Source: Noviherbaspirillum sp. L7-7A (GTDB taxonomy: Bacteria; Pseudomonadota; Gammaproteobacteria; Burkholderiales; Burkholderiaceae_D). Taken from it: 64,000 nt of DNA. The stretch is from NCBI RefSeq assembly GCF_019052805.1, contig NZ_JAHQRJ010000001.1, positions 1,736,001-1,800,000 on the forward strand, given 5' to 3'. A program made the translations under genes and the position numbers. The notes below the pieces were generated by a model. That model worked only from the letters and a program-made list of their open reading frames with translations. It had not been told where the DNA came from and did not search any database. The number at the start of each line of letters is the position of its first letter. The stretch's first letter is position 1. Below, piece by piece: positions 1 through 64,000 of this stretch.

Positions 1-203
1 GCACGGTCAGGCTGGAATTGCCGGCGCTGGGCGCCGTTGCCGGCAGCCTGCAACTGCAGGGAGGCCGCCTGCAACTGGCGCTGCGCGCACAGGATGCCGG
101 CAGCGCCGACCTGCTGCGCGCCAGCGGCGGCGAACTGGCGCTGGCGCTGGAAGCGGCCGGCCTGCCGCTGGACCTGATGACCGTGCGCCATGAACCCGTC
201 TGA
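1..203 (+). CDS. FliK-like flagellar hook-length control protein, C-terminal end (partial)
   Basis: Only the last 66 codons are in the window (reading frame from base 3, stop at 201-203). The visible part alternates hydrophobic residues with Leu/Gln repeats and ends in an AAGLPLDLMTV-type segment, the pattern of the Flg_hook domain at the C-terminus of FliK proteins. FliK sets hook length and triggers the substrate switch of the flagellar exporter by touching FlhB. The next gene encodes an FlhB-like fragment and overlaps this one by 14 bases, which supports the call. A complete fliK lies at 12388-13566, so this would be a second FliK-like protein. Family assignment rests on a short fragment. 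Confidence 0.6.
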   Translation, partial: TVRLELPALGAVAGSLQLQGGRLQLALRAQDAGSADLLRASGGELALALEAAGLPLDLMTVRHEPV

Positions 204-492
204 CCCGCGCCGCAGCGCCGCGGCGCTGTCCTATGGCCAGGGCGACACGGCGCCGCGCGTCGTCGCCAAGGGCTATGGCCTGGTGGCCGACCAGATCATC
301 GCGCGCGCGCGCGAGCATGGCGTGTTCCTGCATGAATCCAGGGAAATGGTGGCATTGCTGATGCAGGTCGACCTCGACCGCGACATTCCGCCGGCCCTGT
401 ACCGCGCCGTGGCGGAACTGCTGGCCTGGCTCTACCGGCTTGAAAAAGGCCAACCGCCCTATACCGATCAACCCTCTGATGGACCGGAATGA
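190..492 (+). CDS. FlhB-like export-apparatus switch protein (cytoplasmic FlhB C-domain homologue)
   Basis: This 100-residue protein has no membrane segments and resembles only the cytoplasmic C-terminal domain of FlhB/YscU, with the features AALSY, a GYGLVADQIIARAREHGV stretch and a conserved LxxxLxxxDLDRDIPPALYRAVAELLAW tail. In full-length FlhB an NPTH autocleavage motif precedes this region; it is absent here, where SYGQGDTAPRVVAKG occupies the place. Such stand-alone FlhB-like proteins are known beside a FliK-like gene in many proteobacteria. The gene overlaps both neighbours (14 bases upstream, 4 bases downstream), so the three are almost certainly one operon. Its exact role is not established in this family. 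Confidence 0.8.
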   Translation: MNPSDPRRSAAALSYGQGDTAPRVVAKGYGLVADQIIARAREHGVFLHESREMVALLMQVDLDRDIPPALYRAVAELLAWLYRLEKGQPPYTDQPSDGPE

Positions 493-1226
493 ACCTGCAA
501 ATGAATATCGGCGTCGATGACGTCGGCCCCTACCTGATCCACTCGCGCCGTGAAATCATCGCACTGCTGCGGCGCCTGGCCGACAGGCACGAACTGGTGC
601 GCATGATCTTCGCCGACGGCGAGGACGCGCTTGCCACCGCGGTGCTGGAAGTCAATGATGACAGCGTGATCATCGACACCGCGCGCGATGCGGAGCAGGT
701 GGAGCGCATCCTGGCCAGCGACAGCATTTCCTTCGATACCGCGCTGGACAGGATACGCATCGCCTTCTTCGCCAAGCAGGCGACGGCATGCCTGCATGAC
801 GCGCGGCCGGCGCTGCGCATTGCGCTGCCCGACACCATGATCCGGCTGCAGCGGCGCGAGCACTACCGCGTGCTGTCGCCGCGCTGCTCGATCCAGATCG
901 CCAAGGAAGATGGCCCGCCACCGGTGTCGTTCGCGGTGCAGAACGTCAGCGCCGGCGGCCTTGCGCTGATCGACGATCACCAGCTGCTGGAAGCCAGCCC
1001 GGGTGCGGAATACACCCACTGCGAACTGCAGCTGCCTGGCGCGCAGAATATCGTGGTCCACCTGTGCGTGATGAATTGCTGCGAGCTGACCCTCTATAAC
1101 GGCCGGGTTGCGCGGCGGCTGGGCTGCGCCTTCATCAACCCGAATGCGGCGACGCTGGCGCTGGTGCAGCGCTATGTCAGCAAGCTCGAGCGCGACCAGA
1201 ACGCCCGGATCAACGGCATTGCCTGA
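489..1226 (+). CDS. ycgR: Flagellar brake protein YcgR (PilZ domain)
   Basis: The 245-residue protein has an N-terminal YcgR domain (about residues 15-110) and a C-terminal PilZ domain. The c-di-GMP binding signature is visible as RLQRREHYR (RxxxR type, about residue 118) followed about 35 residues later by NVSAGG (D/NxSxxG). Family knowledge: c-di-GMP-loaded YcgR binds the motor at MotA/FliG and slows or biases rotation. The start codon overlaps the stop of the FlhB-like gene in an ATGA arrangement; a second in-frame ATG lies four codons later. Position at the end of a flagellar operon fits the role. Confidence 0.9.
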   Translation: MNLQMNIGVDDVGPYLIHSRREIIALLRRLADRHELVRMIFADGEDALATAVLEVNDDSVIIDTARDAEQVERILASDSISFDTALDRIRIAFFAKQATACLHDARPALRIALPDTMIRLQRREHYRVLSPRCSIQIAKEDGPPPVSFAVQNVSAGGLALIDDHQLLEASPGAEYTHCELQLPGAQNIVVHLCVMNCCELTLYNGRVARRLGCAFINPNAATLALVQRYVSKLERDQNARINGIA

Positions 1227-1278
1227 AGCGCCGGCCGGCCGGGCGCCTGCGCGGCACAAGGCGGTTAGTTAGCGGCGG

Positions 1279-1605
1279 CTAGCGCAACAAGGCCCACACG
1301 GCCAGCAGCGCCGCCACCACGGCAACGGCAAGGGCCGCCTGCGTCAGCCGCTTTTGCCTGGCCAGCTCCGCTTCCAGCGCGCGCATCGAGGCTTCGCTGC
1401 GCTCGGCCAGCTCGCGGATGGCCGTGGCCTGCAGCGTTGCGGCTTGCTGCAGCTCGCTGATCTGCCGCTGCTGCACATCGTCGACCTGTTCGGGCGGCGC
1501 TTCGGCCGCTTCACGCTCGGGCGTAAAGAGCGGCAGCACGCCCTTGACCAGATCAACCAGATGAGGCGCCAGGGCGCGCACGGCGGCAGAGGAGAATATC
1601 GACAT
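1279..1605 (-). CDS. Small coiled-coil protein with C-terminal membrane anchor
   Basis: I do not recognise a named family. The chosen ATG at 1605 gives 108 residues; a longer frame exists upstream but its first 44 residues look non-coding. The protein begins MSIFSSAAVRALAPHL, continues with a Gln/Glu/Ala-rich heptad stretch (about residues 40-85, coiled coil) and ends with one hydrophobic segment rich in Ala, Val and Leu followed by a final Arg, which reads as a tail anchor. It lies convergent to the ycgR operon. Homologues of this kind are usually annotated only as hypothetical. Confidence 0.6.
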   Translation of the reverse strand: MSIFSSAAVRALAPHLVDLVKGVLPLFTPEREAAEAPPEQVDDVQQRQISELQQAATLQATAIRELAERSEASMRALEAELARQKRLTQAALAVAVVAALLAVWALLR

Positions 1606-1733
1606 GGTGCTGGATTCCGCTGAAAAATGCCCAGCATACGTCAAGCCTGCGCAATCCGTGATGCGGCTGCGCAGGACGGCTGATGAAATTGCAAGCTGGC
1701 CGACCGCTTGCACGACCCATACGGCGCCTTGGG

Positions 1734-1991
1734 TCAATCCTCGGTGTTCGGCGGCGGCAGCGCGGACCAGGCCCGGGACAGCACTGCCGGCATGCGGCCC
1801 GGCTGCGCATCTGCAGGCTGGGCGGCCGCTCCACCGCCAGCCGCACTGAAGAAGCGCCGGACACCGTCGTCAGCCTGCGGCTGCGACAGCACCGGCGCTT
1901 CCTGGATCGTCGGCGCGGGGGACGGCGGATCATCAACGCCCGATGAGGGCGCGGCAAGCGGTCTGGATGAGGCTTGAGGAACAGGAACCAT
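1734..1991 (-). CDS. Small Pro/Ala-rich hypothetical protein
   Basis: The 85-residue product is rich in Pro, Ala and Ser, has no signal peptide or membrane segment, and shows no family I recognise. The main support is the start region: AAGGAG stands four bases before the ATG at 1991. Codon use is GC-rich like the neighbours. It could be a disordered cytoplasmic protein or an over-called frame with a lucky Shine-Dalgarno sequence. Confidence 0.4.
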   Translation of the reverse strand: MVPVPQASSRPLAAPSSGVDDPPSPAPTIQEAPVLSQPQADDGVRRFFSAAGGGAAAQPADAQPGRMPAVLSRAWSALPPPNTED

Positions 1992-2536
1992 GGTTCTCCT
2001 TGTCGATGCGTTGACCAGTGCCGGTAGCGGCTACTGGCTGATGCCAATCCCATCCATCGCGCTGCCAGACGTAACATGCGCCCTCTCCCGGCCCGTCATG
2101 AATGGGCATGGCTTAGTCCGCCCAACGCGACGGCCGTTCGGCCACGCTGCTTGACACGGATCAGCCATCGCGGTGAAGGCCGCCACAGGCAATGTCAGGC
2201 GCGGAGCAGGCGAATCGGTTATAATGTCGGCTTGCCAGCCAGGATTCTGGCCCGAACGCAGCACCGCCTTCCATCCACACCGCCCAGTCGCAAGCGAACG
2301 CCTCTCCAGCCTGCTGACTGTTCCAACGCAACTTTCACCGCGCCGGCCACGCTGCCCGACTGGCGCAAGCAAGTATCGGCCTTGCCGCCAGCCTCCCGGC
2401 GGCACTGGCAACACACACTTGCCGGCAGCCCGAGATCCAGGCTGCCTATGACTTCGCGATGCGCGCGCTTTCGCGCCGACGCCTCGCCGTGCCCCCGCCT
2501 TTTGCGTGGGCGCGAATGATTACAAGGGAAAACAAC
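1992..2536. other. Intergenic region upstream of infA
   Basis: No convincing gene is seen in these 545 bases. There is a short imperfect hairpin at 2015-2037 just upstream of the small gene on the minus strand, and a perfect TATAAT at 2220-2225 that could be the -10 element of infA; no good -35 box stands 16-18 bases before it. If that promoter is used, infA would have a leader of about 300 bases. Confidence 0.4.
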
Positions 2537-2800
2537 ATGGCTAAAGAAGAACTGCTTGAAATGAATGGCATGGTTGCCGAAGTCCTGCCCGACTCGCGTT
2601 TCCGGGTTGACCTGGATAACGGCCATCAGCTGATCGCCTATACCTCGGGCAAGATGCGCCAGCATCACATCCGCATCCTGGCTGGTGACAAGGTCACGCT
2701 GGAACTGTCGCCCTACGATCTGAGCAAGGGCCGCATCACCTTCCGTCACATTGAAAAACGCGGCCCGGTGGGCGGCGGACAACAGCGTCGCCGGCACTGA
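2537..2800 (+). CDS. infA: Translation initiation factor IF-1
   Basis: The product is 87 residues, starts [13 protein letters not shown] and shows the single S1/OB-fold core of IF-1 with the [15 protein letters not shown] and [14 protein letters not shown] blocks. IF-1 occupies the ribosomal A site and supports IF-2 and IF-3 during initiation. The protein is longer than the classical 72-residue IF-1 by a basic Gly/Gln/Arg tail (GGGQQRRRH), typical of the second, stand-alone IF-1 paralogue of Burkholderiales rather than the copy in the ribosomal-protein operon. The start was chosen for AAGGG seven bases before the ATG and family length; an upstream in-frame extension is not conserved-looking. 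Confidence 0.95.
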
Positions 2801-3140
2801 TGGCGGCATGAAGTCAGGCCAGGCTGCGCAAGCGGTATAGCGCGGTCTGATGCCGGTCGTACAGGCTGGCATGGAGAGCCGCAGTCTCGCTTCAAAGGCC
2901 GTGCACTGCATCGGCTCGCATCTCCCAGCAATCCGGCCTGCCGGATTTCCCCCTCGGTACCTTCCTGCTATGGCACACGCTTCGCAGTGCCAGCATTGCT
3001 TCCCATCCTTTCATCTCCATCCGCCAGCGAACGCCTTCATCACAGACATGACACGGCTTACTGTTGAGCACCCGCAATCTTTTCCGGGTCTGCCTGAACC
3101 AGCGCTGGTGGCACTGGTCTAGCCTGAGCACCCTGGCGCG

Positions 3141-3189
3141 CTATTGGCTATTGGCTATTGGCTATTGGCTATTGGCTATTGGCTATTGG
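3141..3189. repeat. Seven tandem copies of a 7-bp unit (CTATTGG)
   Basis: The unit CTATTGG is repeated seven times without a mismatch, ending 46 bases before the dodecin start codon. The tract lies where a promoter or leader of the dodecin gene would be. A seven-base unit changes reading frame at each copy, so it is not coding. Perfect tandem repeats of this kind can gain or lose copies by slipped-strand mispairing. Confidence 0.95.
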
Positions 3190-3235
3190 CGCCGGTTGGA
3201 ACGCTCTCATTCACGACGAAAAGAAAGGTGACGAT

Positions 3236-3445
3236 ATGTCCGAACATACTTACAAGATCATTGAACTGGTGGGCTCTTCCCCCGACGGTTCAGACGCCGC
3301 GATCCGCAACGCGATTGAACGCGCGTCGAAGACCGTGAAGAACCTGGACTGGTTCGAAGTGGTGGAAACCCGCGGCCACCTCGTCAATGGCGCCATCGCC
3401 CATTTTCAGGTAACGCTGAAAGCCGGATTCAGGCTGGAGGAATAG
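3236..3445 (+). CDS. Dodecin (flavin-binding dodecamer protein)
   Basis: The 69-residue product (start MSEHTYKIIELVG) matches the dodecin family over its full usual length of about 65-70 residues: the N-terminal beta strand, the helix SDAAIRNAIERASKT, the NLDWFEVVETRG segment with the flavin-stacking Trp at residue 39, and the C-terminal FQVTLKAGFRLE strand. Dodecins form hollow dodecamers that store or buffer FMN, riboflavin or related flavins. AAAGGTG stands before the ATG. The gene appears monocistronic, with the 7-bp tandem repeat directly upstream. Confidence 0.95.
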   Translation: MSEHTYKIIELVGSSPDGSDAAIRNAIERASKTVKNLDWFEVVETRGHLVNGAIAHFQVTLKAGFRLEE

Positions 3446-3457
3446 CCGGCGCGCCGG

Positions 3458-3490
3458 CCCTGCCTTGCGTACATCTTGCGGAAGGCAGGG
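3458..3490 (+). terminator. Possible hairpin after dodecin
   Basis: CCCTGCCTT (3458-3466) pairs with AAGGCAGGG (3482-3490), a 9-bp perfect stem 13 bases after the dodecin stop codon. The following bases are only weakly T-rich, so it may be a poor intrinsic terminator or simply an mRNA 3' hairpin. Confidence 0.4.
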
Positions 3491-3573
3491 TTGAGCGATT
3501 GCCAATCCTGGTGATGAATGGCATGGCCGCCGTTGCGGCTTGCCAGCGGACTATTCCTATTGGGCAGCAGGGC

Positions 3574-4103
3574 TTACAGGAGATTGCAGGGGGGAGGAGC
3601 AGAGCTATTGGCAATGGACTGTTCTTGCGTAGGCGCTACTGCAGATGCACAGAATTCCGCAGACCCGTTCGCTCCGAGAAAGAGCGTTATCGTCTCAGGT
3701 GGAAGCCCGCCGGCAAATGCATCCTCCTTGGCAGGCGACAGTGCATGATGAATATTGACGTTTGCCTTGTCGACGAGCTGTTGCCACGGCATTGAGTTGG
3801 CGTGCGGGTTCTTCGTCAGCGTTATTCCGGTGCACTTGGTTTCGCCTTGCAAAAGATTTTTTATGCCCGTCAATTATTCTCCGTACGTCTGATTCGCCAG
3901 GTATTTCGTGATGTGCTTTGCAGGGCCCCCGATTGATCCTGCAGGTTTTTACGTTCCGACATTCGCGGCCCAACGTTCGTTGCGTGCATGTCACTGCTTG
4001 CCTGCCGTGTTACGACGCAAGCGTTGGTTCGAATGTCACCAGCAGGCGTCACTGTACGAGCGTTTGCCGTTGAGAACGGCACGACTGCATTTCTATCTCC
4101 CAT
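3574..4103 (-). pseudogene. Paralogue A of the CNLL-tailed gene, apparently frame-disrupted
   Basis: The ends match the gene at 4606-5025. The leader and start (AATGATGGGAGA, protein start MGDR against MGER) and the last codons (protein end PPPCNLL against CPPCNLL) are clearly related. Here the frame starting at 4103 stops at 3870-3872, and the tail is carried in another frame that opens with TTG at 3873, directly after an in-frame TAA. The total span of 530 bases is not a multiple of three. The simplest reading is a frameshifted paralogue. An alternative is two coupled ORFs, since GGAG stands five bases before that TTG. Base composition is visibly less GC-rich than the surroundings. Function is unknown. 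Confidence 0.5.
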
Positions 4104-4175
4104 CATTTTTCCTGATTAAAAAGTTAAAGTTGGTCCGCGAAACACTGCGTTGCCGTGAAATCGAGAACGAGCCAT

Positions 4176-4204
4176 TGGAGTAAGCAAGCACGGCCAATCG
4201 TTCC
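4176..4204 (-). promoter_or_regulatory. hrp-box-like promoter candidate of paralogue A
   Basis: On the minus strand GGAACG is followed after 15 bases by TTACTCC, about 75 bases before the start codon. The layout resembles the HrpL-type ECF promoter (GGAACC, 15-16 bases, CCACNNA), but the second box fits poorly. The block is shared in sequence and position with the copy upstream of the second paralogue. It could be conserved only because the whole region was duplicated. Confidence 0.3.
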
Positions 4205-4605
4205 GAGCGATTAGCGACCAACAGCCGTACTCTCACCGCATGACTTCACCGGGTTGCGACGCCAGTTCGCCGACGAAGCGATGGCGGCATCTCGCGTGGA
4301 TTCAGGCGCAACCCGATGGCGAGGAAGATCACACCGAGAGGCGGAGTGGAAAATATTGAAGGCCGGGCAACCGGGCTACCAGGCTACCGGAGGCCAGCAG
4401 GCGAACTATCGCCGCTGATCGGGAAACCGATGCGGGGCCAAATGGTCTGGGGATGATCTATGACAGGGTCGCTCTTGCAACTGGCCAGCGGCGCAGCCCG
4501 GCTGACCAGGCCAAACCAGACCGGCTATAAGAGGCGCGACGCCAGCGCCAGCTTTACTGCGCCACCACGCATGGAAAGCGTGGCGATCTCCTTCAACGGC
4601 AAGGC
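4205..4605. other. Intergenic region between the two paralogues
   Basis: I see no gene with a credible start and codon pattern here. Frames present on either strand are short or are reverse shadows of the downstream paralogue. No transposase remnant or long repeat was recognised. Confidence 0.4.
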
Positions 4606-5025
4606 CTACAGAAGATTGCAGGGCGGGCAGACACAGCAGTTGGCAGCGGATTGCTGGTCCGTGACCGCTGTAGCCGGTGCCTGTGTCGCTACCAGTTGCG
4701 CCACTAAGGCGTCATTTCCTTTCTCCTGTCGCACTGGCATCCTGAATTCGATGTCCTTCATGGTTGGCACGACGTAGACGGGTTGACTCACAAGCTGTGC
4801 GGCCAGCTTGTCCATCTCTTCCCCATGCTGGTGTTTCGCAAGAAGTTCCGCAATGTCTGGTGGCTTAACCGTGAATAAAGGCCGATGTAACAGTCCTGGC
4901 GCGTTGGGAAGCCTGGTCGAGTAACTATCCGCGTGCCGTTCTTCCAGGGCTGCCGGATAGTCTATTGCGCGATTCTCCGGTACCGCCGTGCGGGAAGACA
5001 CAAGCGCTGAAGTTCTTTCTCCCAT
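4606..5025 (-). CDS. Unknown protein with CaaX-like C-terminus (paralogue B)
   Basis: I do not recognise a family. The chosen ATG at 5025 follows AGGAG at a spacing of five bases and gives 139 residues; an adjacent ATG lies one codon upstream. The N-terminus is rich in Ser, Thr, Ala and Arg (MGERTSALVSSRTAV), the middle carries a charged helical stretch around AELLAKHQHGEEMDKLAAQLV, and the C-terminus is Cys-rich, ending CCVCPPCNLL. There is no signal peptide or membrane segment. The final Cys-Asn-Leu-Leu fits the eukaryotic CaaX prenylation pattern, and the disrupted paralogue keeps the same end. A host-targeted secreted protein is possible, but this is inference. Confidence 0.6.
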   Translation of the reverse strand: MGERTSALVSSRTAVPENRAIDYPAALEERHADSYSTRLPNAPGLLHRPLFTVKPPDIAELLAKHQHGEEMDKLAAQLVSQPVYVVPTMKDIEFRMPVRQEKGNDALVAQLVATQAPATAVTDQQSAANCCVCPPCNLL

Positions 5026-5100
5026 CATTTCTCCTGAATGAAAAGTAAAGCTTGCCCTCGGGAAGCGCTGCCTTATGCAGGGATTGGAGAGCAAGCGCAG

Positions 5101-5128
5101 TAAGTGAGAAAGCACACGCGGTCGTTCC
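5101..5128 (-). promoter_or_regulatory. hrp-box-like promoter candidate of paralogue B
   Basis: On the minus strand GGAACG is followed after 15 bases by TCACTTA, which fits the HrpL-type pattern GGAACC, 15-16 bases, CCACNNA with one mismatch in each box. It stands about 75 bases before the start codon, the same distance as in paralogue A. No HrpL gene or type III secretion gene lies in this window. Confidence 0.35.
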
Positions 5129-5165
5129 ATGTGATCAGCCGCTGACAGTCGCCACTGTCAGCGCC

Positions 5166-5732
5166 CTACTTCACCGGAATCATCAGATGCTGGTAAGGCG
5201 TACCCGGCCACATCACATAAGGCATTGAGGTATCCGGGTCAGGATTCTTCGGATACATGTCGTAAAAAGCCTGTTCGGCGCCGACCAGCATTACATGCGG
5301 TCCGGTCTTGACCCAGTGCTTGTCCGGGCCCGGCCTGGTTGCATACGGGTCGGTGTTGCTGGCATCGGTGCCTCCGGACAGCATGTACATGAAGCCGACC
5401 TTGCCCGCTGCCGGCTCCTTGTGGGCCATCCATGCGCCGGCCCAGTCCAGCGCGGCGCGGTCCATGCACATCGGGTCGGGGCCGGGCGTGGCCGGGTTAT
5501 CCGGCATGCAGGTGTAGCCATTGCTGCCTTCGCGCAGGGTGCGCATGCCGCCATCCTTGCCGGCAACGATGATGGTGGCGCCCGCCCCCACCTTGCGGGG
5601 CGCCGCCGCCATCGCGCTCCTGATCAGTTGGTGGTCGGTCTGGGCCTTGCCGGCAGGCGCATCGGCGGCCAATGCCGCCGTGCATGCCAGCGCCGCTGTC
5701 CCCAGCGCAATGGTGTTGATGAAAGTGTTCAT
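5166..5732 (-). CDS. Secreted protein of unknown function
   Basis: The chosen ATG at 5732 follows AGGAGG at six bases and gives 188 residues. Residues 1-27 form a Sec signal peptide with a probable cut after ALAADA or just before it. The mature part contains GATIIVAGKDGGMRTLREGSNGY, a pair of Cys residues around CMPDNPATPGPDPMC, a Trp-rich DWAGAWMAH stretch and a GPHVMLVG motif. Homologues are common in soil proteobacteria and, as far as I know, have no assigned function. A second small exported protein is encoded 102 bases upstream on the same strand. Confidence 0.75.
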   Translation of the reverse strand: MNTFINTIALGTAALACTAALAADAPAGKAQTDHQLIRSAMAAAPRKVGAGATIIVAGKDGGMRTLREGSNGYTCMPDNPATPGPDPMCMDRAALDWAGAWMAHKEPAAGKVGFMYMLSGGTDASNTDPYATRPGPDKHWVKTGPHVMLVGAEQAFYDMYPKNPDPDTSMPYVMWPGTPYQHLMIPVK

Positions 5733-5834
5733 GACTGGCCTCCTGTGCATGGCGCCGGCGATGCCGCGACCAGCCTGGCGGGACGCTGTCGCGCTATGCG
5801 ACGGCAGGCCTGGCGCCGGCATCGCCGGAAGGGA

Positions 5835-6137
5835 TCAATCGCCGAAATACATGCCGCGCGTGCCGTCACGGCGATGCAGTTGTGCCGATTGGATTGCCTC
5901 GGCCCGCACGTCTCGCCGGGTCTGTTTGCCAGCCGCATAATGCATGTCCTGGCCGTCATGCATTTTCTGCGGCGTCACACCGGAAACAAATGCGTCGCGC
6001 TGATCGGCGCGCACTTCCGCCCGCGTCAGCGCGGAATGGAAGCCGCTGTCCGGCGCGCGGAATTCGGTTTGTTGCGCCTGCATGCCTGCCGCTGCCGTCG
6101 CCAGCGCAGCGAACAGGACGAGATGTCTGATCTTCAT
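5835..6137 (-). CDS. Small exported protein, weakly DUF4148-like
   Basis: The 100-residue product starts MKIRHLVLF with a cleavable signal peptide ending near MQAQQ. The mature part holds LTRAEVRADQRDAF, a segment resembling the SRAEVRAE element of DUF4148 proteins of Burkholderiales, and two further charged helical turns. GGAGAC stands before the chosen ATG. Function is unknown; the similarity to DUF4148 is by eye and weak. Confidence 0.6.
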   Translation of the reverse strand: MKIRHLVLFAALATAAAGMQAQQTEFRAPDSGFHSALTRAEVRADQRDAFVSGVTPQKMHDGQDMHYAAGKQTRRDVRAEAIQSAQLHRRDGTRGMYFGD

Positions 6138-6593
6138 GATGGTCTCCAAAGCAAGATGACTTTGGGCTTGGCGGGCGGGAGGAAGTCGGGTCCGTCAGGT
6201 CCTGCCTGAGTGCAGGCTTGCGAGGCAAGCCTGCCTCATGCAAAACAGTGTATGCCCATGAGTGCGGAAGCAAACCCCCGGCGGCACGGCGTGCGCGGCG
6301 TTTATGACGAAACGATATGAATTTTTCAGCGCGGATTTAATGCGGCACAAAACAGGTCATGCAAGGGTGTCGATGACCCTCATGGCAGCGGAAAAGAACA
6401 GTGACGGCGGCATGGGCATGGGCAGGCATGCAGGCGCCGACGCGCCATATTACGAATATGGCTATGGCTTATGCGACGCAGTCCATGCTGCATCCGCCTT
6501 ATCCGCCTTATCCGCTTTATCCGCCTGCCACGGCGCCGGATGCTATCGCAGCGCCAGCCGAGCCAGGCCAGGCATCGGCATGCCCATCCACCT
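6138..6593. other. Intergenic region before fliE
   Basis: No supported gene is seen. A plus-strand frame through the 9-bp repeat at 6491-6526 would encode a Pro/Tyr-rich peptide but lacks a ribosome binding site. The region separates the small exported protein from the end of fliE. Confidence 0.4.
6491..6526. repeat. Four near-perfect copies of a 9-bp unit (TATCCGCCT)
   Basis: Four consecutive 9-bp units run from 6491 to 6526; the first starts CATCC and the third has one T for C. Two of the four are identical. No coding role is evident. Confidence 0.85.
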
Positions 6594-6953
6594 TTACACC
6601 TGCATGTTCATGATGTCGTGGTAAGCCGACACCAGCTTGTTGCGCACCTGCACGGTGGCCTGGAAGCTGATGCTGGCCTTCTGGCTGGCGATCATCACGT
6701 CGGACAGGTTCACGCTGTCGTCGCCCAGCGCAAAGCGCTGCCCCATGTCCTCGGCCTTGCGCTGGGCGCCATTGACCTGGTCGAGCGAGCTGCGCAGCGC
6801 TTCGCCGAAATCAACCCTGCCGGGCGCGCCCGCCTGGGTCGCCTGCTCCACTTCCGACGGCGCCGTCGCCGGGCCGGCGGCGCGCGCGGCGGCGTTGCGC
6901 AGCTGCGCCACCATGGCTTCTATCCTGCCGCTGTCTATTGCATTGATGCTCAT
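6594..6953 (-). CDS. fliE: Flagellar hook-basal body complex protein FliE
   Basis: The 119-residue product has the FliE pattern: a variable N-terminus, the DFGEALRSSLDQVN block, and the conserved C-terminal NLSDVMIASQKASISFQATVQVRNKLVSAYHDIMNMQV-type region, reached here at residue 119. FliE joins the MS ring (FliF) to the proximal rod. GGAG stands eight bases before the ATG at 6953; an ATG four codons upstream is less likely. The gene is divergent from fliF, the common arrangement in betaproteobacteria. Confidence 0.95.
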   Translation of the reverse strand: MSINAIDSGRIEAMVAQLRNAAARAAGPATAPSEVEQATQAGAPGRVDFGEALRSSLDQVNGAQRKAEDMGQRFALGDDSVNLSDVMIASQKASISFQATVQVRNKLVSAYHDIMNMQV

Positions 6954-7098
6954 GTCGCGCTCCATGCCGCTATTTCACGCCGCTACCTTAACAGCGCCGC
7001 CTCTGGCCAGCCCTTGAATCAGCGGCCGAAACCAGGCTCTTTTCCCCCGATTGATTTTGTCCGGCCAGACGACAATCACCCATGCGAAAAAAATTGAT

Positions 7099-7117
7099 TC
7101 AGTGCAATATTCACTGA
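7099..7117. promoter_or_regulatory. Inverted repeat between fliE and fliF
   Basis: TCAGTG and CACTGA flank a 7-base centre, giving a 6-bp perfect dyad 36 bases before the fliF start codon, in the 200-base divergent interval. It could be an operator or activator site for the flagellar genes. No sigma-28 or sigma-54 consensus was found in the interval. Confidence 0.3.
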
Positions 7118-7153
7118 TCAGCACAAGGCGGATAGATTCATGCGAAAGCACAC

Positions 7154-8842
7154 ATGGAAGCGATAGAAGCAAGCCCGATCGCCCTGCCCCAGCCAGCGGG
7201 CGTGATGGGCTTTGTCCAGAGCCCCACCGGCAAGAAGGTGCTGGCGGCCATCGGCGCGGCGGCGGTGCTGGCCATCATGGCCGGCATCTGGATGTGGAGC
7301 CAGAAGACCGAGTACAAGGTCCTGTTCTCCAACTTTACCGACAAGGATGGCGGCGCCATCGTCGCTTCGCTGCAGCAGCTCAACGTGCCTTACAAATATG
7401 CCGACGGCGGCGTGGCCATCCTGGTGCCGGCCGAGCAGGTGCATGACGTGCGCCTGAAGCTGGCGGCGCAGGGACTGCCCAAGGGCGGCGGCGTCGGCTT
7501 CGAGCTGATGGAAAACCAGAAGCTGGGCGTATCGCAGTTCCATGAGCAGGTCAACTTCCAGCGCGCGCTGGAAGGCGAGATGGCGCGCTCGATCCAGTCC
7601 ATCGCCGCGGTGCAGACGGCCCGCGTGCACCTGGCCATGCCCAAGAACACGGTGTTCGTGCGCGAGCAGCAGAAGCCCACCGCTTCCGTGCTGCTGAACC
7701 TGCATCCCGGCCGCAGCCTGGACGCGCAGCAGGTCAGCGCCGTCGTGCACCTGGTGGCGTCCAGCGTGCCCGACCTGCCGGCCAGGAACGTCACCGTGGT
7801 CGACCAGGACGGCAACCTGCTGTCCAACAACGACAAGCCGGCCAATGCCAACACGCTGGATGCCACCCAGCTGAAATACGTGCAGGAACTGCAGCAGGGC
7901 ATTGCGCGCCGCATCGAGTCCATCATCACGCCCATCGTCGGCGCCAACAATGTCCGGGCCGAAGCAACCGCCGACGTCGATTTCTCGCGCATCGAGCAGG
8001 CCGCCGAAACCTACAAGCCCAACGGCACGCCGGACAGCGCATCGATCCGCAGCCAGCAAAGCAGCGAAGCCAGCGGCCCGGCCGGCGCCGGCGCCGGGGG
8101 CGTGCCGGGCGCGCTGTCGAACCAGCCGCAGGCCAATGCCACCGCGCCCATCAATGGCCAGCCGGCCCAGCCCGGCCAGCCGGGCGCGGCGCCGGCCCAG
8201 GCCGGCAATACCCGGCGCGACAGCACCATCAATTACGAAGTCGACAAGACCATCCGCTACACCCAGCAGCCCATGGGCGGACTGCGCCGGCTGTCGGTGG
8301 CGGTGGTGCTGAACTACCGTACCGAGATGGGCAAGAACGGCAAGCCCGCCACCCGCGCCCTGACCGATGCCGAGAAGGCCCAGATCACCGACCTGATCAA
8401 GGAAACGATGGGCTTCAACAAGGAGCGCGGCGACTCCCTGAATGTGCTCAACAGCCCGTTCGTCACGCCCGAGAAGGAAGTGCCGGTCGAGCCGGTGTAC
8501 TGGAAGAATCCGGAATACATCGCCATGGCCAAGGAAGGCGGACGCTACCTGCTGATCGGCCTGGCGCTGCTGTTCCTCTACCTCAAGATGCTGCGGCCGC
8601 TGCTGCGCACCGTGTCGCCGCCGCCGCCGCCGCCGGCATTGCCGGACAACAGCGAGGGGCAGGCCGCTCTGGAGAACGGGGTCGACGAGGATGGCGCCGT
8701 GGTCGAGCTCAGCGCGGGCGCGCTGCCGGCGCCCAAGCAGCGCAGCTACCAGGAAAACCTGGAAGCGGCCAAGGCGCTGGCGCGGCAGGACCCGCGCATG
8801 GTGGCCAATATCGTGAAGAACTGGGTGGACGGAAATGAGTGA
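7154..8842 (+). CDS. fliF: Flagellar MS-ring protein FliF
   Basis: The 562-residue product has the full FliF architecture: a first membrane helix near residues 28-48, the YscJ-like ring-building motifs (HLAMPKNTVFVREQQKPTASV-type block near residue 155-180), a Gly/Pro/Ala-rich linker around residues 290-345, a second membrane helix near residues 455-475, a run of prolines, and a C-terminal FliG-binding tail. FliF forms the MS ring in the inner membrane on which the C ring and export gate assemble. The stop codon overlaps the fliG start by eight bases. Confidence 0.97.
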   Translation: MEAIEASPIALPQPAGVMGFVQSPTGKKVLAAIGAAAVLAIMAGIWMWSQKTEYKVLFSNFTDKDGGAIVASLQQLNVPYKYADGGVAILVPAEQVHDVRLKLAAQGLPKGGGVGFELMENQKLGVSQFHEQVNFQRALEGEMARSIQSIAAVQTARVHLAMPKNTVFVREQQKPTASVLLNLHPGRSLDAQQVSAVVHLVASSVPDLPARNVTVVDQDGNLLSNNDKPANANTLDATQLKYVQELQQGIARRIESIITPIVGANNVRAEATADVDFSRIEQAAETYKPNGTPDSASIRSQQSSEASGPAGAGAGGVPGALSNQPQANATAPINGQPAQPGQPGAAPAQAGNTRRDSTINYEVDKTIRYTQQPMGGLRRLSVAVVLNYRTEMGKNGKPATRALTDAEKAQITDLIKETMGFNKERGDSLNVLNSPFVTPEKEVPVEPVYWKNPEYIAMAKEGGRYLLIGLALLFLYLKMLRPLLRTVSPPPPPPALPDNSEGQAALENGVDEDGAVVELSAGALPAPKQRSYQENLEAAKALARQDPRMVANIVKNWVDGNE

Positions 8843-9830
8843 CGCAGGCGTACAGAAAGGCGCGATCCTGATGCTCGCGCTGGGCGAGGATGAAGCCGCC
8901 GAAGTGATGAAGTATCTGGGGCCGCGCGAGGTGCAGAAGCTGGGCGCGGCGATGTCGTCGATGAAGGCGGTGCAGAACGACGACCTGGAAAAGGTGCTGT
9001 CGAACTTCATCGAGAAGACCGAGGAGAACACCTCCATCGGCCTGGACTCGGATGAATACATCCGCACCGTGCTGACCAAGGCGCTCGGCGACGACAAGGC
9101 CTCGTCGCTGCTGAACCGCATCCTGGGCCAGCGCGACGCCAGCGGCATCGAAAGCCTGAAGTGGATGGACTCGGAATCGGTGGCGGACCTGATCCGCTTC
9201 GAGCATCCGCAGATCATCGCCACCATCCTGGTCCACCTGGAGCGCTACCACGCCTGCGAGGTGCTGGACCGCTTCACCGAGCGGCTGCGCAATGACGTGG
9301 TGCTGCGCATCGCCACGCTGGACGGCGTGCAGCCGGCCGCGCTGCGCGAACTGAACGAAGTGCTGACCAAGCTGTTGTCGGGCAACGAGAGCGTGAAGAA
9401 GAAGCCCATGGGTGGCATACGCACCGCGGCCGAGATCCTGAACTTCATGTCGGGCGAAGGCGAGACCTCGGTGATGGCCAACCTGCGCACCTATGACGAG
9501 TCGATGGCCCAGAAGATCATGGATGAGATGTTCGTCTTCGACAACATCATGGACATCGACGACCGCGGCATCCAGGTAATCCTGCGCGAAGTGCAGTCCG
9601 AGTCGCTGATCATCGCATTGAAGGGCACGTCGGACGAGATGCGGGAAAAGATCTTCAAGAACATGTCGCAGCGCGCCGCCGAGATGATGCGCGAGGACCT
9701 GGAATCGAAGGGTCCGGTGCGGCTGTCGGAAGTCGAGGCGCAGCAGAAGGAAATCCTGCAGGTGGTGCGCCGCCTGGCCGACGAAGGCCAGATCCAGCTG
9801 GGCGCGAAGGGCGAGGACGCGTATGTCTGA
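8835..9830 (+). CDS. fliG: Flagellar motor switch protein FliG
   Basis: The 331-residue product has the usual length and domain order. The N-terminal domain binds FliF, the middle domain carries the EHPQ motif (RFEHPQIIATIL, about residue 125), and the C-terminal domain keeps the charged torque helix that contacts MotA (region around MREKIFKNMSQRAAEMMREDLE). FliG couples stator movement to rotor rotation and, with FliM and FliN, sets rotation direction. It overlaps fliF and fliH by eight bases each, so expression is coupled. Confidence 0.97.
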   Translation: MSDAGVQKGAILMLALGEDEAAEVMKYLGPREVQKLGAAMSSMKAVQNDDLEKVLSNFIEKTEENTSIGLDSDEYIRTVLTKALGDDKASSLLNRILGQRDASGIESLKWMDSESVADLIRFEHPQIIATILVHLERYHACEVLDRFTERLRNDVVLRIATLDGVQPAALRELNEVLTKLLSGNESVKKKPMGGIRTAAEILNFMSGEGETSVMANLRTYDESMAQKIMDEMFVFDNIMDIDDRGIQVILREVQSESLIIALKGTSDEMREKIFKNMSQRAAEMMREDLESKGPVRLSEVEAQQKEILQVVRRLADEGQIQLGAKGEDAYV

Positions 9831-10494
9831 AGCCTTGCCGAAAGAGCGGCAGACCGCTTACCAGCGCTGGGAGATGGCCTCCTTCGGCGAGCCGGAAGCG
9901 CCGCCACCGCCGCCGGCCGAGCCGCAGCAGCCGCAGATCGATACCGAGGCCCTCCTGGCCGAGGCGCGCGAGCAGATTGCCGCGGCGCGCGAGCAGGCCA
10001 GGCGCGAAGGCCTGGCCGAAGGGCTGGCCCAGGGCTACCAGACCGGCATGGAACAGGGCCGCGCCCAGGCGCTGGAAGAAAACACCCTGCTGCAGCAGCT
10101 GAGCCAGGCCTTCGGCGCCGAGATCGCGCATGCCAAGGAACTGGTGGCGCAGGACCTGCTCGACCTGGCGCTGGACCTGGCCAAGGCCATGCTCAAGACC
10201 ACGCTGGCAATCCAGCCGGAACGGGTGCTGCCCATCGTCAATGATGCGATCGGCTATCTGCCCACGCTGCAGCAGCCGGCATTGCTGTTCCTGCATCCGG
10301 ACGATGCGCTGCTGGTGCGCGAGCGCATGGGCACCGAGCTGGCAAGCGCCGGCTGGCGGGTGCTGGATGAAGCGGCGATGGAGCGCGGCGGCTGCCGCAT
10401 CGAAACCGCCAGCAACCAGATCGACGCCGCCACCGGCAGCCGCTGGCAGCGCATCGCCGCATCGCTGGGCAAGGATGGCCTATGGCTGGCATGA
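9823..10494 (+). CDS. fliH: Flagellar assembly protein FliH
   Basis: The 223-residue product has a Pro-rich N-terminus, a Gln/Ala/Arg-rich helical part with GxxxG-like spacing ([18 protein letters not shown]), and a C-terminal domain with the [21 protein letters not shown] pattern of FliH. FliH is the peripheral stalk that regulates the FliI ATPase and tethers it to the C ring and export gate. It overlaps fliG by eight and fliI by 13 bases. Confidence 0.95.
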
Positions 10495-11897
10495 ACCAGG
10501 AACTCGGCCAGGCGGGCGAACGCTGGCGCGCCTACCTGCGCGACTGCCGCGAACTGCTGACCATCGCCGAACCGCTGCAGGTGTCGGGCCGGGTCACCCG
10601 CGTGGCCGGCCTGGTGATGGAAGCCGTGGGCCTGAAGCTGGCCGTCGGCAGCGCCTGCACGATACCGCTGCCCAACGGCACCCGCATCGAAGCCGAGGTG
10701 GTGGGCTTCGAGAATGACCGCCTGTTCCTGATGCCGCAAAGCGATGTGGAAGGCGTGGTGCCGGGCAGCCGGGTGTTCCCGGTGGAAGTGGTGCAGTCCC
10801 TGCCCCGCCCCGGCGCGGTGAATCATCCGCGCCGCCGGCCGAGCGACCGCACCCGCCACCTGCCGGTCGGCATCGAGCTGCTGGGCCGGGTGGTCGATGG
10901 CGCCGGCCGCCCGCTCGACAACCTCGGCCCGCTCAATGCCAGCCATGCCGCGCCGCTGTCGGTGCGCGCCGCCAATCCGCTGGGCCGCGCGCCGATTTCC
11001 GAAGTGCTCGATACCGGCGTGCGCGCCATCAACAGCCTGCTGACGGTGGGACGCGGCCAGCGCATGGGGCTCTTTGCCGGCTCCGGCGTGGGCAAGAGCA
11101 TGTTGCTGGGCATGATGGCGCGCTATACCAGCGCCGATGTGATCGTGGTCGGCCTGATCGGCGAACGCGGCCGCGAGGTCAAGGAATTCATCGAGCAGAT
11201 CCTGGGCGAGGAAGGCCTGAAGCGCTCGGTGGTGGTGGCCGCGCCGGCGGACAATCCGCCGCTGATGCGGCTGCAGGCGGCCGCCTACACCACCGCGATC
11301 GCCGAGCATTTCCGCGACCAGAACCAGAACGTGCTGCTGATCATGGACTCGCTGACCCGCTATGCAATGGCGCAGCGCGAGATCGCGCTGGCCATCGGCG
11401 AGCCGCCGGCCACCAAGGGCTATCCGCCCTCGGTGTTCGCCAAGCTGCCGGCGCTGGTGGAGCGCACCGGCAATGGCCGCGAGGGCGGCGGCTCCATCAC
11501 CGCCTTCTATACCGTGCTGACCGAAGGCGACGACCAGCAGGACCCGATCGCCGACTCGGCCCGCGCCATCCTCGACGGCCACATCGTGCTCAACCGCACC
11601 CTGGCCGAAGCCGGCCACTATCCCGCCATCGACATCGAGCAGTCCATCTCGCGCGTGATGCACAGCATCACCACGCCGGAACAGCAGGCCCTGGCGCGGC
11701 GCTTGAAGCAGCTGACCTCGCGCTACCAGCGCAGCCGCGACCTGATCGCGGTCGGCGCCTACAGTGCCGGCAGCGACCCGATGCTGGATGAAGCCATTGC
11801 GCTGCAGCCGCGCATATCCAGCTTCCTGCAGCAAGGCATCCATGAGCAGTCGACCATGCCCGAGAGTTGCGGCCAACTTTCCGCTTTGTTCGGCTGA
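10482..11897 (+). CDS. fliI: Flagellum-specific ATP synthase FliI
   Basis: The 471-residue product is full length. The Walker A motif [15 protein letters not shown] lies near residue 193, Walker B in [13 protein letters not shown] near residue 284, and the C-terminal region carries the [15 protein letters not shown] block. FliI is the hexameric ATPase of the flagellar type III export apparatus. The first ATG (10482) follows AAGGA at seven bases; an ATG three codons later is possible. Confidence 0.97.
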
Positions 11898-11929
11898 TGG
11901 GCAGAGGCGGGCCGCATCGATAATGGCGC

Positions 11930-12370
11930 ATGGCTGATATTTCCGCACTGACCACACTGATCGAGCTGGCGACCAAGGATGTCGACGAAGCCGCCAAGCG
12001 GCTCGGCCGTGCGGTGCGCGCGGCCGAGGAGGCGCAGCAGAAGCTGGCCCTGCTCTCCGGCTACCGCGACGACTATGCCAGCCGCTTCCAGGTCACGATG
12101 ACGACCGGCTTCACGCCCATGGCCTATCGCAATTTCCAGGGCTTCATGGACAAGCTGGACCAGGCCATCTCGGGCCAGCAGCAGGTGGTGCGCGATGCCG
12201 AATGGCGGGTGGAACAGGAACGCAATGCCTGGCGCGAATCGGAGCGCAAGCGCATTTCCTACGACGCGCTGTGCAGCCGCGCCCAAAAGGCCGAGGACGC
12301 CAAGGTCGCCAAGCGGGAACAGAAGCAAACCGATGAACAGGCAGCCCGCAAGCTGCTCTACAAACGCTAA
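11930..12370 (+). CDS. fliJ: Flagellar export chaperone FliJ
   Basis: The 146-residue product is almost entirely charged helix with heptads, as in FliJ: an N-terminal Leu/Ile repeat, a central RDDYASRF element and a Lys/Arg-rich C-terminus (KQTDEQAARKLLYKR). FliJ forms the coiled-coil central stalk inside the FliI ring and helps deliver substrates. It lies 32 bases after fliI and 17 bases before fliK. Confidence 0.93.
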   Translation: MADISALTTLIELATKDVDEAAKRLGRAVRAAEEAQQKLALLSGYRDDYASRFQVTMTTGFTPMAYRNFQGFMDKLDQAISGQQQVVRDAEWRVEQERNAWRESERKRISYDALCSRAQKAEDAKVAKREQKQTDEQAARKLLYKR

Positions 12371-12387
12371 CCACGGATGGGCCGCAT

Positions 12388-13566
12388 ATGAATCTCCCTT
12401 CGATCGTCAATACGCTGGCTGGCCTGGGTGCCGGAAACGCGGCCGCCGCCAAGGCCGGAGCGCAGCAGCCATCCACCCCGTTCAACCAGTTGCTCTCGCG
12501 GGAGGTGGCACAGCGGCCGCCGTCGCAGGCCAATGCCGCGCCGCAGCAGCAGGCCCGCGCGCCCGAGGCGGCACGGCCGCAGGCGCACAAGGCCGAGTCC
12601 GGTCAGCAGACCGGCCGCACCGAGGCAGCGGAGCAGCCCCCGGCGCAGCCAGGCGCCGCCGGGCCGGCAGCCGCGCCAACCACCGAAGCCGCGCAGTCGG
12701 AACAGCCCGCCGCGGAGGACAGCGCAGCCAGCCTGGCCGATATTCCCGGCGCACCCCAGGCGGCGCTGATGATGCAGCTCATGGCCAGCGCCACCGCGGC
12801 TGCCACCACAACGCCGGCGCAGGAAACCGGCACCGCAGCGGACGCCCCGCCGGCAGTCGCCATCGGCAAGGGCGGCAAGGATGCCGAAACACAGGGTCCG
12901 CCGGACCTGCGCGCACCCGCAGCCACGATGCAGGAAGGCGACACTGCGCTGGCCGGCAAGGGTGAAGGCCAGCCCGCGCCCGACCTGCAGGCCGCCTTCG
13001 GCAAGGCGGTGGCCGAAGCCGCCAGCCAGCGCCCGGTGGCCGTGCAGGCCGCCACGCAGGCCGATGCCGCCCCGGCCACCGTACTGGCCACGCTGCAGGC
13101 AGCGACCCAGGCCGTGCACACGCCCACCGCCCATGTCGACAGGCTCACACCCGCAGTCGGCACGCCGGCCTGGGACCAGGCCCTGGGACAGAAGATCGTC
13201 TGGATGGCCCAGGGTGGCGAGCAGAGCGCCTCGCTGACCATGAATCCGCCCGAGCTAGGACCGATGCAGGTCGTGCTCAGCGTCAGCAACAACCAGGCCA
13301 CGGTGGACTTCATGGCGGCGCAGCCCGAGGTAAGGCAGGCGCTGGAAGCGGCGCTGCCGCGGCTGCGCGAAATGATGGGCGAATCCGGCATCCAGCTCGG
13401 CCAGGCCAATGTGAGCGCCGGCGGCCAGCAGCAGTTTGCCGGCTTCGACGGCGGTAGCAAGTCCGGCGGGCGGGGCAATGCCGACCATGGCGGCGCCGAA
13501 GCGCCGCAACTGCGCCAGGGCGTGGTGCGGATTGCGCGCGACGGCGCGGTCGACACCTTCGCCTGA
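12388..13566 (+). CDS. fliK: Flagellar hook-length control protein FliK
   Basis: The 392-residue product has a long low-complexity N-terminal part rich in Ala, Gln and Pro, the molecular-ruler section, followed by the conserved Flg_hook domain near residues 265-360 (WDQALGQKIVWMAQGG, then LTMNPPELGPMQVVLSV). The C-terminus is Gln/Gly-rich. It is the last gene of the fliF-K operon; a REP-like doublet follows. This is the second FliK-type protein in the window. Confidence 0.93.
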   Translation: MNLPSIVNTLAGLGAGNAAAAKAGAQQPSTPFNQLLSREVAQRPPSQANAAPQQQARAPEAARPQAHKAESGQQTGRTEAAEQPPAQPGAAGPAAAPTTEAAQSEQPAAEDSAASLADIPGAPQAALMMQLMASATAAATTTPAQETGTAADAPPAVAIGKGGKDAETQGPPDLRAPAATMQEGDTALAGKGEGQPAPDLQAAFGKAVAEAASQRPVAVQAATQADAAPATVLATLQAATQAVHTPTAHVDRLTPAVGTPAWDQALGQKIVWMAQGGEQSASLTMNPPELGPMQVVLSVSNNQATVDFMAAQPEVRQALEAALPRLREMMGESGIQLGQANVSAGGQQQFAGFDGGSKSGGRGNADHGGAEAPQLRQGVVRIARDGAVDTFA

Positions 13567-13760
13567 CGGCATGACCAGGGCCGAGGGGCGGCCACGGCTG
13601 CGGCAATCGGCGGCTGACTTAAGCTGCACCGGCCGTACCGGCCTGCGCAAGCCGGCAAGGTTGAAATCCTTCTAAAGCGCTTTCGGCCGAACCAGCCTCG
13701 TGCTGCAGGCCCCGGTGTGGCGCACACGGCATTGGGCTTCGTTGCCATGCCATTAAGGTC

Positions 13761-13876
13761 GTAGGGCGGAATACCCCGAAGGGGCATTCCGCCACTCGTC
13801 GACCAGGAAAGGTCCTTGAAATGATCTTTCCGGTATGCGGCCTGCGGTGCAATGCCCTTCGGGTATTGCACCCTAC
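13761..13876. repeat. REP-like palindrome doublet (locus 1)
   Basis: Two palindromes stand about 50 bases apart in inverted orientation. The first has arms GGCGGAATACCCC / GGGGCATTCCGCC with loop GAA, and the second arms GGTGCAATGCCC / GGGTATTGCACC with loop TTC. The outer ends are GTAGGG and CCCTAC. The same family recurs at 17108, 28246, 43007 and 53451. The doublet layout resembles REPIN elements, which are moved by RAYT transposases; no such gene is in this window. The rest of the 13567-13982 gap shows no gene. Confidence 0.85.
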
Positions 13877-13982
13877 CCCGGTGCGGCTCTTCCAATGGCA
13901 GTCTCGCGTGGCCGGCTGATGCCAGTCACGCTGGAAACGCTCTAGAATGCGGCCTCTTTCCCCTGCCGCTTCGAAGCCGTCC

Positions 13983-14879
13983 ATGCCTGACACCCGTTTG
14001 CTTCCACTGCCCCGCCGCCGCCTGCTTCTGCGGGCCGCCGCCCTCCCCCTGCTCGCCGGTTGCCAAACCAGTGCACCCACGTCGCGCGACTCAGCCGCGC
14101 TGGCGCAATTGCAGGCACTGGAACAAGGCTTCGACGGCCGGCTTGGCCTCTGCGCCATCGAAACCGGCAGCGGCAGGACGCTGGCCTGGCGGGCCGACGA
14201 ACGCTTTCCCCTGTGCAGCACCTTCAAGGCAGTGCTTGCCGCCGCCGTGCTGGCGCAAAGCAGCCGCAGCCCGGGCCTGCTGCAGCGGCGCATGCGCTAT
14301 ACCCGGCAGGACCTGGTCACCTACTCTCCCGTCACCGGGGCACATGTCGGCGACGGCATGACGGTCGGGGAACTGTGCGCGGCCGCCATCCAGCATAGCG
14401 ACAACACTGCCGGCAACCTGCTGCTGCAGCTGGTCGGCGGCCCATCGGCGCTGACCGCCTATGCCCGCTCGGTGGGTGACATGGCATTTCGCCTGGACCG
14501 CTGGGAAACCGCGCTGAACTCGGCACTGCCGGGCGACGAGCGCGACACCACCACGCCGGCCGCGATGAGCGCGACCCTGAAGCGGCTGGCGCTGGATGCT
14601 GAACTGACCGCGCCGCAGCGCGCGCAACTGCAGGACTGGCTGTTGGGGAACACCACAGGCGGCAGCCGCATCCGGGCCGGCATGCCTGCGGGCTGGCGGG
14701 TCGGCGACAAGACCGGCACCGGCGACTACGGCAGCACCAACGACATTGCGGTGCTATGGCCGCCGCAGCGGGCGCCGGTCACGCTGGCGATCTATCTGAC
14801 CGGCACGGCGCTCGACGCCAGACCGCGCAACGAGATCGTGGCGCAGGCGGCAAGAATAGTGGCCGACTGGCTGGCCTGA
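13983..14879 (+). CDS. Class A beta-lactamase (predicted lipoprotein)
   Basis: The 298-residue product has all class A signatures: the active-site STFK (Ser79, Lys82), SDN at 139-141, the omega-loop Glu175 in WETALN, and KTG at 243-245. It hydrolyses beta-lactams by an acyl-serine intermediate in the periplasm. The N-terminus has PRRR followed by a hydrophobic stretch and a lipobox LLAG-C (Cys27), so a Tat-type or Sec signal with lipid anchoring is likely, as in the Burkholderia Pen enzymes. The start at 13983 was chosen over an upstream frame that lacks a signal peptide. No LysR-type regulator gene is adjacent. Confidence 0.93.
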   Translation: MPDTRLLPLPRRRLLLRAAALPLLAGCQTSAPTSRDSAALAQLQALEQGFDGRLGLCAIETGSGRTLAWRADERFPLCSTFKAVLAAAVLAQSSRSPGLLQRRMRYTRQDLVTYSPVTGAHVGDGMTVGELCAAAIQHSDNTAGNLLLQLVGGPSALTAYARSVGDMAFRLDRWETALNSALPGDERDTTTPAAMSATLKRLALDAELTAPQRAQLQDWLLGNTTGGSRIRAGMPAGWRVGDKTGTGDYGSTNDIAVLWPPQRAPVTLAIYLTGTALDARPRNEIVAQAARIVADWLA

Positions 14880-14897
14880 ACCTGCAGGCAGGCCGGC

Positions 14898-15983
14898 TCA
14901 TGCCTCCGGCTCGTGCACATCGGAAGGACGCACCGGCTCCTTTTCGATCTTTTCGTTGGCAGCCTGCTTGTCTTCATCATCGGCCGTGAGCCCTTGCTGG
15001 CTGGCGCCGGCGGCGGCATCGTGCACCAGTTCCACCAGCACCGGGAAATGGTCGGAGCCGACATTGGGCAGCCGCCGCATGAACGACAGCGTGAAATGAC
15101 GGCTGTGGAACAGGTGGTCCAGCGGCCAGCGGATGAACCAGTGCCCCGCATGGAAGGTATTGAACATGCCGCGTCCGACCCGCGGATCGAGCAGGCCGCT
15201 GATCTTGCGGAACAGCCGGGTGGTGGCCGACCAGCCGACATCGTTCAGGTCGCCGGCGACGATCACCGGGCCCGGCACCTTCACCACGCTCTTCGCCACC
15301 ACCAGCAATTCGGCATCGCGCTCGGTCGATTCATCGTTCTCGGTCGGACTGGGCGGCGCTGGATGCATAAAATGCATGCGCACCGGCTGGCCCGACCGCA
15401 GGATGGCCATCGCATGCATCGATGGCACGTCCGGCTGCACCAGGAACTGGGTCTCGGCATCCTTCAGAGGCAGCCTGGAATAGACATGCATCCCATAAGT
15501 ATTCTCCAGCGGGCACTTGATGGTGTGGGGATACTCGCTTTCCAGCACGTCAAGCCGGCTCTGCCACCAGGCGTCGGTTTCCAGCGTGACCAGGATGTCA
15601 GGCTGATGCTGGCGCACCAGCGCAATCAGCGCGTCGGCGTTGCGGTTGGTCATCAGCACATTGGACGACAGGATGCGCACCCGGTCGTTGTCGGCGGGTG
15701 CCGGCGTCAGTCTCACTTCATTGGGATAGGGACGCAAGTAAGGCAGGATCCACCAGGCCTGGTAGAGCAGGCAGGCGGCGGTGGCGACCGGCATGAGCTG
15801 CTCGGGAAACTCGCTCAGGTCGAGAAAGGCCAGTTGCGCGGCGAGCAGCAGCAGGCCGGCTGCGGCAATCTGCAGTCGCGGAAAATCCAGGCCGCGTATC
15901 CACCAGAGCGAGGAACGCGACAGTGGCGCCACGGTCATCAGGACAATGATGGCGGTGAAACCGGCAATGACGAGTTCGGACAT
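14898..15983 (-). CDS. Membrane-anchored endonuclease/exonuclease/phosphatase family protein
   Basis: The 361-residue product starts with two or three membrane helices (about residues 3-22, 38-58 and 65-85), followed by an EEP-fold domain: SSNVLMTNR (metal-binding Asn), LVTLETD (catalytic Glu), GDLNDVGWS (catalytic Asp/Asn) and the C-terminal GSDHFPVLVEL. Family members cut DNA, phospholipids or phosphate esters with a divalent metal; the substrate here cannot be told. The last 35 residues are acidic and likely disordered. It is convergent with the beta-lactamase gene. Confidence 0.85.
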   Translation of the reverse strand: MSELVIAGFTAIIVLMTVAPLSRSSLWWIRGLDFPRLQIAAAGLLLLAAQLAFLDLSEFPEQLMPVATAACLLYQAWWILPYLRPYPNEVRLTPAPADNDRVRILSSNVLMTNRNADALIALVRQHQPDILVTLETDAWWQSRLDVLESEYPHTIKCPLENTYGMHVYSRLPLKDAETQFLVQPDVPSMHAMAILRSGQPVRMHFMHPAPPSPTENDESTERDAELLVVAKSVVKVPGPVIVAGDLNDVGWSATTRLFRKISGLLDPRVGRGMFNTFHAGHWFIRWPLDHLFHSRHFTLSFMRRLPNVGSDHFPVLVELVHDAAAGASQQGLTADDEDKQAANEKIEKEPVRPSDVHEPEA

Positions 15984-16180
15984 GCGTCATTGTAGAAAAA
16001 ACTGTCAGACCGACAATGACCACAGACAAGAACAATCGCAGAGCGCGATAAAAATGCAGGCCCGGCTGGCGAAATTATTGGGATGCTGGCACATGCCCGA
16101 TCGCATTCAACCGTCCAACCTTGTCAGACCATCATGCTTTCAGGCGTCAACCATTGTTAGCCGCCTGACGCCGAAGCTGG

Positions 16181-16498
16181 TCAGGCAGCCAGCCTTTGCG
16201 GCGCATATTGCATGGCAATACGGGTAATGGATTGCTGTGCCAGTTCGATCTTTTGCACTGCAGCATCGCACAGGCGCTGGAACTCGCCCCGAGTCAGCGT
16301 GCGGCTGCGCAGCGCGGTTTCGACCTTTTCGACCATGTCGCGGCGCATCAGGCGCAGTGCGGCGCGATGCTTTTCCGCCTCCGCCAGGATCTGCTCATAC
16401 AGCGCCGAAGGGGCAGCGGCGCCCTGGGCGAGCTGTTTTGCCACGTAGGCAAAAGAGCGGACGGTCAGATCGGCGTCGAATCGGTTTTGGGTCGTCAT
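16181..16498 (-). CDS. Small helical hypothetical protein
   Basis: The 105-residue product starts MTTQNRFDADLTVRSF and is predicted all helical and charged, with no signal or membrane segment. It resembles small phasin-like or conserved hypothetical proteins only loosely. The ATG at 16498 was preferred because the upstream extension crosses AT-rich, promoter-like sequence. Function unknown. Confidence 0.6.
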   Translation of the reverse strand: MTTQNRFDADLTVRSFAYVAKQLAQGAAAPSALYEQILAEAEKHRAALRLMRRDMVEKVETALRSRTLTRGEFQRLCDAAVQKIELAQQSITRIAMQYAPQRLAA

Positions 16499-16700
16499 GA
16501 AGAAAATCTCCGTACACATTGTTGATTTAGGACACATAACGGCCGACCCCCGCATTTGGAAGACAAGATAACAATTATTTACATTTGTATTTACTCCTGA
16601 AACATTTGCGGCCTGCTGCTGTCCGGCCAACAGCGGTTTTGGCGCGCAAATCCCCTCCCTGCCCTCTATATAATGCCTACTCTCATCGCAAGGAGCTGGT

Positions 16701-16901
16701 ATGACAGGCAGGAGACTACGGGTCGGACAGGCGATCACGCCTGAGGAATTCGAGGAACTGGGGGAAGAGGAACTGGCGCGACTGGTGCCACGGCAATACC
16801 GGGACTACTTTCCGGGCAAGGACGCCTGTGCCGATGGCTTCTTTTACCTGCACGATGGCACGGCATGGAGTTTTTACAAGGGTGGGTTTCTGGACGACTA
16901 G
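16701..16901 (+). CDS. Small acidic hypothetical protein
   Basis: The 66-residue product has an acidic helix (ITPEEFEELGEEELARLV) followed by an aromatic tail (YFPGKDACADGFFYLHDGTAWSFYKGG). AAGGAG stands six bases before the ATG, and a TATAAT (16669-16674) precedes it by 26 bases, so it is probably expressed. I recognise no family. Confidence 0.65.
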   Translation: MTGRRLRVGQAITPEEFEELGEEELARLVPRQYRDYFPGKDACADGFFYLHDGTAWSFYKGGFLDD

Positions 16902-17213
16902 TTTGGTAAGACCCGGACGGAATGCCGCGAAGAAGGGGAATCGGGAAGCCTGGAAGATCATTGTGCCCGCAGGACAGACAGGTTCCCAGGGATTCGAGCA
17001 TTGCACCGAACATCAGGTGCAGAACCTTCCGCCGGGTGCGCTGTTTGAAAGGCATTCCACTGTGCGGCCGCCTGGGCCGCAAATGGTGTTCTTACTGATC
17101 GACGATCCGTGCAATCCCCCTTCGGGTATTGCATCTACTATCTCTTTTGCGCCAGATCGACGACCGGCGCCATGTCCATTTGGCATGTTGCGCCGACGGC
17201 ATTGGTGGAACTC
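16902..17213. other. Intergenic region with one REP-like palindrome
   Basis: No gene is supported. The only structure seen is a single REP-like palindrome at 17108-17138 (GTGCAATCCCCC / GGGTATTGCA with loop TTC), a more decayed member of the family listed at 13761. A further half-copy lies at 17399-17437, next to the SDR stop codon. Confidence 0.5.
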
Positions 17214-17380
17214 GTAGCCTGGGTGGAGCGCAGCGCAACCCGGGCCATTCATCGCTGAATCCAGCGATCGTGCCAGCCACATGGACAAGGCAAGCGTCGG
17301 GAATTGGCCGGGGAAGCGCGGGATGCGTGTCTTGTGCAAACCGGGCAATCCCGGGTTGCGCTGCGCTCCACCCAGGCTAC
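17214..17380. mobile_element. MITE-like element with perfect 31-bp inverted ends
   Basis: The left end (17214-17244, starting GTAGCCTGGGTGGAGCGC) is the exact reverse complement of the right end (17350-17380). The 105-base interior has no gene. Related GTAGCC(C)GGGTGGAGCGCAGCG sequences are widespread between genes in proteobacterial genomes. It lies between the small gene at 16701 and the end of the acyl-CoA operon. Mobility is inferred from structure; no target-site duplication was identified. Confidence 0.8.
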
Positions 17381-17432
17381 GGCTTCTTGATCGGCCAAAT
17401 GTGCAATGCCCTGCGGGGCGGGTCGCTCCGCC

Positions 17433-18218
17433 CTACACCTTCATCCCCGGCAAATTCAGCGAAGCCGTATTCCCCCCGTCCACCGGCAACGCCTGCCCCG
17501 TCACATAACTCGCATCGCCGCTGGCAAGGAAGGCAATCACCGCGGCCACTTCCTGCGGACGGCCGTAGCGCCGCAGCTCGCAGCGCGAGCCGAGCTTGCC
17601 TTCCTTGTCGGCGGCGCGGGCGCGCTCGAAGACCGGGGCGGTCATGCCGGTTTCGATCAGGCCGGGGCAGACGGCATTGACGCGCACCGCATACTGGCCG
17701 AGGTCGCAGGCCGAGGTCATGGTCAGGTTGATCACGGCGGCCTTGGAGGCGCTGTAGGCATTGCCGCCGGCGCCCGAGCGCACGCCGGCCACCGAGGCGG
17801 TGTTGACGATGGCGCCGCCCTTCTGCTCGCGCATGATGCGCGACACATACTTGGTGAAGTTCACCGCGCCCATCACATTGACCTGCAGGATGCGCTGCCA
17901 GACTTCGGTGTCGGTCTCGCTGATGGGCGAGTAATCGCCGCCGGCAATGCCGGCGTTATTGCACAGCACGTCGACATGGCCGTAACGCGCATGCACGTCG
18001 GCCACGAAGCGCTCCACCTCGGCCTCGCTGCCGATATCGAATGCGCGCCACAGCACGCGCTGCGGGTCCGGCATCGACGCCGCCAGCGCGGCCAGCGCCT
18101 CCTCGTTGCGGTCCACCAGCGCCAGCGCGGCGCCCTCTTCGTACAGCCGCTGCGCCGTGGCGCGTCCGATGCCGCTGGCCGCGCCGGTGACGATGGCTAC
18201 CTTGTCCTGAAATCGCAT
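17433..18218 (-). CDS. SDR family NAD(P)-dependent oxidoreductase
   Basis: The 261-residue product is a classical short-chain dehydrogenase: TGAASGIG (residues 11-18), NNAG (87-90), catalytic Ser142, Tyr155 and Lys159 (YSASK), and the C-terminal GQALPVDGG. It is the last gene of a five-gene operon with an acyl-CoA ligase and acyl-CoA dehydrogenase, so the substrate is probably a hydroxyacyl-CoA or a related alcohol. An Asp follows the second beta strand (VDRN), which favours NAD over NADP. Confidence 0.88.
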   Translation of the reverse strand: MRFQDKVAIVTGAASGIGRATAQRLYEEGAALALVDRNEEALAALAASMPDPQRVLWRAFDIGSEAEVERFVADVHARYGHVDVLCNNAGIAGGDYSPISETDTEVWQRILQVNVMGAVNFTKYVSRIMREQKGGAIVNTASVAGVRSGAGGNAYSASKAAVINLTMTSACDLGQYAVRVNAVCPGLIETGMTAPVFERARAADKEGKLGSRCELRRYGRPQEVAAVIAFLASGDASYVTGQALPVDGGNTASLNLPGMKV

Positions 18219-18245
18219 GCCTGTCTCCTCCTTGTGTTCGTTTTG

Positions 18246-19919
18246 TCAGCCGGCGGTCCGGGCGTCTGCCATGGCCTGTTCCTGCATCTCGCGCCACATC
18301 ACCTTGCCCGAGCCTGACTTGGGCAGCGTGTCCCGGAACTCGACGATGCGCGGGCTCTTGTAGGCCGCCATGTTTTCGTGCGCCCAGTCGATGATGTCCT
18401 GCTCGCTGAGCTTGCCGCGATATTCCTCCTTGAGCACCACCACCGCCTTCACCGTCTCGCCGCGCTTGGCGTCGGGCGCGGCGATGATGCAGGCTTCCCG
18501 TATGGCCGGATGGTGGTACATCAGCGCTTCCACCTCGGCCGGCCAGACCTTGAAGCCGGAGGCGTTGATCATGCGCTTCAAGCGGTCGACCATGAAGAAG
18601 TAGCCGTCCTCGTCCACCATGCCGATGTCGCCGGTGCGCAGGAAGCGCTTGCCGTCGCGTTCGATGAAGGCGTCCTGCGTGGCGCCCGGATTGTTCCAGT
18701 AGCCCTGCATCACCTGCGGCCCGCTGACGATGATCTCGCCCGACTCGCCCTGCGGCACTTCGAGCAAGGTGTGGGCGTCGATCACCCGGGAATCGACGTC
18801 GTACAGCGGCATGCCCAGGCATTGCTTCTTGGGCCGCTGCATCGGGTTCAGATGGGTGGCGGCCATGGTTTCGGACATGCCGTAGCCTTCCACATAGGGT
18901 ATGCCCAGCATGTCGTTGAGCTTTTGCGCAATGGCTTCCGGCATCGCCGCGCCGCCGCCGCTGATGCGGTTGATCGACGACAGGTCGTACTCGCCGATGC
19001 CGGGATGCGACAGCAAATCGACCACCATCGCCGAGATCAGCTGCACGCCGTTGACGCGGTAGCGCTGTATCAGGCGGGCAGCCACGTCGCGGTCCCAGCG
19101 CGGCAGCATCACCAGCGTGGCGCCTGCATACAGCGGCGTGTTCATGCTGCCCTGCATGCCGGTCACATGGAAGAACGGCAGCACCGACAGCAGCACCGAG
19201 TCCGGCAAGGTGCCCACCCAGGTCATGCCGGCCACCGCGTTGTACATCACGCTGCGGTGGGTATGCATGCAGCCTTTCGGATGGCCGGTGGTGCCCGAGG
19301 TGTAAGGCATCACGGCCAGGTCGTCCGGGCCGGCCGTCATCGGGCCGGGCTGCAGGCCGCGCGAGAGCATCTCGCTCCAGGCGGTCAGGCCGGCGCCGGC
19401 CACCGGCTCGCGCGGCGCGGTGATGAAGGCTGGCGCCGCATAGTCATGCCCGGTGCGGATGTAGTCCGAATAGGCCGCCACCACGATGTGCTTCAGGCCT
19501 TCGCCCAGCAGCGGCGCGATGTTGCCCAGCAGGTCCTGCGGCGCGAAGGCCACCGCGGCGCTGGTGTCGCTGACGTAATGACGCAGTTCCTCGGTCATGT
19601 TCATCGGGTTGACCGGCACCACCACCGCGTCGGCGCGCAGGATGCCGTAGTAGGCCAGCACGAACTGCGGGCTGTTCTGCATGTACAGCAGGACCCTGTC
19701 GCCCTTCTTCACGCCGCATTCCCGCTGCAGGAAGCCGGCGATGCGCTCAGCCTCCTCCTTGAACTGCAGGAAGGTCACCGGCGTGTCGTAGTACACCAGG
19801 AAAGGCTTGTCCGGGTAACGCGCCGCCGACACTTCGGCGTTGAAGAACAGATTGGTCCGCGGCAGCGTCAGGTGCCGCGGCTGATTCTTGGGCCAGAAGG
19901 CCAGGTGACGGTCCGACAT
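18246..19919 (-). CDS. Acyl-CoA ligase (AMP-forming, class I adenylate-forming)
   Basis: The 557-residue product has the P-loop-like motif PYTSGTTGHPKGCMH at residues 205-219, the YGMSET adenine-binding motif near residue 345, GEIIVSGPQVMQGYW, the hinge RTGDIGMVDEDGYF, and the C-terminal catalytic Lys in PKSGSGKVMW. These enzymes activate carboxylic acids to acyl-AMP and then to acyl-CoA. Operon context suggests fatty-acid or related carboxylate catabolism. The chain length or structure of the substrate cannot be told. Confidence 0.92.
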   Translation of the reverse strand: MSDRHLAFWPKNQPRHLTLPRTNLFFNAEVSAARYPDKPFLVYYDTPVTFLQFKEEAERIAGFLQRECGVKKGDRVLLYMQNSPQFVLAYYGILRADAVVVPVNPMNMTEELRHYVSDTSAAVAFAPQDLLGNIAPLLGEGLKHIVVAAYSDYIRTGHDYAAPAFITAPREPVAGAGLTAWSEMLSRGLQPGPMTAGPDDLAVMPYTSGTTGHPKGCMHTHRSVMYNAVAGMTWVGTLPDSVLLSVLPFFHVTGMQGSMNTPLYAGATLVMLPRWDRDVAARLIQRYRVNGVQLISAMVVDLLSHPGIGEYDLSSINRISGGGAAMPEAIAQKLNDMLGIPYVEGYGMSETMAATHLNPMQRPKKQCLGMPLYDVDSRVIDAHTLLEVPQGESGEIIVSGPQVMQGYWNNPGATQDAFIERDGKRFLRTGDIGMVDEDGYFFMVDRLKRMINASGFKVWPAEVEALMYHHPAIREACIIAAPDAKRGETVKAVVVLKEEYRGKLSEQDIIDWAHENMAAYKSPRIVEFRDTLPKSGSGKVMWREMQEQAMADARTAG

Positions 19920-19949
19920 GGATACGGCTTCCTCTAAAACTTGCTGCGA

Positions 19950-21173
<1,224 letters not shown>

Positions 21174-21194
21174 TGTTGTCTCCTGTTGTCTCGA

Positions 21195-22277
21195 TTAACG
21201 TGCGCGTTGCTGATTGCGTTCCACCAGTTGCCAGGCCAGCTCGGCCAGCGGACGGGCGCGCTTGCCGGCGACCATCGCCTCGGCGCTGGAGGCATTGCCC
21301 TGCAGCGCCCGCGCCATGATGCCCTGCAGGATGCCGGTCAGGCGGAACATATTGAACACCATGTAGTACTCCCAGTCGCTCCTGGAAATGTCGGCGCGGC
21401 CGGTGCGGCGGCAGTAGGCTTCCAGGTACTGCCCCTCGGTCGGGATGCCGAGCGCCGGCAAATCCAGCCCGGCCATGCCGCGCGAGGGTCCGGGCGGCAT
21501 GCGCCAGGTCATGCAGTGGTAGGCGAAGTCGGCCAGCGGATGGCCCAGCGTCGACAGCTCCCAGTCCAGCACCGCCAGGATCTTCGGCTCGGTCGGATGG
21601 AAGATCACGTTGTCGATGCGGTAGTCGCCATGCACGATGCGGGTTTCGTCGCCGGCCGGGATGTTGGCCGGCAGCCAGGCGATCAGGTTTTCCACCGCCT
21701 CGATGCGCTCGGTTTCGGAAGCGCGGTATTGCTTGGTCCAGCGCGCCACCTGCCGCTCCAGGTAGTTGCCGGGCTTGCCATAGCCTTCCAGGCCGACGGC
21801 CTGGTAGTCCACGCTGTGCAGCGCGGCGATCACCCGGTTCATCTCGTCGAACAGCGCAGCCCGCTCGGCCGGCGCATGGTCGGGCAGCGCCGAATTCCAA
21901 AGGATGCGGCCCTGCACGTAATCCATGATGTAGAAGGCGGTGCCGATGATGCTTTCGTCCTCGCACAGCGCATAGGCCTTCGCGACCGGCACGTCGGTAT
22001 CGGCCAGCGCGCTGATGACGCGGTATTCGCGGTCCACCGCATGGGCCGAGGGCAGCAGCGTGCCGGGCGGCTTGCGGCGCAGCACATATTTCCTGCCGCC
22101 GGCCGAGAGCAGGAAGGTCGGGTTGGACTGGCCGCCCTTGAACTGCTCGACCTGCAGCTCGCCGCTGTATCCCTCGACATGGTCGCGCATGAAGGCGGCC
22201 AGCTTCGCGGTATCGAAGGCATGCTGCGGCGCCACCGGCCGGGTGCCTGTAAAACGGTCTTGCGGATCTGAACTCAT
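21195..22277 (-). CDS. APH-family phosphotransferase, ACAD10/11 kinase-domain type
   Basis: The 360-residue product has the aminoglycoside-phosphotransferase fold: HGDYRIDN (catalytic loop, Asp), LDWELSTLGHPLADFAY (metal binding), and an N-terminal nucleotide loop GGQSNPTFLL. In animals this domain is fused to acyl-CoA dehydrogenase in ACAD10/11 and phosphorylates 4-hydroxyacyl-CoAs before dehydration. The adjacent dehydrogenase makes the same role plausible here. The ATG at 22277 was chosen over a TTG three codons upstream. Despite the family name, it is unlikely to confer antibiotic resistance. Confidence 0.88.
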   Translation of the reverse strand: MSSDPQDRFTGTRPVAPQHAFDTAKLAAFMRDHVEGYSGELQVEQFKGGQSNPTFLLSAGGRKYVLRRKPPGTLLPSAHAVDREYRVISALADTDVPVAKAYALCEDESIIGTAFYIMDYVQGRILWNSALPDHAPAERAALFDEMNRVIAALHSVDYQAVGLEGYGKPGNYLERQVARWTKQYRASETERIEAVENLIAWLPANIPAGDETRIVHGDYRIDNVIFHPTEPKILAVLDWELSTLGHPLADFAYHCMTWRMPPGPSRGMAGLDLPALGIPTEGQYLEAYCRRTGRADISRSDWEYYMVFNMFRLTGILQGIMARALQGNASSAEAMVAGKRARPLAELAWQLVERNQQRAR

Positions 22278-22325
22278 GGAATGCAACGACGCGCGCGCCG
22301 TCCCTTTGTAGCGTGAGATGAAAAA

Positions 22326-23099
22326 TCAGACGGCGCTGACGCCGCCATCCACCGCCAGCGCCTGGCCGGTGATGTGGCGCGAGGCTTCGCTGGCCAGGAA
22401 GACCACCGAGCCCTTCAGGTCCTCGTCGCCGCCGATGCGGTGCAGCGGCGCCCGGGCAATGATGCCCTCGCCTACCTTTTCCAGCAGGCCGGCCGACATC
22501 TTCGACGGGAAGAAGCCGGGGCAGATCGCATTGACGTTGATGTTGTACTTGCCCCATTCGGACGCCAGCGCGCGGGTCATGTTCACCGCCGCCGCCTTGG
22601 AGGTGTGATAGGCCACCGTGGTGACATTGGTGGCGCTGCCGCGCAGGCCGGCCACCGAGGCGATGTTGATGATCTTGCCCGACTGCCGCGGAATCATGCA
22701 GCGCCGCGCCACTTCGCGGGCGACGAAGAACAGCGCATCCACGTTCAGGTTCATCACCTTGTGCCAGGCATGATCCGGATAGTCTTCGGCCGGCGCGTTC
22801 CAGGTGGCGCCGGCATTGTTGACCAGGATGTCGATGGTGCCGTAGCGCTGCACCACCTGCTCCACCATGGCAGGAATGCCGGCGGTGTCGGACAGGTCGC
22901 TGGCGATGGCCAGCACTTCCGCGCCCTGCGCTTCGAGATGCTGTTTCGCTTCCTGCAGCTCATCGGCCTTGCGCGCGGTGATGGCGAGGCGGCAGCCCAT
23001 CTCGGCCAGCGCCTCGGCCATCTGCAGGCCCAGGCCGCGGGAGCCGCCGGTGATTAGGGCGACCCTGCCGTTCAGGTCGAATAGCTTCTTCACACTCAT
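22326..23099 (-). CDS. SDR family oxidoreductase, first gene of the acyl-CoA operon
   Basis: The 257-residue product has TGGSRGLG (17-24), NNAG (94-97), Ser148, Tyr164 and Lys168 (YHTSK), and ends GQALAVDGGVSAV. The residues after the second strand (TARK) would suit NADP. It heads the operon SDR, APH-like, acyl-CoA dehydrogenase, acyl-CoA ligase, SDR. GGAG precedes the ATG. Confidence 0.88.
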   Translation of the reverse strand: MSVKKLFDLNGRVALITGGSRGLGLQMAEALAEMGCRLAITARKADELQEAKQHLEAQGAEVLAIASDLSDTAGIPAMVEQVVQRYGTIDILVNNAGATWNAPAEDYPDHAWHKVMNLNVDALFFVAREVARRCMIPRQSGKIINIASVAGLRGSATNVTTVAYHTSKAAAVNMTRALASEWGKYNINVNAICPGFFPSKMSAGLLEKVGEGIIARAPLHRIGGDEDLKGSVVFLASEASRHITGQALAVDGGVSAV

Positions 23100-23180
23100 T
23101 GTCTTGTCTCCTCAAGCGCCATGCGTCGGATCGCTTATCAGCCCGAAACCTGCAGGGCGCCCAATTTGTTCTGCATAGCA

Positions 23181-23210
23181 AAACATTGTTTCATTATCGA
23201 CCAATGGTAG
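23181..23210 (-). promoter_or_regulatory. Candidate promoter and operator of the acyl-CoA operon
   Basis: On the minus strand a GATAAT hexamer (about 23193-23198) could serve as -10 box, with TTCACG 16 bases upstream as a weak -35. Just downstream, AAACATTGTTT (23181-23191) is a dyad with 5-bp arms in the position of a repressor site. TetR-type regulators commonly control such operons, but none is encoded here. Confidence 0.3.
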
Positions 23211-23384
23211 CAGCCGTGAACGGTCAAGTAAAGCCGAACGAGGTTGGCGTTTTACACAGAATGTGAACACATTTGAATAAAATGTTTAATAATCGCACTC
23301 ATTCCTGCCGAGTTTCCAGTAGAGTAGCGGCGGCCCAGTTGTTAAGGGGCAAGACTGCCTGCCGATCGAATCACCAGCCGCCGC

Positions 23385-26054
23385 ATGTTTTCTTTCAACA
23401 AACCGCTCAATGCCCAGCATGCGCCAGCGCCGCCGCTGCGGCCGCTGCTTTGCATCGCCGCCATCGCCCTCCTGCTGGTGATGGTGCTGTGCACTGCGCT
23501 GGCCCTGACGGCCAGCTATCACGACACCCTGCGGCAGGAACAGAACAACCTGCGCAACCTGGCCACCGCCTTCTCCGCGCAGACGGCAAGCGCCGCTTAC
23601 GCACTGGACCGCCTGCTCGACAATGCCCGCGAGGACTACCTGGAAAGCGAGGCACGGACAGCGCCAGACGCGAGCGTCCAGCGCCCGGCGATGCGCCGGC
23701 CGCCGTTGCCACGCGATGTGCTGGGCATTTCGCTGCTGGATCAGGACGGCCGCCTGCTCGCAGGCAGCCCGCTGCAGCCCGGCATGCCTGCCAATGCGGT
23801 TCCGGGGCCGGACAGCGCACTGGCCATCACCATCAGCGCCATCGATGCCGCCACCGGACGCGGCATCCTGACACTGGGCCGGCCGCTGCTCGACGACAGT
23901 GGCAAGCGCATTGGCGCCATGGTTGCGCGCATCGACTCGGCCTATTTCATTGACCTCTATGCGCAGGTGGCATTGGGCGATGGCGGCTCGATCACGCTGA
24001 TGCACGCCGATGGCACCATGCTGGCGCGCGGGCCGGCGGCGGCAGGCGTGATCGGCCGGTCATTTGCCGATACGCCGCTGTTCCAGACCCAGCTGCCGGC
24101 ATCCGCCGTCGGCGCATTCGAAGCCACCAGCCCGACCCATGGCGTGCGCCGCATCTATGGCTACAGCAAGGTGCGCAGCTATCCGCTGGTGATGATTGCC
24201 GGCATGGACAAGGAGGACGCGCTGGCATTCTGGCATGAGCGGGTGGCGATCGCGGTTGGTTTGCTCAGCCTGGCGACCCTCTCGCTATCGGTCATGGCAT
24301 GGCGCATTTCGCGCGATGCAGCGCGCCGTTCCGCGCTGATCGAGCGCCTCGGCGCCAGCGAGGCGCGCCTGGCCAGGAGCGCCGATTATCTGGGCAGCAT
24401 CCTGGGCGCCATCGCCAGCCCGGTGTACGTGCTCAACAGCCAGCGCCGCTTCGTGCTGGTCAATGATGCCTATTGCCGCTTCGCCGGCAAGCGGCGCGAG
24501 GAACTGCTGGGCCGGCTGGAACAGGAAACGCCGGATGCGCATGGCGCCGGCGAGCGCGAACAGACCTATGCCCAGGTCCTGGCAGGCGCCGGCGACATGG
24601 CCGACGAAACCGAAGTCGTGGACAGCGCCGGGCAACTGCGCACCTTCATCAGCACCACCTCACGGCTGATCAGCGACACCGGCGAAGCCCAGCTTGTCTG
24701 CGTGCGCACCGACATTTCCGAACGCAAGATGGCGGAAGTGCGGCTGGCCTATCTGGCCGACTTCGACCTGCTGACCGAGCTGCCCAACCAGGCGCGCTTC
24801 CTGCGCATCCTGGACACGGAGATCCATGCCGCTGCCGCCGGCGGCGAGTGCGTGGGCGTGCTGGCGCTGTCGCTGGAACGGCTGCAGGAAATCATCGACC
24901 TGATGGGCCATGCCGCCGGCGACACCGTGCTGCGGCAGGTAGCGCAGCTGCTGCGCCAATCCGCGCCGGATGCCTCGGTGGCGCGCACCATGAGCAATCA
25001 GTTCGCGCTGCTGATCCGCTGCGACGGCGGGCGTGACAAGCTCGCCTCCTTCGCCTCCACGCTGCACGGCGCGCTGTCGGAGGCGCTTGCGGTGGGCCAG
25101 CGCGACTTCTATCTCGGCCCGGCAATCGGCATTGCGTCCTTCCCCGACGACGGCAGCGCGGCCGAAGAGCTGTTGCGCCGCGCCGATGTGGCGCGCCACC
25201 GGGCCGCCGGCGAAGGACAGGATGCCGTCCAGTTCTTTTCCGAAAGCAGCCACCTGGTGCTGGACGAGCGGCTGGCGATGGAAAGCCAGTTGCGCCAGGC
25301 ACTGCAGCGCGGCGAACTGCGGCTGGTCTATCAGCCCAAGGTCGACATCCCGAGCGGGCGCATCACTGGCTTCGAGGCCCTGCTGCGCTGGACCAGCCCG
25401 GTACTGGGCGATGTGCCGCCGACGCGCTTCATCCCCATCGCCGAGGCCAGCGGCGTGATCGTCAGCATAGGCGCCTGGGTGGTGGCGGAAGCCTGCCGCC
25501 AGATGCGCGCCTGGCAGGACAGCCTGGGGCGGCAGGTGAAGGTAGCGGTGAACCTGTCGCCGCGCCAGTTCCACCGCGACGCCCTGATCCCGATGCTGCG
25601 CCAGTGCCTCGCCGCCAGCGGCATCGCGCCGGGCAGCCTGGAACTGGAGATTACCGAAGGCACGGTCATGGCCAGCCACGAGGATGTCGATGTGCTGCTG
25701 CACGACATCCGCTCGCTGGACGTGGACATCGCCATCGATGACTTCGGCACCGGCTATTCCAGCCTGGCCTACCTCAAGCGCTTCCCGGCCCAGTGCCTGA
25801 AGATCGACCGCGCCTTCATCCGCGACCTGGGCCACGACGAAGACAGCCTGGCCATCGTGCGCACCATCATCAGCCTGTGCCAGGGTTTGAAGATGACAGT
25901 GGTGGCCGAAGGCGTCGAAACGCCGCGGCAGCTCGACCTGTTGCGCGAGCTCGGCTGCCATGCCTACCAGGGTTACCTGTTCAGCCTCCCGATCGAAGCC
26001 GATGCGGTGCCGGCGCTGCTGCGGGCGAAGGACGCCACCGCGACCACGGCATGA
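23385..26054 (+). CDS. Membrane sensor with PAS, degenerate GGDEF and intact EAL domains (c-di-GMP phosphodiesterase)
   Basis: The 889-residue product has a membrane helix near residues 20-42, an extracytoplasmic sensor domain (about 43-285), a second helix near 290-310, a PAS domain (about 340-445), a GGDEF-like domain and an EAL domain. The GGDEF signature is lost (MSNQFALL in its place), so cyclase activity is not expected. The EAL domain keeps FEALLRW, NLSPRQF, ELEITEG, DDFGTGYSSL, KIDRAFI and VVAEGVET, so it should hydrolyse c-di-GMP. The degenerate GGDEF may bind GTP as an allosteric input. The next gene encodes a diguanylate cyclase. Confidence 0.93.
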   Translation: MFSFNKPLNAQHAPAPPLRPLLCIAAIALLLVMVLCTALALTASYHDTLRQEQNNLRNLATAFSAQTASAAYALDRLLDNAREDYLESEARTAPDASVQRPAMRRPPLPRDVLGISLLDQDGRLLAGSPLQPGMPANAVPGPDSALAITISAIDAATGRGILTLGRPLLDDSGKRIGAMVARIDSAYFIDLYAQVALGDGGSITLMHADGTMLARGPAAAGVIGRSFADTPLFQTQLPASAVGAFEATSPTHGVRRIYGYSKVRSYPLVMIAGMDKEDALAFWHERVAIAVGLLSLATLSLSVMAWRISRDAARRSALIERLGASEARLARSADYLGSILGAIASPVYVLNSQRRFVLVNDAYCRFAGKRREELLGRLEQETPDAHGAGEREQTYAQVLAGAGDMADETEVVDSAGQLRTFISTTSRLISDTGEAQLVCVRTDISERKMAEVRLAYLADFDLLTELPNQARFLRILDTEIHAAAAGGECVGVLALSLERLQEIIDLMGHAAGDTVLRQVAQLLRQSAPDASVARTMSNQFALLIRCDGGRDKLASFASTLHGALSEALAVGQRDFYLGPAIGIASFPDDGSAAEELLRRADVARHRAAGEGQDAVQFFSESSHLVLDERLAMESQLRQALQRGELRLVYQPKVDIPSGRITGFEALLRWTSPVLGDVPPTRFIPIAEASGVIVSIGAWVVAEACRQMRAWQDSLGRQVKVAVNLSPRQFHRDALIPMLRQCLAASGIAPGSLELEITEGTVMASHEDVDVLLHDIRSLDVDIAIDDFGTGYSSLAYLKRFPAQCLKIDRAFIRDLGHDEDSLAIVRTIISLCQGLKMTVVAEGVETPRQLDLLRELGCHAYQGYLFSLPIEADAVPALLRAKDATATTA

Positions 26055-26185
26055 AGTCCGGCGCCGGAGGCCGTCGCAATCAATTGCACGCACGCCGAAT
26101 GCGGTAGCATGTCACCCGTTTGATACACGCAGGCCATTTCCAATTTGCAAGGCCGCCCCTGCATTGCCCCTCTTGAGGACTGCGC

Positions 26186-27232
26186 TTGGACTTGCTCCTT
26201 TTCCATTTTGCCGAGATCACCCGTTGCCGGGAGCACGAGACGCTGGACATCGCGCTGGCTTCCGCGCTGCACCAGCTTACCGGCGCGCTGTCGGCGGCAA
26301 CGCTGGCCGTGATCCAGGCGGCGGATGACTTCTACCTGCAGACCAGGGTGACGATGCAGGGCAATGGGCGCGTACGCTCCGAGTTCGAAGCGCCGGCCGA
26401 CCCGGAGAAATCGGTGCGCGTGACGCCCTGCGATGCTGCGCTGGCCGACGCCATCCGGCGCAAGGCGGGTGAACTGGAACAGAGGGACGGCAACGGCCAT
26501 TGCCTGCTCTGGCTGCCGGTATGCCTGGGGGACCGGGTTTGCTGCTGCGTCAGGCTGGAATATGCAGCGCCTTGCGACGCCGACACCAGGACGCTGATCA
26601 GGGGCATCGTCAAGGTCTACGCCAACCACAAGAATCTCATCGACTACAGCGAGCGCGATGCCCTGACCGGCCTGCTCAACCGCCGCACCTTCGATACCCG
26701 CTTCGCCCGCATGACCGCGCAGAGCGGCCATGCCCGGCAGGCTCAGCTGCCCGGCCGCGCCGAACGTCGCCACAGCGCGCAGGCAAGGGAAAACTGGCTG
26801 GCCGTGGTCGACATCGACCACTTCAAGAACATCAACGACCGCTTCGGCCATGTGTACGGCGACGAGGTGCTGATCCTGGTGGCCAATATGCTGAAGGCTT
26901 CGTTCCGCTCCAACGAGCGCATCTTCCGCTTTGGCGGCGAGGAATTCGTGGTGCTGCTGCGCGCGGTCACGCTGAAGAATGCGTCGCTGGCCTTCGAGCG
27001 CTTTCGCAAGACGGTGGAGGAGCATGACTTTCCGCAGGTGGGCCGGGTCACCGTCAGCCTGGGCTATGCCAGCATCAGCAGCGACACGCCGGTAGTGATC
27101 CTGGGCCATGCCGACCAGGCCCTCTACTATGCCAAGCAGCATGGCCGCAACCAGATCCAGCTGTATGACCAGCTGGTTGCCGCCCGGCTGCTGCAGGTGC
27201 AGTCGCCCAGCGGCAGCGTGGAGATCTTCTAG
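26186..27232 (+). CDS. Diguanylate cyclase (GGDEF domain)
   Basis: The 348-residue product has a GAF-like N-terminal part (about 1-150) and a C-terminal GGDEF domain with intact RFGGEEFVVLL and DIDHFKNINDRFGH. No RxxD inhibitory site stands five residues before GGEEF (the sequence is SNERIF), so product inhibition is not expected. An insertion of about 25 residues (HARQAQLPGRAERRHSAQ region) lies between the first strands of the domain. The start is a TTG at 26186 with GAGGA upstream. It follows the phosphodiesterase by 131 bases. Confidence 0.9.
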   Translation: MDLLLFHFAEITRCREHETLDIALASALHQLTGALSAATLAVIQAADDFYLQTRVTMQGNGRVRSEFEAPADPEKSVRVTPCDAALADAIRRKAGELEQRDGNGHCLLWLPVCLGDRVCCCVRLEYAAPCDADTRTLIRGIVKVYANHKNLIDYSERDALTGLLNRRTFDTRFARMTAQSGHARQAQLPGRAERRHSAQARENWLAVVDIDHFKNINDRFGHVYGDEVLILVANMLKASFRSNERIFRFGGEEFVVLLRAVTLKNASLAFERFRKTVEEHDFPQVGRVTVSLGYASISSDTPVVILGHADQALYYAKQHGRNQIQLYDQLVAARLLQVQSPSGSVEIF

Positions 27233-27238
27233 TGCGCC

Positions 27239-27814
27239 TCAGGCCGGCGCACCCAGGTGCTCGTACAGGATCAGCGAGCCGATGCCGATCAGGATGATGC
27301 CGCCCATGATCTCGGCGCGCTTGCCGGCGATGCGGCCCAGCACGCGTCCCAGCATCACGCCCAGGGTCACCATCACGAAGGTGGAAAAACCAATGGCCGC
27401 GGCGGTGACGACGATGTTGGCTTCCATGATGGCGAGGCCCACGCCGACCACCATGGCATCGATGCTGGTGGCAAAGCCGGTGATGGCCAGCAGCCAGAAG
27501 GAATGCCGGCCCGGCTTTTCCGCCTCTTCCTCTTCCTCGTCGCCCGATGCGCCTTCCCGTATCATGCGCAGCCCCAGGCCGCCCAGCAGGACAAAGGCGA
27601 TCCAGTGGTCGAAGGCGGACACATAGGGCGCCGCCACCGTTCCCAGCAGCCAGCCGATCACCGGGGTCAGGCCTTCGATCACGCCGAAAATGAGGCCGGT
27701 ACGCAGCGCTTCGCGCAGATGGGGACGATGCAGTGCGGCGCCCTTGCCGACCGCGGCGGCGAAGGCATCGGTGGACATGGCAAGGGCAAGCAGGAATGTA
27801 GCGGGAAAATTCAT
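27239..27814 (-). CDS. mntP: Manganese efflux pump MntP
   Basis: The 191-residue product has six membrane helices in two repeats with the family motifs [13 protein letters not shown] and [11 protein letters not shown], each carrying the conserved Asp. An acidic cytoplasmic loop ([13 protein letters not shown]) separates the halves. MntP exports Mn2+ and protects from manganese excess. The yybP-ykoY riboswitch just upstream on the same strand confirms the assignment and its regulation by Mn2+. Confidence 0.95.
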
Positions 27815-27866
27815 CTGGATATTCCGGGTCGGGCACGAAAAAAGGCATGCGGCGCGGCCCGACCTG

Positions 27867-27998
27867 GGCGCGGCGTCATGCCATTAGTCTCGCCAACCCG
27901 AACTGCAAGGCTGCCGGCGCCACGGGATGGAACATCGCCGAGTATGTTGACGCGGGCGCTTCCGGGGGACGGAAGCAGGCTACTCCCCAAAGGACGCG
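27867..27998 (-). ncRNA. yybP-ykoY manganese riboswitch upstream of mntP
   Basis: Read on the minus strand, the leader contains the conserved parts of the yybP-ykoY class in order: TTTGGGGAGTAGCC, a stem loop, GTCAACATACTCGGC, a further stem, and GGCGAGACTAATGGC. The outer stem is closed by CGCGTC / GACGCCGCG. This class senses Mn2+ at a cross-helix site involving the conserved loops and raises expression of exporters such as mntP. The aptamer ends about 53 bases before the mntP start codon. The switching mechanism (termination or translation) is not clear; no T-run follows. Confidence 0.9.
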
Positions 27999-28000
27999 GG

Positions 28001-28029
28001 AATATAACACGATCGGGGCGATTGTTTAA
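28001..28029 (-). promoter_or_regulatory. Promoter of the riboswitch-mntP transcript
   Basis: On the minus strand TTAAAC and TATATT are separated by 17 bases, and the aptamer begins a few bases after the -10 box, at the expected transcription start. Confidence 0.6.
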
Positions 28030-28245
28030 GCGGTGATGGCGAAGGATCGGGATGTGTGGTGGCGTAGCCTACACTTTTGACATCCGTCGAGCGCGCCGTG
28101 CCGGCGGTGTCCCGCGCATTGAACGATGCGGTGTTTGTTTGACCCGCCCACCTTGTGTCATCCGGCAAGGAGCTGGGCGTTGCTGGGTCTTTACTTTGTC
28201 GGCAAAACGACAGGCTGCTTCGGTGGCTTGGCTTCCTCGACCATC

Positions 28246-28394
28246 GTGGCATGCCCCTTCGGGGTATGCCACCCGACGAGTATCTCGACGGTTTGGCTTG
28301 AACAGCCATTGTGGTGCCGGTCCGTTCAACGAAGCTCACAAATAACAGCCACCACCGCATTGGCAGGGTGGAATACCCCGAAGGGGCATTCCAC
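28246..28394. repeat. REP-like palindrome doublet (locus 3)
   Basis: Two palindromes: GTGGCATGCCCC / GGGGTATGCCAC (28246-28272, loop TTC) and GTGGAATACCCC / GGGGCATTCCAC (28368-28394, loop GAA). Compared with locus 1 the two halves are in the opposite order, and the spacer is longer (95 bases). The rest of the gap between mntP and the oxidase operon shows no gene. Confidence 0.8.
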
Positions 28395-28415
28395 GGCATC
28401 CGCCTTCCGCAGAAC

Positions 28416-28751
28416 CTAGCGACCACAAACGCCCAGCAGCCACAAGGGAATCATCGTCCAGCCCACCCCCATCGCAGCCAGTCCGGCGCCGCACAGGCCC
28501 GCCAGATCGCGCAGCCGACTTGGCGCCGGGCCGTTAACGCGCCGCCATGACCGCAATCCCATAGCCGCAACGGTCGCCAGCGCCAGCGCGGTTGCGGCCA
28601 GCAACACCGCTTTCAACATGGTCTCGCCCATGCCAGCCGTGCAGCCGATCGCAATGAAGGCATAGCAAAGAAAGAAATGCGCCCCCCAGGCCAGCAGCGG
28701 CGCGCTGGCGCGCAACAGAACGGGCATCAGGTGATCATCGCCGCGCATCAT
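28416..28751 (-). CDS. Small membrane protein of the oxidase operon
   Basis: The 111-residue product has three hydrophobic segments (about residues 11-38, 44-65 and 86-108), with a short basic loop between the last two. It starts two bases after the end of the oxidase subunit I/III gene and is the last gene of that operon. It may be a subunit IV-like or assembly protein; I recognise no specific family. Confidence 0.7.
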   Translation of the reverse strand: MMRGDDHLMPVLLRASAPLLAWGAHFFLCYAFIAIGCTAGMGETMLKAVLLAATALALATVAAMGLRSWRRVNGPAPSRLRDLAGLCGAGLAAMGVGWTMIPLWLLGVCGR

Positions 28752-28753
28752 GA

Positions 28754-31288
28754 TCAGCCCATCAGTCTCGGCAGCAAATTGGCCGCAGCCGCATACACAA
28801 GGCCCTGCAGCGTCGTGTAATGCCAGATCAGGGCGCTGTTGTCCAACGTGGCGCGGCTGGCAGCGCCCAGGCGGCCGCTCCATGACCGGGCCAGCAGATA
28901 AGGCGCGACAAGCAGCAGCACCAGCACATGCAGGCCCTGGTAGCTCAGCATTGCCGCCACCGTCGCGCTCCAGGCTTGCGAGGACGGCGCCAGGCCCGCC
29001 TTCAGCTGGCCATGCCATTCGACGGCGAAGGCAGCGGCGGCGCACAGCGCTGCCGCCGCCACCGCAACACGCAGCCAGCGCTGCGAAGATTGCGCCGTCA
29101 ATGTCCGCCGGGCCCATGCAATCAGCAGCGAACCCGCCGCCAGCAATGCGCAGGACAGCAGCGGCCATGGCGCGGGCGGCAGCGCGGCACCCGCTGGCGG
29201 ACAGATCTCCAGGCGCATCGACAGATGGATGAAGGCAAACAGGAAGGATGCAAACACGGTGGCGTCGACCACCAGCATGATCATCGTCGCCCACCAGGAC
29301 TGCGACGCCGGACCAGTCGCATTGACCGGCAGCCAGAGCTGGTCCGACACCCTGGCTGCCGGTTGCGGCGGCGGCTGGTCGGACTGCCATAGCCAGGCCA
29401 GTACGCCGACAATGGCGGCCAGGCCGAACAGCCATGCGACGACATGGAGCTTGAGCGTCAGCAGCAGGAAAAAGCCGGCGGTGCCGGCGGCAGCGACCAG
29501 CGGCCACCAGCTGTCGCCAGGCAGCACCATCAGGTAACGGGGATGCGCGGCAATGGGCGAAGTGGCAATGGTCTCGCGCAGCCCGGTAGCCGTGCCCGGC
29601 AGCCAGTGGCGGCCGGCCTGCACTTCCTCCATCAGCGCGGGCCTGTGCCACAGCGGGTCGGCGCTGTCGACCTGCGCAATGCTGCGGGTTGCATGGTCTT
29701 CCGAGGGCAGCCATTCCAGCGTGGAGGCGCGCCAGGGATTGCCGGCCTCGCGCGCCGGCCGGCGCAGCGCGCGCACCGCATCCACGATGAACAGCAGCAC
29801 GCCGCCGGCAAACAGGAAGGCGCCTACGGTGGAAACCATGTTGAGCCAGTCCCAGCCCTGCCCGGCGCCATAGGTATAGACCCGGCGCGGCATGCCCAGC
29901 AGGCCGGTCAGGTGCATGGGAAAGAAGGCGATGTTGAAGCCGCCGAACATCAGCGCGAAGATCCAGCGCGCCAGCCGCTCCGAGAGCAGATTGCCGTTGA
30001 CCAGCGGCAGCCAGTAATACATCGCCGCGAACACCGGGAAGACCATGCCGCCGATCAGCACGTAGTGAAAGTGCGCGACGATGAAGTAGGTGTCATGCAC
30101 CTGCCAGTCGAAGGGCAGCACCGCCACCATCACGCCGGTCAGGCCGCCCAGCACGAAGATGAACATGAAACCGAGCAGGAACAGCGCCGGACCGCTGATG
30201 CGTATGGTGCCGCGCCACAGCGTGCCAATCCATGCGAACACCTGGATAGAGGTCGGCACCGCCACGGCCATGCTGGCCACCGACACGAAGCTCATCGACA
30301 TCAGGCCCAGGCCGGCGGTGAACATGTGATGCGCCCACAGTCCGAAGCTGAAGAAGCCCACCGCCACCAGCGCCACGATCACCATGCCGCGCCCGACCAG
30401 CGGCTGGCCGGCGATGGTGGGAATCATGGTCGACACCATGCCGGCCGCCGGCAGGAAGATGATATAGACCTCCGGATGGCCGAAGAACCAGAACAGGTGC
30501 TGCCACAGCAAGGGGTCTCCGCCACGCTCGGCAATGAAGAAGGGCCAGTCGAAGGCGCGCTCCATTTCCAGCAGCGCGGTGCCGGCGATGATGGCGGGAA
30601 AGGCAAAGACGATCATCACGCCCACCACCAGCATGGCCCAGGCATAGACCGGCATGCGCGAGAGCGTCATGCCCGGCGCGCGGGTGAAGAGGATACCGAC
30701 GATCAGCTCGATCGCGCCGGCAATGGCGGAAATCTCGATGAAGCCGATGCCCAGCAGCCAGAAGTCGGCATTCATCCCAGGCGAATACCTGGTGCCCGTC
30801 AGCGGCGGATACATGAACCAGCCGCCGTCCGGCGCCAGGCCGAAGAAGAGCGTGCAGAAGAAGGCCAGGCCGCCAAAGGCATAGGCCCAGTAGGCGTAGG
30901 CCGACAGCCGCGGGAACGGCAGGTCGCGTGCGCCCAGCATGCCGGGCAGCAGGTACACCGCGATTGCCTCCACCACCGGAATGGCGAACAGGAACATCAT
31001 CACGGTGCCATGCATGGTGAAGACCTGGTTGTAGGCGGCCGGCCCCAGCAGGGTGTTGTCGGGCACGGCCAGTTGCAGCCGCATCAGCAGGCCCAGGATG
31101 CCGGCCAGCAGGAAGAACAAGAGCGCGGTGCCGATATAGAGCAGGCCGATACTGGTGTTGTTGACGCTCTTGAAGAAGCGCCAGCCGCGCGGGGTTTTCC
31201 ATACCGCCTCCAGCCGCGCCAGTTCGCCGTCGGGACGCGGCAGCGAACTGGGCAGGCCATCGGCGCATGCGGGAGCGCGCTGGTTCAT
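28754..31288 (-). CDS. Cytochrome c oxidase, fused subunits I and III
   Basis: The 844-residue product begins with a heme-copper oxidase subunit I: MHGTVMMFLF (heme a His), WFFGHPEVYI (CuB His and cross-linked Tyr), LWAHHMF (two CuB His) and HDTYFIVAHFHYVL (heme a3 and heme a His) are intact, so it is an A-type enzyme. From about residue 640 a second part with five or six helices resembles subunit III. Such I+III fusions are known in caa3-type oxidases. The complex reduces O2 to water and pumps protons. The start (31288) overlaps the subunit II stop by four bases. Confidence 0.92.
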   Translation of the reverse strand: MNQRAPACADGLPSSLPRPDGELARLEAVWKTPRGWRFFKSVNNTSIGLLYIGTALLFFLLAGILGLLMRLQLAVPDNTLLGPAAYNQVFTMHGTVMMFLFAIPVVEAIAVYLLPGMLGARDLPFPRLSAYAYWAYAFGGLAFFCTLFFGLAPDGGWFMYPPLTGTRYSPGMNADFWLLGIGFIEISAIAGAIELIVGILFTRAPGMTLSRMPVYAWAMLVVGVMIVFAFPAIIAGTALLEMERAFDWPFFIAERGGDPLLWQHLFWFFGHPEVYIIFLPAAGMVSTMIPTIAGQPLVGRGMVIVALVAVGFFSFGLWAHHMFTAGLGLMSMSFVSVASMAVAVPTSIQVFAWIGTLWRGTIRISGPALFLLGFMFIFVLGGLTGVMVAVLPFDWQVHDTYFIVAHFHYVLIGGMVFPVFAAMYYWLPLVNGNLLSERLARWIFALMFGGFNIAFFPMHLTGLLGMPRRVYTYGAGQGWDWLNMVSTVGAFLFAGGVLLFIVDAVRALRRPAREAGNPWRASTLEWLPSEDHATRSIAQVDSADPLWHRPALMEEVQAGRHWLPGTATGLRETIATSPIAAHPRYLMVLPGDSWWPLVAAAGTAGFFLLLTLKLHVVAWLFGLAAIVGVLAWLWQSDQPPPQPAARVSDQLWLPVNATGPASQSWWATMIMLVVDATVFASFLFAFIHLSMRLEICPPAGAALPPAPWPLLSCALLAAGSLLIAWARRTLTAQSSQRWLRVAVAAAALCAAAAFAVEWHGQLKAGLAPSSQAWSATVAAMLSYQGLHVLVLLLVAPYLLARSWSGRLGAASRATLDNSALIWHYTTLQGLVYAAAANLLPRLMG

Positions 31289-32316
31289 TTCAGATGCTCC
31301 AGATAGGCTGCCAGCGCCGACAGGCTGGCGCCGTCGATGCGCTCGAACGACGGCATGCGCGCACCCGGCTTGAGCGCCTGCGCGCCGGCGATCCATCCTG
31401 CCAGCGCGCCGGCATGGTTGGGCAGCGTGCCCGCGCCCAGGTAGCGCCGGCTGCCGACATGGGTCAGGTCCGGCCCCAGCGTGCCGTCGCCGGCGTCGTC
31501 GGTGTTGTCGGTCACGCCGCGTATCGCGTGGCAGGCATTGCAGCGCTGCGCCAGGAAGACGGCGCGGCCACGCTCGACCAGCGCATCGCCGGCCGGCGAT
31601 GCGGCTGGCCGCGCCTGGGCGGCCAGCCAGGCGTCGAAATCCTGCTGGCTTTCGGCCACCACATGCAATGCCATTTTCGCGTGCTGCTCGCCGCAGTATT
31701 CCGCGCACTGGCCGCGATGCACGCCGGGCCGGTCCGCATGCAGCACCAGGCCGTTGACGCGGCCGGGTATCGCATCCAACTTGCCGCCCAGCGCCGGCAC
31801 CCAGAAACTGTGGATCACGTCGCTTGCGGACAGGCCCACATACACCTTGCGTCCGACCGGCAGATGCAGTTCATTGGCCAGCACGATGTCGCGGCCGCTG
31901 GCGGCGTCGCGGTAGCGCACCTCCCACCACCACATGCGCGCCGTGACCGATACATGCAGCGCGTCCTGCGAGGTGCGGGTGCTGAGCTGGCCGCTGCGCC
32001 AGGTGGAAAACAGCAGCAGCGCCGACAGCACCGCCACCGGCAGCACGATGCCGCCGCCGGCGATCCACAACAGCGTGCCGGCCGGCCGGCCGCTGCGCAG
32101 CGACAGCGCAAGCAGCAGCATCACGCCCAGAAAGACGACCAGGCCGCCGCCGAACAGCAGCCAGCTGAGCTGGGTGATGATGGCCGCATCCGGGCCGGCG
32201 GGATGCAGCACCGACTGCGAGAGCCGCGCGCCGCAGCCTGGCAGCAGCGCGGCCGGCAGCATGGCCAGGCATGCCCGCGGGCGATGTCGATGACGATGAC
32301 AGGCCTTGCGCATCAT
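31285..32316 (-). CDS. coxB: Cytochrome c oxidase subunit II with C-terminal cytochrome c domain
   Basis: The 343-residue product has a lipobox-like start (LLPG-C near residue 28), two membrane helices, and a cupredoxin domain with the complete CuA site (CAEYCGEQHAKM). It ends in a cytochrome c domain with CNACH and a distal Met in RMPSF. This caa3-like layout lets the oxidase take electrons from small cytochromes. Two adjacent ATG codons (32316 and 32313) both overlap the upstream cytochrome gene. Confidence 0.92.
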   Translation of the reverse strand: MMRKACHRHRHRPRACLAMLPAALLPGCGARLSQSVLHPAGPDAAIITQLSWLLFGGGLVVFLGVMLLLALSLRSGRPAGTLLWIAGGGIVLPVAVLSALLLFSTWRSGQLSTRTSQDALHVSVTARMWWWEVRYRDAASGRDIVLANELHLPVGRKVYVGLSASDVIHSFWVPALGGKLDAIPGRVNGLVLHADRPGVHRGQCAEYCGEQHAKMALHVVAESQQDFDAWLAAQARPAASPAGDALVERGRAVFLAQRCNACHAIRGVTDNTDDAGDGTLGPDLTHVGSRRYLGAGTLPNHAGALAGWIAGAQALKPGARMPSFERIDGASLSALAAYLEHLK

Positions 32317-32711
32317 CGCAGTGTGTAGAGCGCGGCTGCGATGTGGCGCGCATCGTTTTCCGACACGCCCATCACGGGCATGCGGGTGCCGGGGACCAGC
32401 GCCGGCGGATCGACGATCCATGCCACCAGCCTGTCGGGCATGTTGGGCAGGCGGCCGGCGATATAGCTGCGGCGCCCGAACCTGTCCAGCGACGGGCCGC
32501 TGTCGCCGCCCGCGGCCTGCACGCCGGGAATGGCATGGCAGGCGCCGCACTGGTATTGCGCCATCAGCCCGATGCCGCGCGCCGCATCGCCACCGGCAAC
32601 CCGCGGCGCCGCCTCGTCATCGCGGCCGCAGGCGGCCAGCAACAGCAGGCACAGTGCCGCACTGAGAGCGCCTGCATGGCCGCACCGCGCCATGCTCAGG
32701 CCCTGCTCCAT
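32313..32711 (-). CDS. Cytochrome c lipoprotein
   Basis: The 132-residue product has a signal peptide with lipobox LLAA-C, one heme site CGACH and a distal Met in RMPVMGV. It is the first gene of the oxidase operon and probably delivers electrons to subunit II. An ATG six codons later is an alternative start. Confidence 0.85.
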   Translation of the reverse strand: MEQGLSMARCGHAGALSAALCLLLLAACGRDDEAAPRVAGGDAARGIGLMAQYQCGACHAIPGVQAAGGDSGPSLDRFGRRSYIAGRLPNMPDRLVAWIVDPPALVPGTRMPVMGVSENDARHIAAALYTLR

Positions 32712-32989
32712 GCCGTTGTCAGCCGCAAGGCATGGTGAAGGAAGGAGGAACGGTGCAGATTCATGACGGCTGGTTCAGGAAGCGTGGGGAAAGAATGGTG
32801 CGCGGGACGCGATGGCAAATTCTGCCGAGTTTTCCCCTGCCGCCGCTACGGTCCGCACAAGAAAGAGGAAAATTGCCGCGCTCAAAACGCCAGCGCTTGC
32901 GCGGACGCGGCGACATGCGTTGCAGGCCGTGCAGAATGACCCGCATCCGGCTTCAGGCAACTTCCCGCTTCCATCACATCAACGCTCTC

Positions 32990-33523
32990 ATGACTTCCAA
33001 CAAGCGCCTGGTCCTGCTGACAGTGGCCGCCACGCTGGCGGCTGGCATCGTTCTGGCTGCGCTTGCCGGCTCGCTGCTGCTGTTTTCCGGCTGGTACAAC
33101 ATCGGCGCCACCAGGCAGCACTGGCAGCCGGTCCACACCCTGCTCGAAAAGGGCATGCATTACTCGGTTCGCCATCATGCGCGCGCCATCACGCCGCCCG
33201 ACCTGTCGGCAACGCAGATGGTGCGCCGTGGCGCGTCACTCTATGCCGGGCGCTGCGTGCAGTGCCACGGCGCGCCGGGCGTGGCGCAGCACGACATCGG
33301 CATGAGCATGCAGCCGATTCCGGGCCCGCTGGTCGACGCCGCAAGGCGCTGGAAGCCGGGCGAGCTGTACTGGATCACCCGGCACGGCATCAAGATGAGC
33401 GGCATGCCGGCCTGGGAATTCCGGCTTGCGGAGGAGGACATCTGGGCGGTGGTGGCCTTCATGGCTCAGCTGCCGGCCCTGTCGCCACGCGACTATGCCG
33501 CGATGGCGGAGGCTGCGCGATGA
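32990..33523 (+). CDS. Membrane-anchored cytochrome c
   Basis: The 177-residue product has one N-terminal membrane helix (about residues 8-32), a periplasmic domain with heme site CVQCH, and a distal Met in the MSGMPAWEF segment. It is divergent from the oxidase operon across a 278-base interval and is followed by a second cytochrome with an ATGA overlap. It likely belongs to the same electron chain. The start was chosen at the ATG directly before the hydrophobic helix. Confidence 0.85.
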   Translation: MTSNKRLVLLTVAATLAAGIVLAALAGSLLLFSGWYNIGATRQHWQPVHTLLEKGMHYSVRHHARAITPPDLSATQMVRRGASLYAGRCVQCHGAPGVAQHDIGMSMQPIPGPLVDAARRWKPGELYWITRHGIKMSGMPAWEFRLAEEDIWAVVAFMAQLPALSPRDYAAMAEAAR

Positions 33524-33882
33524 GCTGGCGCGCATGGTGCGCGCTCGGGCTTGCGGGCCTGCTCGCTGGCTGCGGCCAGAAACCGGCGCCGCAAGGCGTG
33601 ACAGGAAACCCGGTGCGCGGCAGGCTGGCCCTGACCCAGTATGCCTGTCATGCCTGCCACCAGATTCCCGGCATCACCGGCTCGGCAGTGCATGTCGGTC
33701 CGCCTCTGGAAGGCTTTGCCAAGCGGCGCGTCATCGCCCGCAACCTGCCCAATACGCCGGCAAACCTGGCGCGCTGGATACGCGAGCCGCAAAAGATTGA
33801 TCCGCATACCGCAATGCCTGCGCTCGGTGTTAGCGAGGAAGATGCGAAGGATATGGTGGCTTATCTGCTGACGCTGGATTGA
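33520..33882 (+). CDS. Cytochrome c lipoprotein
   Basis: The 120-residue product has lipobox LLAG-C (Cys18), one heme site CHACH and a distal Met in AMPALGV. It is similar in size and layout to the cytochrome at 32313-32711, suggesting a duplication on both sides of the divergent promoter region. The start overlaps the previous stop codon, with GGAGG upstream. Confidence 0.87.
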   Translation: MSWRAWCALGLAGLLAGCGQKPAPQGVTGNPVRGRLALTQYACHACHQIPGITGSAVHVGPPLEGFAKRRVIARNLPNTPANLARWIREPQKIDPHTAMPALGVSEEDAKDMVAYLLTLD

Positions 33883-34008
33883 TTACCGGCGTCGTTGTGC
33901 AGCGGTGAGAGCGGGATTGCCAGCGCCGGGCTTGGCGACGCGGTGGACTTGCACGGTTGGCGTCAATCATGGTCACCGGCCTTTCAGCGTGGCGTTGCAG
34001 GCCCTGCT

Positions 34009-35169
34009 CTATTTGGCGTCAAGCGCGCGCACCGGCTTCCCGCCCGAGAATGGATGCCTTCCCGCCAGCGCCATCGCTCGCATCCGCCCTGCCCATGTAC
34101 GCGCACCGCCTGCCGTCAACGCCCGCTCATAAGCCCGGTAGAACAATGCCGGCAAGGTCAGGGTAGCCAGCACCGCCGCCGTGTACAGGAAATTGACGCT
34201 GTAGCCAGACCAGTAGGCGACACGCCAGGACAGTGGCTCGAGCAGATAGACGAGAAGGATGTGAAAGGAAAACACCGGCAGCGAATACCTGCCCAGCAGG
34301 CTAAACCACGGCAGGCCGCGGCTGGCCGGCACCAGCCTGATGAGCCAGCAGAACAGCACCGCCTGGCTTGCGATATTGGCCACGCGAAGAATGCGCAGGT
34401 CTTCCTTTTCCACATAGGCCAGTAGCGCGTTACTGACCGGCAGGAGCTGATGCCGTGCCAGAAAAAAGCCGGCGGCAAGAACCACCGCGATCGCCAGACA
34501 GGCAGGATGCCGGAAGAATGCCGTCTGGCGTCGCACTTTGTGCAGGAAACCGGCATAGATGCCGCTTACCCAGAGCAGCTGCCAGGAAAGCAGGTTGAAG
34601 GAACCGGTGCTGACGCCGGTACCGAGGCGCTGTTCCAGCCATTCCTGCGGATCGAAATACTGGCCGAGCAGCCAGCATGCGATGCTGGCTCCGATCACGA
34701 TCCGGTCATGCCCCCGGTGCAGCGCCGCCAGCAGCGGCGGGCTGAGCAGCAGGAAGAGGAAATACATCGGCAGGATGTCCATATACGACGGCTGGTGCAG
34801 CAGCAGCGCGCCGTACAGCAGCATGGCCAGCGCGCCGCCATGGTCGGGATAGAGCGGCGTGGGACGGTGCAGATACGAGGTCATGACCATGGCAAGGGCA
34901 AGCAGCGCCAGCAGCAGCACGAAGTGGTATCGGTAGACCCGCGCCGCCCGCTTCCACGCCTGACGAAGCAGCGCAGGCGGGCCGGGGTTGATGGCTGGCG
35001 AGGTATAGGCATTCATATAGCCGGACAGCATCACAAACGCAGCCGCTGCCGACACAAAGCCCAGGGGCTGGTACGTGAACTCGGCCATCCGCGTACCCAG
35101 ATGGTCGGTCATCATGATTGCCAGAAAGATGCCACGCAGCGTGTCGAGACGGAAATCGCGGTTTGCCAT
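34009..35169 (-). CDS. OpgC-like integral membrane acyltransferase
   Basis: The 386-residue product has about ten membrane helices and the N-terminal signature RDFRLDTLRGIFLAIMMTDHL of the OpgC family. OpgC proteins add succinyl groups to periplasmic glucans; related members modify other surface glycans. No opgG/opgH gene lies nearby, so the substrate is open. A strong inverted repeat stands immediately before the start codon, and no Shine-Dalgarno sequence is visible. Confidence 0.88.
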   Translation of the reverse strand: MANRDFRLDTLRGIFLAIMMTDHLGTRMAEFTYQPLGFVSAAAAFVMLSGYMNAYTSPAINPGPPALLRQAWKRAARVYRYHFVLLLALLALAMVMTSYLHRPTPLYPDHGGALAMLLYGALLLHQPSYMDILPMYFLFLLLSPPLLAALHRGHDRIVIGASIACWLLGQYFDPQEWLEQRLGTGVSTGSFNLLSWQLLWVSGIYAGFLHKVRRQTAFFRHPACLAIAVVLAAGFFLARHQLLPVSNALLAYVEKEDLRILRVANIASQAVLFCWLIRLVPASRGLPWFSLLGRYSLPVFSFHILLVYLLEPLSWRVAYWSGYSVNFLYTAAVLATLTLPALFYRAYERALTAGGARTWAGRMRAMALAGRHPFSGGKPVRALDAK

Positions 35170-35172
35170 AAT

Positions 35173-35201
35173 TTGTTAAATGAGCACTTTTCATTTAACA
35201 A
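35173..35201. promoter_or_regulatory. 11-bp inverted repeat abutting the OpgC-like start codon
   Basis: TTGTTAAATGA (35173-35183) and TCATTTAACAA (35191-35201) form a perfect dyad with a 7-base centre, ending three bases before the start codon. A third copy of TTGTTAAATG stands at 35271-35280. It may be an operator, or an RNA hairpin that covers the translation start. The 146-base interval is AT-rich compared with its surroundings. Confidence 0.6.
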
Positions 35202-35315
35202 TGCAATTTTCAGGCCAAACGCACAAATTACTTTCGCATCAGACAGTTAGTAAAATATTTTTCACGCCACTTGTTAAATGGTGTAATAAATTTCGACACG
35301 AAAATCGACACGAAT

Positions 35316-38300
35316 TTACAATTTCTTTTGATTAATGGTTTCCAGCAAGGCAAGAATCCCGGCAGTGTCTACCGGCTTGACGAAGTGATGGTCAAACCCC
35401 GCTTCCATCGCTTCCTTCCGGTCGCGCTCCTGCCCGTAACCGGTTACGGCAATGAGCAGGGTAGATGCCGTTTGCGCTTGTGCACGCAACGCGCGTGCCA
35501 GCGCATTGCCATCCATGCCTGGCAAGCCGATATCGAGCAGGCATGCATCGGGCGCTTCACGGGCGGCTCGTTCGAGAGCGGCATGGGAATCGTGCTCGAC
35601 GATCACCCTGTGTCCGCAGCTTTCGAGGAACAGCGCCAGCATGGCGGCAGCGTCGGCATTGTCATCGACGATCAGGATCTTCAGCGGCCGGGGCGGCGCA
35701 GCGGGAATGGCATCATCCTGCGCGGCGCCAGCAGGCCGGACCGGCTCGACCAGCCGTGGCAGCGATACCGTGAAACGACTGCCCAGCCCCCTGCCCGCGC
35801 TCTCGGCGCCGACCGTGCCCCGGTGCAGCTCCACCAGGCTGCGCACCAGCGCCAGGCCAATGCCCAGGCCGCCCTGCGACCGGTCCAGGCTGCGTTCGGC
35901 CTGGGTGAACAGGTCGAACGCGCTGGAAATCAGTTCGGCCGACATGCCAATGCCATTGTCCTGCACGGCAAACAGCACCCGCTCAGGCTGCACGTCGATG
36001 GCCACCGCAATGCTGCCTTCCTCCGGCGTGTACTTCACGGCGTTGTGCAACAGATTCACCAGCACCTGCACCATGCGCTTGCGGTCGGCCCAAACCAGTG
36101 CGGATTCGGGCGCGATGTGCACCGTCAGGTGATGCCGCCGCGCCTCGATGGCAGCGCGCACCTGCTCCACCGCGTCCGACACGATGGTCCTGACATCCAG
36201 GCTGACCGGACTGAGCTTGACCAGGCCGCGGGTCACGCGCGACACATCCAGCAGGTCGTCGATCAGGCCGGTCATGTGCCTGACCTGCCTGGAAATGATG
36301 GCGCTGGTCTGGGCCAGGCGGGCCTGGTCGAGCTGCGTCAGGCGCAGGAGGTCGGCCGCCGCGCCAATCGGCGCCAGCGGATTGCGCAGTTCATGCGCCA
36401 GCATGGCGAGGAATTCATCCTTGCGGCGGTCGGCTTCCTTCAGCTTTTCCTCGGCCCGCTTGCGCTCGGTGATATCCAGCACTACCGCCAGCGCGATATC
36501 GCCCGAGGCATTGCCGGTGTCGCGGATCAGGCTCACGGCGGTGTTGGCCCACACCGCCGAGCCGTCCGCGCGCAGATAGCGTTTCTCGATTTCGAATGGC
36601 TTGCCGTCCCGCACAAGCCTCTGGAACAGCAGCGCGGTCTGGCCCTGATCGTCCGGATGGGTGAGATCCTCAATCGACAGTCCAACCATTTCGGCACGGC
36701 TGCGCCCCAGCATCTGGCAATAGCGTTGATTGGCGCTGACGATCCGGCCTGTCAGGTCCGATTCGGCAATGCCGGCTGCAGTCTGCTCGAACAGCGACAG
36801 CAGATGGGCCTCGTTGCGGCGCAGCGCTTCGTTGGTGCGCACCCGCTCGATGTGGGCCCAGGAGCGGTCCACCAGCGCTTCGACCAGCGCGACCTCGTCA
36901 TTCGACCAGTTGCGCGCCACCGCATGATGCACAGCCATCATCGCCACCAGCTTCCCGGCCTTGACCAACGGACAGCAGATGATGGCCTTGATGCCAATCG
37001 CGTTGAACATGGCCGCGCCGCCGCCGATGGCAAGTTCCTCATCCACATCCCGGATCACCAGTGTCCGGCCCGAGCGCATGTCATGCGCCGCGCGCTGGCC
37101 GAACAGGTTCAGCGAGTAGATGCCGACCGTGCTGGCCACGCCTGCTGCGGTCCAGTCGTGGCGTATCGTGAACTGGTCATTGTCCATTTCGACGTCGGCA
37201 TAGGCGCAGCGGGTCACCTCCAGGCTTTCGCCGACCAGCCGGGTCACATCGGCCATGATGGCCTTTGCGTCAACGGCATTGCGGGTGGCCTGGCTGATCG
37301 CATCGAGCAAACTGAGCCGTTGTTCGACGCGCTTGCTTTCGGTGATGTCCACCGCGGTCGGCGCAACGAAGAGCACCTGCCCGGCATCATCCGTTACCGG
37401 CGAGAGCACCAGGTCGGCCATGCGTTCGCTGCCATCGGCGACAAAATACCGGGTCTCGACCCGGACCGGGCGTCCCTCGGCCGCTTCCAGCGCGCCGGCG
37501 CGCACCAGCTTCATCAGCGCATCGGACGGGCTCCACCAGCCGCATTCCCAGAACTTCCTGCCTATCATGTCCTCGCGCCGGAAGCCGCAGGCCTCGATGG
37601 AAAGCCGGTTCGCCTCGATCAGGGTGCCGTCGGGCAGCATCACGCAGGCGAAGTAATTGTCCTGCTCGAAAAACGTGCGGTACTTTGCGTTGGCTTCGGC
37701 TGCTGCAATGGCAGAGCGGATTGCCAGGCGCTCCTTCAGCTCGATCCGCTTTTGCTCGGTGATGTCGCGGATCTCGATCACCGTGGCGACCGGCACGCCC
37801 CTGCGGAATACCGGGCTGGCGGCGCACAGCACGTGAAAGGTGCTGCCATCCTTGCGGAAGAACAGGTCTTCATGGGCTCGGACATCGAAGCGTTCCGGCA
37901 GTGCGCGGTCGATCGGGCAGGCTTCCATCGGATAAGGCCGGCCATCGGGGTAGTGATGATGCACCAGCTCGTGCAAGGGCCTGGAGCGGATTTCCCCTAC
38001 GGTATAACCTGTCATCTCCAGCCAGGCACGGTTTGCGTAGAGGCAGTAGCCGCGCTGGTCCATCATGGCAAAGCCCTGCGTCGAATTCTCGGCGATGGTC
38101 AGCGCCAGTTCGGCATGGTCAAACAGATCTCTTGATGCCGCATCGCCCCCGGTCTGGAATGCCAACCCGGCGTTCTCAAGCAATTCGCTGTGCCAGGCCA
38201 GCACCTGCTGCGCCGTTACGCCAAAACGTTCGGCCAGCACTTCCGCGCTCTGGTCTCGCTTGTGCGCGGCGAGTGCCACGGCGGCACGGAATGTGGGCGG

Positions 38301-38342
38301 ATGATCGAAACCGGGTTGATCCTGCTGATCTGAGGATGCCAT
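35316..38342 (-). CDS. Hybrid sensor histidine kinase with PAS/GAF domains, receiver and N-terminal IS3-like HTH
   Basis: The 1008-residue product (ATG at 38342; a TTG 12 codons upstream is possible) starts with a helix-turn-helix block (about residues 18-60, [20 protein letters not shown] then [17 protein letters not shown]). This closely resembles the HTH of IS3-family OrfA transposases. Then follow two PAS domains, a GAF domain, a third PAS, a HisKA domain ([16 protein letters not shown], His autophosphorylation site), an HATPase with [10 protein letters not shown] and DNGIGM, and a C-terminal receiver with [13 protein letters not shown] and [11 protein letters not shown] (phosphoryl-accepting Asp). 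No membrane segment is seen, so it is a cytoplasmic sensor. No response regulator gene is adjacent. Confidence 0.92.
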
Positions 38343-38561
38343 AAGGGGACAGGTCGAAATTGAACAAGAAAAATGCAAGCTCGGTGCTGACCATGCAACA
38401 TCGCACGCCTTGAAACAATATCAGATCGGAAACAAAGTACATTGCCGTAACCAGACGCCTCGCGCACCTGCCGGCGGCTCCCCTGTGAGGGCGTTCTTGA
38501 CGGCTTTGCGATTATTACATTTCGCTGGAAACCCATTTCCATGACATTCATGATCAAAGAG

Positions 38562-38604
38562 AAAAAGCCGGTATGCACCATGATCGATGATGCATACCGG
38601 CTTT
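38562..38604 (-). terminator. Intrinsic terminator of the gene at 38681
   Basis: A perfect 14-bp stem (38564-38577 with 38591-38604, arm AAAGCCGGTATGCA) has a 13-base loop. On the minus strand it is followed by a TTTTTCTC tract. It lies 76 bases after the stop codon of the small gene on that strand. The remaining bases up to the histidine kinase start show no gene. Confidence 0.8.
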
Positions 38605-38680
38605 CACGAAAGGCCGATAAGACCTGGCGATTGCAATCAAGCTGATGGCCGACGGATAAGCCGGCGATCCAACTCTGCAA

Positions 38681-38965
38681 TCAGAGTTCGGGCGGAATTC
38701 GCGCTACCGCCCTGAATTTGTCAAAGCCACTTTCACGCAGCGGCTCGATCCGGTAGTGCAAATTGCGCAACCTTGCAATGAGCGCGTTGTAAACCTGTTC
38801 GCTCTCGGCGCCAATAATTCGATAGACCTCGCCGTCGCCATTTTCTATGCCGAACTGGCGAACGCTTCCGGCAGTAATCGCCTCCACTTCGGGCACACCC
38901 AGAAATGCAATCAATGCATGGTCGAATTTCGGAACCGCCTTGCCTTTTAACAGTATGGTTTCCAT
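38681..38965 (-). CDS. Hypothetical protein, 94 residues
   Basis: The product starts METILLKGKAVPKFD and ends FRAVARIPPEL. It alternates strands and helices, has no signal peptide or membrane segment, and I recognise no family. AAGGAAA stands six bases before the ATG and a strong intrinsic terminator follows the gene, which makes a real transcription unit likely. Confidence 0.65.
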   Translation of the reverse strand: METILLKGKAVPKFDHALIAFLGVPEVEAITAGSVRQFGIENGDGEVYRIIGAESEQVYNALIARLRNLHYRIEPLRESGFDKFRAVARIPPEL

Positions 38966-39512
38966 AAGATTTCCTTGATGCGAACAATCGGCGCCAATCG
39001 TTTCCGCCAAACTGCCGGCGATAGCGAAATGGCATTCTCCATTGATGCAGTAACATCGCTCCACCCCGATGAGGTATTGCAACGGGCAATAGCGCGTATG
39101 CCGCAAATGGCAACAACAAAGGCGCTGCGCAATTCCCGAAAGCGAAGCTAAAAAGCTAATTGCATAAAACGGGCCAGCCAGACAAAGGCGTATCGATTCA
39201 GTGCTTTAGTCCGAATTGAAAAACGCGCCGGCATGAATGTGTAAATTAAGCCGACAAATTTATATTTACATTTTTGCAGCATTCTTGAAGGGATGCCTTC
39301 GCAGGCAATCCCTGTTTCCCTGCATGTGCCGTATGTGGGTCAAGCTGCCGATGGGAGCGTGGTAATGATTTGCTCTTCGAAACCGAGGAAAGGTGGCTGC
39401 CCGCCCGCCGAGCGGGTTTGCGGGCCGGCATGCCACTTGCTTATAAGGAAGCAAAGATTTTTCCGGGCGCGTATCATACGCGGCTGTTTTTCATCAACGG
39501 ATTGCCTGCCTC
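38966..39512. other. Intergenic region between divergent genes
   Basis: This 547-base interval separates the 94-residue gene from the SBF-like transporter. It is AT-richer than average around 39140-39290. No gene, tRNA or repeat was recognised; frames on either strand lack credible starts. Confidence 0.4.
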
Positions 39513-40499
39513 ATGACACGCCCTAGTTACTTTCCGGACAACTTCACGCTGGCCATTGCGCTGACGGTGATTCTGGCCAGCGTGCTGCCCTGCTCCGGCC
39601 GCGTGGCCGATGTCGCGCATGACGTGACCAGCGTCTCGATTGCGCTGCTGTTCTTTCTGCACGGCGCCAAGCTGCCGCGCGAGGCCATCGTCGCCGGCGC
39701 CACCCATTGGCGGCTGCATCTCGTCATTCTGGCCAGCACCTTCATCGTGTTTCCGCTGCTGGGCTGGCTGATGAAGCCGCTGGCCCTGACGCTGATCACG
39801 CCGCAGCTCTACACCGGCCTGCTGTTCCTGTGCATGCTGCCCTCGACGGTGCAGTCGTCGATTGCCCTGGTGGCCGTGGCCCGCGGCAATGTGCCTGCCG
39901 CCATCTGCAGCGCGTCCGCCTCGAATCTGATCGGCATGTTCGCCACGCCCGTGCTGGTTGGCCTGTTCGTGGTGCATGGCATCTCGGCCAGCGCCTCTTT
40001 TGATTCCATCCTCAAGATCATCGTGCAGCTGCTCCTGCCCTTTGCGGCCGGCCAGATGCTGCGGCCGCGCATCGGCGGCTTCGTCGACCGCCACAAGCCC
40101 TCGCTGCGCCTGATCGACCAGGGCTCGATCCTGCTGGTGGTCTACACCGCCTTCAGCGAAGCGGTGATCCAGGGCTTGTGGCAGCAACTGCCGCCTTCGG
40201 CGCTGGCCGGCCTGGTGATGATCAATCTGCTGCTGCTCGGCGCCGCGCTGGCGGTGTCGACCCTGATCAGCCGCCGCATGGGCCTGTCGCGCGAGGATGA
40301 AATCACGCTGGTGTTCTGCGGCTCCAAGAAGAGCCTGGCCAGCGGCGTGCCGATGGCCAAGGTGCTGTTCGCCAGCCATGCGGTGGGCATGATCGTGCTG
40401 CCGCTGATGCTGTTCCACCAGATCCAGCTGATGCTGTGCGCCATGCTGGCGCAGCGCTATGCGCGCAGGAAGCAGGTTCTGATTCCCCTGAAACGCTGA
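39513..40499 (+). CDS. SBF-like (bile acid:sodium symporter family) transporter
   Basis: The 328-residue product has about nine to ten membrane helices and fits the SBF-like (YfeH-type) branch: FFLHGAKLPREAI, MLPSTVQSSIALVAVARGNVPAA and CGSKKSLASGVPMA are the conserved helix-break motifs. Members move organic anions with sodium; the substrate is unknown. The gamma-glutamyltransferase-family gene follows 16 bases after its stop, suggesting cotranscription. Confidence 0.9.
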   Translation: MTRPSYFPDNFTLAIALTVILASVLPCSGRVADVAHDVTSVSIALLFFLHGAKLPREAIVAGATHWRLHLVILASTFIVFPLLGWLMKPLALTLITPQLYTGLLFLCMLPSTVQSSIALVAVARGNVPAAICSASASNLIGMFATPVLVGLFVVHGISASASFDSILKIIVQLLLPFAAGQMLRPRIGGFVDRHKPSLRLIDQGSILLVVYTAFSEAVIQGLWQQLPPSALAGLVMINLLLLGAALAVSTLISRRMGLSREDEITLVFCGSKKSLASGVPMAKVLFASHAVGMIVLPLMLFHQIQLMLCAMLAQRYARRKQVLIPLKR

Positions 40500-40515
40500 C
40501 ATTCCGGACCGTCCA

Positions 40516-42126
40516 ATGATGAATCCCTCTCCCAACCCGGCGCGCGGCCGGCATGGCATGGCAACCGCCCCTAACGCACTTGCCGCGCAAAGCGCAATGG
40601 CAGTGCTGCGCGAAGGCGGCAATGCGGTAGAGGCGATGATTGCCGCCGCAGCCACGATCGCGGTGGTCTATCCGCACATGAACAGCATCGGCGGCGATGG
40701 CTTCTGGCTGATTGCCCGGCCGGGCGAGGCGCCGCGCGGGCTGGAGGCCTGCGGCGCCGCGGCGGCCGCGGCCAGCATCGCGTCCTACCGGGAACGTGGC
40801 CTGTCCGCGATTCCGTTTCGCGGCGGCGTCGCGGCCAACACGGTCGCCGGCACCATTTCCGGCTGGGATGCAGCGCTTGGCTATTCGCGCGAGGCGTTGG
40901 GCGGACGGCTGCCGCTGGAACGGCTGCTGCAGGATGCCATCGACTATGCCCGCGATGGCATCCCGGTGACCCTGAGCCAGGCGCGCTGCACGGCCGGCAA
41001 GCGCGACGAACTGGCCTCCATTGCCGGCTTTGCCGATACCTTCCTGCCCGACGGCGCCGCGCCCGAAACCGGCAGCCTGTTCCTGCAGCCGCGGCTGGCA
41101 GCCACGCTCGAACAGCTGGCCCGCGCCGGGCTGGACGACTTCTATCGGGGAGACCTGGCCCACTCCATGGCAGCCGACCTGGCGCGGCTGGACAGCCCGC
41201 TGACGCGGGACGACCTGCGCCGCCACCATGCCGAATGGAAAACCCCGCTGGCGCTGCGGCACAGCCTGGGCACGGTCTACAACATGCCGCCGCCAACGCA
41301 GGGCCTGGTATCGCTGCTGATCCTGGGCCAGATCGACCGGCTGCTGCAGGCCGGCATGGACCCGGCCGGCGCGCCCTTCGTGCATGCCTGCGTCGAGGCA
41401 ACCAAGCGCGCCTTCGCCATCCGCGACCGCGACATCACCGACCCGGCCTACATGACGGTCGACCCGCAGAGCCTGCTGGCGCCCGCAGCGCTGGACCGCA
41501 TGGCCGCCGCCATCGACCCGCGGCAGGCAGCGTCCTGGGGCAAGGGCCTGGGCCCGGCCGACACGATCTGGATGGGCGTGATCGACCGCGACGGCGTGGC
41601 GGTGAGCTTCATCCAGAGCATCTACCATGAGTTCGGCAGCGGCATCGTGCTGCCGGCCTCGGGCGTGAACTGGCAGAACCGCGGCTGCAGCTTCAGCCTC
41701 GACCCGGCGGCGCGCAACCCGCTGACGCCGGGCCGCAAGCCCTTCCACACCCTGAACCCGGCGCTGGCCCGCTTCGACGACGGCCGCACCCTGGTCTACG
41801 GCAACATGGGCGGCGACGGCCAGCCGCAATCGCAGAGCGCAGTGTTTTCCCGCATTGCCCTGTTTGGCATGAACCCGCAGGCCGCCATCAGCGCGCCGCG
41901 CTGGCTGCTTGGCCGCACCTGGGGCCAGACCAGCGACAGCCTGAAGCTGGAAGCGCGCTTTTCCGACGAGGCGGTCGCGGCGCTGCGGGCCATGGGGCAC
42001 GAGGTGGATATGCTGGGCGCCTGGGATGAAACCATGGGCCATGCGGGGGTGATCGTGCGCCATGCCAATGGCTTGCTGGAAGGCGGCTCCGACCCGCGCA
42101 GCGACGGCGCGGCCGCGGGCTGGTAG
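40516..42126 (+). CDS. Gamma-glutamyltransferase-family Ntn hydrolase
   Basis: The 536-residue product matches the GGT family: ATAPNALAAQSAM, AIAVVYPHMNSIGGDGF and the central ADTIWMGVIDRDG, where the Thr is the expected autoprocessing nucleophile. It continues with the GNMGGDGQPQSQ and HEVDMLGAWDE blocks of the small subunit. There is no signal peptide, so it is cytoplasmic. It resembles the amidohydrolase branch (oxamate amidohydrolase HpxW-like) more than glutathione-degrading GGT. The substrate is not predictable. Confidence 0.88.
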   Translation: MMNPSPNPARGRHGMATAPNALAAQSAMAVLREGGNAVEAMIAAAATIAVVYPHMNSIGGDGFWLIARPGEAPRGLEACGAAAAAASIASYRERGLSAIPFRGGVAANTVAGTISGWDAALGYSREALGGRLPLERLLQDAIDYARDGIPVTLSQARCTAGKRDELASIAGFADTFLPDGAAPETGSLFLQPRLAATLEQLARAGLDDFYRGDLAHSMAADLARLDSPLTRDDLRRHHAEWKTPLALRHSLGTVYNMPPPTQGLVSLLILGQIDRLLQAGMDPAGAPFVHACVEATKRAFAIRDRDITDPAYMTVDPQSLLAPAALDRMAAAIDPRQAASWGKGLGPADTIWMGVIDRDGVAVSFIQSIYHEFGSGIVLPASGVNWQNRGCSFSLDPAARNPLTPGRKPFHTLNPALARFDDGRTLVYGNMGGDGQPQSQSAVFSRIALFGMNPQAAISAPRWLLGRTWGQTSDSLKLEARFSDEAVAALRAMGHEVDMLGAWDETMGHAGVIVRHANGLLEGGSDPRSDGAAAGW

Positions 42127-42237
42127 GGGCGGACCGGGCGCTACGGCGTTCGCAAGGTGAAATGCTGAGCGATTGTCATGCGCCGTATTTCTGGCACGGA
42201 GGCGGTTGACATTCCTTTTGGAGCGGCTGTGGCTTTC

Positions 42238-42293
<56 letters not shown>

Positions 42294-42314
42294 TTTTGAC
42301 GTGGCAGTTCAAGT

Positions 42315-42924
42315 CCCGTTGAGCGCGCCGTGGCGGCGATGCCTGAAGCGGATAAGGTGCGGCGTCTGTCTGAGCGAAGCGCAGCGCAGCGAGTTTAGCC
42401 GCGCCCCTCTTCAGGCATCGCCGTCACGGGGACCCCGCGCAGCGGGGCGCGATCACCGGGTCGCCTTTTCTTGCCTACTTCTTTTGGCGAAGCAAAAGAA
42501 GTAGGTCGCCTGCCGGGGCGAACACCCGGCCTGGTCATGACGACAGTGCAGTGGGCTTGTTTCACCCGGCGTAAGGACGTCACTGCGAAGCAGCAGCTGC
42601 TTTTGACTTTGCAGTTCGCAGTTTGCTTGGAAACGTCAAAGACAACACCGACAGTGCTGCCCGTGCCTTGCCGGGTGACGCAAGGCGATCGCACTGTCGT
42701 GGAGACAAGCCGGGAGTCCGTCCCGGCGGCCGGGTCACTTTTTTTGCTTCGCCAAAAAAAGTAACCAAAAAAGGCGACCCGGTGATCGCGCCCTGCTGAC
42801 GCAGGGTTCCCGTGTCAGCGGTGCCCGGAGCGGGGCGCGGCTAAACTCGCTACGCTGCGCTTCGCTCAGACAGACGCCGCACCTTTTCCGCTCCGGGCAC
42901 CGCTGACACGGCGCGCTCAACGGG
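42315..42924. mobile_element. Large palindromic element, copy 1 (610 bp)
   Basis: The ends are CCCGTTGAGCGCGCCGTG and its reverse complement. The two halves mirror each other: each carries a GGTGCGGCGTCTGTCTGAGC-type block and a long A/T-loop hairpin (around 42466-42510 and 42734-42775). No gene is credible; frames seen are short and mirror each other. A second copy, in opposite orientation, is at 53705-54266. I infer a non-autonomous mobile repeat. Confidence 0.8.
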
Positions 42925-43006
42925 ATTTCACTGCAACGGCAACGACAACGGCAACTGCAACTGTCGCTACGCGTACATCAAATGCAACAGCGACGTTATC
43001 CACTTC

Positions 43007-43122
43007 GTAGGGTGCAATACCCGAAGGGCATTGCACCGCCGTTCGCAAACCGGGACCGTATTGTCGGCCGGCTTCCCTGCCCGGCCAACGGTGCAATGCC
43101 CCTGCGGGGTATTGCACCCTGC
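43007..43122. repeat. REP-like palindrome doublet (locus 4)
   Basis: GTAGGGTGCAATACCC / GGGCATTGCACC (43007-43037) and GGTGCAATGCCCC / GGGGTATTGCACCCTGC (43090-43122) are in inverted orientation, with a 52-base spacer that is itself partly self-complementary. It lies 12 bases beyond the stop codon of the MlaC-like gene and beside element copy 1, the same association as at locus 5. Confidence 0.88.
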
Positions 43123-43134
43123 AAGGGGCTTGCG

Positions 43135-43788
43135 TCAGGGCTTGGTGCTCTCCTGCGCATCGCGCGACGCCAGCTGCCGGTTTTTCTCTTCCAGCGTATG
43201 GATCAGCCCATCGATGCCGCCGTTGTTCACTTCCGACGCAAAGGTAGTGCGGTAGGTTTCGCTGAGCCAGGCGCCCATCACGTTGACGTCATAGATCTTC
43301 CAGCCGGTCGTGGACTTGTGCAGCCGGTAGCTTACTTCCACCGGCTCCGGCCGGCGCGGCAGCCTCACCTCCGAGCGCACTTCGACGTCGGTGTCGGTCG
43401 GGTCCATGCGCAGCGGCTTGAAGGTCATGGTCTGGTCCTTGATCTGCGACATCGCGCCGGCATAGGTATGCAGCAGGAGATTGCGGAACTCCTCGGACAG
43501 CTTCTGGCGCTGCTCGGGCGTGGCCTGGCGCCAGTTGCGGCCCAGGGTCAGCGCGGTGCCGCGCTGGAAATCCAGATGCGGCAGGATGCGCGACTCCACT
43601 ACCGCATAGATGCGCTTGCGGTCGCCGGCCTGGATCGCCGGATCGTTGCGAGCAAGATCCATCACTTCCTGGCTGACCCGGCGGATCAGCGCGTCAGGCG
43701 CTTCCTGGGCCCGCGCCAGTCCACAGACGGCAAGAAAGAGCATGGCTAACAAAAGGGAAAAACGGTTCAGCACGGAGATTGAAGACAT
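43135..43788 (-). CDS. MlaC/Ttg2D-like periplasmic protein
   Basis: The 217-residue product has a signal peptide ending near GLARAQ and the MlaC fold pattern (LDFQRGTALTLGRNWRQATPEQRQKLSEEF, then a beta-rich part ending GWKIYDVNVMGAWLSETYR). MlaC carries phospholipids between membranes. Here no other mla gene is present; it is the last gene of the pedF operon, 135 bases after apbE. Its job in alcohol oxidation is unknown. No clear Shine-Dalgarno sequence precedes the chosen ATG. Confidence 0.85.
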   Translation of the reverse strand: MSSISVLNRFSLLLAMLFLAVCGLARAQEAPDALIRRVSQEVMDLARNDPAIQAGDRKRIYAVVESRILPHLDFQRGTALTLGRNWRQATPEQRQKLSEEFRNLLLHTYAGAMSQIKDQTMTFKPLRMDPTDTDVEVRSEVRLPRRPEPVEVSYRLHKSTTGWKIYDVNVMGAWLSETYRTTFASEVNNGGIDGLIHTLEEKNRQLASRDAQESTKP

Positions 43789-43923
43789 GGCGGGATGGTG
43801 GGATGACGAGAGGATGAACGACGACGAAAACGAGGGCATGGTAACAGCAAATGCCGGCGCGCCTGACTTGCAACGAGGCAAACCCGAACCTGCCGCCGGC
43901 AACACGACTCCACAGGCAGGCCA

Positions 43924-44922
43924 CTATCCCGCCACCGGCAGCAAGCGCAGCCCGGCGCTGTGCCAGCGCCGGCCAGCCTTGTCGATGGCCAGCAGGTCGA
44001 CGCCCTCGATGCCGGCAGCCAGGGCAAGCGAGCGCTTTGCGCCCATCACCATGCAGGCGGTCGACAGCCCGTCGGCCAGGATGCCGGTGGGCGCGACCAC
44101 CGTCACTGCGGCCAGTTCCGCCGGCGAGGCGCCGGTGGCCGGGTCGAAGATATGGTGGCGGCTGAAGTCGGCGCTGAAGGCGCTGGCATAGTCGCCGGAG
44201 GTGGCGACGCAGCGGCCGTCGAGTTCGAGCGCGCCGGCATAGGCGTCTGCCCGGCGCGGGTCGCGTACGCCCAGCGTCCAGGCCCTGCCCTGCCCGGCCT
44301 GGCCGAGCGCGCCGAATTCGCCAGTGTCGATCAGCGCATGGCGGATGCCGCGCGCCGCCAGCGCCGCCCGCGCCAGGTCCAGCGCATGGCCCTGGGCGAT
44401 GCCGTTCAGCGTAATTGCCATGCCGGGGCGCAGGATGACGCCGCCGGCATCCGCGCTCATGCGCCGCCAGCCGATCAGTGGCAGCGCCGGCGCCCGGTCC
44501 AGGCCCTGACGCGCCAGGTCCCACAGCGGCTGGACGGTGATGTCAAAAGCGCCGTCGCTCAGGGCCGACAGCCGGGCCGCTTCCCGCAGCACCGCCAGCA
44601 GATTAGCATTGGGCTGCGCCAGGTACCCATCGCGGTTCAGGGTATGCACCTGGCTGCCTGGCCGGTAAATGCTCATCAGCGCGTCGACCGTGCGCGCCTG
44701 GGACAGCGCATCCGCAATCGCCAGTTCGGCCATGCGCTGATCGTCATGCAGCACCTTGACGCTGATCTCGGTGCCGAAGGCGAGGTCGGCGCCGGCATAC
44801 ATGCGCAGCCTTGCCTGCGGCCCGCGGGCCAGATCGCCGGCGGCCGGCCGCAGCAGGCCCCAGCCCAGCGCGCCGGCCGTGCCCAGACCCATTGCGGCGG
44901 AGAGGAAGGTACGGCGTTGCAT
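43924..44922 (-). CDS. apbE: FAD:protein FMN transferase ApbE
   Basis: The 332-residue product has a Tat-like or Sec N-terminus (MQRRTFLSAAMGLG) and the ApbE motifs: SDGAFDITVQPLWDL, NGIAQGHALDLA, DTGEFGALG and TGILADGLSTACMVMG. ApbE attaches FMN to Thr residues of exported proteins. The NosR-like gene 16 bases upstream encodes a likely substrate. Confidence 0.93.
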   Translation of the reverse strand: MQRRTFLSAAMGLGTAGALGWGLLRPAAGDLARGPQARLRMYAGADLAFGTEISVKVLHDDQRMAELAIADALSQARTVDALMSIYRPGSQVHTLNRDGYLAQPNANLLAVLREAARLSALSDGAFDITVQPLWDLARQGLDRAPALPLIGWRRMSADAGGVILRPGMAITLNGIAQGHALDLARAALAARGIRHALIDTGEFGALGQAGQGRAWTLGVRDPRRADAYAGALELDGRCVATSGDYASAFSADFSRHHIFDPATGASPAELAAVTVVAPTGILADGLSTACMVMGAKRSLALAAGIEGVDLLAIDKAGRRWHSAGLRLLPVAG

Positions 44923-44938
44923 CGCGGCTCCTTTCAGA

Positions 44939-47071
44939 TCAGGCAGACAGGGAATGCACGGGAATGACGCGGGCGCGCTTCTTCTCCATAATCAGCGGCG
45001 CGCACAGGGCGTCGCTCTGGTGGATCACCACGCAGTCCATGCATTGAAAGCAGTCTTCATAGCGTATTCCACCGTCCGGGCGGATCGCCTCGTACTCGCA
45101 GCGGTGGCGGCAGGTCTGGCATGGCTTGCCGCATTCCTTGCGGCGCGGCAGCCAGTCCAGCAGCCGAAAGCGACCCAGCACGGCCAGCCCGGCGCCGAAC
45201 GGGCACAGGTAGCGGCAGAAGAACTTGTAGACCACCGCGCTGCCCAGCAGCAGGCCGCCGGCATACAGCACGAAAGGCCAGGAACGCACGAAGTTGAGGG
45301 TGATCGCGGTCTTGAATGGCTCGGCTTCCACCAGCGCGTCGGTCCAGGCCGGCGCCAGGAACACGCTGGCCAGAATCGCCGCCAGCGCCAGGTACTTCAG
45401 CAGCTTGAGCCGGGCATCGGTGGCACGCCGCAGCCTGATCTGGGGTACCCGCAGCAGGCGCGCCGCCTTGCCGACGAATTCCTGCAGCGCGCCGAACGGG
45501 CACAGCCAGCCGCAGAAGGTGCCACGGCCCCAGACCAGCAGCGACACCAGCACGAAGGCCCACAGCGACACCGACATCGGGTCGTACAGGAAGAAGGACA
45601 GGTCGCGGCCATCGCGCATGGCCTGCAGCAGGCCGGTCAGGTTGACGATGGAAAGCTGGCCCTGGGCATACCAGCCGATGAACAGCGCGGTGAACAGCAG
45701 GTACGCCTGGCGGAACCAGGCGAAGCGGCGCCGGTTGGCCGTCAGCGCTCCCTGCCGCGCCAGCGCGACCGTCAGCACCAGCAGCCCGGCTGCCAGCAGC
45801 GCCAGGTCGGGCCAGCGCTGCCGCCATACCGCAACCCAGGTCCTGTCGTTGGCGGCAGGCGCATCGTAGAAGCGCGCCGGCAGCGCCAGCCGGCTGAAAA
45901 ACTCCCGATGGAAGCGTTCCGGATAGATCATGCCCTTGGCGCGCCTGACCACCAGCGCCAGTTCCAGCGGGTGCGCCAGGTCCAGCCCGGACTGGGCAAT
46001 GATGCGGAATACCCGCAGCGACTTGCCGCGCAGGGCAGGCTCCGTGGTCTTCAGGTCAAGGTCCAGGTCGCGCATCTCGATGGCCAGGCCGTTCTGCTTC
46101 AGCAGCAGGCGATCCGGCGCGGTGCCGGCCACGAAGTCGTCGCCGATGATGCCGTAGCGCCCTTCATACAGCACCAGCAAGGCATGGTCGCCGGGATCGA
46201 GCCGGCCTGACAGCTTGTTCCACGATGCCGGCGTGAGCAGGTTGCGGCCGACGCTGGGCACCGACGCCAGCGCGACATGGAAGTCGCTCATCACGGCGTC
46301 AGGCCGGGCCAGCGCCTCGGCATCGATGCCGGCCGCGGCGGTGTCGGCAAATGCTTCCTCGACCTGGCGGTTGGTCAGCGTCACATGCTGTACCAGCCCT
46401 TCCCTTTGCAATGCCTCGAAGGAGAGACTCTCGAACACATCCGGCTTCAGGCGCGCGATCTGGTCCGGGTCGGCCGCGCCGGCAAAGCCCAGCCTGGCCC
46501 GCGCCACCTTCAGCGCCGACGACAGCACGCTCTGGTTGATGATGCGCACCGAGGCGGTGGCCTTGGCCACGCCGTCGATATGGACCACATTGCCGTCCTG
46601 CTTCGGGCCGGCCCGCGGCGCGGTGTCGATGGCAATGCTCTGGTTCAGCGCCAGGCCGCGATACTGGCTGGCAAAGCGCGCCATTGGCGCCTCGCCCAGG
46701 CCTTCCAGGAATACCGGCTCATGGTGCGACACCACCCGCACGTCAAGGAACTGGCCCTTCGGATCGATTGCCACCAGCAGATTGATCGGCACGCCGGAAA
46801 AGCCGGGCACCGGCGCGAAGTCGATCGACTCGAAGGCATAGCCCACCAGCTCGGTGGCGGTGGCATTCTGGCGCAGCAGCGGCCAGACCGGCAGCGTGGC
46901 GTCGCGCTCGCCCACCATCAGCGGCGACGGGAAATAGCGGGCCATCGCGTCGCGCGTGAGCGCGCCGGCCGCCGCCGGCGCGGCAACGATCCATGCCAGC
47001 AGCAGCCAGGCCAATGCCGCGCGCAGCACGGTGCGCTGGATTGCCCTAGGGCGTGACGGGCTGGACGCCAT
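44939..47071 (-). CDS. NosR-like membrane iron-sulfur flavoprotein
   Basis: The 710-residue product has a signal peptide, a periplasmic FMN-binding domain (about 60-180, probable flavinylated Thr in AKATAS), a periplasmic domain up to about 400, and several membrane helices. It carries cytoplasmic CGWLCPFGALQE and CRYLCPFGAG motifs and a C-terminal ferredoxin-like part (CGKPCQTCRHRC and CFQCMDC). It is a NosR/NirI-type electron-transfer protein. No nitrous oxide reductase gene is near; it sits in the pedF operon. The ATG at 47071 overlaps the preceding gene by 26 bases; an ATG nine codons upstream is possible. Confidence 0.87.
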   Translation of the reverse strand: MASSPSRPRAIQRTVLRAALAWLLLAWIVAAPAAAGALTRDAMARYFPSPLMVGERDATLPVWPLLRQNATATELVGYAFESIDFAPVPGFSGVPINLLVAIDPKGQFLDVRVVSHHEPVFLEGLGEAPMARFASQYRGLALNQSIAIDTAPRAGPKQDGNVVHIDGVAKATASVRIINQSVLSSALKVARARLGFAGAADPDQIARLKPDVFESLSFEALQREGLVQHVTLTNRQVEEAFADTAAAGIDAEALARPDAVMSDFHVALASVPSVGRNLLTPASWNKLSGRLDPGDHALLVLYEGRYGIIGDDFVAGTAPDRLLLKQNGLAIEMRDLDLDLKTTEPALRGKSLRVFRIIAQSGLDLAHPLELALVVRRAKGMIYPERFHREFFSRLALPARFYDAPAANDRTWVAVWRQRWPDLALLAAGLLVLTVALARQGALTANRRRFAWFRQAYLLFTALFIGWYAQGQLSIVNLTGLLQAMRDGRDLSFFLYDPMSVSLWAFVLVSLLVWGRGTFCGWLCPFGALQEFVGKAARLLRVPQIRLRRATDARLKLLKYLALAAILASVFLAPAWTDALVEAEPFKTAITLNFVRSWPFVLYAGGLLLGSAVVYKFFCRYLCPFGAGLAVLGRFRLLDWLPRRKECGKPCQTCRHRCEYEAIRPDGGIRYEDCFQCMDCVVIHQSDALCAPLIMEKKRARVIPVHSLSA

Positions 47072-47876
47072 GCCTGGCGAAGATGCGGCCCATTTCACCC
47101 GAGGCGGTCAGTTCGGCCAGCGCCTGCTGCAGCGCCTGCGCCAGGTCGCGCGCCTCCTTCTTCACCGCCATGCCGATCGCCCAGCCTTGCGAGGGCAGCC
47201 GCTGGAACGCCACCTGCTGGATGCCGAAGCGGGAATCGTCGCGCAGCACCGACTCGATCTCCGAGCGGTGCGCCAGCACGCCGGCCAGCTTGCCGGCCTT
47301 CAGGTCCTGCAGCGCTTCGACCGCGGTCGGATAGATGCGCACCTTGTCGCGGAACTTGCCATCGCCCTCGCCCAGCAGCAGCACGGCGGCGATCGACACC
47401 TTTTCCACGCCGATCTCGCGCCCCTGCAGCGAGTCAAGGCCGTCGAAGCGCGGCACCGCTTCCTTGCTGTAGGCCAGGCGCACGGTCTCGCGGTAGTACG
47501 GCGCGAAGATCTCCACCTTGTCATTGCGGGCGACCAGGAAGCGGTCCACCGGCACATGCAGCATCACGTCGGCCGGTCCGTAGCCGAGGTAATGGCCCTT
47601 CCACACCATGTTGCGCAGGTCGTCGCCCACTTCCTCGCCAGCCGGAAAGGGCAGGAGCGCCATCTTCAGGCCCAGCTTTTTCGCCAGCGCGTCGGCGATA
47701 TCGACATCGATGCCGCCAGCTTCAGAGGAAAACGGCGCCATGTCCTTGTAGACCGCCACCTTGAGGGAGCCGGACTGGCGGATCTTGTCCATGTCGGCGC
47801 TGGCCGGCGCGGACATCGTCAGCGCAACGCAGGCCAGGATCAGTGCGGCCGCGCAGCGGATGAGGGAAAAAAACAT
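47046..47876 (-). CDS. MxaJ-like periplasmic substrate-binding protein of quinoprotein system
   Basis: The 276-residue product has a signal peptide (cut near SAPASA) and the family 3 solute-binding fold: GSLKVAVYKDMAPFSSEAGGIDVDIADALAK, then LAGVLAHRSEIESVL. Such proteins (MxaJ/XoxJ, PQQ-dehydrogenase-associated) accompany PQQ alcohol dehydrogenases and may help their maturation. It lies between pedF and the NosR-like gene. Confidence 0.85.
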   Translation of the reverse strand: MFFSLIRCAAALILACVALTMSAPASADMDKIRQSGSLKVAVYKDMAPFSSEAGGIDVDIADALAKKLGLKMALLPFPAGEEVGDDLRNMVWKGHYLGYGPADVMLHVPVDRFLVARNDKVEIFAPYYRETVRLAYSKEAVPRFDGLDSLQGREIGVEKVSIAAVLLLGEGDGKFRDKVRIYPTAVEALQDLKAGKLAGVLAHRSEIESVLRDDSRFGIQQVAFQRLPSQGWAIGMAVKKEARDLAQALQQALAELTASGEMGRIFARHGVQPVTP

Positions 47877-47899
47877 GAGGGTCTCCAGTGTTCTTATGC

Positions 47900-47923
47900 G
47901 GCCGCCCTCGTTGCGGGGCGGCC
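47900..47923 (-). promoter_or_regulatory. GC-rich hairpin between pedF and the MxaJ-like gene
   Basis: GGCCGCCC pairs with GGGCGGCC around an 8-base loop in the 61-base spacer, without a T-run. It may protect the pedF part of a longer mRNA or reduce read-through, giving more cytochrome than downstream proteins. Confidence 0.4.
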
Positions 47924-47937
47924 TGGTTGCTGCGACG

Positions 47938-48405
47938 TTACTTCACCTCGCGCCGGGTTTCCAGGTAGGCCTTGATGGCCCATACCGCTTCCTGGTTCAG
48001 CACGCCATCGAACGGCGGCATGTAGACCGCGCCGTTGCGCACCTTGCCCTTGCGCACGCTGGTGCTGAAGTAATCATCGTTGTCCTTGATGCAGGCCTTG
48101 CGCTTTGCTTCGACCTTCTGCGTCATGCAGTCGCGGTCGAGCAGGCGCAGGTCCGGCGCGATGCCGCCCGAAACCGCATCGATCCCGTGGCAGCGTGCGC
48201 AGTTGGCACCATAAGCCGAGGCGCCAACTTTTTGCGCCTCCTTGTTGTCGCGATAAGGATTCTCGGCGGCCCACTTGTCGCCCAGCGGCGGCAGCGACTT
48301 GGTGTCGACCACCTGGGGCGTCACATCGCCATGGGCATGCGCCACCGGCGAGAGGAAGGCGGAAGCCGCCAGGACCAGAGTGCAGAGGAAGGATGTGTTG
48401 CGCAT
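47938..48405 (-). CDS. pedF: Cytochrome c-550 PedF
   Basis: The 155-residue product has a signal peptide ending SPVAHA and one heme c site CARCH. The later RDCMTQKVEAKRKACIKDNDDYF block and distal Met in YMPPFDGVL are typical of the PedF family. PedF accepts electrons from PQQ alcohol dehydrogenases in the periplasm. It is the first gene of the operon and is preceded by a sigma-54 promoter; GGAG precedes the ATG. Confidence 0.92.
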   Translation of the reverse strand: MRNTSFLCTLVLAASAFLSPVAHAHGDVTPQVVDTKSLPPLGDKWAAENPYRDNKEAQKVGASAYGANCARCHGIDAVSGGIAPDLRLLDRDCMTQKVEAKRKACIKDNDDYFSTSVRKGKVRNGAVYMPPFDGVLNQEAVWAIKAYLETRREVK

Positions 48406-48446
48406 GGAATGTCTCCTGGGTATAAAAAGCGAATGCCATCCCTACC

Positions 48447-48461
48447 GCAATTGCCGTGCCA
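48447..48461 (-). promoter_or_regulatory. Sigma-54 promoter of the pedF operon
   Basis: The minus strand reads TGGCACG GCAA TTGC, a full match to the -24/-12 consensus. The expected transcription start is about 30 bases before the pedF start codon. The divergent gene encodes a sigma-54 activator. Confidence 0.88.
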
Positions 48462-48503
48462 GCCGCCATTCAACCTTGTCGGGCGGGTTGTTCGGTAAAC
48501 GGT

Positions 48504-48520
48504 TGCGCCATTTCTCAACA
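48504..48520. promoter_or_regulatory. Candidate activator site (UAS) for the pedF promoter
   Basis: TGCGCCATTTCTCAACA matches two other 17-mers placed upstream of sigma-54 promoters at 50594 and 58453 (shared pattern TGYNCC, then CAACA). It is centred about 75 bases upstream of the predicted pedF transcription start. Confidence 0.45.
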
Positions 48521-48588
48521 GGTGTACCATTGCGAAAAAAAACAGCAACTTAAAGTGCATCAAGACCAAAAACCAAGAAGGAGCGGTT

Positions 48589-50571
<1,983 letters not shown>

Positions 50572-50593
50572 GGCACGCCACTCGCTGCCCGGC

Positions 50594-50610
50594 TGTCCCA
50601 ATTTGCAACA
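50594..50610. promoter_or_regulatory. Candidate activator site (UAS) for the TolQ/ExbD-like operon
   Basis: TGTCCCAATTTGCAACA, an imperfect dyad, is centred about 97 bases upstream of the predicted sigma-54 start. It belongs to the three-member motif set with 48504 and 58453. Confidence 0.5.
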
Positions 50611-50672
50611 GCATTGTTTCCCGCTGGAGCAGCGCGGACGCCGGGCCGGCTTTCTACGGTGTCCGTGCCGCG

Positions 50673-50687
50673 GGGCATGGAAATTGC
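50673..50687 (+). promoter_or_regulatory. Sigma-54 promoter of the TolQ/ExbD-like operon
   Basis: GGGCATG GAAA TTGC keeps the invariant GG and GC with exactly ten bases between them and departs from TGGCACG at the first and sixth base. The predicted start is about 23 bases before the first ATG of the operon. Confidence 0.7.
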
Positions 50688-50721
50688 GTCTGTCTCCCAT
50701 CATAAAAACGATGGAGACACC

Positions 50722-51387
50722 ATGCAGCGCGACGCCGCTTCCGCCGACACGCTTTTCCTGACCTGGCTGGCCTTTGCCGGCGTGCTGCTGTTTGCCGCGG
50801 CGCTGCTATGGCAGTACGGCGTCTGGCGCATGCTGCTCGATGCCGACCCGACCGGCATCACCATGACCATCGTCGTCATCTTCGCCGCAGCCACCCTGTG
50901 GTGCGGCCGCCGCAGCCAGCGGCTGTGCGCCGAGCGCGCCAGCATGGACGGCTGGCGGCGCGGCACGCACGGCAGGCTGCACGGCCACATCGACGATTAC
51001 TTCCGCAACCTGCTGGCGCAACAACCGGCCGACGCAGGCGCGCGCGGCCGCCTGGCCGAGGTGCTGGCCGAACGGCTGCATGGTCCCAACGATGGCGCCT
51101 GGTGGGTCAATGGCATCCAGATCAAGCTGGGCCTTTTGGGCAAGGTGATCGGCTTTTCCATCCTGGCGATCCAGATCTCGCGGCTGGAGAGCTTCGACCC
51201 GAGCCAGACGCAGGACCTGCTCAAGACCCTGACCGGCGGCCTCGGCATCGCGCTCCTGACCACCGCGGTGGGCCTGGTGGCCAACATGCTGCTGGGCCTG
51301 CAGCTGACCCGGCTCGACCGCTGCGCCGATGAACTGCTGGCGGACGCGATGCAGTATGCCGAGACCACGCTCGGACAGGCTACCTGA
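50722..51387 (+). CDS. MotA/TolQ/ExbB-like proton channel protein
   Basis: The 221-residue product has two N-terminal helices (about 10-32 and 45-62), a cytoplasmic helical domain, and two C-terminal helices (about 135-155 and 172-205) with GGLGIALLTTAVGLVANMLLGLQ, the TolQ/ExbB/MotA signature. Such proteins form proton-driven motors with an ExbD/MotB-type partner, here the next gene. GGAGAC precedes the ATG and the stop overlaps the next start by one base. It is too short, and lacks the long cytoplasmic tail, for a Zorya ZorA. Confidence 0.85.
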   Translation: MQRDAASADTLFLTWLAFAGVLLFAAALLWQYGVWRMLLDADPTGITMTIVVIFAAATLWCGRRSQRLCAERASMDGWRRGTHGRLHGHIDDYFRNLLAQQPADAGARGRLAEVLAERLHGPNDGAWWVNGIQIKLGLLGKVIGFSILAIQISRLESFDPSQTQDLLKTLTGGLGIALLTTAVGLVANMLLGLQLTRLDRCADELLADAMQYAETTLGQAT

Positions 51388-51992
51388 TGCCAAGGCGGCG
51401 CAGCCGGCGCGACAGCGATGTCGACCCGTTCTACGACATGCTGTTCAACATCCTGATCGCCTTCGTGTTCTGCTTCATCATCGCGGTGCTGGCAATGAAC
51501 CCGAAGGCGAAGAAGGCAGGCGACGTGCCGGCCAAGGCGGAATTCATCATCACGGTCAGCTGGCCCGACAACGATCCCAACGACATCGACACCTGGGTGC
51601 AGGACCCGGCCGGCAACCTGGCCTGGTTCCGCCAGCGCGAAGGCGGCCTGATGCACCTGGACCGCGACGACCGCGGCACCGTCGGCGACACCCTGCTGGT
51701 CAATGGCCGCGAAGTGATCAATCCGCTGAACCAGGAAGTGGTCACATTGCGCGGCTTTGCGCCCGGCGAATACACCGTCAACGTGCAGTACTACGAAAGC
51801 CGCAACCAGTCGCCGGTGGACGTGACCGTATCCGTGGTCAAGGTCAATCCGCGCGCCGACGTCGTCTATTACGGCAGCGTCAGGCTGCCCGCCAAAGGCG
51901 CGGAGCGCACTGCGGTCCGCTTCACCGTCACCGCCGACGGCGGCGTCGCCGACATCAACACCCTGCCCAAAACCATCGTCCAATCACCATGA
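51387..51992 (+). CDS. ExbD/MotB-like protein with periplasmic beta domain
   Basis: The 201-residue product has a short Arg-rich cytoplasmic start and a single membrane helix preceded by DVDPFYDMLFNILIAF, in which the Asp in YDMLFN has the position of the proton-carrying Asp of ExbD/MotB. The large periplasmic domain (residues 50-200) is beta-rich with DTWVQDPAGN and GEYTVNVQYY, resembling DUF2135/YfaP-like domains rather than OmpA or TonB-type domains. That combination is not one I know from a named system. Confidence 0.75.
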   Translation: MPRRRSRRDSDVDPFYDMLFNILIAFVFCFIIAVLAMNPKAKKAGDVPAKAEFIITVSWPDNDPNDIDTWVQDPAGNLAWFRQREGGLMHLDRDDRGTVGDTLLVNGREVINPLNQEVVTLRGFAPGEYTVNVQYYESRNQSPVDVTVSVVKVNPRADVVYYGSVRLPAKGAERTAVRFTVTADGGVADINTLPKTIVQSP

Positions 51993-52501
51993 CCGATCAT
52001 TCCCTGCTGCTGACCCTGCTTTATGTCGCCCTGGCCTTCCTGCTTTTGCTGCTATGCCTGGCAACGCGCTGGCCGCTGTGGGTCAAGGCCGGCATGGTGT
52101 TGCTGGTGACCGCTTCCTACTTCGTCGCGCAGGCCGCATTCCAGGGCATGCTGGGCTGGCCGGCGCCGAACACGCCGCCGGAGAAATTCGTGCTGCTGGC
52201 GGTGGTGGTGGAAGAGCCCGACAAGGAAAGAAAGCAGCAGGGCGCGCTCTACATCTGGGTCAATGCGCTGCGCGACAACAAGCCGGCGCCGGAGCCGCGG
52301 GCCTACAAGCTGCCCTATGCGCGCGACCTGCATGCGCTGCTGGGCGAGGCGATGAAGAAGAACCGCCAGGGCGTGAGCCAGATCGGCTCGACCGAGCCGC
52401 CGGCGCTGGGCGCCAGCAATTCGTGGCTGCGCAACGCGGCCGACCCGAAGATCAAGATCCGCATCAGCGACGCGCCCTCCCCTCAACTGCCGGAGAAATG
52501 A
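51989..52501 (+). CDS. Membrane protein of the TolQ/ExbD-like operon
   Basis: The 170-residue product has two N-terminal helices (about 5-25 and 31-50) and a soluble C-terminal part of about 115 residues with GALYIWVNALRDNKPAPEPRAYKLPY. I recognise no family. The start overlaps the previous stop (ATGA), and the following lipoprotein starts just after its stop, so the four proteins are probably made together. Confidence 0.75.
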   Translation: MTDHSLLLTLLYVALAFLLLLLCLATRWPLWVKAGMVLLVTASYFVAQAAFQGMLGWPAPNTPPEKFVLLAVVVEEPDKERKQQGALYIWVNALRDNKPAPEPRAYKLPYARDLHALLGEAMKKNRQGVSQIGSTEPPALGASNSWLRNAADPKIKIRISDAPSPQLPEK

Positions 52502-52503
52502 GC

Positions 52504-53208
52504 ATGCGCGCAATCACACTGCTCGCCTGTCTGTTGCTGGCCGGCTGCGGCCCCAGGGACAGCACCTCCTACTTCCCGCTGCAGCCCGGCGCCCACTGGA
52601 CCTATGCGGTAGAGACCGAAAGCGACGGCGCCACCAGCCGCGGCCAGCAGACCATACGCGTGCTCGACGAACGCGTCTACGACGGCAAGCCGCTGTTCAT
52701 CCGGCGCAGCGAGACGCCCGACAACATCGGCGTCGAATACTGGCTGCGGGAACGGCCGGACGGCATCGTACGCATTGCCCAGCGCCTGGACCTGCAGGAA
52801 CAGGCCAGCCTGGATGAAGCGCCGCGCATGGTGCTGAAGCTGCCGCTGAAGATCGGCGACAGCTGGCGCACGCCGACCGTGGCCTACACCGTGCTGCGCA
52901 AGAATGAATATCCGCGCGAGATCAAATACGGCCGCCCTTTGCAGATGACCTACACGGTCGAGGCGCTGGACGAAAAGCTGACGGTTGCCGCCGGCAGCTT
53001 CGAACATTGCGCCCGGGTCGCCGGCCATGCCGAGATGACGCTGTTCACCGACCCGGTACGTGGCTTCAACAAGGTGCCGGTGATCACCACCGAATGGTAT
53101 TGCCGTGGCGTCGGCCTGGTGAAGCTGGAGCGGGTCGAACGCCTTGGCACCACCTTCTACAGTGGCGGCCGTGTGGCGATGGAGCTGGTGGAGTACAAGC
53201 CGCGCTGA
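52504..53208 (+). CDS. Lipoprotein of the TolQ/ExbD-like operon
   Basis: The 234-residue product has a lipobox LLAG-C (Cys15) and a periplasmic domain with YFPLQPGAHWTYAVET, common to exported lipoproteins of unknown function (the PLxxGxxWTY motif), and GSFEHCARV. It may link the motor-like pair to the outer membrane or cell wall. The ATG at 52504 follows GGAG at eight bases; an ATG two codons upstream overlaps the preceding stop. Confidence 0.8.
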   Translation: MRAITLLACLLLAGCGPRDSTSYFPLQPGAHWTYAVETESDGATSRGQQTIRVLDERVYDGKPLFIRRSETPDNIGVEYWLRERPDGIVRIAQRLDLQEQASLDEAPRMVLKLPLKIGDSWRTPTVAYTVLRKNEYPREIKYGRPLQMTYTVEALDEKLTVAAGSFEHCARVAGHAEMTLFTDPVRGFNKVPVITTEWYCRGVGLVKLERVERLGTTFYSGGRVAMELVEYKPR

Positions 53209-53227
53209 AGGCAAGCAGGAACAGTGA

Positions 53228-53263
53228 AAAGCAAAAGGCCCGCTGGTGCGGGCCTTTTGCTTT
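53228..53263. terminator. Bidirectional intrinsic terminator
   Basis: A perfect 16-bp stem (AAAGCAAAAGGCCCGC with its complement) has a 4-base loop and A/T-rich ends on both sides. It can end the lipoprotein operon on the plus strand and the initiator tRNA on the minus strand. Confidence 0.92.
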
Positions 53264-53270
53264 GAAACCT

Positions 53271-53347
<77 letters not shown>

Positions 53348-53360
53348 TCTGAGAGGTCGC

Positions 53361-53389
53361 ATTGTACACAGGCCAGGGGCAAACTGCAA
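53361..53389 (-). promoter_or_regulatory. Promoter of the initiator tRNA gene
   Basis: TTGCAG and TACAAT stand 17 bases apart on the minus strand, with the tRNA 5' end 13 bases after the -10 box. Confidence 0.75.
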
Positions 53390-53450
53390 ATGCCGTTGCC
53401 GATTGACGCAAAGTGGCAGCGATGCCTTGATCGGACAAGGCTCTCCGGAA

Positions 53451-53562
53451 GGCGCAATACGCCGCAGGGGCATTGCCCCTTTGGTCGATGAAGGAAGTTG
53501 GCCAAGAAGACCATCCCGGTTTGCAAACGCGGTGCAATGCCCTTTGGGTATTGCACCTTACG
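53451..53562. repeat. REP-like palindrome doublet (locus 5)
   Basis: A more decayed palindrome at 53451-53480 (GGCGCAATAC / GCATTGCCCC) is paired with a well-kept one at 53531-53558 (GGTGCAATGCCC / GGGTATTGCACC). It adjoins element copy 2 exactly as locus 4 adjoins copy 1, in mirror order. Confidence 0.8.
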
Positions 53563-53601
53563 AGGGGGAAGCCGTTGCAGTTGCAGTTACGCGCAGCGAC
53601 A

Positions 53602-53697
<96 letters not shown>

Positions 53698-53704
53698 GTG
53701 AAAT

Positions 53705-54266
53705 CCCGTTGAGCGCGCCGTGTCAGCGGTACCCGGAGCGGATAAGGTGCGGCGTCTGTCTGAGCGAAGCGCAGCGGAGCGAGTTTAGCCGCGCCCCGCT
53801 CCGGGCACCGCTGACACGGGAACCCTGCGTCAGCAGGGCGCGATCACCGGGTCGCCTTTTTTTGGTTACTTTTTTTGGCGAAGCAAAAAAAGTGACCCGG
53901 CCGCCGGGACGGACTCCCGGCTTGTCCCCACGGCAGTGCATCCGTCTTGCGTCACCCGGCAAGGCACAGGCAGCACTGTCGTCGTTGACTTTGACGTTCA
54001 TCGTTACGATGCGAACTGCGAACGTCAAAAGCAACTGCTGCTTCGCCGTGACGCCTTTACGCCGGGTGAAACAAGCCCACTGCACTGCCGTCATGACCAG
54101 GCCGGGTGTTCGCCCCGGCAGGCGACCCGGTGATCGCGCCCCGCTGCGCGGGGTCCCCGTGCCGTCGACGCCTGAAGCGGGGCGCGGCTAAACTCGCTAC
54201 GCTACGCTCAGACAGACGCCGCACCTTATCCGCTTCAGGCATCGCCGTCACGGCGCGCTCAACGGG
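53705..54266. mobile_element. Large palindromic element, copy 2 (562 bp)
   Basis: Same terminal sequences as copy 1 but inverted in the chromosome and about 50 bases shorter, having lost one internal hairpin. The inverted ends extend outward into the microsatellite to 33 bp (53690-53722 against 54249-54281). No credible gene is inside. Confidence 0.8.
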
Positions 54267-54297
54267 ATTTCACTGCAACGGCCAATTCAATAGCTAC

Positions 54298-54350
54298 GGC
54301 AACGGCAACGGCAACGGCAACGACAACTGCAACGGCAACTGCAACTGCAG
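54298..54350. repeat. Hexanucleotide microsatellite (GGCAAC), outer flank of element copy 2
   Basis: Four perfect GGCAAC units are followed by five degenerate units (GACAAC, TGCAAC, GGCAAC, TGCAAC and part of another). It is the reverse complement of the GTTGCC tract outside copy 1. Confidence 0.85.
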
Positions 54351-54378
54351 CAGCCCCGCCTCGCCCCATGCCGCAGGC

Positions 54379-54412
54379 AAAAAAAAACCGGCAACCACAT
54401 TATGGTCACCGG
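54379..54412 (-). terminator. Intrinsic terminator of the PQQ dehydrogenase operon
   Basis: On the minus strand CCGGTGACCA pairs with TGGTTGCCGG (ten pairs, two of them G-U) and is followed by nine T residues. It lies 44 bases after the dehydrogenase stop codon. Confidence 0.88.
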
Positions 54413-54456
54413 CAAGTCTGCCTGAAGGCAGCGGGAGAGCCTACAACGAAACGTCC

Positions 54457-56205
54457 TTACAGCGACGACAGCTTGAACACCCAGACCGAACCGCCCTGCT
54501 CCAGGAAGTTCACCTTCTTGGCCACTTCGCCGCCCCACAGCGGCACTGCGCCGCCCCAGCCCGACACCACGGCCACATATTGCGTGCCGCCTTCCTGCCA
54601 GGTGATCGGTGGCGCCACGACGCCGGAGCCGGTCTGGAACTTCCATACTTCCTTGCCTGACTTCGCATCCAGCGCCTTCAGGTAACCTTCAGGCGTGCCA
54701 TAGAACACCAGGTCGCCGGCGGTGGCCAGAACGCCGCCCCACAGCGGCGCATTGTTCTTGACTTCCCAGGCGATCCTGCCGGTCTTGGGATCGATCGCCC
54801 GCAGGGCGCCGATATAGTCGTCGTTCAATGGCTTGATGGTGAAGCCCGCGCCAAGGAAGGCCGCGCCCTTCTTGTAGGTGATGGGCTCGTTCCAGATCTC
54901 CATGCCCCACTCGTTGGCGGGCACGTAGAACAGGTTGGTCTTCGGACTGTAGGCCATCGGCATCTGGTTCTTGCCACCCAGGAAGGACGGCGCGGCAAAC
55001 ACCGACTGGCCCTTCTTGCCATCCGCACCCTTGGTCGGGTCGCCAGGACGGCCCTCGGGCGTGTAGTTCGGCCGGCCGGTCTTCAGGTCGATGCCGGTGG
55101 CCCAGGTGATCTTCTTGACGAAGGGGAAGGCGTTTTCCAGCTTGCCATTGTTGGCGTCGACCACATAGAAGAAGCCGTTGCGGTCGGCCTTGCCGCCCAG
55201 GCGCTTGCCGCCCTGGTCGAAGGTCACGAACTCGTTCACGCCGTCGAAGTCCCAGCCGTCATGCGGCGTGGTCTGGTAGTGCCACTTGATCTGGCCCGTG
55301 GTCACGTCGATGGCAACCGTGGACGAGGAATACAGATTGTCGCCGGGACGCAGATGGCTGTTCCATGGCGAGGGATTGCCGGTGCCGAAGTAAGCAAGGC
55401 CGGTCTTGGGGTCGTATGTGCCACCCAGCCAGGTAGCGGCGCCGCCGGTCTTCCATAGGTCGCCCGGCCAGGTCTTGTTGGTGGTGCCGGAGATGCCGTT
55501 CTCGATGGCCTTGCCGTCGGCGTCATACTTGTAGCCCATGTGGCCTTCGACCATCGGACGCGACCAGACCATCTGGCCTGTCTTCGGATCGCGCGCCTCG
55601 ACGCGCCCCACCACGCCAAACTCGCCACCCGATACGCCGGTCAGCAACAGGCCCTTGGCAATCAGCGGCGCAGCGGTATTGGAGTAGCCGGCAGCGTAGT
55701 CGTCAACCTTCTCTTTCCACACCACCTCGCCGGTGTCCTGGTTCAATGCCACCAGCTGCGCATCCAGGGTGCTGAAGATCACCAGGTTGTCGTATAGCGC
55801 GGCGCCACGGTTGACCACGTCGCAGCAGGGCATGATGCCGTCCGGCAGGCGGTGCTCGTATTTCCACAGCTTGTTGCCGGTCTTGGCATCGAGCGCGAAG
55901 ATGCGCGAGTAAGAGGCAGTGACGAACATCTTGCCGTTATAGATCAGCGGCTGCGACTCCTGGCCGCGCTGCTTTTCGCCGCCAAAGGAGAACGACCATG
56001 CCGGCACCAGCTTGGATACGTTCTTGGTGTTGACCTGGGTCAGCGGCGAAAAGCGCTGGCCGTCCTGGCTGATGCCCCAGTTCAGCACGCTCGCATTGTC
56101 CTTGCCGGTACTCTCCAGCATGGCGTTGGTCACACCTGCCGCCTGCGCGCCGAACGACGCGGACAGGGCCAGGGCAACGAAAATGGCTAAGCTCTTCTTT
56201 TGCAT
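54457..56205 (-). CDS. exaF: Lanthanide-type PQQ-dependent alcohol dehydrogenase (ExaF/PedH-like)
   Basis: The 582-residue product has a signal peptide (cut near AQAAG), the eight-bladed quinoprotein propeller with repeated W-motifs, and the vicinal Cys127-Cys128. The catalytic Asp319 is followed at +2 by Asp321 (GWDFDG). The extra Asp is the known marker of lanthanide-binding XoxF/ExaF/PedH enzymes; calcium enzymes have a non-acidic residue there. Family members oxidise ethanol and other alcohols or aldehydes in the periplasm with PQQ and pass electrons to a cytochrome such as PedF. It is the third gene after ALDH and DUF779. Confidence 0.92.
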
Positions 56206-56222
56206 TACAGTCTCCTCGGAAA

Positions 56223-56660
56223 TTACTGCGGTTGTTCTACCTGATGCGATGGATGTCCCGACTGCCCGCTACGCAGGCTGTCGCCATGGGTGCGCTTGCC
56301 TTCCAACTGCGCCGACTCCTCGTCGGTATAGATGCGTGAACGGGTCAGGAAGCGCTTGCCTGTCCCGTTATCCAGCGAAAACATGCCGCCCATGCCATTG
56401 ACCACGTCGATGATCAGCTGGGTGTGCTGCCAGTACTCGAACTGTTCGGCGCCCATGTAGAACGGCACGCCATCCAGGTTGCCGAGATAGACATCCTCGT
56501 CGCCGACATTGAATTCGCCGGCGGCGTAGCACATCGGCGAGCTGCCGTCGCAGCAGCCGCCCGACTGGAAAAACATCAGCGGGCCATGCTTTTCCCGCAA
56601 CTGCGCAATCAGTGCCAGCGCAGCCGGCGTGGCGGTGACGCGGGGTACCAGTGCTTCCAT
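56223..56660 (-). CDS. DUF779 protein
   Basis: The 145-residue product has the DUF779 core with [16 protein letters not shown] (conserved Cys cluster), [19 protein letters not shown] and [20 protein letters not shown]779 genes commonly sit beside aldehyde dehydrogenases of the AcoD/ExaC type; their role is not defined. It lies between ALDH and the PQQ dehydrogenase. The last 25 residues are Gln/His/Ser-rich and probably disordered. Confidence 0.9.
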
Positions 56661-56731
56661 GACTCCATCCCATCTCGGTATCACATCGATGCCAGGCGCA
56701 TGCGGTGGCATGCGCCTGCCTGCGCGCTGGC

Positions 56732-58252
56732 TTAGAAGAAGCCGAGCGCGTTCGGGCTGTAGCTGACCAGCAGGTTCTTGGTCTGCTGATAGTGCTCCAG
56801 CATCATCTTGTGGTTTTCGCGGCCGATGCCGGACTGCTTGTAGCCGCCGAATGCGGCATGGGCCGGGTACAGGTGATAGCAGTTGGTCCAGACGCGGCCA
56901 GCCTGGATCTCGCGGCCGACGCGGAAGGCGCGCGCATTGTCGCGGGTCCAGAGGCCGGCGCCCAGGCCATACAGCGTGTCGTTGGCGATTTCCAGCGCCT
57001 CGGCTTCATCCTTGAACTTGGTCACCGACACCACCGGCCCGAAAATCTCTTCCTGGAAGATGCGCATCTTGTTGTGGCCTTCGAAGATGGTGGGCTTGAC
57101 GTAGTAGCCGCTGGCGAAGTCGCCGTCGAGCATGTTCTGCGCGCCGCCGGTCAGCACCTTGGCGCCTTCCTGGCGGCCGATGTCCAGATAGGACAGGATC
57201 TTTTCCAGCTGCTCCTGCGAAGCCTGGGCGCCGATCATGGTCGACGAATCGAGCGGGTTGCCCTGCTTGATCGCCTCGACCCGCTTGACCGCGCGCTCCA
57301 TGAAGCGGTCATAGATCGATTCCTGCACCAGCACCCGCGACGGGCAGGTGCAGACCTCGCCCTGGTTCAATGCGAACATCGCAAAGCCTTCCAGGCACTT
57401 GTCGAAGAACGCGTCGTCCTTGTCCATCACGTCTTCGAAGAAGATGTTGGGCGACTTGCCGCCCAGTTCCAGCGTCACCGGGATGATGTTCTGCGAGGCG
57501 TATTGCATGATCAGGCGGCCGGTGCCGGTCTCGCCGGTGAAGGCGATCTTGGCGATGCGCTTGCTTGATGCCAGCGGCTTGCCGCATTCCAGGCCAAAGC
57601 CGTTGACGATGTTGATCACGCCCGGCGGCAGCAGGTCGCCGATCAGCTCGATCAGCACCATGATGGAAGCAGGCGTCTGCTCGGCCGGCTTCAACACCAC
57701 GCAGTTGCCCGCGGCCAGCGCCGGCGCCAGCTTCCACACCGCCATCAGGATCGGGAAATTCCACGGAATGATCTGGCCGACCACGCCCAGCGGCTCATGG
57801 AAATGATAGGCATAGGTTTCGGAATCGATCTGCGCAATCGAGCCTTCCTGTGCGCGGATCACGCCGCCGAAATAGCGGAAGTGGTCGATCGCCAGCGGAA
57901 TGTCGGCCGCCATGGTTTCGCGGATGGGCTTGCCGTTGTCGATGGTTTCGGCGGTGGCCAGCAACTGCAGGTTGGCTTCCATGCGGTCGGCGATGCGGTT
58001 CAGGATCAGCGAACGCTCGGCCAGCGAGGTCTTGCCCCAGGCCTTCTTTGCGGCATGGGCGGCGTCCAGCGCCAGTTCCACGTCCTCGGCGGTGGAGCGC
58101 GCCACTTCGCAGAAGGTCTTGCCAATGACAGGGCTGATGTTCTCGAAGTACTGGCCGTTCACGGGCGGAACGAATTTGCCGCCGATGAAGTTGTCATAGC
58201 GCTCCTTGAACGGATTCTTGATGCCGAGCTTGCTGATGTCTGCGAGATTCAT
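56732..58252 (-). CDS. NAD-dependent aldehyde dehydrogenase (AcoD/ExaC type)
   Basis: The 506-residue product has the catalytic Cys in [11 protein letters not shown], the general base Glu in LELGGKSPN, the FTGETGTGR cofactor loop and [19 protein letters not shown]. It oxidises acetaldehyde and similar aldehydes to acids, the second step after alcohol dehydrogenase. It is the first gene of its operon, with GAGGA before the ATG and a sigma-54 promoter about 70 bases upstream. Confidence 0.94.
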
Positions 58253-58321
58253 GGTGTCTTCCTCTTTATCGTGTAATGGGATGGTTGGAGCGATCATTCG
58301 CCTGCTGCCCTGGCTATTAAC

Positions 58322-58336
58322 GCAATCCGTGTGCCA
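58322..58336 (-). promoter_or_regulatory. Sigma-54 promoter of the ALDH-DUF779-exaF operon
   Basis: The minus strand reads TGGCACA CGGA TTGC, a full match to the -24/-12 consensus, giving a leader of about 60 bases. Confidence 0.88.
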
Positions 58337-58452
58337 GCCCGGCGGACATACCGCCGGTCGGCCAAACCCACGGTTTTCCCCAGATGGAGACCTTGCATCG
58401 GCGCTATTGCCGGCGGTGTACCCAGGCTGGCGAGGCACCTGCCTGAACGGCT

Positions 58453-58469
58453 GCTCCCTTTTGCAACAA
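58453..58469. promoter_or_regulatory. Candidate activator site (UAS) for the ALDH promoter
   Basis: TGCTCCCTTTTGCAACA is the third member of the 17-bp motif set and is centred about 150 bases upstream of the predicted start. A further TGTCCC, then TAACA, stands at 58474-58493 and may be a second site. Confidence 0.5.
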
Positions 58470-58551
58470 CACTGTCCCAAGTTGTGATAACAGCGGTGAT
58501 GACACAGTGGACGGCGCATGCCCGCGGGATGACGGCTGCGGCACGGCCAAG

Positions 58552-58576
58552 AAAAAACCGGCACGCGGCCGGTTTT
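58552..58576 (-). terminator. Intrinsic terminator of the beta-propeller/cytochrome b561 operon
   Basis: AAAACCGGC pairs with GCCGGTTTT around a 5-base loop, with a run of six T residues on the minus strand. It starts 28 bases beyond the cytochrome b561 stop codon. Confidence 0.88.
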
Positions 58577-58603
58577 GGGAATGCAGGAAGAGTGCGGGTC
58601 CGG

Positions 58604-59188
58604 TCAGGTCTTGCGCCCGCCCGGCAGCATGCGCTGGAACACTCCGTCGCGGTCGATCAGCAGGTGCTTCAGTGCCGCAAGCACATGGATGGCAATGAGC
58701 ACGGCCAGCACGAATCCAACCGCTTCATGCACGCCACCAAAGAAGCCGCGCAGCGCCTTGTCTTCCCAGCCCCAGTTGGGCAGTTCGATGCCGAAGAACT
58801 TCACGCCGTACTTGCCGAACGAGGAGCCGAGGTAGCCCGACAGCGGCTGCAGCAGGATGCACAGGTACAGCAGCCTGTGGCTCCAGGCGGCAGCCACCGC
58901 CTGCCAGCGCGGCATGGCCACTTCGAGCGGTGGCGGCTTGTGGGTCAAACGCCAGCCCAGCCGCACCAGCACCAGCACCAGTGCCAGCACGCCGAAGGAC
59001 TTGTGCAGGTTCACGTAGAAGCCGCGCGCAGGTGTATTGCGCGGGATGTCTTCCAGCGAATAGCCCAGCACCAGCATGCCAATGATCAGCACTGCCAGCA
59101 GCCAGTGCAGGGCCATGGCCTGCCAGGTATAGCGTGCAACAGGCCTGGCCTGCGGCTGCAGCGCCTTTTCTTCGACAATGGCATTCAT
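58604..59188 (-). CDS. Cytochrome b561 family protein
   Basis: The 194-residue product has four membrane helices with the conserved His ligands (ALHWLLA, NLHKSFG, SHRLLYL and VHEAVGF/AIHVLAAL). These di-heme b-type proteins move electrons between quinol and periplasmic or membrane acceptors. The start overlaps the beta-propeller stop (ATGA), so the two are translated together. In this context it may feed or drain electrons of the alcohol-oxidation chain. Confidence 0.9.
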   Translation of the reverse strand: MNAIVEEKALQPQARPVARYTWQAMALHWLLAVLIIGMLVLGYSLEDIPRNTPARGFYVNLHKSFGVLALVLVLVRLGWRLTHKPPPLEVAMPRWQAVAAAWSHRLLYLCILLQPLSGYLGSSFGKYGVKFFGIELPNWGWEDKALRGFFGGVHEAVGFVLAVLIAIHVLAALKHLLIDRDGVFQRMLPGGRKT

Positions 59189-60141
59189 TGGATCACGACT
59201 CCCCATGGCATTTCGCCGACGCTGATTTCCTTGCTGACCGTATTGCTGGCAGTGTCGATCACCGACACCGAATTGGACCGGCCATTGGCCACATAAAGCT
59301 TGCTGCCGTCCGGCGTGATCGCCATGTTCCACGGCCGCTTTCCGACTGGAATGGTGGCTACGACCGCATTGCTGGCGGTGTCAATCACCGACACGCTGCC
59401 ATCCTTGCCGTTGGACACGTAGACGCGCTTGCCATCGGGCGCCATGGTGACGCCATTAGAAAAATTGCCCGCCTTGATTTCCTTGATCACCTTGCGGCCG
59501 GGCACATCGATCGCATACACCGTGCTTGCCAGTTCGCAGGCGACATAGGCAACCGCGCCGTCAGGCCGGAAGGCGATGCCGCGAGGGCGCATGCCGACCT
59601 TGATCGACGCCACCTGCTTGCGCTGCCCTACATCCACCATATCCACGCTGTCGGCTTCCTCGGCGCTGACCAGCAGCAGCTTGCCGTCGGGACTGAATAC
59701 GGCATGCTCCGGATTCTTGCCTTCCGTCGTGACGGAAAACACCTTTTGTCCTGTGGCGACATCGATGAAGCTGACCGCATTGCTGACCTCGCTTGCCGCG
59801 ACGATCCAGTCGCCGGCCGCGGAAGCCGACACGCCCTCCGGCGACTCGCCGAGCGCCACCGTTCCACTTGGCTTGCGGCTGGCCAGGTCGATCACCACCA
59901 GGGCATTGGCTGGCTGGTCGCTGACATAGAGCCGGTTTCCGGCAATAGCCAGTCCGCGTGGCTTGCTGCCGGCCTTGATGTCGGTGACTACGCTGTCGTT
60001 GGCAATATCGATCACCGACACGGTGCCCGACTTCTCGTTGGGCACGTAGGCGAACGGGCTGGCCAGTGCAAGGCCGGGCAAAAGCAATGCGCTTCCCAGC
60101 ATTCGCAGCACGATGGAAAACTTCATGGGGCGCTGAATCAT
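59185..60141 (-). CDS. YVTN-repeat beta-propeller protein of PQQ catabolic type
   Basis: The 318-residue product has a signal peptide (cut near LALAS) and seven repeats of the type PDGKxxYVSNxxxxxVSVIDTAS, fitting the PQQ-dependent catabolism-associated beta-propeller family. Its role is undefined; genes of this family co-occur with PQQ alcohol dehydrogenases. GGAGACCC precedes the ATG. Confidence 0.9.
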   Translation of the reverse strand: MIQRPMKFSIVLRMLGSALLLPGLALASPFAYVPNEKSGTVSVIDIANDSVVTDIKAGSKPRGLAIAGNRLYVSDQPANALVVIDLASRKPSGTVALGESPEGVSASAAGDWIVAASEVSNAVSFIDVATGQKVFSVTTEGKNPEHAVFSPDGKLLLVSAEEADSVDMVDVGQRKQVASIKVGMRPRGIAFRPDGAVAYVACELASTVYAIDVPGRKVIKEIKAGNFSNGVTMAPDGKRVYVSNGKDGSVSVIDTASNAVVATIPVGKRPWNMAITPDGSKLYVANGRSNSVSVIDTASNTVSKEISVGEMPWGVVIQ

Positions 60142-60213
60142 TGGGTCTCCTGGTTTTTTTATTGATGACGCCGGTTATGGCAACGCAAGGCCGGGCCTTA
60201 AGGACGAAACAGT

Positions 60214-60228
60214 GCAAGCGCCATGCCA
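60214..60228 (-). promoter_or_regulatory. Sigma-54 promoter of the beta-propeller/b561 operon
   Basis: The minus strand reads TGGCATG GCGC TTGC, with correct GG and GC spacing and one change from TGGCACG. The predicted start is about 60 bases before the ATG. Further upstream, GCGCAACCATTGCGC and TGTCGCGACA (between 60250 and 60278) are dyads that could bind the activator, but they do not match the 17-bp motif well. The rest of the 60142-60498 gap shows no gene. Confidence 0.8.
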
Positions 60229-60498
60229 CCAACGCGATGTCATTAAGCAGCGCAACCATTGCGCCGAGTGTCGCGACAGTGTACTGCGTTCAAGGAAAAG
60301 GGACCAACAGTGGCACCGCAGGCAGGTGCGAGACATTCAGAAGGAGAAATGGAGCGGGTGCGGCATGAACGGCGTGGGGCGGCTAGGGTTGGCGTGGGGC
60401 TCGATCGCTGTATTGGCCAGCGGGCCATGCGCTTGGCGGTCAAGCCCGTATCGCCGGCCCGGGCTTTTGCAACTTGCGGGAACCGGCTAACAGAATGA

Positions 60499-60705
60499 TC
60501 ATTCGTCCTTACCGCCCTTCCGCTCCACATTTAAAGCCTTGCCGGCGGCGGCAAGCCATTCCAGGTCGGCGTCCGACAGCGTGTTCGTCTCCGCCTGCAT
60601 GCGGCGCTTCAGCTTGTCCAGTCCGTCCCGCGGCGGCGGGGTGCGGGCATAGGAGGCCGCCAGGTCTGCCAGCAGGTGGTCTAGTTTGGATTCCTTGTCG
60701 TTCAT
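60499..60705 (-). CDS. Small hypothetical protein after the sigma factor
   Basis: The 68-residue product starts MNDKESKLDHLLADLA, has a Pro-rich middle (RTPPPRDG) and a second helix with LSDADLEWLAAAGKAL, and ends Lys/Glu-rich. It has no Cys/His zinc motif and no membrane segment, so it is not a typical anti-sigma factor, although its place after the sigma gene would suit one. GAGGA stands before the ATG. Confidence 0.6.
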   Translation of the reverse strand: MNDKESKLDHLLADLAASYARTPPPRDGLDKLKRRMQAETNTLSDADLEWLAAAGKALNVERKGGKDE

Positions 60706-60801
60706 GTTGGTGTCCTCGGTAAAAGTCGATGAAAGCGGTGTAGCAGACATGTTGAGCAACTGCCTTTGGCGTTTCGTTCCGCCTGCGGCAACCGCGCAGG
60801 A

Positions 60802-61371
60802 CTACAAATGACGCCCCATGTCTTCCATCAGCTTGGTCTTGGCGCGCGAAAGCCGGCTTTTCACCGTTCCTGAAGGAATACCCAGCATGCTGGCAACATC
60901 TTCAAGCAGCATGCCTTCCAGCTTGACCATGACCATGACTTCCCGCATGTCATCTGGCAATCGGTCTATGGATTGCTGCAACGCGATCATGGCCTGCTTG
61001 CGCTGATATTGCGATTCCGGTTCGATATCATGCCCACCTGGACGTTCCAGGTAAAGCGACTCGTCCAGTTCCACATCATTCAGGCGTTTCTTGACCACCC
61101 GGTTGTGATGATTGCGTGCCAGGTTAAGCGCAATCCCAAGCAGCCAGGTGGAAAACTGTGACCCTGCCCGATATCCAGGCAAGGCGCGCCATGCCGCGAG
61201 GAAGGTCTCCTGTGTCAATTCCTCGGCGTCATCCCGGTTCTTTACCCATTTGAGCAGGAAGCGCCATACCCTGCTGTAATAGGCTTCCATCAGCTTGTTA
61301 AATGCGTCCTGATTGCCGTTACGGGCCTGTTCGACCCATTTATCACCTTCACCCAGCAGCAGCTTGCTCAT
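60802..61371 (-). CDS. ECF-type RNA polymerase sigma factor
   Basis: The 189-residue product has sigma region 2 (AEELTQETFLAAWRALPGYRAGSQFSTWLLGIA) and region 4 (LPDDMREVMVMVKLEGMLLEDVASMLGIPSGTVKSRLSRAKTKL) without regions 1 or 3, the ECF layout. It probably directs transcription of genes for the neighbouring export system. The ATG overlaps the stop of the exporter gene (ATGA), so the two are translationally coupled. Confidence 0.92.
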   Translation of the reverse strand: MSKLLLGEGDKWVEQARNGNQDAFNKLMEAYYSRVWRFLLKWVKNRDDAEELTQETFLAAWRALPGYRAGSQFSTWLLGIALNLARNHHNRVVKKRLNDVELDESLYLERPGGHDIEPESQYQRKQAMIALQQSIDRLPDDMREVMVMVKLEGMLLEDVASMLGIPSGTVKSRLSRAKTKLMEDMGRHL

Positions 61372-64000
61372 AAAAGTTGCCTTTCAGCCAGTGTTTTGAA
61401 ACGACCGTTCAATGCCATCAATTCCTGGTAAGTCCCGCTCTCCACAATCCGTCCTCGCTCAATAAAGAAAATACGGTCCGCTCCGGCAATCGTTGTAAGA
61501 CGATGCGCTACGACGATTCTGGTGGCTTTCAAGGTGGCAATACTGTTTGTCACAGTTGCTTGTGTGCGGTTATCGAGGGCACTGGTTGCCTCGTCCAGTA
61601 AAAGAATGGCTGGTTTGTTGACAATGGCACGCGCGATCATCATGCGTTGGCGTTGCCCTCCAGAAATTGTGGTCGCGCCATCGTTGATCATCGTATGCAT
61701 GCCCATAGGCATGGCCTTGATATCCTCATCCAGGCCGGCCATCCGAGCGGCTTCCCAGGCGTCTTCCATGGCCAGGGGCGCCGTGCCGACAATATTCGTA
61801 AACATGTCGCCTGCAATCAGTTTTCCACTCTGGAGCACGGTACCGATCTGCCGCCGTATCGCAACCTTGTCCAGCCCCGACAAATCCTGGCCATCGTAGT
61901 AAATCGCTCCTGAGCGCGGAGTTTCGAAACCCAGCAACAAACGCAGCAAAGTGGACTTGCCACAGCCTGATGCGCCAACCAGAGCGATGAACTCTCCGGG
62001 GCGGATGGTGATGTTGATATTGCTGAGCACATCGGGCCCATCAGCCCCGTAACCGAATGACAGTGCGCTGATGTCGATTGCGCCAGTCAACTTGCCAGGA
62101 AAATGCGCGCTCGCGACGGCTTCGGGAATGGCCTGAAGTATCGGCCGCGCCCTCTCGTAAAGCGGGATCACGCTAAGGCTGCTGGTCAGGGCGCTGCCCA
62201 AGGCCATGGAAGCGCCAAGAAACTGGCCGAAAGCGGCGCTGAAGGCAAGAAATTCGCCCGCACGCATGTCGGGCAACAGAAACGCGACCGCACCGAACAG
62301 CAGAATGCTGCATAGGAGACCGAAACCGGCATCGAAAGTGGCATTTGTGTTGCCTATCCGATGGATGCGCATATCCAGCGCCTTTTGTTGTGCAAACAAT
62401 CCGGCCCAGATGGAAAAGGCGCGTCGTTCCGCGCCATTGGCTCGCAGCTTCGCGATGCCCGTGAGTATCTGGTATACCTGGCTGGCGATACGCCCGGACA
62501 GGGCGGCGCTCTGACGCTCGATGAGTAGCGCCCGATAGTTCATCACCAAGGTCCAGGACAGTTGCACGCCAACCAGCAAGATGGCCATTACCGCAAGTCG
62601 CAGGTCCAGAAAAAACAGATAGAACAGGCTGAACAAGCCGAACACCCAGCCAAAGATTGCACTTTCGACGGTATTACCGATGGTTTGGAGTGCAGCATCG
62701 ATACCCATGGCCCGCTGCGCCAGGTCACCTGCCTCGTGATCCCGGAAGAAAGCCACAGGCAGCCCCAGCAGCCGTTGGATGACGCCGCATTGCACGCTGT
62801 TGCCTAGACGGGTACGGATGCGCATCGTGGCAAGGACACGACAGAAGGTAAATGCAGTCATGCAGATGCCGGTGATGAACAGCAGCGCAATCACTTGTCC
62901 AAGCTCGTCGCGTTCCGCGGAGGGCAGTACGGAATCGGTCAGAACCTGCATGATCATCGGAGTAACCATGCCAGCGGCACCACCTGCCAATCCAAAGGTG
63001 AGAAGCCTCAAGCGATCATGACTGCTGCCGGTCAGCCCGAACCAGACCAGGTCCTTGAACCGAAGCGCCGTGCCTGGCAAGGAGGGATACAACTGGATCG
63101 CATGCGTCATCAGGGTACTGGCCGCGCCGGCATCCACATTGCATGTTGTTCCGGCCTCCGGGTCGTTTAATACATAGCCGCTCGCATCCGGGATCAATGC
63201 GACCGGCCTTTGATCCACCTCACGAAAGGCGAGCAGCACGCCGTGATCCTGGCGCCACCAGTGCGGGCCGTTCAACTTGACACGCCGCTGAATTAACTGA
63301 TGTTCACGGCAAAAGTTTTCCATCCAGCGCTCGCTACCCGATGCTGTCAAGGCTACTGATTTCAGATTGGCGGCGGCAATTCCTGAAGCACGCAGCACGA
63401 GCGCGCAGGCTGCCTGCAGCGGATTGCCAGCCACCGCAGGCAGTGCGGTTTCAGAGGTCGACAGTACCTGCGCCACCTTTGACAGCGCATGCTGCATCTG
63501 CTGCAGCTCCGCCAGCGCACCGTGCTGGAGTTGCGCATGTTCGCGGGACTGCAAATGGCTGGCCTGTTTGTCCAGCGCACTCAACAGCGCAAGATGATTT
63601 GCCTTTTCCTGAATTGCTTCCTCAGGCAAACCGGGTACCGCGCGCAAGAGCGTCCGAAACCAGCCCTCCTTCAGTTGTCGCAGGGCCTGTTCTGCATCCT
63701 TGTTGCCTGCCACGCCTTCGCCTGCGTTTTCAAGGCGTATCCATGCGGTGCGCGAGAGGGCGACGGCCAGCAATGCCGAATCAGGCGACCCGGGCCTGTC
63801 AAGGATAAGTTCGCCCGGCTTGATACGACATACATGACGCCGCAACCCAGCCGGTACGCCATCCACAATGGCTACATGAAACAGGTCGACTCCACCCTCC
63901 TCCACCAGCCATACCGTATCGCTGATGCCTAGCACGACCGGTTCCAAAGCGAGCGGAAACTCCTTTTTCCCATAAGGTGCGAGCAACTGCACCGCATTTG
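61368..64000 (-). CDS. NHLP-type bacteriocin export ABC transporter, permease/ATPase (5' end may lie outside)
   Basis: At least 874 residues are visible from a GTG at 63992; the open frame continues to the window edge, so the true start may lie beyond it. The N-terminal 280 residues form a soluble domain without a C39 peptidase motif. Then come six membrane helices (about 320-600) and an ABC ATPase with GASGCGKSTLL, ISGGQRQRMMIARAI and ILLLDEATSALD. This is the layout of the second exporter protein of NHLP (nitrile-hydratase-like leader peptide) systems, which export RiPP-type peptides. The peptidase-containing partner and precursor peptides would lie upstream, outside the window. Confidence 0.88.
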   Translation of the reverse strand, partial: NAVQLLAPYGKKEFPLALEPVVLGISDTVWLVEEGGVDLFHVAIVDGVPAGLRRHVCRIKPGELILDRPGSPDSALLAVALSRTAWIRLENAGEGVAGNKDAEQALRQLKEGWFRTLLRAVPGLPEEAIQEKANHLALLSALDKQASHLQSREHAQLQHGALAELQQMQHALSKVAQVLSTSETALPAVAGNPLQAACALVLRASGIAAANLKSVALTASGSERWMENFCREHQLIQRRVKLNGPHWWRQDHGVLLAFREVDQRPVALIPDASGYVLNDPEAGTTCNVDAGAASTLMTHAIQLYPSLPGTALRFKDLVWFGLTGSSHDRLRLLTFGLAGGAAGMVTPMIMQVLTDSVLPSAERDELGQVIALLFITGICMTAFTFCRVLATMRIRTRLGNSVQCGVIQRLLGLPVAFFRDHEAGDLAQRAMGIDAALQTIGNTVESAIFGWVFGLFSLFYLFFLDLRLAVMAILLVGVQLSWTLVMNYRALLIERQSAALSGRIASQVYQILTGIAKLRANGAERRAFSIWAGLFAQQKALDMRIHRIGNTNATFDAGFGLLCSILLFGAVAFLLPDMRAGEFLAFSAAFGQFLGASMALGSALTSSLSVIPLYERARPILQAIPEAVASAHFPGKLTGAIDISALSFGYGADGPDVLSNINITIRPGEFIALVGASGCGKSTLLRLLLGFETPRSGAIYYDGQDLSGLDKVAIRRQIGTVLQSGKLIAGDMFTNIVGTAPLAMEDAWEAARMAGLDEDIKAMPMGMHTMINDGATTISGGQRQRMMIARAIVNKPAILLLDEATSALDNRTQATVTNSIATLKATRIVVAHRLTTIAGADRIFFIERGRIVESGTYQELMALNGRFKTLAERQLL

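Follow-up and report, generated by a model that had tools for sequence, protein, structure and literature searches.

Why would a bacterial alcohol-oxidation regulon carry what looks like an ion-driven membrane motor? The question is raised by four genes, here called A to D, in a 64,000-nucleotide stretch of Noviherbaspirillum sp. L7-7A DNA (the window), which the original prediction read as an operon pairing a TolQ/ExbB-like channel with an ExbD-like protein. The genome that holds them is 5.2 Mb in size, and its B protein is 99% identical to B of Noviherbaspirillum soli. We compared the window with a set of 86 loci, made up of the best 80 of 380 B relatives in named genomes plus six more loci, many of them on short contigs. 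The features on which the argument draws are as follows.

47938-48405, minus strand: cytochrome c-550 PedF (TIGR04494, over cut-off), with a sigma-54 site of score 11 at 48461
48589-50571, plus strand: R, an AcoR-type sigma-54 activator by Pfam (GAF, Sigma54_activat and Fis-type HTH), a relative of which lies close to the quartet in 61 of the 86 loci
50594-50610, no strand: dyad TGTCCCA-ATT-TGCAACA, a possible activator-binding site
50673-50688, plus strand: sigma-54 promoter-like sequence GGGCATGGAAATTGCG, by consensus match only
50722-51387, plus strand: A, MotA/ExbB-like channel subunit of 221 aa, from PF01618, the alignment to ExbB (5sv0) and the number of TM segments
51387-51992, plus strand: B, ExbD-like protein of 201 aa with one TM helix, an invariant Asp17 and an acidic periplasmic domain
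51989-52501, plus strand: C, two-helix inner-membrane protein of 170 aa whose tail ends in LPEK, a candidate force transducer
52504-53208, plus strand: D, lipoprotein of 234 aa with lipobox LLAGC and a DUF3108-like C-terminal part
53229-53262, plus strand: terminator hairpin
54457-56205, minus strand: PQQ-dependent alcohol dehydrogenase (TIGR03075, over cut-off), lanthanide-type by its Asp319-x-Asp321 motif
56732-58564 (ORF as listed), minus strand: acetaldehyde dehydrogenase ExaC (NF050026, over cut-off), with a sigma-54 site at 58336 and a dyad at 58473

The ORF coordinates confirm the four-gene operon. The quartet runs from 50722 to 53208 with its members overlapping (A and B by 1 base, B and C by 4 bases) or nearly touching (a gap of 2 bases between C and D). 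It is also kept in relatives, where B is present in all 86 loci, A and C in 85 each and D in 82, which is more than chance would give. The strong terminator that had been proposed is borne out by the fold of 53215-53275 (-32.8 kcal/mol, z -4.96), and the consensus scan did not list this hairpin.

Upstream of A lies R, so the adjoining AcoR-type activator of the original prediction stands, but its promoter at 50594 was probably misplaced. The sequence at that position is the dyad, and because its GG and GC are 12 bases apart rather than 10, it does not fit a -24/-12 element. A better-fitting GG-N10-GC site, GGGCATGGAAATTGCG, begins at 50673, matches 9 of 12 consensus positions and stands 49 bases before the ATG of A; a second site near the operon, at 50571 (score 10), falls at the end of the regulator gene. 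An important caveat is that 77 sigma-54-like sites of score at least 9 occur on both strands of the 64 kb, so the 50673 site is weak when taken alone. The dyad, allowing at most one mismatch, occurs in the 64 kb only at 50594 and at 58473, ahead of the aldehyde dehydrogenase operon, and the window scan found sigma-54-like sites before A, pedF, exaC and the propeller gene. Subject to the same caveat, the shared dyad and the sigma-54-like sites support a single regulon.

A site scoring 9 or 10, with the dyad upstream of it, is present in each of the four Noviherbaspirillum-titled loci (L026, L027, L028 and L031). Within 400 bases upstream of A, the dyad was found in 6 of 85 loci scanned, namely these four, L094 and L021. 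We rejected a sigma-54 site before A as a feature common to all relatives, the mean best score being 7.4 versus 6.7 in shuffles in a scan of 85 loci that included L020, whose scanned stretch was wrongly long. The remaining neighbors in the window lie on the opposite strand. One side carries PedF together with NosR-like, ApbE-like and substrate-binding proteins; on the other are the alcohol dehydrogenase, a small protein that we take to be DUF779-like, ExaC, whose true start is probably further inside than the listed ORF start, a further protein that is presumably cytochrome b561-like, and a beta-propeller protein.

The link to alcohol oxidation extends well beyond the window. A regulon marker is present in 72 of the best 80 named-genome loci and absent in 8, and PedF-like proteins and PQQ alcohol dehydrogenases lie near the quartet in 52 and 47 of the 86 loci, respectively. 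Among loci of at least 20 kb, 36 of 37 have a regulon marker and 35 of 37 have the dehydrogenase, PedF or the binding protein; L082 has none. In the order sample, a PQQ alcohol dehydrogenase over cut-off is found in six of the seven B-positive genomes versus 89 of 392 others (one-sided p 9e-4, taking both draws of 399 order genomes as the same set). In those six genomes, the enzyme lies within 31 kb of B on the same contig, and the one miss, G080, has a B relative at 33%, no D match and no PQQ alcohol dehydrogenase over cut-off. The predicted membership in an alcohol regulon is thus supported, and the case that the original prediction named as refuting, homologues never lying near PQQ or AcoR-type genes, did not arise. 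The enzyme does not need the operon, since B is found in only 6 of the 95 order-sample genomes with a PQQ alcohol dehydrogenase.

The original prediction also specified a lanthanide-type enzyme. In the excerpted text of PMC5487730, the second Asp of the motif marks the lanthanide type, and the window's enzyme, placed by this motif, agrees; the part that did not survive is its value for the operon. Near the quartet, 43 of 45 PQQ alcohol dehydrogenases have the lanthanide Asp and 2 have Ser, but the 30 best-scoring loci of the order all have it as well, 24 of them from genomes without a B match. We therefore rejected this residue as operon-specific evidence.

We then asked what the A/B pair is. 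Protein A scores 21.5 bits against PF01618, below the Pfam cut-off of 22.9, while the phage A proteins of L110 (35.1 bits) and L117 (28.6 bits) exceed it and that of L186 (20.5 bits) does not. The PF01618 membership of A therefore depends on the match (E 9e-31) between its bacterial and phage profiles. The A family profile also aligns to ExbB (5sv0) over both conserved channel-lining helices (E 0.078), and the ExbD-type TM Asp, Asp17, is present in 55 of 55 aligned B proteins. Together with the PF01618 score, these observations support a motor-type pair. MotA has four TM segments and MotB has one, and the topology of ExbB/TolQ differs from that of MotA. Hydropathy gives A four TM segments; the motor-type family named in the original prediction is retained, with a topology as in MotA rather than ExbB/TolQ. 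Up to E 1, neither Pfam nor NCBIfam matches B, its periplasmic domain included, to the ExbD/TolR family. In a tree of 46 core A sequences, with one further MotA-like row left out because the motif is absent, the A family is separated with support of 100/99 from five same-genome PF01618 proteins, which we labeled as TolQ, three ExbB-like proteins and one MotA.

A signature difference from ExbB lies in the ion path. Excerpts of PMC12215075 give Thr148 and Thr181 (ExbB numbers) as conserved ion-path residues. At the Thr148 position, all 79 bacterial A proteins from named-genome loci have Lys, while the second Thr is kept in 78 of 79, and the conserved Thr pair is thus not found in bacterial A of this group. 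Viral A has Thr at this position in 74 of 77 cases (the pattern is absent in 3), as do A of the distant L021 and of L213, from another class. Because of the Lys, we name A MotA/ExbB-like with an altered path rather than ExbB. The substitution could block or change ion flow, which counts against the motor reading, whereas the retained second Thr speaks for it.

It also invites a different reading, in which the acidic B would bind Ca2+ or Ln3+, set a Lys-plugged channel and report metal to the regulon. Besides the invariant Lys, six acidic residues of B outside the membrane (Asp66, Asp68, Asp94, Asp95, Glu117 and Glu128) are fully conserved in 55 of 55 proteins, and the B domain shows a weak, non-significant match (E 0.57) to a jelly-roll domain, that of Tk-SP (3afg); domains of this type bind Ca2+ according to PMC12664993. 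We consider such a metal- or ion-gated channel or sensor improbable, however, because phage B has the same acids while phage A keeps Thr, and because the operon has no signaling partner.

The positive loop between the two helices of C, seen by hydropathy and topology, would place its C-terminal tail outside, in the periplasm. The [LVM]PEK ending is shared by 77 of 80 bacterial C proteins; by the hydropathy cut, two helices are present in only 39 of 80 bacterial sequences, compared with 70 of 78 viral ones. Pfam gives no TonB_C match for C, and PF03544 is found at four places in the window's genome, none in the window. The original prediction argued against TonB-type energisation because no TonB-like gene is present; this overlooks that C occupies the TonB/TolA place and that TonB-dependent receptors occur in some of the related loci. 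As for D, Cys15 is invariant in 21 of 21 aligned proteins and the lipobox pattern is present in 68 of 77. Its match to PF21347 (E 9e-4) is under cut-off, its best match among solved structures (E 0.0024) is a putative lipoprotein over profile positions 158-218 only, and neither Pfam nor NCBIfam assigns it a peptidoglycan-binding family.

A possible cargo is suggested by genes next to the operon in its relatives. Of 79 loci, 26 have a PedC-type permease on the same strand that ends at most 250 bases before A; in 22 of these the distance is at most 20 bases. The query permease is over the cut-off of TIGR03861, whose NCBIfam name is alcohol transporter permease, not lanthanide. The excerpts of a 2026 review (PMC12997753) describe PedA1A2BC as a lanthanide ABC transporter needed for PedH-dependent growth of P. 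putida and call the lanthanide outer-membrane step in this species unresolved. Relatives of three TonB-dependent receptors are found in 24 of the 86 loci, some as partial or distant matches, and in L021 one stands directly ahead of A. The receptors fall below the cut-offs of the siderophore and PqqU families that they match, and PqqU identity was rejected (77-105 bits versus a cut-off of 1200).

The permease before A, the receptors and the lanthanide role of PedA1A2BC are the grounds for a supply role. In the window's genome, by contrast, the best match to a PedC-type permease is under cut-off (51 bits versus 241) and neither such a permease nor a receptor stands next to the operon, so the supply reading carries only moderate weight. 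The nearest receptor relative is on another contig, and the genome has two TonB genes beside ExbB genes.

The same motor could instead keep the envelope intact in a Tol-Pal-like manner, with D acting like Pal and the outer membrane held against alcohols and aldehydes, and with no metal uptake. C in TolA's place would suit this role, as would the lipoprotein D, whose Cys is invariant and which 82 of 86 loci retain, whereas only 24 of 86 have a receptor near the quartet. The lack of a peptidoglycan-binding family in D and the PedC-type permease ahead of the operon, which fits supply better, make it a rather doubtful account.

We favor a model, to which we give a probability of roughly 0.4, in which a proton-motive-force-type motor with C as its arm and D as its partner drives supply for PQQ-dependent alcohol oxidation. 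In the inner membrane, A would form a ring around a B axle, their stoichiometry being assumed, and the two would act as a MotA/ExbB-ExbD type of ion-driven motor. C would be the force-transmitting arm in place of TonB/TolA, reaching with its tail into the periplasm, and D would be an envelope-side lipoprotein partner. R and sigma-54 would switch the operon on together with the PQQ/lanthanide alcohol dehydrogenase. The motor would then power an outer-membrane or periplasmic supply step for this enzyme, the cargo most likely being a lanthanide complex or a cofactor that enters via a TonB-dependent receptor.

The A-B-C triad is not confined to bacteria, a relation that, like the path Lys, was beyond the reach of the original prediction. 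B matches 27 phage records, which represent 19 isolated phages by name, of Rhizobium or Sinorhizobium. In nine of these, B is flanked by ORFs of 138-148 aa and 141-153 aa, and in three of the nine, small ORFs or a homing/HNH endonuclease gene lie between triad members; the triad ORFs of all nine are annotated as hypothetical or by number only. A scan of viral contigs confirmed 86 of 245 candidates, 80 of which were kept for encoding B. Of these 80 loci, 77 have an ORF that runs up to the start of B (74 with the channel motif) and 74 have one of at least 150 aa after B, while the nine missing flanking ORFs are all near contig ends. The bacterial and phage C profiles match at E 2e-33. Single-sequence tblastn gave no match for A in plasmids and phages or for C in phages, so the relation of A and C to phage proteins is visible only by place and profile. 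That A-B-C is a family of its own, common to bacteria and tailed phages, is well supported.

Around the phage triad, we surveyed 132 of 147 listed proteins from 40 of 50 representative viral loci. The families among those listed (25 of 106 PHROG and 25 of 64 Pfam) are scattered and include terminase small subunit, thymidylate synthase, ClpS, Hsp20 and a sugar epimerase, with no alcohol link among them. The RIIB lysis inhibitor appears twice among the families listed, an Rz-like spanin adjoins the triad in L106, and endolysin-like and protease genes lie near it by eye in the prophage-like L218. Given the scattered neighbors among the families listed, lysis may be a role of the triad but was rejected as its general one. 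A trypsin-like protease is found near the phage triad in several phages.

With bacterial A nested among viral A in the tree, and the triad present in viral loci, the operon could be a domesticated phage module that serves a phage-derived envelope function, such as the exclusion of other phages, and is merely carried in the alcohol cluster. The support for the nesting is modest (85/83, with long-branch warnings), and the quartet accompanies the PQQ regulon in nearly all loci of at least 20 kb (36 of 37), which makes this origin story very unlikely as an account of what the operon does.

Within bacteria, 10 of the 120 close genomes and 7 of the 399 order genomes have a B relative, the window's own genome included. 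The titles of the best 80 of 380 relatives are nearly all Burkholderiales or higher-rank MAGs, with one Vitreoscilla. A phylum sample of 398 genomes yielded 18 with a profile match, weak in two cases, and a single family from another class (the alphaproteobacteria, at a guess) accounts for 10 of them. Six loci of this family have A, B and C in all cases and D in none, and in three of the six a phosphoesterase and a Ser/Thr kinase directly follow the triad. We tentatively hypothesize, while regarding it as somewhat more likely wrong than right, that A-B-C represents a new, ion-driven family of envelope motors, widespread in tailed phages and shared by Gram-negative bacteria. In one nearly all-Burkholderiales group, the gain of D and of the path Lys would have tied it to lanthanide/PQQ alcohol oxidation, and members of another class would have put it before the phosphoesterase and kinase.

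Bacteria and viruses thus appear to share a device that probably acts on the cell envelope. A compact three-gene, motor-like phage module would represent a novel type of envelope device in viruses and, if the hypothesis is true, viral genomes code for proton-driven machines that act on the envelope of the host. The natural Lys/Thr swap in the ion path is a built-in experiment on channel function. In carriers, the lanthanide outer-membrane step could be put to a direct genetic test through this operon, which joins a motor pair to a lipoprotein and a protein in TonB's place and often lies beside PedC-type permeases and receptors.

We found no description of this operon, or of a phage-encoded motor of this kind, in the open literature, most subscription journals being outside our coverage. 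MotA, ExbD, proton channel and lipoprotein are terms absent from the main text of the 2026 review of Pseudomonas ped clusters (PMC12997753).

Comparison with known systems places the operon near several of them. A defense role as in Zorya was rejected: in a PADLOC scan of A-D, ZorA weakly matches A alone (E 0.0029), as it does the phage A profile (E 0.0019), but ZorA has a long tail whereas A is short (221 aa), and B, C and D match neither ZorB nor any other Zor protein. The MotA-MotB stator shares the four TM segments of A and the single one of B; B, however, has no match to an OmpA-like domain, and by eye no flagellar gene stands beside the operon. TolQRA-Pal likewise combines a motor pair, a third protein and a lipoprotein in one cluster, but A-D match none of TolA, TolB or Pal, the genome has a separate TolQ-like gene, and the operon is tied to one regulon. 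TonB-ExbB-ExbD offers the parallel of a channel subunit, a one-TM Asp subunit and a third inner-membrane protein, with receptors nearby in 24 of 86 loci. The operon departs from it in the four TM segments and the path Lys of A, in a B without an ExbD match, in a C with two TM helices and no TonB_C, and in the added lipoprotein D. The surroundings resemble those of the ped/exa PQQ alcohol regulons, with PedF, a PQQ alcohol dehydrogenase, an AcoR-type regulator and a PedC-type permease around the quartet.

Three loci from another class (L213, L215 and L216, in genomes G494, G771 and G797) carry the channel subunit A, the ExbD-like B and the two-helix membrane protein C, followed directly by a metallophosphoesterase gene and a Ser/Thr kinase gene; the lipoprotein D is absent from this arrangement. 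Relatives of B, at about 30% identity, are also carried by Azospirillum plasmids (for example, NZ_CP032346.1 301445-301972), and occur twice per record in seven records.

A further A-B-C locus, L218, contains the three genes within a stretch (9010-13529) that is prophage-like when read by eye, in the order endolysin-like gene, small membrane protein, trypsin-like lipoprotein protease, then A-B-C. Several phages have a trypsin-like protease gene near their own A-B-C triad:

L187, 4244-5143
L188, 8564-9256
L234, 1077-1724
L235, 593-1303
L110, 11277-12236 (by eye)

An SbmA/BacA-like peptide importer gene (L176, 11170-12138) lies at most four genes behind phage C, as do its relatives in L153, L158 and L166.

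The window itself holds further features around the quartet:

42238-42293, 6-base tandem repeat
43924-47098, ApbE- and NosR-like genes
53271-53347, minus strand, tRNA-Met gene
53602-53696, 6-base tandem repeat
54296-54349, 6-base tandem repeat

The repeats run to 9 to 16 copies with 89-100% matching. Among the 86 bacterial loci compared, an ApbE-like gene is near the quartet in 12 and a NosR-like gene in 19, and these genes possibly represent a separate redox route.
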